Below are positions 1 through 37,016 of a stretch of 37,016 bases of DNA, piece by piece. The stretch is from the NCBI GenBank assembly GCA_013140575.1, contig JABFSN010000026.1:1-37016 (forward strand), read 5' to 3'. Below the pieces are notes generated by a model. The model saw only the letters and a program-made list of their open reading frames with translations. It made no database searches and was not told the DNA's origin. A program made the translations under genes and the position numbers. Source of the stretch: Phycisphaerales bacterium (lineage in GTDB: Bacteria; Planctomycetota; Phycisphaerae; UBA1845). Each line of letters starts with the position of its first letter. The first letter of the stretch is position 1.

Positions 1-377
1 GGGTGGGGGAGCGGACCGTCTACCGGCGGATGGGCGAGCCGGGCTTCCGCGGGCGGGTCAACGCGGCAAAGGCGGCGATCGTCGAGCACGCCGCGGGGCG
101 GATGGCCGGGTCGATGACCGCCGCGGCCGACACGCTCCGCGGTCTGCTGTCGGCCGAACGCGAAGCGACGCGGCTGGGGGCGGCGCGGTCCATTCTGGAA
201 CTGGGCCCGCGGCTGCGCGAGGCCGCGGAACTGGAACGCCGCATCACCGATCTGGAAACGACGGCGGCACAACGCATCGAGCAGCTTGAGGACCGGCTCC
301 GCGAAGGCGGGGAATTCGGACGGCGCGAGGGGCGGGAAGTCGGGCGTCACGAAGGCGGGTCATGGCCACGCGGATGA
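1..377 (+). CDS. HTH protein resembling phage terminase small subunits, 5' end cut by window
   Basis: The reading frame is open from the first base, and the GTG at 3 sits inside a typical motif (GERTVYRR), so the true start is upstream of the window. The visible 124 residues begin with the recognition end of a helix-turn-helix, followed by a long helical stretch with EREATRLGAARSILELG and then a charged, probably coiled-coil tail (LERRITDLETTAAQRIEQLEDRL). This matches from memory a family of small HTH proteins in actinobacterial and planctomycete islands that resemble terminase small subunits; the DNA-packaging role is not shown here because no large subunit is visible. It overlaps the next gene by 16 nt, so both are probably on one transcript. 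Confidence 0.6.
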   Translation, partial: VGERTVYRRMGEPGFRGRVNAAKAAIVEHAAGRMAGSMTAAADTLRGLLSAEREATRLGAARSILELGPRLREAAELERRITDLETTAAQRIEQLEDRLREGGEFGRREGREVGRHEGGSWPRG

Positions 378-619
378 ACCGGGTCGAACGGCTGGAAACG
401 CGTTTCGCGTCGCGGCGGGCGCTGACGCACGAGGTCATCATCCGCGCCTTTCGAGTCATTTGTCCGCGGTGGCAGGACTGCATGGGAACGCCGATCGGCG
501 ACGAACCCGACGTGGAAGCGGACCGGGAGCGCAAAAGCGAAATCCGCCGGCGGGTTTGGGACGAACTGCGGCGAAGGGGGTACGACGTTCCGGCGGGGGC
601 GGAAGGGAATGCAGAATGA
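362..619 (+). CDS. Small hypothetical element protein (85 aa), charged
   Basis: Unrecognised basic, charged protein. It overlaps the upstream HTH gene by 16 nt and its stop overlaps the next start in an ATGA arrangement (616-619), which argues for a translationally coupled operon. The C-terminal part (ADRERKSEIRRRVWDELRRRGYDVP) is echoed in the small ORF at 920-1039, suggesting a partial duplication. There are two cysteines but no obvious metal site and no membrane segment. The function is unknown; the gene call rests on tight packing and on the repeated tail. Confidence 0.5.
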   Translation: MATRMNRVERLETRFASRRALTHEVIIRAFRVICPRWQDCMGTPIGDEPDVEADRERKSEIRRRVWDELRRRGYDVPAGAEGNAE

Positions 620-933
620 GAATCACGGTACTGCAAGCGGTTTTTCTGACGGGACTAGCGGGGTGTGGGGCGGGCTTTCCGTTCACATCCGCGCGGGAAA
701 CGTGCATGATGAACGGCGATGTTACAAACGCGGACATCGACACGTTGATTTCGGCGGTGCAACGGGCGAGGGATCGCGGCGATTCCGAAGAGTCGGCAAT
801 CAACACCTTGAACCAAGGATGTGCCCAAGGGTGCGAAGCCTTGGCTGGCGACAGCATCGCGGGACTCGAATGCCTGCGGGGGTGCATCAACTGCGCTTCC
901 GCCATCGTCCGCGAAGTCTATGATGATAGATGA
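616..933 (+). CDS. Small cysteine-rich lipoprotein (105 aa)
   Basis: The start ATG at 616 overlaps the preceding TGA, and a GGAAGGGAA ribosome-binding site lies at about 601-609. The N-terminus has a short hydrophobic signal peptide ending in a lipobox (GLAGC, Cys17), so export and lipidation are expected. The mature part has a repeated Cys pattern (CAQGC, CLRGC, CINC) that may form disulfides or bind metal. No family is recognised. It is the third gene of the rightward group at the left edge and its 3' end overlaps the 920-1039 ORF. Confidence 0.65.
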   Translation: MRITVLQAVFLTGLAGCGAGFPFTSARETCMMNGDVTNADIDTLISAVQRARDRGDSEESAINTLNQGCAQGCEALAGDSIAGLECLRGCINCASAIVREVYDDR

Positions 934-2390
934 ACGACGCGCCGAACCGGACCGAAAACGCGTCCGCGAATTCGACCGGCGGAACGGGGAAAAGCTTCGG
1001 CGAAGGGGGTATGATCTTCCGGTGTGCAAGGGAGACTGATCCTGTGATGGATGCGAGGCCGACCCGGCCGTTGCGGCCGGCCGGTCCGTTGAGGTCGTTG
1101 CGGTCGTTCTGGTCGTCGCGGCCGGTCTCGTTGGTCTGGCCGTTGCGGCCTAGTGCCTGAATCGGGTGACAGAATCGGCGCGATGAAGTGCGGCGGCGGC
1201 GGCGTAAGATGAACTGACGGGAACTCGCTTGTGAGGATGAATCCGGGCGGCAAAGGTTCATCAACGAATGGCTGACCCTCCGGCTTCGGAGGGAGTGAGG
1301 ATTGGACGCTTTCCAATGGGAGAACAAAGGGCTGTAAGCTGTCGTCGCAATCGTAAATAAGTTTCAATAGACCATCATCGTTGCTCAAAACCAGAAGCGC
1401 AGCGTCGGTGTGACGGGCGATGCCGCCGTCTTGCAGTCGTGTGAATCGAGTTACTGACGGCCCTTGTGCAACAACGGTCGAATCCATTGAAAACGAAGCG
1501 TCGCAGCTGACGAATAGGTTTCCTTGGCGGAATTCAATGCGCGTCACTACCAAGGTCAGCGTGGCAGCGCCAAGATCGACCGCACCTTGGGCACCGACTT
1601 GCGGCTCGTTTTCGTTGAACATTACGGGCAACCCATCGGATCGGACGAAAACAGAGCCGTGGAGAACGGACGATTCGCTTGCCAGCGTGAGGTTGCGATA
1701 CTCGCGGGTGACGACGCATGAGCCTTCACCGAAATAGGTTCCGGGGATGAACGACACCGGCGACAAGTTTGGTTGGGGTATCTTCGCATGGTCGGTATAC
1801 TCGGCGCCGATCCACAACGGGATGCCGATCACGGCGAATAATGCAATCGTCATGTAAACACCCCCCTTTATGCCGCTCGGTTCTGACCGAGATGTTTCCT
1901 TCGCGGACTCCAACGGCGGAGTTGATTGGGCGGCACCTGCGTCGGCCAAATCCGGCGAACTCTTCTTCACCGGATCGGGCATGGCCGGTTCTGCGAGAGT
2001 AATGCGAATGGGCTGCGGGCGAACGCGAACCTTGGGCAATGCTTGCGGGGTAGGACTTGGAAGATTCGAAGTGGGTGAATTCCGAGATTGCCACAGAATC
2101 ACGGCAGTTACGACGAACAGGAGCGCGACGCCCAAGTCAATGGGCTGCCAGATTCCGCGTGTGAGTTGAACGGGTATCAATGGGTTGAACATGACCGCGA
2201 CGACGGCAAATGTCGGGACGGCCCATGTTCGGTTCCGCCTAGACGACACGATGGCAACCCAGATGCTTGCGAAACAAACGGTCCAGCGTAGATAACCATA
2301 GAAGTCGGAATCGTGGCGCTCCAACGCCGAGAGAAGCATGGCGCACGCGACGCCGCAAGGTACGATGTGAAGTCGTGCGGTCACGTTCAT
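918..2390 (-). CDS. DUF6804-like membrane protein with extended C-terminus (490 aa)
   Basis: The N-terminal third reads as a small multi-pass module with YGYLRWTVC, then FNPLIPVQLTRGIWQPIDL, which I recognise as DUF6804-like. A Pro/Ser-rich linker follows, then another membrane segment (TIALFAVIGIPLWIGAEY, about residue 180) and an exported beta-rich region of about 150 residues with four cysteines. The C-terminus becomes a Pro/Arg/Gln low-complexity repeat and then runs antisense through the 920-1039 ORF, so the natural stop may have been lost. The start ATG (2388-2390) overlaps the stop of the upstream lipoprotein (ATGA), indicating coupling. It is the last gene of a leftward cluster of envelope proteins. 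The function is unknown. Confidence 0.6.
   Translation of the reverse strand: MNVTARLHIVPCGVACAMLLSALERHDSDFYGYLRWTVCFASIWVAIVSSRRNRTWAVPTFAVVAVMFNPLIPVQLTRGIWQPIDLGVALLFVVTAVILWQSRNSPTSNLPSPTPQALPKVRVRPQPIRITLAEPAMPDPVKKSSPDLADAGAAQSTPPLESAKETSRSEPSGIKGGVYMTIALFAVIGIPLWIGAEYTDHAKIPQPNLSPVSFIPGTYFGEGSCVVTREYRNLTLASESSVLHGSVFVRSDGLPVMFNENEPQVGAQGAVDLGAATLTLVVTRIEFRQGNLFVSCDASFSMDSTVVAQGPSVTRFTRLQDGGIARHTDAALLVLSNDDGLLKLIYDCDDSLQPFVLPLESVQSSLPPKPEGQPFVDEPLPPGFILTSEFPSVHLTPPPPHFIAPILSPDSGTRPQRPDQRDRPRRPERPQRPQRTGRPQRPGRPRIHHRISLPCTPEDHTPFAEAFPRSAGRIRGRVFGPVRRVVHLSS
920..1039 (+). CDS. Small ORF (39 aa), probable partial copy of the 362-619 protein tail
   Basis: It begins with tandem ATG codons at 920 and 923, overlaps the lipoprotein end by 14 nt, and encodes a basic peptide. 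Its second half (EPDRKRVREFDRRNGEKL followed by RRRGYDLP) aligns with the C-terminus of the 362-619 product. It may be a remnant of a duplicated gene rather than a functional protein. It lies antisense to the last codons of the leftward DUF6804-like gene, so one of the two readings of this stretch is probably not functional. Low confidence. Confidence 0.3.
   Translation: MMIDERRAEPDRKRVREFDRRNGEKLRRRGYDLPVCKGD
1064..1150. repeat. Degenerate 9-bp tandem repeat (GTTGCGGTC-like)
   Basis: The plus strand repeats words such as CGTTGCGGT, CGTTCTGGT and CGTCGCGGC in phase with codons. On the minus strand it encodes the Arg-Pro-Gln stretch of the DUF6804-like protein. It looks like a small slippage-prone minisatellite. 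Confidence 0.6.
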
Positions 2391-2797
2391 CGCACCGGAT
2401 CGAAGTAATCTGAATCCTGATCGTCATCGTAGGGCGGTTCCGAAAGCGCCATGTCGTAGCCCTCGATAAAAGCTGCTTCAGAAGCGCGCTTGGCAAGGTA
2501 GTATTGCATTGCGAACAGCCAACCCGCCGGCGTGGCGACGCCCGCTTGCGATTTTGGTTCCGAGAATTGCTCGACCTTTCGTACCTTCACCGCTTCCGCC
2601 GCACGAACACACCACAAGTCTCCGTTCGATTCGATGACGTAAAGCGACCCATCCGCGGCCGGGTACGCTTCGCCGGGTGAATCGAATTCCCCACGCGCGA
2701 GGGGTTCCGAATCTGATGGCGAGGCGTTGTCGGCAGCAGATTGGAATTCGCAGCCCACGATGAGTGAAGCGAGAACGACTGCCGTGATTCGGGTCAT
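2387..2797 (-). CDS. Lipoprotein of unknown function (136 aa)
   Basis: The start at 2797 is chosen because an AAAGGTG ribosome-binding site precedes it by about 8 nt and because it gives a compact signal peptide (MTRITAVVLASLIVGC) with a lipobox at Cys16. The upstream in-frame ATG at 2821 would add eight polar residues. The mature protein is acidic, with an Asp/Tyr-rich end (YDDDQDSDYFDP). No domain is recognised. The stop overlaps the start of the DUF6804-like gene by the ATGA arrangement. It belongs to a leftward cluster running from 3502 to 918. Confidence 0.65.
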   Translation of the reverse strand: MTRITAVVLASLIVGCEFQSAADNASPSDSEPLARGEFDSPGEAYPAADGSLYVIESNGDLWCVRAAEAVKVRKVEQFSEPKSQAGVATPAGWLFAMQYYLAKRASEAAFIEGYDMALSEPPYDDDQDSDYFDPVR

Positions 2798-2811
2798 GGT
2801 AATCGCACCTT

Positions 2812-2955
2812 TCAGGGCCAATCGGCGTTGAAGACGGGGTGTCGGCGAGTTAACGAATCGGACTTCGTCCGTACGGAATCCCTCAGCGAAACAGCGCCGG
2901 AAGGACTGACGGAAATCGGAGTGACCAGAACTGCGAGACGTTGGCGGTTGTTCAT
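2812..2955 (-). CDS. Possible small ORF (47 aa)
   Basis: An AGGTGA ribosome-binding site lies about 6 nt before ATG 2953-2955. The ORF fits exactly between the DUF3592-like gene (19 nt away) and the lipoprotein start (14 nt away), so it would complete a four-gene operon. The product starts MNNRQRLAVLVTPISV and is otherwise basic; no family is recognised. Its support is its position and ribosome-binding site only. Confidence 0.35.
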   Translation of the reverse strand: MNNRQRLAVLVTPISVSPSGAVSLRDSVRTKSDSLTRRHPVFNADWP

Positions 2956-2974
2956 CGGTGTCACCTGACGATTT

Positions 2975-3502
2975 TCATGCGGGCTTGGCCACCGGGCGAA
3001 GCGCCCTTGCGACGTTTCGGAGAAACACGGCACCGAGGTAGGCAATGGCAATGGCGAGGATGGAGTCCACGATCGCCATCCGCAGAACCCATTCGGTAAC
3101 GGTTTTGCAGCCGGTCCCCTTGATTCGGTTGATCGACGGGTCGGTTGTATCGTACTCGACTTCGACCGGAACCGGATTATCGGGGTCGATGAATTCGGGC
3201 GGTAAGCGCCCGCTCATGTAGCGAGTTCTTCCCATGAATTCGCGACCGTCCGAGAGCTGAAATACATACGCGCCCCAATGAGTCCAACCGACCCCGTATC
3301 GGTCTCCATCCACCAAGTCTTCCCATCCTTCGACGATTTGACCGGCTGCCGTGGAAGAATGTTGAATCAGGCGCAATTCGTGAAATGGATTGCGCTCACT
3401 GGAAAAAACCAGCGCGACCAGCCCGATGACAACTAGATGACCCCCGGTGGTCTTGGTGGGTTCCCATCGGTCGGCCGATTTATGAAAACCATCGCCTGCC
3501 AT
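2975..3502 (-). CDS. DUF3592-like membrane protein (175 aa)
   Basis: There are two hydrophobic segments, one near the N-terminus (GHLVVIGLVALVF) and one near the C-terminus (MAIVDSILAIAIAYLGAVF). They flank a beta-rich extracytoplasmic part with the pattern EVEYDTTDPSINRIKGTG, which matches the usual DUF3592 ending in which a Pro-Ser pair precedes a membrane anchor. The start at 3502 is the first ATG that keeps the first membrane segment; a longer frame upstream runs antisense to the XRE gene and is not credible. A promoter-like pair sits immediately upstream, with no room for a leader. It heads a leftward four-gene cluster. The function of the family is unknown. Confidence 0.6.
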   Translation of the reverse strand: MAGDGFHKSADRWEPTKTTGGHLVVIGLVALVFSSERNPFHELRLIQHSSTAAGQIVEGWEDLVDGDRYGVGWTHWGAYVFQLSDGREFMGRTRYMSGRLPPEFIDPDNPVPVEVEYDTTDPSINRIKGTGCKTVTEWVLRMAIVDSILAIAIAYLGAVFLRNVARALRPVAKPA

Positions 3503-3510
3503 ACTGAGCC

Positions 3511-3540
3511 AGATTACCGCATGGCGGCGGCGGATATCAA
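3511..3540 (-). promoter_or_regulatory. Candidate leaderless promoter for the leftward cluster
   Basis: On the minus strand TTGATA (3540-3535), an 18-nt spacer and TAATCT (3516-3511) end 8 nt before ATG 3502, so the transcript would start at or next to the start codon. It overlaps the first codons of the divergent XRE gene, an arrangement that would let the XRE protein or its transcription compete with this promoter. The match to consensus is only partial. Confidence 0.35.
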
Positions 3541-3733
3541 ATCGCAAGCGGGGGAGCGGGTTCGGCGGCTCCGTGACCACAAGGGGTGGTCGCAGGAGCG
3601 GCTGGGGTTCGAGTCGGGGCTGCACCGCAACTACATCGGCGGGATCGAACGGGGGGAACGCAACGTCGCCGTGGTGAACATCGCCAAGCTGGCCAATGCG
3701 CTGGGGGTTCGGCCGCGGGCCTTGCTGCCGTAA
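3521..3733 (+). CDS. XRE-family transcriptional regulator (70 aa)
   Basis: A single compact HTH_3 domain: GERVRRLRDHKGWSQERLG forms the first helices, SGLHRNYIGGIERGERN is the recognition helix and the typical IERGERNV turn, and IAKLANALGVRPRALLP closes the fold. It is the usual length for one-domain repressors in islands. ATG 3521 is chosen as the start nearest the domain; ATG 3482 and 3437 are in-frame alternatives that would overlap the divergent DUF3592-like gene. It is placed between a leftward envelope cluster and the rightward 311-aa gene, so it probably controls both. A GTAATTAC palindrome just downstream is a possible operator. Confidence 0.8.
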   Translation: MAAADIKSQAGERVRRLRDHKGWSQERLGFESGLHRNYIGGIERGERNVAVVNIAKLANALGVRPRALLP

Positions 3734-3830
3734 GCCGGGGCGGATCAATTCACACGCGCACACGCCGCGAGCGGGACTGCTGTTGCCACACGGTCCGACG
3801 GGATTAGAATTCCCGCGACGGGGCGGCGGA

Positions 3831-3838
3831 GTAATTAC
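3831..3838. promoter_or_regulatory. GTAATTAC palindrome, possible operator
   Basis: This perfect 8-bp palindrome lies about 80 nt upstream of the 3920 gene. The same word recurs at 4863-4870, upstream of the next gene, where it is part of a larger inverted repeat. Both lie close to the XRE gene at 3521. Confidence 0.35.
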
Positions 3839-3868
3839 CCGCCAAGCGGTCCGGCGCGTGATGCGGAA

Positions 3869-3916
3869 GCACCTACCCGCGTCACGCGACGGGCCGACCC
3901 GCAAGGAAGTAGGTGC
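3869..3916. promoter_or_regulatory. Inverted repeat GCACCTAC/GTAGGTGC just before the 3920 start
   Basis: Perfect 8-bp arms at 3869-3876 and 3909-3916 are separated by 32 nt, and the right arm ends 3 nt before the ATG and directly follows the AAGGA ribosome-binding site. In RNA it could fold over the ribosome-binding site; in DNA it could be an operator. Confidence 0.35.
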
Positions 3917-3919
3917 AAC

Positions 3920-4855
3920 ATGTCCCAATTTGAAATCGACCCGGAACCGGTTGCGATCACCATGCGCGGGGCATCCCCGGAATTGGCGGAACTTTTCACA
4001 ACGGCGCTGGTGCGCAAACAGCAATGTGCGGAGAACTTCAAGACCGAATTTGCAACCGATGCCACGGTTCGTACCGAAATCGAGCGGGTCATACTCCGGG
4101 AAATCCTTCCATTCTACCACGTTTCGCACCTGGACCGTTGGACGGAGGCGCGGCGGATTCTGGGAGAATTCAAGTCAGAACACGCGGGGACGCTTGCCGA
4201 AATCGACCGCCGCATAAGGGCCGACGAAGATTTGACTCCAGAGTTCTTTGAGTTGTCTTCCGCCCTTATTAGACTCACCTTAAACGAGGACCATTGGTCG
4301 TACTGCCTTGAACATGAAAATGACGAATACCCATACCGACCCCCCACTGGCGCGCGCACGGGCGAGCTTGAGTCGCGCGTTGAGGCTCGCTTCCGGGATA
4401 TCGACAAGAAAATCGTTGCGGGCATTCTTCGGGGGCTTGCGGACCGCGGGTTACTCAAGAGGACAGTGCGCAAACTGCGCTCGACTCGCGGGCGTGACAA
4501 AATATACGACGAGGTCTGCTGGGAACTGACCGACCCACAAGAAACGACCGCGACCGGGGGAGAGGACGACCGGGAGAAGTTGCGGGACAAGGCGACGGAG
4601 TTGGAGCGAATCCGTCTGACCGATGAAGAATGGAAGGTACTCGAAAAGCTAGACGAAGAGTCGCCGCACATGCAGACATTGACACAGTTGGAAGCAAGCA
4701 CACGAATGACCGCCAAGACCGTAGGCTTGTGCGTGAATCAGTTGATCGCGGATAACTTGGCGAGCCGACCGCGGGGGCCAAAAAGCGGCGCGGCGATTAC
4801 GCCGACGGGTCAAGACTTGATTCAGCGGAAACGCGGGACCGGTTCAGCCGAATAA
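3920..4855 (+). CDS. Unknown element protein with C-terminal winged-helix region (311 aa)
   Basis: The start at 3920 is preceded by an AAGGA ribosome-binding site. The first 200 residues are helical and charged with no recognised family. The last part (about residues 232-305) reads LTDEEWKVLEKLDE, then LTQLEASTRMTAKTVGLCVNQLIADNLASRP, then AAITPTGQDLIQ, which has the helix-helix-wing layout of MarR- or Rrf2-like winged helices. It is therefore probably a DNA-binding protein of the element. It is separated from the XRE gene by about 190 nt that contain possible operators, and from the next gene by an inverted repeat. No catalytic motif is seen. Confidence 0.6.
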   Translation: MSQFEIDPEPVAITMRGASPELAELFTTALVRKQQCAENFKTEFATDATVRTEIERVILREILPFYHVSHLDRWTEARRILGEFKSEHAGTLAEIDRRIRADEDLTPEFFELSSALIRLTLNEDHWSYCLEHENDEYPYRPPTGARTGELESRVEARFRDIDKKIVAGILRGLADRGLLKRTVRKLRSTRGRDKIYDEVCWELTDPQETTATGGEDDREKLRDKATELERIRLTDEEWKVLEKLDEESPHMQTLTQLEASTRMTAKTVGLCVNQLIADNLASRPRGPKSGAAITPTGQDLIQRKRGTGSAE

Positions 4856-4870
4856 TTACCGCGTAATTAC
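4853..4870. promoter_or_regulatory. Inverted repeat TAATTAC-CGC-GTAATTA
   Basis: Perfect 7-bp arms at 4853-4859 and 4863-4869 around a 3-nt centre, starting within the stop codon region of the 311-aa gene. The right half contains the same GTAATTAC word as at 3831-3838. It is a candidate binding site for a dimeric regulator such as the nearby XRE protein. Confidence 0.45.
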
Positions 4871-4899
4871 GTCATATCTACCGACAAGCTCAACGCGTA

Positions 4900-4916
4900 C
4901 CCGCCACAATGGCGGG
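4900..4916. promoter_or_regulatory. Hairpin CCCGCCA-CAA-TGGCGGG ahead of the 4918 gene
   Basis: Perfect 7-bp arms with a 3-nt loop end 1 nt before ATG 4918 and include the alternative ATG 4909. There is no T-run, so it is not a standard terminator. It could hide the start of the excisionase-like gene or serve as an operator. Confidence 0.4.
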
Positions 4917-4917
4917 C

Positions 4918-5130
4918 ATGAACCAAAACCAAGTACATAACCTGTTGTCTGTTGGGCCGATGGCGCGCCGCTTGCGTGTCCCGGTTCGTTGGCTGCGTGC
5001 TGAGGCCGACGCCGGACGAGTCCCCGTACTTCGGGCAGACCGTGCGTACCTGTTCGACGCCGAAGCCGTCGAGGCTGTGCTGTTGGACCGGGCACGGCAA
5101 ACGAAAGCGGGGTGCGACGGTGAAGAATAG
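4918..5130 (+). CDS. Excisionase/MerR-like helix-turn-helix protein (70 aa)
   Basis: The motif LLSVGPMARRLRVPVRWLRAEADAGRVPVLRADRAYLFDAEAVEAVL has the HTH_17/excisionase layout: a two-helix DNA-binding unit followed by a short beta wing and a second helix. ATG 4918 is preferred over ATG 4909 because the latter lies inside a hairpin; neither has a clear ribosome-binding site. A second HTH gene follows with a short overlap (GTG 5120). In such elements these proteins direct excision or regulate replication genes; which one applies here cannot be told. Confidence 0.6.
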   Translation: MNQNQVHNLLSVGPMARRLRVPVRWLRAEADAGRVPVLRADRAYLFDAEAVEAVLLDRARQTKAGCDGEE

Positions 5131-5377
5131 CACACCCGTCAATCCGTCCGTCCCGTCCGGCACCGATGTGCCCATTCTCGGCTTGCGGCCGGTCGATGCG
5201 GCACGGGCGATCGGCGTTTCGCCAAGAAAATTATGGGAAGTCACAGCCGACAAGAGCAGCGGAATCCCCCATGTACGGCTGGGGAAGTGCGTCGTTTACC
5301 CGGTCGGTCCGCTGACTGAATGGCTGGCCGCGCGGGCGGCGGCGAATGGGAAGGGGGTGCGAAATGATAGTCCATGA
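5120..5377 (+). CDS. Second excisionase-like HTH protein (85 aa)
   Basis: It starts at GTG 5120 and overlaps the previous gene by 11 nt. The core, LRPVDAARAIGVSPRKLWEVTADKSSGIPHVRLGKCVVYPVGPLTEWLAARA, is a MerR/excisionase-type DNA-binding unit, with the helix-turn-helix in ARAIGVSPRKLWEV and the IPHVRLGKCVVYP wing. It overlaps the next start at 5364. Together with the upstream HTH gene it forms a tandem pair in front of the replication protein. The longer in-frame reading from 4952 would run out of frame through the upstream gene and is rejected. Confidence 0.65.
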   Translation: MKNSTPVNPSVPSGTDVPILGLRPVDAARAIGVSPRKLWEVTADKSSGIPHVRLGKCVVYPVGPLTEWLAARAAANGKGVRNDSP

Positions 5378-5606
5378 AAGTGCCCGCGGTCCCTTGGCGG
5401 GGGCGGTCGCGGGCGAATGCGAACTACTCAATCACCAGTCTATCGACCGTTCGCGGCGTGGTCAACCGGCCGCGGAATCCAAACGCGACAACACGTTGCG
5501 GCTGATCGTGACGGCGCTCGTTTCGGCAATTGCCGACGGGCGCGTGCAACATGCGAGCCTATACGCGCGTTCGGCGGCGCGGCTGGCGCGGCGGGGGGTT
5601 CGGTGA
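5364..5606 (+). CDS. Hypothetical element protein (80 aa)
   Basis: ATG 5364 follows a good purine-rich ribosome-binding site (GGAAGGGGG, about 8 nt upstream). It overlaps the previous gene by 14 nt, and its stop overlaps the start of the PrimPol gene (TGATG at 5604-5608). The product is basic, with a C-terminal helical stretch (LIVTALVSAIADGRVQHAS, then ARSAARLARR). No family is recognised. The coupling to the replication gene suggests a helper or regulatory role, which is inference. Confidence 0.5.
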   Translation: MIVHESARGPLAGAVAGECELLNHQSIDRSRRGQPAAESKRDNTLRLIVTALVSAIADGRVQHASLYARSAARLARRGVR

Positions 5607-7990
5607 TGGGTGCGAACACACCAAGAATCGAAGATGCGTTGGCACTGGCACGGTTGGGGCTGCGCATATTGCCATTGAAGCCGCGGGAAAAAACGCCGTT
5701 GATCCGTAACTGGCCGACGCTGGCGACGACCGATCCGACGACGATTCAGAAGTGGTTCGCGCAGTGGCCGAAGATGAACATCGGCGTGGCGACTGGTCAT
5801 GGGTCCGATGTCATCGTTATCGACGTGGACAGTTACCGGGGCGGCGATGAAGCGCTGGAGGCGCTGGTCGCCGAGCTTGGCCCCCTGCCCGATACCCCGG
5901 AATCGTTGACCGGCGGCGGCGGGCGGCAGTTGTTCCATCGGCGTCCCGTCGGAGTTGAAATCCACAACGCGAGCGACAAAGAGGGACACGCCGGTTTCGA
6001 TGTTCGCGGTGAAGGGGGTTACGTCGTGGTTCCGCCTTCGGTGCATCCGAATGGCAAGCCCTACGCATGGGAAATCGAACACGACCCGAGGGACGGCTAT
6101 CCGTTTGCGGAATTGCCGCGGGCGTGGGTGGAATTCCTGTCGAGCCGGGGGCGGGCGGCGGAACGCAAGCCGGTCAAGCCGAATGGGACGAATCCCAATG
6201 GCACACTTCAAGAGGGTTCGCGGAATACGACGCTGACGCAGCTTGCCGGTGCCATGCGGCGGCGGGGGTGCGACGAAGTCACGATCCGGGCGGTGCTCCT
6301 GGCCGAAAACGCCAAGCGGTGCAATCCCCCGTTGTCCGAATCCGAAGTCGCGGGCATCGCGGCGAGCGTGGCACGATACGAACCGGCCGAGCCGAAGGCC
6401 GTCATGCCCCGCCGGCCGTGGGCGCCGTTCCCGACGGAATTACTGCCGGAACCCGTCGAACGATTCGTCGTGGCGACGGCGGATGCGCTGGGGTGCGATC
6501 CGGCGATGGTGGCGATGCCGACGTTGAGCGTGCTGGCGGCATCGGTTGGAACGACCCGCGTCGCCGTGCCGAAGGGTTCGTGGGCCGAGCCGTGCATCAT
6601 CTGGACGTGCAACACCTGTAGAAGCGGATCATTGAAGACGCCCGGTCAAGAGGCGGCGGTCAAGCCGTTGTTGAACGCGCAGATACTTGCGATGCAGACG
6701 TATGCGGCGGAAATGGAAGCATACGAAACGGCGATGGACTGGTACGACAAGCGAAAGAAAGAATTCGACCGCAAGGCAAGTGCGACCGAGCCACCGGTAA
6801 AGCCGGAACGACCGACGTGCAGACGAGTGTTGGTCAGTGACACGACGACAGAGGCACTCGCACCGATCTTACTGGCGAACCCCCGCGGATTGTTGGTGGC
6901 ACGCGACGAATTGGCCGGGTGGTTTCGCGGGTTCAACCAGTACAAGAAGCAAGGGAGCGACGTGGCGCAATGGTTGGAGCTGCATCGCGCCGGGACGCTG
7001 ATCGTGGACCGCAAATCGGGGGATATGCGAACGATATTCGTTCCACGGGCCGCGGTGTCATTGTGCGGCACGATTCAGCCCCGAACGCTGGCGGCGGTGC
7101 TGACGCCTGAAATGTTTGAAAGCGGGATGGCCGCACGCATTCTGATTGCACAGCCGCCGGAACGGATCAAAAAATGGTCGAAGCGCGTGCCGAGCGCGGC
7201 GACGGTGGCGGCCTACGAAGCGGTCATCGGGTCGTTGCTGACGTTGCAGCATGAGGATGGCGAACACGGGCCGCAACCGATCCGGCTTCGCCTGACGGAA
7301 GAAGCCGAGTTCGCTTGGGCCGAGTGGTACAACCGGCACGGGATTCGGCAGTTTGAGGCGGATTCCGACGACGAGTCGGCGGCGTTGGCGAAGCTCGAAG
7401 GGTATGGGCTGCGGTTCGCGCTTTTGTTCACGCTGGCCGACCATCCGACCGCGCCGGGCATCGGGGCCGACGCGATCCGCCGGGGCTGTAGGTTGGCCGA
7501 TTGGTTCGCCGGTGAGGCCGAGCGGGTCTATGGGACGCTGGCCGAATCGGGTGAGGATCGGGAGCGGCGGCAGTTGGTCGAATGGATTCGGCGACGTGGT
7601 GACGCGGTGACGGTCCGTGAACTGACGCACGGGATGCGCCGGTTTCGGGGACGTGGCGACGCGGCGAGCGAGGCGTTGAACGGGCTGGCGTCGGACGGTT
7701 TGGGTGCGTGGCGAAACGATGGGGCGCGCGACGGCCGACCATCGGAATCGTTCCACCTGAACCCCGTCACCGATACCGATGCCGCGGATGCCGTCACCGG
7801 TGTCACCGTCTCCGAAACCCCCATTGGCGTGGCCGGGAATGATGGTTTTGGTGACGGTGACGGTGGTGACGGGGTTCAATCGGCAATTATTGGTGACGAC
7901 GCCGAGACGTCCATCGACGAATTGAACGGGCTGGCGGATGACGCGAGCGACGCGGATCGGGAGGCGGGGGACGGCGAATGGACGGGGTGA
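5606..7990 (+). CDS. PrimPol-PriCT-DUF3987 replication protein (794 aa)
   Basis: ATG 5606 is chosen because it overlaps the upstream stop and starts the Prim-Pol domain (ALALARLGLRILPLKPREKTPL). The acidic pair VIVIDVDS gives D73 and D75. The later motif reads GGGGRQLFHRR, where Gln stands in the place where I expect His, with a His three residues on. Residues about 200-262 look like PriCT_1 (RNTTLTQLAGAMRRRGCDE), and about 270-640 like DUF3987, with a P-loop-like RSGSLKTPG near 340 and a DE pair at 434-435. The tail is acidic and repetitive. By family, such fusions prime and unwind at the origin of plasmids and islands. It is the likely replication module of this element, coupled to the small genes on both sides. 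Confidence 0.85.
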   Translation: MGANTPRIEDALALARLGLRILPLKPREKTPLIRNWPTLATTDPTTIQKWFAQWPKMNIGVATGHGSDVIVIDVDSYRGGDEALEALVAELGPLPDTPESLTGGGGRQLFHRRPVGVEIHNASDKEGHAGFDVRGEGGYVVVPPSVHPNGKPYAWEIEHDPRDGYPFAELPRAWVEFLSSRGRAAERKPVKPNGTNPNGTLQEGSRNTTLTQLAGAMRRRGCDEVTIRAVLLAENAKRCNPPLSESEVAGIAASVARYEPAEPKAVMPRRPWAPFPTELLPEPVERFVVATADALGCDPAMVAMPTLSVLAASVGTTRVAVPKGSWAEPCIIWTCNTCRSGSLKTPGQEAAVKPLLNAQILAMQTYAAEMEAYETAMDWYDKRKKEFDRKASATEPPVKPERPTCRRVLVSDTTTEALAPILLANPRGLLVARDELAGWFRGFNQYKKQGSDVAQWLELHRAGTLIVDRKSGDMRTIFVPRAAVSLCGTIQPRTLAAVLTPEMFESGMAARILIAQPPERIKKWSKRVPSAATVAAYEAVIGSLLTLQHEDGEHGPQPIRLRLTEEAEFAWAEWYNRHGIRQFEADSDDESAALAKLEGYGLRFALLFTLADHPTAPGIGADAIRRGCRLADWFAGEAERVYGTLAESGEDRERRQLVEWIRRRGDAVTVRELTHGMRRFRGRGDAASEALNGLASDGLGAWRNDGARDGRPSESFHLNPVTDTDAADAVTGVTVSETPIGVAGNDGFGDGDGGDGVQSAIIGDDAETSIDELNGLADDASDADREAGDGEWTG
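7758..7878. repeat. 14-bp perfect inverted repeat inside the PrimPol gene end
   Basis: TGAACCCCGTCACC at 7758-7771 is matched by its exact complement at 7865-7878. Between them lie further complementary GTCACCG and CGGTGAC words, so this stretch can fold strongly in single-stranded form. Confidence 0.6.
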
Positions 7991-8271
7991 CGCTGTTGCG
8001 GGAGGCGGCGGAATCGGGGCTGGCGGTCACGGCCGACGACGGCAGGCTGGTCGTCCGGGGGCCGCGGCGTCTTGAAGCGCTGGCCAAGCGGCTGATTGAA
8101 CACAAGCCGATGGTGCTGGCGGCGCTGGCGGGCGAGCCGGTGGAGATCATCGGTCGGACGTGCATCCGGTTCACCGCGGACGCCACGGAACACGACAAGG
8201 CGGTCGTGCGGGCGATGGCCGAATGGGATGAAATGCACCCGACGGCCGGGCGGCGGAAAGAAAAGACTTGA
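7978..8271 (+). CDS. TubC_N-like docking-domain protein (97 aa)
   Basis: It overlaps the PrimPol gene end by 13 nt. Residues 1-50 (VTLLREAAESGLAVTADDGRLVVRGPRRLEALAKRLIEHKPMVLAAL) match the TubC N-terminal docking fold: a helix, a two-stranded hairpin holding a DGRL turn, and a helix pair. In polyketide synthases this fold mediates protein docking; as a small stand-alone protein next to primases it is common in bacterial islands, and it may dock onto the primase. The C-terminal half is unassigned. The stop overlaps the -35 box of the next gene's promoter. Confidence 0.6.
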   Translation: MDGVTLLREAAESGLAVTADDGRLVVRGPRRLEALAKRLIEHKPMVLAALAGEPVEIIGRTCIRFTADATEHDKAVVRAMAEWDEMHPTAGRRKEKT

Positions 8272-8296
8272 CATTGTGTTGCAATTGCGATATCGT
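8268..8296 (+). promoter_or_regulatory. Strong promoter with palindromes, leaderless XRE transcript
   Basis: TTGACA (8268-8273), a 17-nt spacer and TATCGT (8291-8296) predict a start at about 8303, that is, at the tandem ATG codons 8301/8304. The spacer holds the palindrome GCAATTGC (8281-8288), and the -10 box is covered by the palindrome CGATATCG (8288-8295). Both are fit for autorepression by the XRE product. Confidence 0.6.
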
Positions 8297-8300
8297 GACG

Positions 8301-8525
8301 ATGATGAAAACGAGTGAATCGGGAATCGTCGCCGAATTGAAGCGGGCGATCGCGGAAAGCGGGCGGACGCGGCTGGCGTTGGCCAAGGCCGCGGGACTGC
8401 CCTACGCGGTGGTCCATATGTTCGTCGCGGGCAAACGCGGGCTGTCGCTGGACTCGGCGGCGGCGCTGTGCGACGTGCTGGGTTTGGAGCTGCGCCGGGT
8501 GCGGCGCAAGCGGAAGGACGGCTGA
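8301..8525 (+). CDS. XRE-family regulator next to integrase (74 aa)
   Basis: A one-domain HTH_3 protein: IVAELKRAIAESGRTRLALAKAAGLPYAVVHMFVAGKRGLSLDSAAALCDVLGLELRRV. The frame is open further upstream to 8268, but that would place the first 11 codons inside the promoter, so ATG 8301 or 8304 is preferred. No Shine-Dalgarno is present, consistent with a leaderless mRNA. It is followed after 2 nt by the integrase start, so it probably controls integrase expression and its own. The very basic C-terminus (RRVRRKRKDG) may add non-specific DNA contacts. Confidence 0.8.
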   Translation: MMKTSESGIVAELKRAIAESGRTRLALAKAAGLPYAVVHMFVAGKRGLSLDSAAALCDVLGLELRRVRRKRKDG

Positions 8526-8527
8526 CA

Positions 8528-9853
8528 ATGGCGAGCATCACACGGGAATCGAACGGGCGGCGGACGATTCAATTCGTCGGGGGCGACGGTCGGCGGCGGA
8601 GCATCCGGCTGGGGCGGGCGACCCAACGGACGGCCGACGCGGTCAAGGTGAAGGTTGAACAGCTTGCGTCGGCGGCGATGACCGGGCACGCGATGGACGA
8701 CGAAACCGCCCGCTGGGTGGCCGGTCTGGACGAAACGATGCACGGCAAACTGGCGATGGTCGGGCTGATCGCCCCGCGGGATGCCGTCACGCTGGGGGCG
8801 TTTATTGACGGCTATGTCGGGTCCAGAACGGACGTGAAGGGAACGACCGCGACGGTTTACGGTCACACGCGCCGCAACCTGATTGACTGTTTCGGGGCGG
8901 GCGTGCGGATGCGTGACCTGACGGCCGGGGACGCCGATCGGTTTCGGTTGCACCTGATCGAACAGGGATTGGCCGAGAACACCGTGCGGCGGCGGTGCGG
9001 CATTGCCAAGCAGTTTTTCCATGCGGCGGTGCGGCGAAAACTGATCGAGGCGAATCCGTTCGCGGACCTGACGGCTGCCGTGCGGGGGAATCCCAGCCGC
9101 TATCGGTTCATCACGCAACAGGAGGCCGGGCGGGTGATGGACGCGTGCCCCGATGCGGAATGGAGGCTGATCGTGGCGTTGAGCCGGTACGGCGGGTTGC
9201 GGTGCCCGTCGGAGCATTTCGCCTTGCGGTGGTGCGACGTGGACTGGGATCGTGGCCGTATCAACGTCCCAAGCCCCAAGACGGCCCATCACGCGGGCGG
9301 CGACCGGCGGGCGGTGCCGTTGTTTCCTGAACTACTGCCGTACCTGCGCGACGTGTTCGAGCGGGCGGACGAGGGGGCCGTCCACGTCATCACCCGGTAT
9401 CGTGACCCGGCGCAGAACTTGCGGACGCAATTCATCCGCATCATTCGGCGGGCGGGGCTGGAGCCGTGGCCGAAGCTGTTTCAGAACATGCGTAGCAGCC
9501 GCGAAACCGAGCTTGCCGAGCGGTGGCCGTTGCACGTCGTCTGTGCGTGGATCGGCAATTCGCAAGCGGTCGCGGCCAAGCACTACCTGCAAGTCACCGA
9601 CGAACATTTCGAGCGTGCGGCGATGAGCGCCCCTGGTGGGGACGACGCGATCGAAGCCGACGAATCGAAGGCGGTGCAGAATCCGGTGCAGCAAACCGCC
9701 GAACGGTGTCGCAAGGCGGCGCATGGCGATTGCGCGGAAGCCGACGAATCGGCGTTTTGCGATACGCCGCGAGGATTTGCGACAGCGTGCGGCACTGCCG
9801 GGATCGGGGGGATGGGCGGTGAGGGACTCGAACCCCCAACCTCCTGCGTGTAA
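8528..9853 (+). CDS. int: Tyrosine recombinase/integrase (441 aa)
   Basis: ATG 8528 follows a GGAAGGA ribosome-binding site and lies 2 nt after the XRE stop. An N-terminal arm-type DNA-binding region is followed by a SAM-like core-binding domain (about residues 98-180) and a catalytic domain. Catalytic candidates are R225 (GGLRCPSE), R325 (NMRSSRETEL), H336 (HVVCAW) and the nucleophile Y353 (KHYLQVTDEHF). In the second box, the position of the usual His of HxxR is Arg (R322xxR325), as I recall for planctomycete integrases. The last codons (GGEGLEPPTSCV) are the complement of tRNA-Val, so the C-terminus depends on the attachment site. It catalyses integration and excision of the element. Confidence 0.9.
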   Translation: MASITRESNGRRTIQFVGGDGRRRSIRLGRATQRTADAVKVKVEQLASAAMTGHAMDDETARWVAGLDETMHGKLAMVGLIAPRDAVTLGAFIDGYVGSRTDVKGTTATVYGHTRRNLIDCFGAGVRMRDLTAGDADRFRLHLIEQGLAENTVRRRCGIAKQFFHAAVRRKLIEANPFADLTAAVRGNPSRYRFITQQEAGRVMDACPDAEWRLIVALSRYGGLRCPSEHFALRWCDVDWDRGRINVPSPKTAHHAGGDRRAVPLFPELLPYLRDVFERADEGAVHVITRYRDPAQNLRTQFIRIIRRAGLEPWPKLFQNMRSSRETELAERWPLHVVCAWIGNSQAVAAKHYLQVTDEHFERAAMSAPGGDDAIEADESKAVQNPVQQTAERCRKAAHGDCAEADESAFCDTPRGFATACGTAGIGGMGGEGLEPPTSCV

Positions 9854-9886
9854 GGCAGGCGCTCTAGCCAATTGAGCTAACCGCCC
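9813..9886 (-). tRNA. tRNA-Val(UAC), attachment site of the element
   Basis: On the minus strand the acceptor stem GGGCGGT/ACCGCCC, D arm, anticodon arm CCTGC-CTTACAC-GCAGG (anticodon TAC) and T arm with TTCGAGT are all present, with discriminator A; CCA is not encoded. Length is 74 nt. The 3' half overlaps the integrase stop (to 9853) on the other strand, and the gene is intact here. Confidence 0.95.
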
Positions 9887-9976
9887 GGCGCGGGGGGCAT
9901 GGCGAAATCGAAGGCGGTCGCACGCGAACACCGGGTTCGCGCGCGGTCGCGGGCCTCGAGCCGGCCGCGGGTCATC

Positions 9977-10017
9977 AAAAAAGCGGGCGCGACACGCCGC
10001 AGGCATGTCGCGCTCGC
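9977..10017 (-). terminator. Rho-independent terminator of the cyclophilin-FKBP gene
   Basis: On the minus strand a 12-bp stem with one mismatch (perfect core GCGCGACA/TGTCGCGC at 9987-9994 and 10006-10013) is followed directly by six T (9982-9977). It lies about 100 nt after the stop of the gene at 10119. Confidence 0.85.
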
Positions 10018-10118
10018 ACATGGGTTCCGCTCCCCGACCCTGTACCACGATCGGGCCGGCTGAATCTCTCAATACCCTATCGGGCCATGACCTCCGGCAA
10101 ACCGAGTCTTTCAGAACC

Positions 10119-11186
10119 CTATTGCGCCAAAACTTCCAGCAGTTGCATCCTGAAAACCAACGTCGCGTTGGGCGGAATGGAACCGCCCGCCCCCGCCGCT
10201 CCGTAGGCCAGATCGGGCGGGATGATCACCCATGCGTCGCCGCCGGGTTTCATGCTGACCAGAGCCTCCTGCCAACCCTTGATGACTCCGTTGACCCGCG
10301 TCTGAAACGGTTGCCCGCGATCGACCGACGAATCGAATTTCTTTCCGTCGGGCAGCCAGCCGGTGTAGTGGGCCTTGACCGCGCTGGTCGGCGTGGGCGA
10401 ATCGCCGGCGCCTGCCTTGACGTGGACGATCCACATCTTGGAATCGGTGAATTTGCCCGTGGAGGTGTCCACGCCCTGGGCCGCGACGAACAACCGGGCT
10501 TTTTCAAACACGTCCGTCTCGGCCCGCTTCAACGCCTCCGCCATTTCCGCCTCCTTCTGCTTGGCGGCGTTGATGGCGCCTTCGACGGCCGATGCCTCCA
10601 CTCGCGCCGCCTTGTTGATGACCACGGGCGTGTCGGCCGCGGCCGCCTTGCCGCCGTCGGCCCGCGGATCCATGTGTACCGGGGTCTTGGCCATCTTGTC
10701 GATGGTGTCCATGCCCTCGATCACCCGGCCGAATACGCAGTAGCCCCACGAACCCGGCTCGGTCTTGCCGGAATGGTTCAACCGCGTGTTGTTGGCGACG
10801 TTGATGAAGAACTGGCTGGTGGCCGAATTCGGATCGCTGGTGCGGGCCATGGCGATGGTGCCGATGTCGTTGGTCAGACCGTTGTCGGCCTCGTTGGCGA
10901 CCGGATCCTTGGTGGGCTTCTTGGTGTAATCGGTGGTCATGCCCCCGCCCTGAATCATGAAGCCGTCGAGGATGCGGTGGAACATGGTGCCGTCGTAGAA
11001 CCCCTCGTTGGTGTACGCCAAAAAATTCTCAACGGTTTTCGGCGCCTTGGTTTTGTTCAGTTCCAGAACGAAATCGCCCAGCGTCGTCGAAACCTTCACG
11101 TACTCGAAATCATCCGCCCTCAACGGCATGGCCAGAACTCCCATGGCGCAGACCGCGAGGCAGCCGGCCTTCTTGAATGATGGCAT
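10119..11186 (-). CDS. Exported cyclophilin-FKBP fusion peptidyl-prolyl isomerase (355 aa)
   Basis: The start at 11186 is chosen for its AAGGGG ribosome-binding site and because it yields a signal peptide (FKKAGCLAVCAMGVLAMPLRA, cleavage near residue 24). Residues about 28-190 are a cyclophilin domain with FHRILDGFMIQGGG (R71, Q79) and ATSQFFINV. A short Ala/Glu-rich helix follows, and residues about 265-355 are an FKBP domain (AHYTGWLPDGKKFDSS, GVIKGWQEAL, IPPDLAYG, IPPNATLVF). Both domains catalyse Xaa-Pro cis-trans isomerisation and appear complete. Such dual-family immunophilins (CFBP order) are known but uncommon. It is monocistronic with its own terminator, and probably acts as a periplasmic folding factor. 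Confidence 0.9.
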   Translation of the reverse strand: MPSFKKAGCLAVCAMGVLAMPLRADDFEYVKVSTTLGDFVLELNKTKAPKTVENFLAYTNEGFYDGTMFHRILDGFMIQGGGMTTDYTKKPTKDPVANEADNGLTNDIGTIAMARTSDPNSATSQFFINVANNTRLNHSGKTEPGSWGYCVFGRVIEGMDTIDKMAKTPVHMDPRADGGKAAAADTPVVINKAARVEASAVEGAINAAKQKEAEMAEALKRAETDVFEKARLFVAAQGVDTSTGKFTDSKMWIVHVKAGAGDSPTPTSAVKAHYTGWLPDGKKFDSSVDRGQPFQTRVNGVIKGWQEALVSMKPGGDAWVIIPPDLAYGAAGAGGSIPPNATLVFRMQLLEVLAQ

Positions 11187-11348
11187 GTCCAAACCCCTTG
11201 TCGCCCGTCCACACGGGCATGGTTCCGCCGCGTCCACGCGACGGGCACCTGACACCAGATTCCCGCCGACCCGCTGCCGGCGACACGGGCGAAAGCCTAA
11301 CCGAGCACGGTCCGGGCGACAAGGAGGGGGTGACGGCGATACCCGAGT

Positions 11349-11534
11349 TTAGACGCGCTGCCCGTGGGCGAGGAACGATTCCACGTGTTGCCGAATGGCC
11401 TCACGCATGTTCTTCTTCGCGTCATCGATGGTCTTGCCGTTGCTGAAACAACCCGGAAGCGTAGGACTGTAGGCCGAAAACCCTTCGTCCGCGCATTCCT
11501 TCTCCACGACGATTTCGAAGGTGAAGAATCTCAT
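11349..11534 (-). CDS. Orphan HicB-like antitoxin-family protein (61 aa)
   Basis: The pattern FSAYSPTLPGCFSNGKTIDDAKKNMREAIRQHVESFLAHG is the HicB/UPF0150 fold: a beta hairpin carrying the PTLPGCFSNG turn, then a long helix. No C-terminal DNA-binding domain is present, as in the short members. Start 11534 is preferred over ATG 11549 because the family begins near the FFTFEIVVEKE strand. No hicA-like gene lies on either side: glyS ends 27 nt upstream, and the 162 nt downstream hold no such ORF. It may be an antitoxin whose partner is elsewhere or lost, or a stand-alone regulator. Confidence 0.7.
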   Translation of the reverse strand: MRFFTFEIVVEKECADEGFSAYSPTLPGCFSNGKTIDDAKKNMREAIRQHVESFLAHGQRV

Positions 11535-11561
11535 CGACGCACCCCACAATCTACCAACTAC

Positions 11562-13304
11562 TCAAACCGTCAGCTTGTCCCGAAGATAATCCAGGCACCT
11601 CGACCTGTCGATTCGCGACTGGCTCGCGTCGTCGCGGTTGCGCACCGTCACCGTGCCGTCCTCTTTTGACTGCCCGTCTATGGTGAAGCAAAAGGGCGTG
11701 CCGGCCTCATCCATGCGCGCGTAGCGTTTGCCGATGGACTGCTTGGCGTCGTATTGCGCCGGGAACTGGGTCTTGATCGCCCGGTAGATGGGCTCGGCGA
11801 TTTCCGGAAGACCGTCCTTGGCCACCAACGGGAAGACCGCGGCCTTGATCGGGGCCAGACGCGGGTGGAAACGCATGAACTCCGGGCTGGCCCGGGTCTC
11901 GTCCACGGTGTAGGCCTCGGTAATGACGGCCAATGTGAACCGGTCCGCGCCGGCCGACGGTTCGATGACGTGGGGGACGTATTTTTTCTTGGTCTCGTCG
12001 TCGATGACCGCGAAGGCGTTCTCGTCGCCGCGGGCGAACTTGCCGTGCTGATTCAGATCGAACGACCCGCGATGGGCCACCCCCTCCAGCTCCTGCGGCT
12101 CGTTGCTGAACGGGAACATGTATTCAATGTCCGTGCAGGCCCGGCTGTAATGGGCCAGCTCTTCCGCTCCCTGCTGCCGGGGTCGCAGCTTGTCACTGCG
12201 AATGCCCAGCGATTCGTACCACTTGATACGCGTGTTTCGCCAGAACTCGTACCACTCCATGGCCGTCGGCTCGCCGTCGGCGCACAGTTCGTCGGGCTTG
12301 CAGAAGAACTCGATCTCCATCTGCTCGAACTCGCGGCTGCGAAACGTGTAGTTCCGCGGATTGATTTCATTCCGAAACGCCTTGCCGATCTGGGCGATGC
12401 CGAAGGGAATCTTCACCCGCGACGAGTCCATGACGTTTTTGAAATTGACAAATATGCCTTGTGCCGTTTCCGGGCGAAGGTAGACTCTGTTTGCCTCCTC
12501 TCTTAGAGCGCCAGTGTGGGTGTCAAACATCAAATTAAACTCTCGCAGATCGGTCAAGTCGCCTCCACAAACTGGGCAGGGCCCTGCGATGTTTCTATTC
12601 GGACTATCAGGAAATTGACTTCGTGGTATTGCGTCTAGGCGCGACACAACCCCTTGATACCGATTTCCGTCGTCATCGACAGCCTTGAATAGCGCCAGCG
12701 TGTGCTTTTGGGCTCTCGCCACGACTCTAGTTGATTTCAATTGGGCTGATTTGAACTGTTTGCCTGCCCGGTTGATCGCAGACTCGACGTCATTTAGCGC
12801 TTCCGCCACACCATCGACTTGAGTTGAGGCTATCCATGTGCGCCTGTTCTTCATCAGTGAAATATCGCGAACAGCGAGACTGAATCCCTCCTTCGTAAAC
12901 GACGCATCGAAGCCAGTTTCGTCGTAGACGCCCTCTGGAAGCAGTTCCACGGTCCACACTTGGTCTGCGCGAAAGAGTTTTTTACAACCGTCGGCCTTGC
13001 AGGCGACCATCGGATCCTTGAATCCCCCGACGTGCCCGCTTGCGACCCAAACCTTGGAATTCATAATGATCGCGCAATCCACCCCGACCATCTGAAACTC
13101 GACGCCCTTGGGCCCGAGGGGCGGGTTGCGGACCATGTCCTGCCACCAGGCCTCTTTGATGTTGCGTTTGAGCTCGCAGCCCAGCGGGCCGTAGTCCCAG
13201 AAGCCGCCGATGCCCCCGTAGATTTCGCTGGATTGAAAGATGAACCCCCGCCGCTTGCACAACGCGACGATCTTCTCCATCGTCGTCCCGGTTTGTTCCG
13301 CCAT
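11562..13304 (-). CDS. glyQS: Glycyl-tRNA synthetase, single-chain dimeric type, with an internal insertion (580 aa)
   Basis: A class II synthetase that charges tRNA-Gly: motif 1 region (FWDYGPLGCELKRNIK), FRNEINPR (motif 2), and REFEQMEIEFF all present, with a C-terminal anticodon-binding domain (APIKAAVFPLVAKDG, then SIGKRYARMDEAGTPFCFTID). Start 13304 gives MAEQTGTTMEKIVALCKRRGF, typical of the family. It is about 70-100 residues longer than usual bacterial forms; the extra length is between two Cys pairs (C102/C107 and C243/C246), residues about 115-240. That segment has lower GC (about 52% over 12481-12960 by hand count, against 60-66% beside it) and different codon usage. The active site itself looks complete. 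Confidence 0.9.
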   Translation of the reverse strand: MAEQTGTTMEKIVALCKRRGFIFQSSEIYGGIGGFWDYGPLGCELKRNIKEAWWQDMVRNPPLGPKGVEFQMVGVDCAIIMNSKVWVASGHVGGFKDPMVACKADGCKKLFRADQVWTVELLPEGVYDETGFDASFTKEGFSLAVRDISLMKNRRTWIASTQVDGVAEALNDVESAINRAGKQFKSAQLKSTRVVARAQKHTLALFKAVDDDGNRYQGVVSRLDAIPRSQFPDSPNRNIAGPCPVCGGDLTDLREFNLMFDTHTGALREEANRVYLRPETAQGIFVNFKNVMDSSRVKIPFGIAQIGKAFRNEINPRNYTFRSREFEQMEIEFFCKPDELCADGEPTAMEWYEFWRNTRIKWYESLGIRSDKLRPRQQGAEELAHYSRACTDIEYMFPFSNEPQELEGVAHRGSFDLNQHGKFARGDENAFAVIDDETKKKYVPHVIEPSAGADRFTLAVITEAYTVDETRASPEFMRFHPRLAPIKAAVFPLVAKDGLPEIAEPIYRAIKTQFPAQYDAKQSIGKRYARMDEAGTPFCFTIDGQSKEDGTVTVRNRDDASQSRIDRSRCLDYLRDKLTV

Positions 13305-13441
13305 GTTCGTTTCACCCGTTCGTGAACGCCCTCGCGGCCGACCGCCGCGCTGGTCACGCAAATAGAAGCCTCGTTCGTTCCGAGCCGCGACCGTAAGGGA
13401 GCGGTCCGCATGATACAACCACCGCGCCCCGGGGTCACGCG

Positions 13442-13471
13442 TTGACCGCACCTATCCCATTGCCGTATAAT
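13442..13471 (+). promoter_or_regulatory. Promoter upstream of metF, with long leader
   Basis: TTGACC (13442-13447), an 18-nt spacer and a perfect TATAAT (13466-13471) face right. The predicted leader to metF is about 325 nt. I do not recognise a riboswitch in it. The 13305-13803 gap otherwise holds only the inverted repeat at 13712-13736 and a four-codon ORF (13786-13800, M-K-T-R) ending 3 nt before the metF ATG. The leftward glyQS promoter must also lie here, but no good match was seen. Confidence 0.6.
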
Positions 13472-13711
13472 GACCTGCGAGTCGGTTGGGCCCCTGATAG
13501 CGGGTGTCCGAGCATCGAACCGCGGCGGTCGAAAATCACCAAACGCGATCCCTGCGTCGCCCAGCGACCGATAGGACGACTACGGGCGATTATGCGAGGT
13601 CGAAGCGCATGACGCTTGAAACCACGGTCGCGAGTCAGCCTGCGAGTCGTGGAATGGACAGCTTGACGCCGCATCCGCGAGAGCTCCCGGCGGGCAGAAC
13701 CCTCACCCCTG

Positions 13712-13736
13712 CCCCTCTCCCTGGGAGGGAGAGGGG
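13712..13736. repeat. Hairpin repeat CCCCTCTCCC/GGGAGAGGGG
   Basis: Perfect 10-bp arms with a 5-nt loop lie in the metF leader; no T-run follows. I recall very similar CCCTCTCCC palindromes scattered between genes in many genomes, so this is probably an interspersed repeat. Confidence 0.65.
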
Positions 13737-13803
13737 AATTCAAACGGCCTCGCGGGAATAGGGAGTTCTTACCAACCTGAAGGCCATGAAGACCCGCTGA
13801 GCC

Positions 13804-14685
13804 ATGAGAATCCGCGACGCACTCAACCAGCCGCGACCGGCCCTGTCGTTCGAGTTCTTTCCGCCGAAGGACGAGATCGGCTTCTGGGACCTGTTCAAGA
13901 CCATCGGGGCGCTCAAACCGCTCGCCCCCACCTATGTCTCGGTCACCTACGGCGCCGGCGGCAGCACCCGCCGACACACCGTCAATCTCGTCGAACGCAT
14001 CAAGAACGACCTGGCCATCGAAACCATGGCCCACCTCACCTGCGTCGACGCCACCAGGGCGGAGATAGCGGCCGTCCTCGACGAACTGAAAGGCAGCGGC
14101 ATCGAAAACGTGCTTGCCCTGCGCGGCGACCCGCCGCAGGGCAGCCAACGGTTCGTGAAGACGGAAGGCGGCTTCGCCTTCGCCAATGAACTGGTCGCCT
14201 TCATTCGCGAGCGTTACGATTTCTGCATCGCCGCGGCCTGCTATCCCGAATGCCACCCGGAATGCAAGGACGTTCGTCGCGACATGGATAACCTCAAACG
14301 CAAGGTCGACGCCGGCGTCGATATTCTGATTACGCAATTGTTCTTCGACAACGCCGATTTCTACGCCTTCCGCGACCGGGCCGAACGCGCGGGCATCACC
14401 GTGCCCATCATCGCGGGCATCATGCCCGTCCTCAGCGTCAAGCAGATCAAGCGCTTCACCACCATGTGCGGGGCGACCATTCCCGCCCCCCTGCTCGCGA
14501 GAATCGAAAGCGTCGAGGACGACGCGGAGGCCGTCCGTCATCTGGGCGTCTATCACGCGACCGAGCAGTGCAACGACCTGCTGGACAACGCCGTCGCGGG
14601 CATTCACTTCTACACGTTGAACCGCTCCACCGCGACGCGGGCCATTTTTCAGCAGATCAAAACCCGCCTGCCGGTCACCCGATAA
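13804..14685 (+). CDS. metF: Methylenetetrahydrofolate reductase (293 aa)
   Basis: This flavoenzyme reduces 5,10-methylene-THF to 5-methyl-THF for methionine synthesis. Family marks are SFEFFPPK near the N-terminus with the catalytic-type Glu, YVSVTYGAGGSTR, HLTCVDATR, NVLALRGDPP, and ITQLFFDNADFYAFRDR. Its length equals that of the usual bacterial one-domain enzyme. ATG 13804 is the first start that gives the standard N-terminus; its ribosome-binding site is poor, while a GAAGG sequence serves the tiny upstream ORF M-K-T-R-stop, so translation may be coupled through it. It lies alone between glyQS and the PIN pair, on its own rightward promoter. Confidence 0.95.
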   Translation: MRIRDALNQPRPALSFEFFPPKDEIGFWDLFKTIGALKPLAPTYVSVTYGAGGSTRRHTVNLVERIKNDLAIETMAHLTCVDATRAEIAAVLDELKGSGIENVLALRGDPPQGSQRFVKTEGGFAFANELVAFIRERYDFCIAAACYPECHPECKDVRRDMDNLKRKVDAGVDILITQLFFDNADFYAFRDRAERAGITVPIIAGIMPVLSVKQIKRFTTMCGATIPAPLLARIESVEDDAEAVRHLGVYHATEQCNDLLDNAVAGIHFYTLNRSTATRAIFQQIKTRLPVTR

Positions 14686-14772
14686 GGCGAGCCCGCACGC
14701 ACCTTCCACGGGATCAAAGGTCATTGGCGATCGCCGCCCGCGAATTTCGCGTCGTTCTCGGGAAGGGGGCGG

Positions 14773-14961
14773 TCACCCCTCGCGCCGAGGAGCGACGGAT
14801 TTGGGCTGGGGCGGTGGTGGTCGGCGACGTACGATTCGACCACCATGTTGTTCCTGCTCCCGACGGAAGCGATCGGCCATCTTGTGTATGTCGCCGTCGC
14901 ACTCCTCCGCGATGCGGGCGCCGTTGCTCCTCATTTCGTCCACCACCGGGTCTCGTTCCAC
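14773..14961 (-). CDS. Small DPVV-type protein, possible antitoxin of the PIN gene (62 aa)
   Basis: The product starts MERDPVVDEMRSNGARIAEE and continues with DIHKMADRFRREQEQHGGRIVRR. I recognise the pattern of a short protein (D-P-I/V-V-x-E-V-R, then a helix rich in charged residues) often encoded directly after PIN-domain toxins. It starts 13 nt after the PIN stop on the same strand. It ends with a Pro-rich basic tail. An antitoxin role is an inference from position only; it has no clear DNA-binding domain. Confidence 0.6.
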   Translation of the reverse strand: MERDPVVDEMRSNGARIAEECDGDIHKMADRFRREQEQHGGRIVRRRPPPPQPKSVAPRREG

Positions 14962-14974
14962 GACTTGCCCTCCG

Positions 14975-15454
14975 TTAAACCTCAGGCTCCAACATCAATT
15001 CTTCGGGCGTGCAGATCACCGGGGAAATCAAATGTAGTCGCCGATTCAGCACGTCAATGTGCCGGCGTTTTCCGGCGTTGGCCAGGTGGGCGAAATTCCA
15101 TGTCACCAGATACTCGATCTCGTGGACCGAGGGCAGGGCAAGGTGAAAGGCGTCGCGAAGGTCGCGGCGCGGCATGGCGAAGTTGTCCACGTAGAACCGG
15201 GCGACGCGCTCGACCTCTTCATCGACTTCCAGTATTGCGAATTCCTCAACCAGCTTCAGTCTGATGCTTGCTCGACCGGCGTCTCCCGCGGCCAACTCGT
15301 CGAGCACGATCTGCGAGACGAACACATCGAACCGCGACAGGTCCGCGTCCCACCATCGCCGCGTCAGCAGGTGCCTCGCGTGGACGATGGGGTCGGCGCC
15401 TTGCGGGAGATGGTAACTGGGCACCGTGGAATCGAGGTACACCGTCGGTTTCAC
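14975..15454 (-). CDS. PIN-domain protein, VapC-like ribonuclease (159 aa)
   Basis: PIN acidic residues are visible: D8 in TVYLDST, E53 in VLDELAAGD, and D101 in DLRDAFHLALPSVHEIEYLVTWNFAHLAN, with N120 in the TWN motif. The length is usual for the family. By family it is a metal-dependent RNase, often the toxin of a type II toxin-antitoxin pair. Here the putative antitoxin follows rather than precedes it, the order seen with this PIN subfamily. The start at 15454 gives MKPTVYLDST, the normal N-terminus. The upstream region contains a REP-like repeat. Confidence 0.8.
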   Translation of the reverse strand: MKPTVYLDSTVPSYHLPQGADPIVHARHLLTRRWWDADLSRFDVFVSQIVLDELAAGDAGRASIRLKLVEEFAILEVDEEVERVARFYVDNFAMPRRDLRDAFHLALPSVHEIEYLVTWNFAHLANAGKRRHIDVLNRRLHLISPVICTPEELMLEPEV

Positions 15455-15522
15455 GATGATACTCTATCGGAACGCATAATTCGCCACAATCCGGATTTCG
15501 GTTACTGGTACAGTTTGGTTTC

Positions 15523-15607
15523 TGACATTCCGAGCCCACCGGAGGCGGGCGAAAAACCTCACCTGCCGGGCAAGATTCTTCGGTCGCTGCGCTCCCTCAG
15601 AATGACA
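15523..15607. repeat. 85-bp palindromic repeat, family B copy 1
   Basis: The right end CTCAGAATGACA (15596-15607) and the degenerate left end TGACATTCCGAG (15523-15534) enclose CCGGAGGCGGG-like and GATTCTTCGG words. It has the same length and internal words as the copy at 33575-33659. Confidence 0.7.
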
Positions 15608-15664
15608 GGGGTAGGTGCGCTCCCTCAGAATGACAGGAGTAGGTGCGCTCCCTCAGAATGACAA
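15587..15664. repeat. 28-bp tandem repeat, nearly three copies
   Basis: Units begin at 15587, 15615 and 15643; each holds TGCGCTCCCTCAGAATGACA. This is a local expansion of the right end of the family B repeat. The rest of 15455-15904 holds only this, the repeat at 15523 and a promoter. Confidence 0.85.
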
Positions 15665-15822
15665 TGTGCCGGACAACGCTCCCAACTATACCAGTACCGG
15701 ATTTCGGGACGCCGAACGCCGAGGGCTTCCATGCACACAAACCCCCATCCAAGGCGGCCGCGGGCGGAACGCGATTCCCGAGTGAATTAGGCCCACGCGC
15801 CGCCGGGCCACCAAAAAAAGCG

Positions 15823-15851
15823 TTCGCAATTTCTTGCCGTCTCGGTATAGT
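15823..15851 (+). promoter_or_regulatory. Candidate promoter of the haloperoxidase-like gene
   Basis: TTCGCA (15823-15828), a 17-nt spacer and TATAGT (15846-15851) give a leader of about 47 nt that contains the GGAGGGAAG ribosome-binding site. Confidence 0.5.
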
Positions 15852-15904
15852 GGGGGGGATTAGGCTCATTTCCCGTGGTCCGTCAGTATTTGGAGGGAAG
15901 CAAG

Positions 15905-18574
15905 ATGTTCGAGGGGAATCGTCATCCTGAAGCCGCCGCCCAAACCGGTTCGATCGGTTCGATTCAGGACACCGCGCGCCGTCGGCCGCGAAACGGCGTC
16001 GCGCCCGGTCGCGTGCGTCGCGTGGTGACGCTCACCGGGGTGCTTCTGGCGCTCACGGCGCCCGCGCGGGCCCAGCATTCGGCGGCGCGTGAATGGAACG
16101 AACAACTTCTGAGCGCCATACGCCGCGACTTCGCGCGTCCGACGGTGCACGCCCGAAACTTGTTCCATACTTCGGTGGCGATGTGGGACGCATGGGCCGC
16201 CTACGACTCGGTCGCCGACACCTATTTGCATCACGAACGGGCGACCGCCCCGGACATCGAGGCCGCCCGTGCCGAGTCCATCAGCTTCGCCATGTATCGC
16301 ATCCTGCGGCACCGCTTCGCCACATCTCCCGGCGTCGCGCTTTCTTATGCCTCGTTCGACGCCAAGATGGTCCAGTTCGGTTACAACTCGGCGTTCACCT
16401 CCACTGTGGGGAACACCCCGGCAGCGCTGGGCAACCGCATCGCCGCCGCGGTCATCGCGTACGGTCTGGCCGACGGCTCCAACGAGGGTCTCGGTTACGC
16501 CAATCAGCACTATGCTCCGATCAACCCGCCGCTTGTGGTCGCCCTTCCGGGCAATCCCGACATTCTGGACGCCAATCGGTGGCAGCCCCTGGCACTCAGT
16601 TTTTTCATCGACCAGAACGGCAACATCATCCTGGGCGGCTATCCTCCCGCGCTCACCCCTGAATGGGGGTTGGTGAAGGCGTTTGCCCTCTCCACCGACG
16701 ACCTGACCATCTACAACCGCGACAACTTCGACTACTGGGTCTATCACGATCCCGGCCCGCCGCCGTACTGGGGCACTGCGACGGACGCCGAATACAAATC
16801 CACGTTTGAAGTCGTCGTCCAATGGAGCGGCTACCTCGACCCGACGGACGGCGTCATGATCGACATCAGCCCAGCCGCACGCGGCAACAATACGCTCGGC
16901 ACCAACGACGGCGCCGGCTACCCGATCAATCCCAGCACCGGACTGCCCTACGCGGCACAGGTGGTTCCCGCGGGCGACTACTACCGGGTCCTTTCTGAAT
17001 TCTGGGCCGACGGTCCCAGTTCGGAAACGCCGCCGGGGCACTGGTTCACCATCGCCAACTACGTGGCCGATCACCCGATGGTGGTGAAGAAACTCGGCGG
17101 CGTCGGCCCTACGCTGGGCGATCTGGAATGGGACGTGAAAATCTATCTCGCGTTAGCCGGCACGGTACACGATGCGGCCATCGCCTGCTGGGGCGCGAAG
17201 GGCTGGTACGACTACGTTCGGCCCATTTCCGCGATCCGCTTCCTGGCCGACCTCGGTCAATGCACCGATCCGCTGGGTCCATCCTATCACCCCGGCGGAA
17301 TCAATCTGCATCCGGGCTGGATCGAAGTGGTGACGGCCGAAAGCACCGCTCCCGGCGAGCGCCACGAGCATCTGGCCGGTGACGCCGGGGCGAACATTGG
17401 CAAGATCGCGATCAAGGCGTGGCGCGGTCCCAGTTTCGTCCCCGACCCCGCGACCACCACTGCGGGAGTCGGATGGATTCTGGCCGAGAACTGGTGGCCT
17501 TATCAGCGGCCCACGTTCGTCACCCCGCCGTTCCCCGGTTACTTTTCGGGTCACAGCACCTACAGCCGCGGCGCGGCCACGCTGATGACGCTTTTCACCG
17601 GCGACGAGTTTTTCCCCGGCGGTCTGGGTGAATTCCCGGCCTTGCAGAACCAGTTCCTGGTGTTCGAAGACGGTCCCAGCGTGGACGTCACCCTCGAATG
17701 GGCACGGTATTACGACGCGTCCGACGAGTGCAGCCTTTCGCGCATCTACGGCGGCATTCACCCGCCCGCCGACGACATCCCCGGCCGATTTACCGGGGCT
17801 GCCATCGCGCCCGATTCGTTCGCCAAGGCGCTTACCTATTTCGACGGCTCGGCCAACTGTTACGAAGACCTCGACGGCGACGGCCACGGCTCCACGGTGG
17901 TGGTTTCGTCGGAAGACGGCGATTGCGGCGGAACTGGGGAATCGAATTCCTACGACGACTGCAACGACGGCAGCGGAACGGTTTACCCGGGCGCGGCCGA
18001 AGTCGCCGGCGACGGCATCGATCAGGACTGCAACGGATCAGACACGGCGGTCTGCTTTGTCGATGCCGATGACGATGGGTTCGGCTCGACCGCGACGCTG
18101 CTGGCGGGCGACGGAGACTGCACCGACACCGGGGAGTCGAGCGACAACACCGACTGCAACGACAACGACGCGGCCTCGCACCCCGGCGCCCCGGAAACCA
18201 TCAACGACGGCGTCGATCAGAACTGCAACGGTTTCGATACCGTTTCCTGCTTTGCCGATAATGATGGCGACGGCGTTGGTTCCCTGTTCCCGTTGTTCGC
18301 GGACGACGGCGACTGCACCGACCCCGGCGAAGCCACCTCCGCCGACGACTGCGACGATTCCGACCCGGCGAACTATCCCGGAAACGCCGAATCGTGCGAC
18401 GGTCAGGACAACAACTGCAACGGCCAATCCGACGAAGTACCCCAATGCAGCCCGCTCCCGCCGGTGGTGCCCACGGTCTCGCAATGGGGGCTGTTGGTGT
18501 TGTTGCTTCTCGGTTTGACGGCCGGCACGATGCTGTTCGGCGTCGCCGCCGAACGGGGACGCGCCGGGCCCTGA
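15905..18574 (+). CDS. Secreted vanadium-haloperoxidase/PAP2-like protein with MopE repeats and IPTL-CTERM-like tail (889 aa)
   Basis: ATG 15905 follows GGAGGGAAG; the ATG ten codons upstream lies before it. A signal peptide ends near ALTAPARAQ. The catalytic part shows K432-x6-R439 (AKGWYDYVRP), PFPGYFSGHST with H550, and RIYGGIHPPADD with R613 and H619, the residue set that binds vanadate or phosphate in vanadium haloperoxidases and PAP2 phosphatases. Residues about 655-860 hold three or four Cys/Asp-rich repeats (DLDGDGHGS, DCND, GIDQDCNG) of the MopE metal-binding type. The end, VVPTVSQWGLLVLLLLG then an RGR tail, is an IPTL-CTERM-like sorting signal. It probably acts at the cell surface; whether halide or phosphate is the substrate cannot be told. 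Confidence 0.85.
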   Translation: MFEGNRHPEAAAQTGSIGSIQDTARRRPRNGVAPGRVRRVVTLTGVLLALTAPARAQHSAAREWNEQLLSAIRRDFARPTVHARNLFHTSVAMWDAWAAYDSVADTYLHHERATAPDIEAARAESISFAMYRILRHRFATSPGVALSYASFDAKMVQFGYNSAFTSTVGNTPAALGNRIAAAVIAYGLADGSNEGLGYANQHYAPINPPLVVALPGNPDILDANRWQPLALSFFIDQNGNIILGGYPPALTPEWGLVKAFALSTDDLTIYNRDNFDYWVYHDPGPPPYWGTATDAEYKSTFEVVVQWSGYLDPTDGVMIDISPAARGNNTLGTNDGAGYPINPSTGLPYAAQVVPAGDYYRVLSEFWADGPSSETPPGHWFTIANYVADHPMVVKKLGGVGPTLGDLEWDVKIYLALAGTVHDAAIACWGAKGWYDYVRPISAIRFLADLGQCTDPLGPSYHPGGINLHPGWIEVVTAESTAPGERHEHLAGDAGANIGKIAIKAWRGPSFVPDPATTTAGVGWILAENWWPYQRPTFVTPPFPGYFSGHSTYSRGAATLMTLFTGDEFFPGGLGEFPALQNQFLVFEDGPSVDVTLEWARYYDASDECSLSRIYGGIHPPADDIPGRFTGAAIAPDSFAKALTYFDGSANCYEDLDGDGHGSTVVVSSEDGDCGGTGESNSYDDCNDGSGTVYPGAAEVAGDGIDQDCNGSDTAVCFVDADDDGFGSTATLLAGDGDCTDTGESSDNTDCNDNDAASHPGAPETINDGVDQNCNGFDTVSCFADNDGDGVGSLFPLFADDGDCTDPGEATSADDCDDSDPANYPGNAESCDGQDNNCNGQSDEVPQCSPLPPVVPTVSQWGLLVLLLLGLTAGTMLFGVAAERGRAGP

Positions 18575-18767
18575 TCGTCGGTCGGACGGAGCGACCGCCC
18601 GTCGGGGTGCGCGACCGCCATTCGGAACTCTACATGGCCGGTCCGTTGTGCACGTGAATCACGTGCCGGGAATCGGCTTTCGCGGAATGTCCATCGTACG
18701 CCGCCGAAACGCTCGCCTGCGAACGCCTCCGTGGATATGCTGATGAACGTCGCGCGGGCGCCGGTAC

Positions 18768-18942
18768 GATCGCGCCGCAGTACGTGATTAGCGTACCGCA
18801 TCGCCATTCAGAGCACCGGGCGCAAGCCCGGTGTTCGGACGGCGATGAGCGCCGCACCGGGAGAAGACCGTGGGCTCGCTCCCACGGCTCTGATCGCGAG
18901 TTTTGCACGCTAATCACGTACGCGCCGCAGCGGCGCGATGGT
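18768..18942. repeat. Long nested palindrome containing a family A repeat
   Basis: The outer arms ACGTGATTAGCGT (18782-18794) and ACGCTAATCACGT (18907-18919) match perfectly, and the match continues outward with ATCGCGCCGC. Inside lies an 86-bp repeat (18808-18893) bounded by TCAGAGC/GCTCTGA with two hairpins, CACCGGGC-GCAA-GCCCGGTG and CCGTGGG/CCCACGG. The 18575-18993 gap holds nothing else that I can name. Confidence 0.75.
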
Positions 18943-18993
18943 GGGTCGTGCGAAGCGGAACGGCACAAGACACGGTGCGGCGGAGGACGACGA

Positions 18994-19899
18994 ATGACGG
19001 CGGTAGCGATGGTTCATACGACGCAGTCGCAATCGGGCCAGTCGCGCCAGTCGCGGCTGGCGTTTCATGCGGCGTGGGGGTTGTCGGTCGCGGTGTTCTC
19101 GACCATCGGATGGATGGCACTGGGCCCGGACGATCCGCTGGGGGCCGTCAGCCTGTTGTCGCGGCGGGACGTGTGGGTGGCGGCTGCGCAAGCGGCGTCG
19201 CTGGCCACGGTGGTCTCCGCCATCGGCGCGGCGCTTGCGGGGCGCATGGCCGCGGATGTCGGGGCATTCGCCGTTTGCATCGGGCTGACGATCATGTCCT
19301 TTCAGGGGTCGAACATGACCCAGGTGTTGATGGAACGCGGGGGGACGCCGACGGTCTGCCTGCTGTTGGCGGCGGAGAGCCTGTTCTGGTGCTTGATCGC
19401 CGTGTGGTGCCTGTTCGTGTCGGGCATGGTGGTTCGCTGGCTGGGCCTGACGGAATCCGCGGTGTCACCGGCGCCGGGGTGCGATCCTGAAGATCTCGAT
19501 GATCGCGTCGCGCGTCGACGCGAAGTGGGGCATGTGATTATCGTCGCCGCGCTGACCCTCGTGCTCGTGCGCGTTTTCATGGCCGGCAGCGGCGACCGGG
19601 CCATCCGGCACGGTCAAGCCTGTTTCGCGGTGGGGGCGGCGTTCTATCTGGCCGTCGGCCGGGCGCAGGCGTTTGTCCCCGTGCGTTCGGCCATCTGGTC
19701 CTGGTCGGCGGTGCCCATCGTCTGCATCGCCGCGTTCGTCATGTCCTGGGCCGCGTCGTCTCCCACTGTTTTGGATAACGGGCTGGTCACGGTTCCGCGG
19801 AGCGCCTTCCTGCGGATACTACCGATCACGTACGCCGCCGCGGGGACGGCCGCGGTGCTGCTGGCGCGGTGGCGGACGGTGCCGCATTCAGATGGATAG
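18994..19899 (+). CDS. Integral membrane protein, about eight TM segments (301 aa)
   Basis: ATG 18994 is preceded by GGAGG at a good distance; the frame extends upstream through the repeat but has no other credible start. Hydrophobic segments lie near residues 21-42, 67-83, 89-104, 116-143, 173-192, 202-215, 224-245 and 265-285. No transporter or enzyme motif is recognised. The loop after the fourth segment is charged (DPEDLDDRVARRREVGH). Its last 12 nt overlap the convergent HD-GYP gene end. The function is unknown. Confidence 0.65.
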   Translation: MTAVAMVHTTQSQSGQSRQSRLAFHAAWGLSVAVFSTIGWMALGPDDPLGAVSLLSRRDVWVAAAQAASLATVVSAIGAALAGRMAADVGAFAVCIGLTIMSFQGSNMTQVLMERGGTPTVCLLLAAESLFWCLIAVWCLFVSGMVVRWLGLTESAVSPAPGCDPEDLDDRVARRREVGHVIIVAALTLVLVRVFMAGSGDRAIRHGQACFAVGAAFYLAVGRAQAFVPVRSAIWSWSAVPIVCIAAFVMSWAASSPTVLDNGLVTVPRSAFLRILPITYAAAGTAAVLLARWRTVPHSDG

Positions 19900-21138
19900 C
19901 GCCTGCGCGGCCGGCGCCGGCGAATGGCTCGTCGCGGAATCGGCGGCGAGTTCGACGTCGTTGACCACGCAATCGAGCGCCACGCCGACGACCGCCGGAT
20001 CGAACTGGCCGCCCGCGCCCCGCCGCAGTTCGTCGCGTATCTGCGCGACGTCGCTGCCGCGGCGGTAGTTTCGATCGGACCGCATCGCATCGATCGCGTC
20101 CGCGACCGCCAGAATGCGGGCCCCCAGCGGAATCCCTTCGCCCGCCAACCCGTCGGGGTATCCCGTTCCGTCGAACCGTTCGTGATGATGCAGGATCCAA
20201 TGCAGCTCCTCGCTCAGGAAACTGTTGTGCACGAGGATGCGAATGGCGGTGTGCGGGTGTTTCTTGATCAGGTCGTATTCCGCGTCGTTCAGCGGACCCG
20301 GTTTGCGCAGGATGGCGTCGGGCACGCCGATCTTGCCCACGTCGTGCAACAGGGCTGCCGTCCGGACGGCCTCGATGCGCAGCGACGAGAACGACAGGCG
20401 GCGGGCGATCATCTCGCTGTAACGGCTGACGTGCCGGGCGTGCCCGAGCGCGCCGGGCTCCTTGGCCTCGACAGCCTCGACCAGCGTCAGGACCGATTCC
20501 ACATAGCCGCGTTTGACCTGCCTACGGGAATCGTGGATCCATCGGGCGACTTCGCCGGGCGAGGCCCGTTCGAGTTGCCGCGGCGTGGGAAAGGCCTGCG
20601 GCATTCGGGGTGGTCCCGCGGAATCGGCAGCTTCGGGGTTCGTGGTGGGCGCCGGGGCGCCGGAGGGCGCGAATCGCGCGGACGAACCGTCGGTCGCAAT
20701 TGCGACGGCGACGGTTGCGTCGGGCCGCGGTGCGGCAACCGCACAACGAGGGATTTCGTCACCCGGCGCTGCACCCACGGCGGCCAGGATCGCCGTCCGC
20801 AAACCGTCAACGTCCGACGTCGATACAAATCCGCAAACGCCGTGCCGGATGGCCGATCGTACCAGCCGGGGATCGACCTCGTCCGAAATCAGCGCGATTC
20901 GGGGAACGTCGCCACCGGTGGAGAGCCCCTGAAACGCAGGACAGCCGTCGTCCCCCGGACGAGCCGCGTCCAGTACGAGGACGTCAAACGTCTGACGTCG
21001 CAACGCTCGTTCGGCGTCGGTAACTTCCGTACAGGCGACGCACATCCACCCCCGGTCGCGGAGCGCGCCCGCTACGCGGACGCACCGACTTGCGTCGTGG
21101 TGAACCAGAAGCACTCGAACATTGTCGCCCGCGGTCAT
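19888..21138 (-). CDS. Response regulator with HD-GYP phosphodiesterase domain (416 aa)
   Basis: The N-terminal receiver (residues about 8-125) has D57 as phospho-acceptor (DVLVLDAARPG), but the usual Lys near its end is Ser or Thr (GFVSTSDVDGL), so phosphorylation signalling may be altered. A Pro/Ala-rich linker follows, then a full HD-GYP domain: HARHVSRYSE, LLHDVGKIGVPDAIL, KKHPHTA, HHHERFDGTGYPDGL, ILAVADAIDAM. By family it hydrolyses cyclic di-GMP. ATG 21138 starts the receiver and has an AGGA sequence upstream; ATG 21201 is an alternative. It is downstream of the HEAT-repeat gene on the same strand (209-nt gap). Confidence 0.85.
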   Translation of the reverse strand: MTAGDNVRVLLVHHDASRCVRVAGALRDRGWMCVACTEVTDAERALRRQTFDVLVLDAARPGDDGCPAFQGLSTGGDVPRIALISDEVDPRLVRSAIRHGVCGFVSTSDVDGLRTAILAAVGAAPGDEIPRCAVAAPRPDATVAVAIATDGSSARFAPSGAPAPTTNPEAADSAGPPRMPQAFPTPRQLERASPGEVARWIHDSRRQVKRGYVESVLTLVEAVEAKEPGALGHARHVSRYSEMIARRLSFSSLRIEAVRTAALLHDVGKIGVPDAILRKPGPLNDAEYDLIKKHPHTAIRILVHNSFLSEELHWILHHHERFDGTGYPDGLAGEGIPLGARILAVADAIDAMRSDRNYRRGSDVAQIRDELRRGAGGQFDPAVVGVALDCVVNDVELAADSATSHSPAPAAQALSI

Positions 21139-21347
21139 ACAACGGTTTTCCTGGACGGCATCCGACGCAGGGGGTGGCTCCGAGACACTATCGACGCGCA
21201 TTCCAGGGGGCTTGATCTGCGCGGTTCGCGGGCGTGACGCGGCATTATCGGCAGGCCGACAGGAATGCCGACGGTCGCGCCGGCGCGGCATCAAACCGCG
21301 GAGTGGCGCTGAACGCGTAGGATCGCGGGCGGACAAAAAACGCGCCG

Positions 21348-23642
21348 TCAGGGCGTCGGGCGGTCATTCCCGTCGGGTGCATCTCGGGGTTCGCCAAGGC
21401 GCCTTTCAAATGCGCCCAGCTGCGCGTGCCAGTCCGATCCGAGCGAATCATCGGGAATGGTCCGCAAGCGATGAATCAACTGGACGGCCGCCGTCGAGTC
21501 GTTGTCGGCGCCCGTCGCCATCGCCTCCAGATGTTTCATGATCGAGTCGGTGATCGCCTTCTTGCCGGCGGCGTCCGCGGCCGCGGCGACGTTCGAGATC
21601 AGGTCGATCCCACCGTCGGTGCGATTGCTGCGCAGTGCGGCCGTCACCAGCGTCAAACCGACGGCATCGGCCCGCGCCGGATCGGAGGTACGCAAGATCG
21701 CATGCACTCGCTCCAGATGGGGGATTGCCTCGGCGTATTTATTTTGGGCCATGTAGTCCTCGACGAGCCGTTCACGAGCGGCCGTCATTTCCGGAGGGTT
21801 GGCGTTGGCGGCCACCCAGGAATCGACCAGCGCGGTCAGCAGTTGAATTCGCCGATCCGGGAGGTGGCCCAGCCGATCCGCCCATTTGAGGCGCGCGGGG
21901 GCGGGAATGCGGAGAACGATGTCGCGGAAACCGACAAACGCCGCGTCGCGGACGCCGGCGGTCGATTCCACGCTCGGGGCCATGCGGTTGAGCAGGGCCT
22001 CGAGGTGTTGTTCCTCCCCTAACGAGCCGACGGCCTCCGCGGCCACCTGTCGAACCCGCGCGTCCGGATGGGCCAAATGGGTCAGAACGTCGTTGATGCG
22101 CTCCCGAACGCCGACGGCCTTGATGCCCCGGATCGCCGCCAGCAGGATTTCCGGCGATTCCGCCGTCAGGTTGACGACGAACGCATCGACGAACGCCGGA
22201 TCGGCAATCATGGCCATCGCACCCAACAACGACTCGCGCAACCGGATGTTGTCGGCGGGCGTTTCGCTGAATCGATTCAGCAGCGGCCTCACGGCGCCGG
22301 CGATGATCTCTGTCGGCGCCTTTCCGCGGACCCCGAGAAGCCCGAGCGACCGCGCCGCCTCGCAAACGCAATCGACGGACGTCGTCGGCGCTGCCAATTC
22401 GGAGATTAACGCGGGAATCGCCGCTGGGTTTTCCAGCCCGCCCAGCACGCGCAGCATCGTCGCGCGGACCGCAGAATCGTTTTCCGTGCGCAAGGCTCCG
22501 AGCACCTTTTCGGCGTCCGCGGGATCCTTCAAATGACCGATGATTTCATGTGCGGCGATTCGCACGGGAGGCGCGGAATCGGCGAAAAGCTTCTTGACCG
22601 AATCGCGCAGGGGCTGCGAGAGAGGATCACCGGCGGTCACGATCTGATCGCGGATGAGCGCCAGCGCCGCCAACCGAATGTCGGCAAGCGGGTCTTCCAA
22701 CCAGCCTTGCCGCCGCGCATCTTTCTGCGCGGGCTGGGTGGTCAATTGATCAATGATCCGCAGGGCATCGCCGAATCGCTTGGTGACCTCCCGCTCCCGT
22801 TTTTCATACTCGGCCTCGGCGTCCTGCAAACGTTTCCGAAGCGCCCGCTGCTGCTCGATCGCCAATTCGAGCCGATTCTCGATCCACTGCGCCTCGGTCA
22901 TGGCCTCCTTTTCTTTCCACCACGACTGCCATTTTTCGATATCCGTCCCAAAGTTGGTCCGCGACGCCGGCGTCAATGCGCCCACAGCATGGTTGACGAT
23001 CGTCGGGTTGGAGGCCTTCAGCAGCGAAATCAACTCGCCCACTACCTCCCGGCGGTTGGTGGACGGCGATAATGCATCGATGGCGGCCGTGCGCACCGCG
23101 ATCGGACGCAGTTCGTCGCGGGCGATGTCGCCGAGCACTCGGGCGACTTCGGGGGAACGGAACGCCGCCAGAGCCCCGGCCGCGGCGGCCGACAGCGCCG
23201 CGTCCTCGTGCCCCAGGATCGCCAACAGCGGCGTCACCAGCCGTTCGTCGAGCCGGTCGTCGCGATTGGGTCCCAGGGAAGCTATGGCTCCGCATAGGGC
23301 CATGGCCTTTCCCGTGGACCCGTTGCCAGCCAACAGACCGATGACCGCGTCGATTCGGGTCGGCAAATCGGACTTGAGGAGTCCCTCGGCCGCGAATCTC
23401 CGGAAATCGGCTTCCTTCGCATCGCTGGCGATGATTTCAATGTAATCGGCCAGTTCATCCTGCTGTTCGGGCGTCAGGTCGTCGCCGGCGGGCGCGCGAT
23501 CCGGCGCATCCTGAACCGCGCCGCGGCGAGCTGTCGAAGGGGCGGACTGGCGGGCCTCGGGCGCGGTCGCCTGCACCGCCGGTGCGCAGCCCGACCCCCA
23601 GGCCAGAAGACCGGACGTCAGACTAATCAAAAATGCCGCCAT
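21348..23642 (-). CDS. Exported HEAT-repeat protein with central coiled coil (764 aa)
   Basis: The start at 23642 gives a signal peptide (MAAFLISLTSGLLAWGSGC) with a possible but weak lipobox at Cys19; a longer N-terminus from 23702 is possible. Alternating helix pairs such as ALCGAIASLGP, DAALSAAAAGALAAF, VRIAAHEIIGHLKD and VRQVAAEAVGSLGEE mark HEAT repeats in two blocks (about residues 80-245 and 325-600). Between them, about residues 245-300, is a coiled coil (EAQWIENRLELAIEQQRALR). The C-terminus has TPR-like helices. It is likely a scaffold at the envelope; no enzymatic motif is seen. Confidence 0.75.
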   Translation of the reverse strand: MAAFLISLTSGLLAWGSGCAPAVQATAPEARQSAPSTARRGAVQDAPDRAPAGDDLTPEQQDELADYIEIIASDAKEADFRRFAAEGLLKSDLPTRIDAVIGLLAGNGSTGKAMALCGAIASLGPNRDDRLDERLVTPLLAILGHEDAALSAAAAGALAAFRSPEVARVLGDIARDELRPIAVRTAAIDALSPSTNRREVVGELISLLKASNPTIVNHAVGALTPASRTNFGTDIEKWQSWWKEKEAMTEAQWIENRLELAIEQQRALRKRLQDAEAEYEKREREVTKRFGDALRIIDQLTTQPAQKDARRQGWLEDPLADIRLAALALIRDQIVTAGDPLSQPLRDSVKKLFADSAPPVRIAAHEIIGHLKDPADAEKVLGALRTENDSAVRATMLRVLGGLENPAAIPALISELAAPTTSVDCVCEAARSLGLLGVRGKAPTEIIAGAVRPLLNRFSETPADNIRLRESLLGAMAMIADPAFVDAFVVNLTAESPEILLAAIRGIKAVGVRERINDVLTHLAHPDARVRQVAAEAVGSLGEEQHLEALLNRMAPSVESTAGVRDAAFVGFRDIVLRIPAPARLKWADRLGHLPDRRIQLLTALVDSWVAANANPPEMTAARERLVEDYMAQNKYAEAIPHLERVHAILRTSDPARADAVGLTLVTAALRSNRTDGGIDLISNVAAAADAAGKKAITDSIMKHLEAMATGADNDSTAAVQLIHRLRTIPDDSLGSDWHAQLGAFERRLGEPRDAPDGNDRPTP

Positions 23643-23710
23643 TGCATGTCCCGGAATGCCCCGTCCCTGCGCGCCCGTCCGTGAATGATGACACCCTGCC
23701 ACGTCTGACG

Positions 23711-23738
23711 TTTGTATCGAATTAAATCAAAACGGCAA
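23711..23738 (-). promoter_or_regulatory. Weak candidate promoter of the HEAT-repeat gene
   Basis: On the minus strand TTGCCG (23738-23733), a 16-nt spacer and TACAAA (23716-23711) lie in a locally AT-rich stretch about 70 nt before the start at 23642. Confidence 0.3.
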
Positions 23739-23876
23739 CGACCGATCCGTCGTCTTTTCATCCCAAAATCTGCCGTCTGTCGGCATTTCACGCCCGCCGA
23801 CAGCGGCACGTGATTCCGTCGCGTCGTTCTCTCGTTGCCGCGCCGTCACGGCGCCGGCTCGTGTATCGACGCCTCG

Positions 23877-23904
23877 TTGACCCGCCCGATCGCCGGACTA
23901 AAAT
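23877..23904 (+). promoter_or_regulatory. Promoter directly before ATG 23912 (leaderless type)
   Basis: TTGACC (23877-23882), a 16-nt spacer and TAAAAT (23899-23904) place the predicted transcript start at about 23911-23912, the first base of the start codon. No ribosome-binding site exists. Confidence 0.6.
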
Positions 23905-23911
23905 CGATCCC

Positions 23912-24562
23912 ATGATTCCTACGTTTCGTTCCGCGGGGGTCGTGTTGATTCTTGTCGAACTCGCCGGCTGCGGCCGTCCGTGGCGGGGCGGGGTCGAAAC
24001 CGCCCCATCGACCGCGGCGTCCACGGAATGCGACGCCGACGCATTATGGGAATCGGCCGACGGCGTGCTTCGCGATCACGATTTCGATCTGGACCTGGTC
24101 GATCGGCGCGGCGGACGCATGACCACCCATCCCGTGCTCAGTCAACATTTTTTCGAATTCTGGCGCCACGACGTGGCCACCCCCCAGGACCGGTGGGAAG
24201 CGACGATGAACCCGCTGCGGCGCTGGTGCGAAGTTCGGCTGCAGCCCCGGGCGGAACCGGACGGCGGCTCGGTGATGTCGTTGACCGTTCATAAGGAGCG
24301 CCTGTCGTCACCCGACCGGCAGTTCAACAGTTCCGCGGCGGGCTACCATTTCTTCCGCGACCGGTTGCCGGCCGCACGCACCGGGATGTCGATCGAACCC
24401 GGCGAGAAGCGATGGATCGACGCCGGCCGCGATCCGGCCATGGAACAGTTGCTCATCCATCGAATTCTGGCCCGGTCCGGGGCGATCACGGCGACCTCCG
24501 TCGCGACGAAACAGGCGCTGGCCGAAGAACCGCCGGAACGCATCGGTCGACCGGCCGAATAA
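23912..24562 (+). CDS. Lipoprotein of unknown function (216 aa)
   Basis: ATG 23912 gives a signal peptide with lipobox VELAGC (Cys19); the in-frame ATG 23810 lies upstream of the promoter and is rejected. The mature part has DADALWESADGVLRDHDFDLDLVDRRGGRMTTHPV, then a WRHD segment, which resembles a small alpha-beta domain seen in exported planctomycete proteins that I cannot name. The C-terminus has a helical stretch (PAMEQLLIHRILARSGAI). The transcript is probably leaderless. A repeat element separates it from the next gene. Confidence 0.65.
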   Translation: MIPTFRSAGVVLILVELAGCGRPWRGGVETAPSTAASTECDADALWESADGVLRDHDFDLDLVDRRGGRMTTHPVLSQHFFEFWRHDVATPQDRWEATMNPLRRWCEVRLQPRAEPDGGSVMSLTVHKERLSSPDRQFNSSAAGYHFFRDRLPAARTGMSIEPGEKRWIDAGRDPAMEQLLIHRILARSGAITATSVATKQALAEEPPERIGRPAE

Positions 24563-24609
24563 CGGCGCGGCCGCGACGGGTTTGGGTTCCGGCTATCCGG
24601 CTATTGGCA

Positions 24610-24715
24610 TCAGAACCCCGGACGCGAGTCCGGGGCCGAATCGGAACCGGTTCGAATTCGTTCCGCGTGTCGTCATCGGTTCCGTTCGGCACGCCACTCG
24701 CGTGGCGGGTTCTGA
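24610..24715. repeat. Family A palindromic repeat, copy 1 (106 bp)
   Basis: The ends TCAGAACCC (24610-24618) and GGGTTCTGA (24707-24715) enclose CCCCGGAC-GCGA-GTCCGGGG and CGCCAC-TCGC-GTGGCG hairpins. It sits in the leader region of the 24765 gene and accounts for the spurious N-terminal extension of that frame. Confidence 0.85.
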
Positions 24716-24764
24716 ACGAAGCTGCGAACACGAGCTCTCGGATCGGGTGGAGGACCCTGAATCC

Positions 24765-25985
24765 ATGCACCACTCCAGAATGATCGCCTCATCGGAAAAA
24801 CGACGTTTCGGGCGGCATCGTGCCCGAGTCGCCGCCGCCTGCCTGTCCACGTGTTGCCTGTTCACTGCCGCAACAACGGCGACGGCGGAGGACGCGTACG
24901 CCGCCCATCGGCTCGTGGCCGAACATGCCGTGGACCATTTGCCTCGGGAATTCGCCGCAATCGTCGTGCAACATCGCAACGCGATTGTTCGCGTCGCGTG
25001 CGAACTCGGCAGCGACCAGCGCGATCCGGACGAGCCCCACCTATACAAGCCGGGCCACCACATTCGGCTGGACGTCGCCGCCGAGGGCGGGACTCGCGAA
25101 ATGCGATTGGCCGCGTTCGATCAGTTCCCGCGCGATCGTGAATCGGCGCTGCGGCTGTTCAAGAGCATCGGCGAGCACAACGGCGGCGAATTGCCCTGGA
25201 CCATTCAGGAATGTCAAACCCGGCTCAAGGACGCGATTCGGATCGGCGATCCCGAACGCATCGCCCTGCGCATGGGGCATCTCATCCACTTTTGCACCGA
25301 CGCGGTCGATCCGTTTCGCGTTTCGGTCGGCGCCGGGAAGACGGCCGATCGATTCGTCGAAGTGGGATCGGCCGGCGGCGTCCATCCGAGCAACGTCGAT
25401 CATTCTGTGGCCGAGCGGTTCAGTGCGGGATTAGTACGACGACATCAGGCCGACTACCTGTTGCGGTGGAGCGAACGGGTAGATGAAGCGACGGCCCCGA
25501 TCCTTGAACCTGACAGCGTGCCCGGCGGCTTCGTCTGGTCGGCGATGCGTGACGCGCTGGCATCGGTCGACGAAATCCTCGCCGCCGACGAGGCCCTACT
25601 GCCCACCGCTGAGGTCACTGACCGCAAGTCGTTCGATTCGCGGGCTGACGATTACTACGCGGGCATGAACGCCCGCGTCGGCGACAACGGCATGCGGCAA
25701 CTGGTGACGGCGATCCAGCTTGCCCAAGTGCTGATCCTGCAGGCGTGGGAGTCGGCCGGGCGACCCGCGTTGGACGCGGCCGCCGCCGAAAAACCACCGG
25801 CATCACCGATTCCGGGCGGTCCTGCGGTCGGGGCGTTCGTGGGCAGCCGCCTTTCCGACGTGTTTCATCGCCCGGATTGCCCGTTCGCCCAGCAGATCAA
25901 CAAGGAAAACCTGGTGACGTTCGCCAAGGCCGGCGACGCCACCGGGGCCGGTAAACGGCCCTGCCGCCGCTGCAAACCGGAATAG
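24765..25985 (+). CDS. Secreted S1/P1-nuclease- or phospholipase-C-like protein with Ada-like zinc tail (406 aa)
   Basis: ATG 24765 (GGAGG upstream) is preferred because upstream codons derive from a repeat; ATG 24780 is an alternative. A signal peptide ends near TAATTATA-EDA. The body is helical with metal-ligand-like clusters, DEPHLYKPGHHIRLDV (about 89-104) and MGHLIHFCTDAVDP (170-183), the latter like the HxxxD motif of zinc-dependent S1/P1 nucleases and phospholipase C. The last 50 residues, FVGSRLSDVFHRPDCP and ending RPCRRCKPE, resemble the Ada-type Cys4 zinc-binding module found at the end of some secreted nucleases. Substrate unknown; an extracytoplasmic hydrolase is the best inference. 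Confidence 0.6.
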   Translation: MHHSRMIASSEKRRFGRHRARVAAACLSTCCLFTAATTATAEDAYAAHRLVAEHAVDHLPREFAAIVVQHRNAIVRVACELGSDQRDPDEPHLYKPGHHIRLDVAAEGGTREMRLAAFDQFPRDRESALRLFKSIGEHNGGELPWTIQECQTRLKDAIRIGDPERIALRMGHLIHFCTDAVDPFRVSVGAGKTADRFVEVGSAGGVHPSNVDHSVAERFSAGLVRRHQADYLLRWSERVDEATAPILEPDSVPGGFVWSAMRDALASVDEILAADEALLPTAEVTDRKSFDSRADDYYAGMNARVGDNGMRQLVTAIQLAQVLILQAWESAGRPALDAAAAEKPPASPIPGGPAVGAFVGSRLSDVFHRPDCPFAQQINKENLVTFAKAGDATGAGKRPCRRCKPE

Positions 25986-26067
25986 CGACCCTTCAGCCGG
26001 ACACGGTCCAGCCTTCGATCGCAAGCGGGCTTGCCGGCCGCCGCCTAGGCATCGTCAGGACGTGGCC

Positions 26068-26176
26068 ATCAGAACCCCGGACGCGAGTCCGGGGCCGAAA
26101 ACGACCCGGTTTCCGAACACGTCTTGAACAGAACGCCGCATCCCTGCGGTCCACCACTTGCGTGCTGGGTTCTGAT
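26068..26176. repeat. Family A palindromic repeat, copy 2 (109 bp)
   Basis: The ends ATCAGAACCC (26068-26077) and GGGTTCTGAT (26167-26176) match perfectly and enclose the same first hairpin CCCCGGAC-GCGA-GTCCGGGG as copy 1 and a more degenerate second one. Confidence 0.85.
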
Positions 26177-26231
26177 CGGGGCGCGCGACCCGTCGTTCGT
26201 CGAGTGACCTTGGGCGTTCGCCGGTCGCGCG

Positions 26232-26273
26232 AAAAAAAAGACGGAAGGTGTCGCCGTGGCGAGGACACCTTCC
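26232..26273 (-). terminator. Strong Rho-independent terminator of the lysine-rich peptide gene
   Basis: On the minus strand GGAAGGTGTC/GACACCTTCC (26273-26264 and 26252-26243) forms a perfect 10-bp stem, followed 3 nt later by eight T (26239-26232). It is about 110 nt after the 25-residue gene. A second perfect hairpin, TCGTTCCG-TTTT-CGGAACGA as read on the plus strand, lies at 26288-26307 in the same 3' region. Confidence 0.85.
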
Positions 26274-26382
26274 ATCTCGCGATTCCCTCGTTCCGTTTTC
26301 GGAACGACTCGTGCGGTGCGCTCGATCGGCTGCCGTGGCGTGAGCCGAAGCACGATGCGCGCCGCGTTCGGCGTCATGCCGA

Positions 26383-26460
26383 CTAAGCCTTCTTCTTCCG
26401 CTTCTTGGCTGCTTTCTTCTTCGTCGTCTTCTTGGCGGCTTTCTTACGTTTCTTTGCCAT
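26383..26460 (-). CDS. Lysine/alanine-rich micropeptide (25 aa), histone-tail-like
   Basis: The peptide starts MAKKRKKAAKKTTKK and ends KRKKKA; apart from Met, only Lys, Arg, Ala and Thr occur. AAAGGAGGTGAG, an almost perfect anti-Shine-Dalgarno match, lies about 9 nt before ATG 26460, and a promoter (TTGACA-N16-TAGGAT) and a terminator frame the unit, so it should be highly expressed on a transcript of about 250 nt. Longer frames that include it (to 26808) ignore these signals. The composition is like the tails of bacterial H1-type (HctA/Hc1-like) or ribosomal proteins, so nucleic acid binding is the natural inference. No known family of this size is recognised. Confidence 0.65.
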   Translation of the reverse strand: MAKKRKKAAKKTTKKKAAKKRKKKA

Positions 26461-26489
26461 AGTGCGCTCACCTCCTTTCTTGATGGGAA

Positions 26490-26517
26490 ATCCTAACGCA
26501 CGTCGGCGCGCTGTCAA
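26490..26517 (-). promoter_or_regulatory. Promoter of the lysine-rich peptide gene
   Basis: On the minus strand a perfect TTGACA (26517-26512), a 16-nt spacer and TAGGAT (26495-26490) lie about 30 nt before the start codon. An A/T tract (26518-26535) directly upstream resembles an UP element. Confidence 0.65.
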
Positions 26518-27872
26518 AAGAATTTTTTTTGAAAATCCTGTTTTTGACTTGACCCGTCGACGCGCGCGAGTGTGTTTGGAACGGTTTCCTGCGGCGTGAA
26601 GCTCGCGTTGGTCACGCCGGTGACGCGCGCTCCACGCGTCGCGCAGCGCGCAACGAAACGCCGGCGACGAAAACAAATCCGTTGCGCCACGTCCGCCGCG
26701 TCGCCGCGAATGGGGGGCGGGGTTTTCGGGTCGCGTCGCCGCGCACGAGACGGTCCGTCGCGCGCCGGAGTCATGGGCGCTCGTGGCGCACATGGAATAA
26801 AATGGCATCTGTGGCGGGAAAGCGTGCGTTCTTGCGGGGGCGCGTGACGAAACGATGATTTCAGTAAGTGCCGCTTGTTGACACTACTGGCGATTCCCGT
26901 GCAATCCCTTCAAACGCTTCTCACCGTTCTTCCGCCTCGTTCGAGTTGTGGCCGGGAATGCGCCGATGCATCGCCAATGGGCGACGATGAGCGCGCCACA
27001 ACGACGATGATGAACCGCGTGATCTCCCCGGTCGACGCGTCGGTGCATTGTTGTGAAATGAAAAACCGACCGCGGACGAAACTAAAAAAAATTTGCAAAA
27101 ATTATTGACAACCTCCTCCGTCACGACCGGTTTTCGCGCCGGTTGCAGCATTTGTCCCCGCCGCGCGGGCGAACATGCCCGCCTCGTGGAAACGAAAACC
27201 AACCGCCAAGGACGCGCCTTGCGACAGTTCCGCGCCGCTTCTGCGAATTGAAACAGCGGCGCGAGTCGCATGTTCGCGCTGACCTCGCGCGACCATCGAT
27301 TGACGGCAATCCTCGGCTCGATCGGAATCTTCACCGCGCCGGTGACGCATGACATCGTCGCGGGCGCGCCGACCGCTACGAAACTCGCGGACGTTTTCGG
27401 TCGGGATTTCCGAGTATCGTCCCGATGGACGGGTCCGACGGCATCGTCGCAAGCGGGCCGGGTCGGGCACAGGAAATGAGCGGGGCCGGATCTCGCGGAA
27501 ACCGGGGTGTCCGGAAATATCGCAAAGATCGGCGTGAATTTTATTGCTCCCGGCCGCTCGTTTTGGTAGTCTGGGCGGTTAGCTGTTGGCGGGGAGGTAA
27601 ACCGCCGACGCCACCGGACCTCTCGGCGTGCGGGTCGGCGCGACCTGATTAGGATTACTCGACATAGCGGGTACGCGGGGGGCGCGACCGCACCTCCCGC
27701 GGAAGTTCCGGCGTGCTGACGGTCCGCCAGCCCGGACGCAGGTCCAGTCGGACCGCGATCGCGGCGTGTTCCCGATGCACGCCCGGCAGTTCAGAATCAC
27801 GGCCCGGGGGGCGACCTTGGTTGGTTCGTCCCGCTGAAGCCGCATTTCGATTGCTCGTGAAGGAGGGACACC
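26518..27872. other. Gene-free region of 1.35 kb with CG-rich words and A/T tracts
   Basis: No ORF here has a credible start or protein-like composition. The region alternates CG-rich words (CGCGCG, GACGATGA) with A/T tracts at 26518-26545 and 27082-27104. TTGACA occurs at 27105-27110 after the second tract, but without a -10 box. GGCGGTT/AACCGCC arms occur near 27579-27609. I found no DnaA-box consensus, tRNA or known RNA by eye. It could hold a structured RNA, a decayed gene or a chromosomal site. Confidence 0.5.
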
Positions 27873-28427
27873 ATGTCAACACGTGAACCGGTTCGGACTA
27901 TTTCCGTCATCGTTGCGACCGTCCTTGTCGTTCTCCACGCGGCGGCCATCGACGCGTCCGCCGGATGCCCATGCGAACCCGATGTCAACAATAGCGGCGG
28001 CCCGATCACCATTCTGGATGTAGTCGTCATTCTGGACTGCGTCCGCGGCGTGAACTGTGCCCCGTGCGTGAATAGCTGCGATGTCAACTGCGACGGCGAG
28101 ATCGATTACGTCGACGCCGGCGTCGTGTGGTGCGGATTCCAGGGCGACATCAACTGTTGCAGCAAACCAACGGGCGTTTGCGTCATCGAGAACGACGTTC
28201 CCCCGGACATGTTCCCCGATTGCTTCATCACGTTGCAGGCGATGTGCGAGTTCTTCGCCACACAGGACGACGGCGAGTATCTCGGCGACGGCAGCCAGAA
28301 CCGGTTCTGCCGGGAAGTGCCCACGTCGACCCAGTGGGGCGGCCTGGTCTTGGTGCTGGCCGTCTTGGCGGCGGGCGTCCTGGCCGTGGGGAAACGGGCC
28401 CGGACCGCGTCATCGGCGGGGTCTTGA
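27873..28427 (+). CDS. Secreted dockerin-like protein with IPTL-CTERM-like tail (184 aa)
   Basis: ATG 27873 follows GAAGGAGGG. A signal peptide ends near AAAIDASAG. Two EF-hand/dockerin-like calcium loops follow, DVNNSGGPITILDVVVILDC and DVNCDGEIDYVDAGVVW, set in a Cys-rich context (CPCEPD, CAPCVNSC). The C-terminus EVPTSTQWGGLVLVLAVL, then GKRAR, is an IPTL-CTERM-like signal, as in the 15905 gene. By family, dockerin modules bind cohesins or stabilise calcium-dependent folds; no cohesin gene is visible. Likely a cell-surface or sorted protein. No enzymatic domain is present. Confidence 0.7.
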   Translation: MSTREPVRTISVIVATVLVVLHAAAIDASAGCPCEPDVNNSGGPITILDVVVILDCVRGVNCAPCVNSCDVNCDGEIDYVDAGVVWCGFQGDINCCSKPTGVCVIENDVPPDMFPDCFITLQAMCEFFATQDDGEYLGDGSQNRFCREVPTSTQWGGLVLVLAVLAAGVLAVGKRARTASSAGS

Positions 28428-28452
28428 CGGCGGCTTCGTCCGCCCGCACAAT
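28424..28452 (+). promoter_or_regulatory. Promoter of rplU
   Basis: TTGACG (28424-28429), a 17-nt spacer and CACAAT (28447-28452) overlap the end of the previous gene and give a leader of about 76 nt. Confidence 0.45.
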
Positions 28453-28534
28453 GCCCCGGATTTCACAGGGATTCGGGTGGCTTTCGCCTCATCGTTGAAC
28501 GGCTTAACCGCCCCAGCCAACTGGAGCAGGAAAC

Positions 28535-28849
28535 GTGTACGCAATCTTCGAGGACGGCTCCCACCAATACCGGGCCAAGGAAGGCGACAGCTTCGAAATC
28601 CAACGGCACGAATTGGCGGAAGGCCAATCCACCGTCGAATTCGACCGCGTCTTAATGATAGGCGACGGTGCCGACAGCCGCGTCGGTCGGCCCTATATCG
28701 CCGGCGCCAAGGTCGTAGCCGAGATCGTGGGCGAGGTTAAGGGCGAGAAGATTGACATCATCAAGTTCCGCCGCCGCAAACGCTATCGCCGCAAAGCCGG
28801 CCATCGCCAGCTCTACCTGCGGGTGACGGTTCAGTCGATACAGTCCTGA
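28535..28849 (+). CDS. rplU: 50S ribosomal protein L21
   Basis: The product starts MYAIFEDGSHQYRAKEGDSF, contains GRPYIAGAKVVAEIVGEVKG and ends in the usual basic region IIKFRRRKRYRRKAGHRQLY; the length of 104 aa is normal. The start is GTG 28535 with GGAGCAGGA ahead of it. L21 binds 23S rRNA during 50S assembly. In most bacteria rpmA (L27) follows directly; here the next gene is a convergent methyltransferase and no rpmA is seen in the window. Confidence 0.95.
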   Translation: MYAIFEDGSHQYRAKEGDSFEIQRHELAEGQSTVEFDRVLMIGDGADSRVGRPYIAGAKVVAEIVGEVKGEKIDIIKFRRRKRYRRKAGHRQLYLRVTVQSIQS

Positions 28850-28911
28850 CGGCCCGCGCCGGGCGAATCCCCGAGGCGCACAGCGATCGGGGCGGGCCGC
28901 AACCGCCGCCG

Positions 28912-29883
28912 TCATCCCCTCGGGGTCAGAACGTACTGAATCTCGACGGCGTCGGTCGGGGAATCGGTCAGGTCGAAATCGGGGCGGCACAGCGGGTCCA
29001 GCAGGTCGCAGAACAGGTCCACCCAGTCGCGTTTGATTTCCGCGCGTAAATGGTCGTGTACGTTGTTCATCGCCCGAATCAGCATCGGGGCGATGGGCCG
29101 CAGGCCGACGTTCCAGATGTGGGCGTGCGTCCCGGTGACGAACGGAATCGCCGCCAGAATTTCGAAACCGGCCGATTCGAACCGCTGTTCCCACGTCGAA
29201 CGATCGCAAAGCGTCGGCCAATGGTCGAATCGGTCGCCGTGCATGATCCCCCACCAGCGGTCGCCCAGCATCTCGCGATGCCGTTCCAGCGTGTACCGGC
29301 CGATGTCGTCCAACTTGACCTGCAGCGCCACCGTGCCACCCGGTACGGTAATGCGGTGCAATTCGGTCAGGAACTGCTCGATGCGCTCAACCCAGTAGGC
29401 CGCGTTGCAGTAGACGCTTTCAAAACAGTCGGTCTCGAACGGGAGGGGGTGGTTGTGATCGTGCGGCGTCAGGTGTTCGTAGAAATCGAGGGCGGCCGCC
29501 TTGGTCAGCATGGTGGGTTTGCAGTCCGTGCCGCAGTGCAGCCGGTATTTCGGCCGGCCGATGACCCGCGGCTGATAGGATGCGTCGACGTGGTCGAACA
29601 TGTCGCCGCCGTCGGCGGTCACGCGCTCCAGATTGCCCACGCCGCGGAACACGTCGAATTCCGGCGCGAGCCGGCCGCCGGCGTGCAGAAAACTGAAAAT
29701 GCCGTCGCCGCAGCTTAAATCGGCGCACGGCGCCGCCAACGGGACGGCCGACAACGCATCGCTGCGCAGCATCATCCAGAATGCATTTTCCGGCCGGAGC
29801 CAGTAGGCGTTGATGAACTGGCGCAGCTTCTCGCGCGACGCCGATGCGATGGACCGGACGGATTCAGCTACGACGGGATGCAC
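28912..29883 (-). CDS. SAM-dependent methyltransferase (323 aa)
   Basis: A class I methyltransferase layout: motif I-like CADLSCGDGIFSFL, an acidic region (DMFDHVDASYQPR), FESVYCNAAYWVERIEQFLTELHRITVPGGTVALQVKL (post-I region and the typical PGG turn), and a C-terminal beta-rich end (EIQYVLTPRG). The specific substrate cannot be told. Its start overlaps the end of the upstream deacetylase gene by 16 nt, so the two are co-transcribed, which suggests modification of a sugar or surface polymer. It converges on rplU with 62 nt between. Confidence 0.75.
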   Translation of the reverse strand: MHPVVAESVRSIASASREKLRQFINAYWLRPENAFWMMLRSDALSAVPLAAPCADLSCGDGIFSFLHAGGRLAPEFDVFRGVGNLERVTADGGDMFDHVDASYQPRVIGRPKYRLHCGTDCKPTMLTKAAALDFYEHLTPHDHNHPLPFETDCFESVYCNAAYWVERIEQFLTELHRITVPGGTVALQVKLDDIGRYTLERHREMLGDRWWGIMHGDRFDHWPTLCDRSTWEQRFESAGFEILAAIPFVTGTHAHIWNVGLRPIAPMLIRAMNNVHDHLRAEIKRDWVDLFCDLLDPLCRPDFDLTDSPTDAVEIQYVLTPRG

Positions 29884-30818
29884 TGGAGCTCCTTCTCGAC
29901 AAACGCGTCCACGTCGATGGTGTCAACGCGGCCCAGCCGGTGGGCATCGTCCGTGATGCCGATCCACGATCGCCGGGTGGTGAATCCGTTGGCGAAGCCC
30001 GCGAACGCGCATCGCCGGGCAATATCGTCACTGCAACCGCCGAACGGATAGGAAAACGGCCGCGGCCGGTCGCCCAATTGCTGCGCGAGAATCGTCCCGC
30101 ACTGGACGAGGTCCCGAACCTGTTCCGGAACCGGCAAACGGCCCAACGGTTCATGACGATGGCCGTGGCCCCCAATGGTGTGCCCGTTCGATTGCAGTTC
30201 CGTCAGTTGATCCCAGTTCATGTACCAGCGTCGGGCATATTCCCGCTCATTGCCGACCCGCGTCGCGAACAAATCGACCAGCAGGTCGTCCCGCGCGGGA
30301 ATCGGCAACACGTTTGCCAGCAGGTGTTTCAGGTGGGCGAGGCGCCGGTCTTCGTAATGGAATATGCGTTCGGCCTCCCGCGCCTCGCCGGCGGTCAGCG
30401 GAAACGTTCCGGCAAGCTCGTCGCGCAGGTGTTCGGTGACAGCGTCGGTCAGTTCGTCGGCCCCGAGTTTGGACAACAGCAGGTGTACGCGATGGGCGTG
30501 CAGCAGGCGATCGCCGCCAATCGCATCCGTCGGGGCGAAAAACAGACCGCTGATCCCGCGGTCATTCAGGATGGGAGCGACCACGTCGAAATGGTCCGAT
30601 AAGCCATCGTCGAAGGTCAGCATGACGGCGTCATCGGGCATCGAGCCGCGACCCGCCCGCCAGGCGTGAAACGTCGGCCAGTCGATGGGCGTCAGAACTT
30701 CGCAAAGCTGAACGATTTGCCGTTCAATTGTCGCCTTATCAAGTCCGCGAATGCCTCGATCGGGTTCGCGGTCGCGTACGTAGTGGTACATGACGGCCAA
30801 ACAGCGGCCTTGATTCAT
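29868..30818 (-). CDS. Polysaccharide deacetylase family protein, NodB-like (316 aa)
   Basis: NodB motifs are visible: CLAVMYHYV near the N-terminus, VMLTFDDGLSDHFD (catalytic Asp pair), GHTIGGHGHRHEPLGRL (metal His pair) and RPRPFSYPFGG. The family removes acetyl groups from N-acetyl sugars. Start 30818 (MNQGRCLAV) is chosen; codons further upstream translate an intergenic repeat (ASSPCVHGQDARATL) and are an annotation trap. It is the first gene of a pair with the methyltransferase. It lacks a clear signal peptide, so it may act on cytoplasmic lipid-linked sugars. Confidence 0.8.
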   Translation of the reverse strand: MNQGRCLAVMYHYVRDREPDRGIRGLDKATIERQIVQLCEVLTPIDWPTFHAWRAGRGSMPDDAVMLTFDDGLSDHFDVVAPILNDRGISGLFFAPTDAIGGDRLLHAHRVHLLLSKLGADELTDAVTEHLRDELAGTFPLTAGEAREAERIFHYEDRRLAHLKHLLANVLPIPARDDLLVDLFATRVGNEREYARRWYMNWDQLTELQSNGHTIGGHGHRHEPLGRLPVPEQVRDLVQCGTILAQQLGDRPRPFSYPFGGCSDDIARRCAFAGFANGFTTRRSWIGITDDAHRLGRVDTIDVDAFVEKELQCIPS

Positions 30819-30840
30819 CGCGACAACTCCCGTCCCCAAC

Positions 30841-30890
30841 GTGGCACGGGCATCTTGCCCGTGAACACATGGGCTGGAAGCCCATGCCAC
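30841..30890. repeat. Family C repeat, 50 bp, two hairpins in GTGGCA/TGCCAC ends
   Basis: GTGGCA and TGCCAC bound the hairpins CGGGC-ATCTT-GCCCG and TGGGC-TGGAA-GCCCA. It lies just upstream of the deacetylase start. Related units are at 33013-33190. The rest of the 31002-31193 gap shows nothing. Confidence 0.8.
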
Positions 30891-31193
30891 GCCTACCGTC
30901 TTGGCCCAATGGTCCCGTTGGCGGACCGCGGGTTCCCTAGATATCGGTCGTACGCGCGTATCCCTGCACCCGCCGCGCGGTTGATTGTGCCGTGGCCGCA
31001 CCCAGTCAAATTGTAGGTCGGGATCGTGCGGCGATGCCCAAAAAACCCATCGGAGAGTGCTGAAAACCAGTTTGGCGCCGGCGAGCGTGCCACCGGCTGA
31101 CGCCGCCAGGTTGTGAACAAACCATGATTCGAATGGATATCACAAGCAGCCGGAACACTGCGGGGAATTGCCGACCGGGGCTTCAGCGGTCAG

Positions 31194-32297
31194 TCAATCG
31201 GATTGCGGCGCGGTTACGGCGGCGGGCGGATGGTCGGCAGAAATGCGACCGGATTCACGCCGCGGCTGCGATGCCAGCAGCGCGGCACATTGAATGGCCG
31301 CTTTCATGCTTCCCGCGTTGGCCTTGTTTTTTCCCGCGATGTCAAACGCCGTGCCGTGATCGACGCTGGTGCGAATGATGGGCAGCCCCAGCGTCACATT
31401 CACCGCCTCGTCGAACGCCAGCAGTTTGACGGGAATCAACGCCTGGTCGTGATACATGGCCACGATGCCGTCGAATCGCCCGTTCAGCGCGTTTCGAAAA
31501 AGCGTGTCGGCCGGGAACGGTCCGGTAACGTCGATCCCGTGATCGCGGGCGATGGCGATGGCCGGTTCGATGACCCGGGTTTCCTCGTCGCCGAACATCC
31601 CGCCTTCGCCGGCGTGGGGGTTGAGCGCGGCCACCGCGATACGCGGCCGTTCCATGCCCCACCATCGGCGCAGCGCGTCGTCAAGCTGATCGATGGGATG
31701 GAAGACCAGTCCCAGCGAAAACTGGGCGCGAAGATCGAACAGTCCGACGTGGGTGCTGGCCAGGGCGATGCGGAAGGGACCGCCCACGAACATCATGGTG
31801 ACGCGTTTCGCGTTGCACAATTCACAAAGCAATTCGGTATGTCCCGGAAACCGGCAGCCGGCCAGTTTCCAGCTTATTTTGTGAATCGGACCGGTGACGA
31901 CCGCGTTCAAACGCCCCTCGCCGGCCGCTCGAACCGCATCCTCCACGAATCGCAGCGACGCCTGACCGGCCTCGGCGCTGGGACGGCGCAGCCCGACGCC
32001 GCACGAGAATTCGTCGTAGTCGGCCAACGCCACCCCGGACGCGACTTCGGAAACGTCCTCGTGCGGACGGCGGAACCAGCAGGCGTCCAGTTCGACCAGG
32101 TCGGCCGCGATTTCCAGCGGCTCCTGCATTCCGTAAATGATAAACCGGCCCAGCGCCCGGATGGCCGGGTCGGCCAATGCCTTGACGATGACCTCGGCGC
32201 CGATGCCGCCGGGGTCGCCCATGGTGATCCCGATCAACGGTTTGTCGGCCGGTCGGCGGGCGCGGAGGGCGTCAAGCTGGGCGGCGTCGTTGTTCAT
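31194..32297 (-). CDS. pdxA: 4-hydroxythreonine-4-phosphate dehydrogenase (367 aa)
   Basis: PdxA acts in the DXP-dependent pathway to pyridoxal phosphate, oxidising 4-phosphohydroxy-threonine with NAD. Family marks are IGITMGDPGGIGAE, VTGPIHK, GHTELL, LNPHAGEGGMFGDEE, PADTLF, DGIVAMYHDQALIPVKLL and TSVDHGTAFDIAGK, with the metal-binding His residues in GHTE, MYHDQ and DHGTAFD. It is slightly longer than usual (C-terminal tail of about 25 residues). Its start overlaps the ribE stop (ATGA at 32294-32297), so the two vitamin genes are coupled. Confidence 0.93.
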   Translation of the reverse strand: MNNDAAQLDALRARRPADKPLIGITMGDPGGIGAEVIVKALADPAIRALGRFIIYGMQEPLEIAADLVELDACWFRRPHEDVSEVASGVALADYDEFSCGVGLRRPSAEAGQASLRFVEDAVRAAGEGRLNAVVTGPIHKISWKLAGCRFPGHTELLCELCNAKRVTMMFVGGPFRIALASTHVGLFDLRAQFSLGLVFHPIDQLDDALRRWWGMERPRIAVAALNPHAGEGGMFGDEETRVIEPAIAIARDHGIDVTGPFPADTLFRNALNGRFDGIVAMYHDQALIPVKLLAFDEAVNVTLGLPIIRTSVDHGTAFDIAGKNKANAGSMKAAIQCAALLASQPRRESGRISADHPPAAVTAPQSD

Positions 32298-32935
32298 GCG
32301 AAGCCGTGCACCCTCAACGTGTCGAGGGACAAGGGACCGTCGGTCCGGGCCGTGGTCAGATGGTGAATGACGGTACGAGCCAGGATGTCGGTCTCGACGT
32401 TGACACGATCGCCCACGCGCAGCCGGCCGAGGGTGGTCAATCGCAGGGTCGTCGGAATGAGTGCCACGCTGAACAGGTGGTCATCGACGTCCGCGATGGT
32501 CAACGACACGCCGTCGATCGCCACCGACCCCTTGGGAATCAGACAGGGTCGAATCGCGGTTTGCGGGTCGAACCACAACACGCATTCGCCGCCGTCGGTT
32601 TCACGGCGGGTCAGCCGTGCGGTGCCATCGACGTGTCCCTGCACGAAATGGCCGTCGATCGTGTCGCCGGCGCGCAGCGACGTTTCGAGGTTCACGGGGT
32701 CGCCGATCTTGAAATCGCCGAGCGTAGTCCGCCGCAACGTCTCGCCGATCACGTCAAACGTGACCCGCCCGTCATTACGGTCGGCCACCGTCAGACAGAT
32801 GCCGTTGACCGCGACGCTGGCGCCGTGCGGCAATGATTCAACCAGGGAACCGACGTCGACGGTCAACCGAACGCCGCCGGTGGCGGGCCGACGGGCGGTA
32901 ACGGCGCCGAGATGTCGAATGATGCCCGTGAACAT
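32294..32935 (-). CDS. ribE: Riboflavin synthase alpha chain (213 aa)
   Basis: The start MFTGIIRHLG is diagnostic, and the two homologous halves are clear: VAVNGICLTVADRN with GHFVQGHVDGTARL, and VAIDGVSLTIADVD, followed by a C-terminal helix. It converts two molecules of 6,7-dimethyl-8-ribityllumazine to riboflavin. No FMN riboswitch is seen in the short leader (about 28 nt). It is first in a two-gene operon with pdxA. Other rib genes are not in the window. Confidence 0.95.
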   Translation of the reverse strand: MFTGIIRHLGAVTARRPATGGVRLTVDVGSLVESLPHGASVAVNGICLTVADRNDGRVTFDVIGETLRRTTLGDFKIGDPVNLETSLRAGDTIDGHFVQGHVDGTARLTRRETDGGECVLWFDPQTAIRPCLIPKGSVAIDGVSLTIADVDDHLFSVALIPTTLRLTTLGRLRVGDRVNVETDILARTVIHHLTTARTDGPLSLDTLRVHGFA

Positions 32936-32970
32936 GTCCGCAATCGCGTTTTCCCATCGATTCCCCGGAC

Positions 32971-32999
32971 GATGCTAGGCCGCGGGCAACGGAATGGCA
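32971..32999 (-). promoter_or_regulatory. Promoter of the ribE-pdxA operon
   Basis: On the minus strand TTGCCA (32999-32994), a 17-nt spacer and TAGCAT (32976-32971) give a leader of about 28 nt. Confidence 0.55.
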
Positions 33000-33012
33000 A
33001 ACACGATCGCAG

Positions 33013-33190
33013 GCGTACGGAACGGGGCGAAAGACATGGAACCTGGGCTTCGTGGCAGGGGCATCCTGCCCCTGAACGTACGGAACGCGGCGAAAGACAT
33101 GGAACCTGGGTTTCGTGGCAGGGGCATCCTGCCCCTGAACGCATGGTCTGGACGGCAACGCGAAGGGACCTGGGCTGGAGGCCCATGCCC
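33013..33190. repeat. Tandem 63-bp repeats of the family C type
   Basis: Two units, 33013-33075 and 33076-33138, differ at about two positions; each holds the hairpin CAGGGGC-ATCCT-GCCCCTG. A third, partial piece (to about 33190) carries TGGGC-TGGAG-GCCCA, the second hairpin of family C. Confidence 0.85.
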
Positions 33191-33209
33191 CGACAGACGC
33201 GACCGACGA

Positions 33210-33473
33210 TCACGGGGCAAGTCCGTCAGCGATGATGGCGTCGATCAACGCCTCGTTTTCAATGCCCAATTGGCGAAGGGCGTCGACCATTTCATCGTCG
33301 GACAGGTCGGCATCTTGCGTGATCGCCCGCAAGTCGTCGACGTAGATCGGCTCGCCGTCGGCGTTCAACGGCTGCCCCGCGAAGACATCGCGCCGAAAAT
33401 CAATCACTCCGCAGCCGCACCACACCGCCGGCGCTGCCATCCCCAACCATGCCGCTGCCCGTTTCCGCTTCAT
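33210..33473 (-). CDS. Small exported protein, possible lipoprotein (87 aa)
   Basis: The N-terminus MKRKRAAAWLGMAAPAVWCG is a signal peptide with a non-standard Cys context (WCGCG), so lipidation is uncertain. It is followed by FRRDVFAGQPLNADGEPIYVDDL and an acidic helical end (DLSDDEMVDALRQLG, ALIDAIIADGL). A GGAATGA sequence precedes ATG 33473. It appears monocistronic. I recall similar short cysteine-anchored proteins in planctomycete genomes but cannot name a family. Confidence 0.5.
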   Translation of the reverse strand: MKRKRAAAWLGMAAPAVWCGCGVIDFRRDVFAGQPLNADGEPIYVDDLRAITQDADLSDDEMVDALRQLGIENEALIDAIIADGLAP

Positions 33474-33574
33474 CGTTTCATTCCATCGACCGGATCATCC
33501 ATCCGGGTCTATCCTATCGTGCGACCATCGGTTTCACCAACCCCGCCAACTTGGTGGTGGGTCCATTCGACCCG

Positions 33575-33659
33575 TGTCATTCTGAGCCCGCCCCAAGCGG
33601 GCGAAGAATCCCGCGCGGTAAGCAAGATTCTTCGGTCGCTGCGCGACCTCAGAATGACA
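33575..33659. repeat. 85-bp palindromic repeat, family B copy 2
   Basis: The perfect 12-bp ends TGTCATTCTGAG (33575-33586) and CTCAGAATGACA (33648-33659) enclose a CCCGCCCC-AAGC-GGGCG hairpin and GAAGAATC/GATTCTTC arms. It has the same length as the copy at 15523-15607. Confidence 0.9.
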
Positions 33660-33726
33660 ATCTGCCGACCGGACAGGTCAAATGGATTCACTACGCAGAG
33701 TATCGTCCGTCCTCCCGTTCCCTCCC

Positions 33727-33757
33727 AATCTGCGTTAATCTGCGAAATCTGTGGTTC
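33727..33757. repeat. Three short imperfect repeats of AATCTGCG
   Basis: AATCTGCGTT, AATCTGCGA and AATCTGTGGTT follow one another about 30-60 nt before the thrC start. I recall this word run as a common intergenic repeat in environmental genomes. The 33474-33784 gap otherwise holds only the family B repeat. Confidence 0.55.
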
Positions 33758-33784
33758 AGATTCTTCATTGATCGGACGTTCGAC

Positions 33785-35020
33785 ATGAACTGTTTCGTCT
33801 CCCATCTGGAATCGGCCATCGACGGCACGCGCCTGGCGGCCGGCGCCATTCAATCAACGCATCAAGACCGCCCGTTGTGGGTGCGCTACGACCTGTCGGC
33901 TGCGGGGCGGGCGTGCGACGCGGCGAGGCTGTCCCGCCGACCGCCGGGCATGTGGCGCTATCGCGAATTGCTGCCGCTGCCGGCCGACGTCGAGCCGGTC
34001 AGTCTCGGCGAGACCATGACTCCGTTGCTGCCCGTGCCGCGGCTGGGCGAATCCGTCGGTCTGCGCGATCTGTGGATCAAGGACGAGTCACGCCTGCCCA
34101 CCGGGTCGTTCAAAAGCCGCGGCATGGTCATGGCCGTTTCGATGGCGGTGCATTTCGGATTGAGGCGTTTCGCCGTTCCGACGGCCGGCAACGCGGGCGG
34201 AGCGTTGGCCGCGTACGGCGCACGAGCCGGGGCCGACGTCCATGTGTTCATGCCCGACGACACGCCGGTCGTGAATCAGATTGAATGCGTGCAGGCCGGC
34301 GCGAAGACGTTTCTGGTCAACGGTTTGATCGGGGACTGCGGGCGCATCGTCCGCGAAGGCAAATCATCGACCGGCTGGTTCGATTTTTCGACCTTGAAGG
34401 AGCCCTACCGCATCGAGGGCAAAAAGACGATGGGGCTGGAACTGGCCGACCAGCTCGATTGGAAACTGCCCGACGTCATTCTGTATCCCACCGGCGGCGG
34501 CACCGGCCTGATCGGCATGTGGAAAGCGTTCGGCGAACTGCGCGAATTGGGTTGGTTGCGAAGCGAAACGATGCCGCGCATGGTCGCCGTCCAGTCCGAC
34601 GGCTGCGCCCCGATCGTGCGGGCGTTCGATCGCGGCGAGCGCTTCGCCGAGCCGTGGTCCAACGCGGTCACGTGCGCTTCCGGCCTGCGCGTGCCGTCGG
34701 CGATCGGCGATTTCATGATGCTCGACGCCATTCGCGAGAGCCGCGGATGCGCCGTCGCCGTTCCGGAGGGACGCATCGTCGAGGCCATGAACCGTTCGAT
34801 CGCCGCCACCGGTCTGCCCATCTGCCCCGAATCGGCCGCCTGCGTCCTGGCCGCCGAGCAACTGGTGAAGTCGCAATGGCTGCGCCCGGACGACCGCGTG
34901 GTCCTGTTCAACACCGCCGCCGCGCAGAAATACGCCACTGAATTGCCCCGTTCGCCGTCTCGCCGCATAGACATCCGGGCACCCATCGACTACACGGCCA
35001 TCGTCGCCGCCAACTCGTGA
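33785..35020 (+). CDS. thrC: Threonine synthase-like PLP enzyme (411 aa)
   Basis: A type II PLP-fold enzyme: SLGETMTPLLPVPRL near the start, the PLP-binding lysine K110 in LPTGSFKSRGM, the substrate loop TAGNAGGALAAYGARAG, and a phosphate-binding stretch TGGGTGLIGMWKAF. Threonine synthase makes threonine from O-phosphohomoserine; the SLGE-TP-L opening supports that over threonine dehydratase. ATG 33785 is the start that begins the domain; the frame further upstream runs through repeats. The ribosome-binding site is weak. No other threonine genes are adjacent. Confidence 0.85.
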   Translation: MNCFVSHLESAIDGTRLAAGAIQSTHQDRPLWVRYDLSAAGRACDAARLSRRPPGMWRYRELLPLPADVEPVSLGETMTPLLPVPRLGESVGLRDLWIKDESRLPTGSFKSRGMVMAVSMAVHFGLRRFAVPTAGNAGGALAAYGARAGADVHVFMPDDTPVVNQIECVQAGAKTFLVNGLIGDCGRIVREGKSSTGWFDFSTLKEPYRIEGKKTMGLELADQLDWKLPDVILYPTGGGTGLIGMWKAFGELRELGWLRSETMPRMVAVQSDGCAPIVRAFDRGERFAEPWSNAVTCASGLRVPSAIGDFMMLDAIRESRGCAVAVPEGRIVEAMNRSIAATGLPICPESAACVLAAEQLVKSQWLRPDDRVVLFNTAAAQKYATELPRSPSRRIDIRAPIDYTAIVAANS

Positions 35021-35136
35021 AACCGGACGGACGGCGCCGAACGCCAAGAAAAGCGGCGCGGCCTGTCGGGTGACACGGTCGCGCCGATATGGGTTTCTGA
35101 TTCCGCGAACGCGATGCGCCGCGAATGGCTACGGCG

Positions 35137-37016
35137 CTACGGCAGTTCCTCGTCCGGTGACAGCTGTTCGTCGGGCGATGTTGAATCGTCCGGCGAGGCG
35201 ACGCCGTCGGTCGGTTGTCCGTCGGTCGGCGCGCCATCGGTCGGCGGTGCGTCGATCGGCTGTCCGTCGACCGGTTCGCCGTTCGCCGGCGGTGGGTCAC
35301 CCGGCTGGGTGCCATCTTCCGGCACCGTTCCGTCGTCCGGCACCGTTCCGTCGTCCGGCGCCGTTCCCTCGTCGGGAAGCGGCGTCCCTTCCGGCAGCAG
35401 GTCCAGCACGCCCTCGAAATGGAACGGCAGCAGCAACGGCGGCGGCGGCGGAAGTCCTTCCGGAGCCTCGCCGTCGACGGCCTCGGTGATCAGCTCCACC
35501 TCGTTGAAGCCGCTGATCTGCAACTGGTCGTTGACCCCGTCGCCGTCAGTATCGACCTCCTTCATGACCATGGTCCAGGTCATCTCGCTGAGCGACTCCA
35601 CGTTCATTTCGTGGGATTCCGGATCGGTTTCGCCGTCCGGAGAATCGATCTGAAACGAGGCCGTGGTCAATTGCCGAATCTTGACCACCCACTGCGTCTG
35701 GAAGACGCCCTCGTCCATCTGCACCAGCGGAGTGGCCTCGCCCAGTACCGTCTCCAGAACCGTCGTTTCGCTGCACGAGACCGTCGACCCGTCGGGCAAT
35801 TCGTCGGTAAACGTCGAGTTCACCTGCCCGCGCATGGTCTGGTCCACGTTCTTCTCGTCGTACAGGGTGAACAGGTCGTCGTACTGCGGACAGTCGCCGT
35901 CGAAGTCGAACCCGTCGAATCCCGGCGGGATCGGCGGATGTTCGGCCACCGCCGCTTCCAGATCGGGATTGACCAGTCCGGTGTCGCCGATCAGTGGGTG
36001 ATTCAGCCCAAACGCTTCGAAAAACTGAAGCGCCTCGTCCGGCGGAAGGAAGTTCTCCGGCAGCAGATCGGCGATGGCGTCGAACTCAATAAACGCGAAC
36101 GGCGGCGGGAACGGCCCGCCCGGCGGAAATGGTCCGCCCGGTTGCTGCGGACCACCCGGGGGCCGGAAGTTGGTCAGGAAGTCGCCGATCTGTCCGACCG
36201 CGTTGTCAAACTGGAAGAACCGGTCGGCGAATTCAGGAGGCGGTACGAACCCACCGGGAACCCCCGGCGGCAGGCTGCCGCCCGGTCCCGGCGGCGTGCC
36301 ACCCGGTCCGCCGGGCGGCGGTCCGAATCCCGGTCCGAACAGCCCGCCGTTGACGCTGGGCGGCGGCGGAAACGGCGGGAAGCCCTGCGGCGGCGGCGGC
36401 ACCTGGCCGAACTGGAACTCGCCGAAGAAGGCGTGCTCGAATTTCGGCGGAATGCCCGGCACGATGTAATTCACCGGCACCACCGCGAATAACTGGTCGA
36501 ACGGAAAATCCTCGAAATTGGTCACGCCGCCGTTCTCGCCCGCGAAGCCGTCGAAAAAGACGGTGTCGGGAATGAACCCGAAATCAAACCCGCCGAAGTT
36601 CTCGCCCAGAAAACCGGTGAACTGGTCATGGAATCCGGGCGGCGGAGGGGCGAACGGCGGCGGAGCGCCGCCTGGCTGACCGGACTGCCCGGGCGGCGGC
36701 AGGATGAAGTTCCCGCTTCCGTCGAAACCCGGAAGCCCGCCCCCGATCGGCGGCGGCCCACCAAAGCTTGGGAAGTCACCACCGCCCGGCGCAAAGGCCG
36801 GCGGTGGTTGCTGGGGTCCACCCGGCGGGAATCCACCGGGCGGTGGCGGCGGAAATCCGCCCGGAGGGGGTGGAGGCTGGGTTCCGTCACCGGGCGGCGG
36901 AGGTTGCGTCCCGCCCGGAGGAGGCGGTTGGGTTCCACCCGGGGGCGGAGGCTGGGTTCCATCGCCGGGCGGCGGAGGTTGAGTCCCGCCGGGCGGCGGC
37001 GGTTGCGTGCCGCCGC
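35137..37016 (-). CDS. Very proline-rich protein, 5' end outside the window (at least 626 codons visible)
   Basis: The minus-strand frame is open from the right edge to the stop at 35137; the GTG at 36525 is internal. From the N-terminal side it shows a repeat block of GTQPPPPG-type units, then Gly/Pro/Phe-rich spacers (PGGFPPPP, GGPQQPPP), a middle domain without repeats (about 36070-35480 nt) with DTDGDGVNDQLQ (a calcium-loop-like motif) and several Cys, and an acidic tail of DG/TDG/PD repeats (VPDDGTVPEDG, PTDGAPTDGQPTDG). An exported or surface-anchored structural protein is likely; the signal peptide is outside the window. No family is recognised. Confidence 0.7.
   Translation of the reverse strand, partial: GGTQPPPPGGTQPPPPGDGTQPPPPGGTQPPPPGGTQPPPPGDGTQPPPPPGGFPPPPPGGFPPGGPQQPPPAFAPGGGDFPSFGGPPPIGGGLPGFDGSGNFILPPPGQSGQPGGAPPPFAPPPPGFHDQFTGFLGENFGGFDFGFIPDTVFFDGFAGENGGVTNFEDFPFDQLFAVVPVNYIVPGIPPKFEHAFFGEFQFGQVPPPPQGFPPFPPPPSVNGGLFGPGFGPPPGGPGGTPPGPGGSLPPGVPGGFVPPPEFADRFFQFDNAVGQIGDFLTNFRPPGGPQQPGGPFPPGGPFPPPFAFIEFDAIADLLPENFLPPDEALQFFEAFGLNHPLIGDTGLVNPDLEAAVAEHPPIPPGFDGFDFDGDCPQYDDLFTLYDEKNVDQTMRGQVNSTFTDELPDGSTVSCSETTVLETVLGEATPLVQMDEGVFQTQWVVKIRQLTTASFQIDSPDGETDPESHEMNVESLSEMTWTMVMKEVDTDGDGVNDQLQISGFNEVELITEAVDGEAPEGLPPPPPLLLPFHFEGVLDLLPEGTPLPDEGTAPDDGTVPDDGTVPEDGTQPGDPPPANGEPVDGQPIDAPPTDGAPTDGQPTDGVASPDDSTSPDEQLSPDEELP
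36840..37016. repeat. In-frame minisatellite of 24-27 bp units at the right edge
   Basis: The plus strand repeats GGCGGCGGAGG-TTGGGTTCC-type units; on the coding minus strand they translate as GTQPPPPG repeats, about six visible. The array continues beyond the window. Confidence 0.8.

Follow-up and report, generated by a model that had tools for sequence, protein, structure and literature searches.

A single-copy unit of a Lys-rich mini-gene and a conserved terminator hairpin in Phycisphaerae, with a possible dual output

The window analyzed here, i.e., the whole 37,016-nt stretch of DNA from a Phycisphaerales bacterium, contains on its minus strand a short unit (26232-26530) that is probably a single-copy, dual-output transcription unit, which would supply both a nucleoid-binding peptide and a hairpin RNA that is separable from it and works in trans. 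Comparison of genomes shows the conservation of the unit, the fixed place of its Lys-rich ORF, the covariation of its terminator stem, its single copy, and the splitting of peptide gene and hairpin in one family, f4. If this reading is true, a mini-histone-like peptide has escaped annotation in much of a bacterial class, together with a conserved RNA that is missing from Rfam.

Layout of the unit in the window

The features of the unit, in 5' to 3' order on the minus strand, and a plus-strand neighbor are as follows.

26530-26523, minus strand: A8 tract, read from the sequence
26517-26512 and 26495-26490, minus strand: promoter-like hexamers TTGACA and TAGGAT with a 16-nt spacer, read from the sequence
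26480-26468, minus strand: extended Shine-Dalgarno (SD) sequence AGAAAGGAGGTGA, a 13-nt contiguous complement of the 16S rRNA 3' tail
26460 (ATG) to 26383 (stop), minus strand: ORF of 25 aa, MAKKRKKAAKKTTKKKAAKKRKKKA
26348-26326, minus strand: hairpin H1, 6-bp stem TCGGCT/AGCCGA with the loop CACGCCACGGC
26307-26288, minus strand: middle hairpin, 8 bp, TCGTTCCG-AAAA-CGGAACGA
26276-26240, then T8 to 26232, minus strand: terminator hairpin GATGGAAGGTGTC - CTCGCCACGGC - GACACCTTCCGTC
26260-26253, minus strand: loop octamer of the terminator, GCCACGGC
24582-25985, plus strand: convergent gene with an Ada-type zinc-binding C terminus (PF02805, E 8e-8)

The expression elements described in an earlier note on this DNA are all present on the minus strand, and the array recurs in relatives. 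The same note gave the terminator a 10-bp stem; the hairpin and the T8 run are indeed there, but by our own reading the stem comprises 13 pairs, one of them G-T, and the 10 bp are only its inner part. H1 is a further element that the note did not contain. The hairpin at 26276-26240 is an intrinsic terminator and the last of three hairpins, and these signals suggest that the mini-gene would be highly expressed. Among the aligned sequences, similar promoter hexamers with similar spacing exist in the Phycisphaerae rows and are absent from the Sedimentisphaerales-type and Patescibacteria rows. The frame of the ORF is also open further upstream, to an ATG at 26808, and the start common to relatives is that at 26460. 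The middle hairpin varies in sequence among relatives and is not conserved. The loop core CGCCACGGC is common to H1 and the terminator, but the two copies of this nonamer in the 37-kb window are close to the 1.83 expected by chance, and the argument for a shared loop therefore rests on the comparison with relatives.

Because the 16S rRNA of the same genome ends with GGCTGGATCACCTCCTTTCT (G000:C203), an end that was identical in 18 of 21 genomes tested, the leader AGAAAGGAGGTGA pairs without a gap with 13 nt of the anti-SD tail. In the 5.05-Mb genome, AAAGGAGGTGA has three occurrences, one in the leader of the mini-gene, one antisense to the 3' end of the 16S gene, and one ahead of a 73-aa ORF. 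Rfam at the gathering score gave only a tRNA (9813-9886) in the window, and at E<=5 the best match in 26180-26620 had an E value of 0.59, with no relevant family. As to the surroundings, a neighbor related to the convergent zinc-binding gene lies at the same place in 18 other loci searched, or 13 after the removal of copies. A 784-aa HEAT-repeat protein is encoded at 21348-23702 on the minus strand, and its relatives lie 2.5 to 4.8 kb beyond the mini-gene in two other loci (L041 and L057).

Conservation of the ORF and the hairpin

A DNA search of 60 relatives gave matches in 50 at E<=0.01, some of them through runs of Lys codons only, and the SD-start-ORF unit was recognized in 23 of 30 fetched loci, the locus of the window included (21, plus two with a GTG start). 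A model of the terminator, R1, was built from 26 terminators with the ORF excluded, and it matched 52 of the 60 relatives at E<=1 and 49 at E<=0.01; at the latter threshold, it also matched 115 of the 298 class genomes searched. The other 183 class genomes gave no match, among them G009, G248, and G252, three genomes of one genus in family f1, which means that the element is not universal or that R1 misses diverged forms. In the first of these three, the ORF and H1 are present, and the terminator has another stem and lacks the GCCACGG loop. R1 matched essentially one place per genome, the second matches below E 0.007 being the hairpin already found, read from the opposite strand; the exception is G287, with two matches at contig ends. 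When the phylum was scanned with R1, only four of 294 genomes matched, all of them from the same class, where the number of the 294 lying outside the class is not fully given. The unit is thus essentially single-copy and present in much of one class, which is Phycisphaerae by record titles.

A scan for AAAGGAGGTG-N5-9-ATGGCNAARAARMGNAAR in 84,980 species, each represented by a single genome, found 40 loci, of which 14 are titled Phycisphaerae, Phycisphaerales, Phycisphaera, or Sedimentisphaerales and another 14 Planctomycetota only, while at least eight of the remaining 12 are not Lys-rich mini-ORFs. Two loci from Patescibacteria (L042 and L050) and one from an uncultured bacterium (L051) combine AAAGGAGGTG with Lys-rich mini-ORFs starting with MAKKRK; GCCAYGG was not found in their available downstream stretches, which for L051 is only ~40 nt, and these loci are possibly convergent or transferred relatives. 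The deduplicated family loci numbered 40; L046 and L056, which nearly duplicate L045, were excluded from the alignments.

By a hand count, R1 matched 129 genomes at E<=0.01 (49 and 115, with 35 common to both), and 114 hairpin loci were compiled. The genomes left uncompiled were G014, G015, G019, G026, and G058, all five of which do carry the Lys-rich ORF, and G271, G081, G152, G189, G196, G222, G229, G279, G287, and G304. Since R1 holds nothing of the ORF, its matches test the association between ORF and hairpin. Outside family f4, a Lys-rich ORF with an SD sequence was found by rule upstream of the hairpin in 95 of 99 loci, and in 97 when two judged by eye (G010 and G041) are added, while the same rule gave 0/98 on the opposite strand, 0/95 when displaced upstream, and 0/98 when displaced downstream. 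The arrangement of SD, ORF, and terminator, whose presence in relatives had been raised as a check on the unit, thereby exists in 97 of the 114 compiled loci, two of them by eye. The two non-f4 loci without a Lys-rich ORF are those of G275, which was kept among the 114 despite lacking both loop and ORF and is probably a false match of R1, and of G049, which has a different mini-ORF. At this latter locus (L113, family f5), a GTG-initiated mini-ORF of other composition, VAWACGKTGRNMAIIKASRKKQ, replaces the Lys-rich one, and the hairpin unit comes after what looks like the end of a gene that we take to be mnmE from the motif FCIGK. A contiguous match to the 16S tail of at least 12 nt precedes 62 of the 95 rule-found ORFs (12, 13, 14, and 15 nt in 19, 26, 14, and 3 ORFs, respectively), and the match is just 5 to 7 nt in 12 of them.

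The 25-aa peptide consists of 14 Lys, six Ala, two Arg, two Thr, and one Met. Its relatives among the 95 ORFs span 12 to 140 aa, with 57% Lys and 23% Ala, a composition that is partly due to construction because the ORFs were selected by Lys content. The rule demanded nothing but Lys content, and neither Asp nor Glu occurs among the 4112 residues. All codons of Lys, Ala, Arg, and Thr are in use across the related ORFs. Third-position variation in the first codons was set aside as a coding test, because its 52 ORFs had been picked by a protein motif, and the displaced and opposite-strand controls were used instead. The conserved SD sequence and start, the fixed place of the Lys-rich ORF, the controls at zero, and the lack of acidic residues together give strong comparative support, short of proof, for the view that the ORF is translated. 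No family in Pfam or NCBIfam matched the peptide or its longer relatives. Neither the 25-aa peptide nor a 98-aa relative matched the Hc2/H1-like family PF07382, and an 85-aa f4 copy reached an E value of 0.36 and 11.3 bits, below the cut-off of 40; the Hc2/H1-like trait of a Lys/Ala-rich, low-complexity tail of variable length is present. The proposal of a real gene with histone-tail-like composition is borne out, with no family match.

The terminator hairpin was examined in the alignment A7, which was fitted to R1 and contains 36 rows hand-picked across the class from the 114, with the loop required. It took the place of the MAFFT alignment A5, in which some stems were out of register, and another alignment, A6, was discarded because 10 reverse-strand matches were inside. 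In A7, all 14 outer stem pairs have compensatory changes and 96.0% of the cells are paired, a level reached by none of 500 shuffles, whereas structures slid along the alignment gave 38 to 59%. G-U pairs exist at most stem pairs. The information content is 1.6 to 2.0 bits in the loop columns versus 0.2 to 1.8 bits in the outer stem columns, and the octamer GCCACGGC was found in 97 of 107 sequences having a loop match, although R1 includes the loop and its matches are therefore biased toward loop-bearing hairpins. T occupies each of the four positions 3' of the stem in 32 to 34 of the 36 sequences. Between the stop codon and the terminator, a second GCCAYGG exists in 22 of 25 f1 loci, compared with 0.8 (maximum 5) in 1000 mononucleotide shuffles, and by motif count only it also occurs in f12 (2/2) and f25 (1/6) and in no other family. 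In f1, this second copy of the loop sits in a hairpin without a T-run, and RNAalifold found double changes in five of eight pairs of H1. In family f23, the GCCACGG loop is missing in four of the five compiled genomes; L187 to L190 keep the Lys-rich ORF, and two of these four have CGATACG instead. The complement of the terminator loop is GCCGUGGC. When rRNA was considered as the target of the loop, the regions flanking the 16S 3' end in three genomes contained no 8-nt complement, with 7-nt ones in two of them, and rRNA was rejected as a target within this scope; pairing of the loop with itself or with AUG start regions left mismatches by eye.

Separation of the peptide gene and the hairpin in family f4

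In all 15 sampled genomes of family f4, the hairpin exists with its stem and loop strongly conserved, and the Lys-rich ORF is found at the hairpin in none of them. The promoter-like motifs upstream of the f4 hairpin are CTTGC in 10 of 15 loci and CGCAAGATTG in six, and are otherwise loose. In the six loci with CGCAAGATTG, the T-run ends 114 to 119 nt 3' of the motif, and more hairpins are predicted between them. The f4 hairpin is thus apparently a free RNA, of about 115 to 120 nt where the promoter can be placed, and such an RNA could also be a relic.

The peptide gene of f4 was located elsewhere: a search with the SMC C terminus in 27 genomes (15 of f4 and 12 others) revealed a Lys-rich mini-ORF starting with MAKK 31 to 54 nt after smc in 14 of the 15 f4 genomes, the exception being G280, whose smc match has a different tail, while no basic ORF lies within 160 nt after smc in the 12 genomes of other families. 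These copies had first been reached via Lys-rich DNA matches and a pattern scan that matched 11 of 21 genomes. Another pattern scan, with matches in five of 26 genomes, overlooked known positives and went unused, and querying 15 genomes with an 83-aa Lys-rich protein gave no matches even to known positives and was uninformative. Since families from all over the class have the fused layout, the simplest assumption is that the split one is derived. Because f4 keeps the peptide gene and the hairpin apart, each is likely useful alone, which suggests that the peptide and the hairpin RNA each do their own job. The idea that the 3' region has a role of its own also seems to hold, in view of the near-invariant loop, the covarying stem, and the ORF-free hairpin in 15 of 15 f4 genomes. 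The spread of the unit through the class, the near-invariance of the loop, and the f4 separation go beyond what the note had anticipated.

Longer proteins with Lys-rich parts were also observed. L219 and L218 (G066 and G108) encode proteins of 78 and 108 aa, in which a Lys-rich N-terminal tail is accompanied by a short domain that ends with RRSTIKPQDL or RRSTVKPQDL and looks histone-fold-like; L219 gave only sub-threshold matches in Pfam, DUF1931 at E 0.15 among them. L208 and L209 (G051 and G048) encode 117-aa proteins whose N-terminal part is Lys-rich, and L208 contains a HARE-HTH domain (PF05066, E 2.7e-9).

Possible functions and known systems

In the reading that we favor, the near-ideal promoter and an SD sequence that matches almost the entire 16S tail by complementarity would drive the synthesis of a very basic Lys/Ala peptide of variable length, which most likely coats or compacts DNA by its charge in the manner of the tails of H1-like proteins. 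The position next to smc points the peptide to the chromosome, and the reading of the peptide as a nucleic-acid binder gains indirectly from these f4 copies. The terminator hairpin, at the 3' end of the RNA, would act as an RNA by itself, and the most likely mode is in trans, with the loop GCCACGGC presented to a protein or a target RNA; the apparent free RNA and the near-invariant loop both point in this direction, and in family f1 the loop is duplicated upstream as H1. A bolder version, which we regard as rather unlikely, is that the hairpin represents a trans-acting RNA of a new class, is linked to chromosome organization, and works in one nucleoid pathway with the peptide (and with SMC in f4), so that the fused and split layouts deliver the same pair, perhaps for tuning or scaffolding condensates of peptide and DNA.

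The unit might instead be just a gene for a Lys-rich nucleoid peptide whose 3' hairpin is an efficient intrinsic terminator kept by descent. The T-run of most sequences agrees with this explanation, as do the single copy, through which descent could preserve some sequence, and the f23 genomes that keep the ORF with an altered loop. An ordinary terminator, however, need not hold eight loop bases while all outer stem pairs change, and the maintenance of the f4 hairpin without the ORF and the second f1 loop copy in a hairpin without a T-run also make the explanation doubtful. Autoregulation is another candidate, in which the loop hairpin is the site for a regulator of the peptide mRNA, possibly the peptide itself, and the f4 RNA controls the smc-linked copy remotely. 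Basic peptides do recognize bulged hairpins, as Tat does TAR, and the product here is very basic; when the inner GC/GC pairs of the terminator are enforced, 85 of 102 sequences have extra unpaired bases exclusively on the 5' side, most commonly three (35/102). These inner pairs, however, form without constraint in the predicted folds of only 35 of the 102 sequences, the enforced geometry in f4 is different, the 5' side mostly having 5 to 9 nt, and a single loop sequence is unlikely to be read by low-complexity peptides whose length ranges from 12 to 140 aa, all of which renders autoregulation improbable.

Short basic proteins such as bL37, bS22, and bTHX are associated with the ribosome, and the peptide, which is short and basic, starts with MAKKRK, and follows an SD sequence complementary to the 16S tail, had been proposed to be of this kind. 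That proposal is disfavored by the span of 12 to 140 aa and the low complexity, which are ill-suited to a fixed ribosomal site, as well as by the f4 copies after smc and the lack of a family match, and we consider it very unlikely. Hardly credible is the view that the hairpin functions as a DNA element, i.e., a protein-binding or recombination site: it is an inverted repeat that exists once per genome, but G-U in most stem pairs, the strand specificity of the T-run, and the promoter-like sequence upstream in the same direction all indicate an RNA.

No report of the gene or the RNA was found in the open-licence literature covered, passages of PMC3177640 included, and the terms "Phycisphaer" and "histone" are absent from PMC2864571. 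Under the dual-output reading, the separation in f4 is a natural experiment that distinguishes the function of the peptide from that of the RNA, the position of the peptide gene behind smc directs attention to how the chromosome is packed, which in Planctomycetota is an open question, and the loop octamer offers a direct handle toward its partner.

In animals, histone mRNA carries a conserved 3' stem-loop, encodes a basic chromatin-type protein, and has an SLBP-type partner. The likeness of the present unit to it, a conserved 3' stem-loop on the mRNA of a basic chromatin-type protein, is a functional resemblance only, because the hairpin here is a bacterial intrinsic terminator of unrelated sequence. 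SgrS/SgrT is a dual-function RNA with a mini-ORF, and both it and VcdRP likewise place a mini-ORF and a conserved RNA part on one short transcript. The mini-ORF of VcdRP encodes the 29-aa VcdP, according to PMC8672173. Unlike in these RNAs, the part conserved here is a terminator loop, the peptide resembles a histone tail, and the two are found apart in f4. Chlamydia Hc2 and Pseudomonas AlgP resemble the mini-gene in being Lys-rich, of low complexity, and highly variable in length; the size differences of Hc2 are described as arising from Lys-rich repeats (PMC2848022) and AlgP as a Lys-rich histone H1-like protein of Pseudomonas (PMC9239181). The present peptide is, however, far shorter (25 aa) and below the cut-off of the family, and its mini-gene is a transcription unit of its own with a conserved hairpin RNA tail. 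The nearest known kinds are H1-like proteins and dual-function RNAs, neither of which accounts for this combination.
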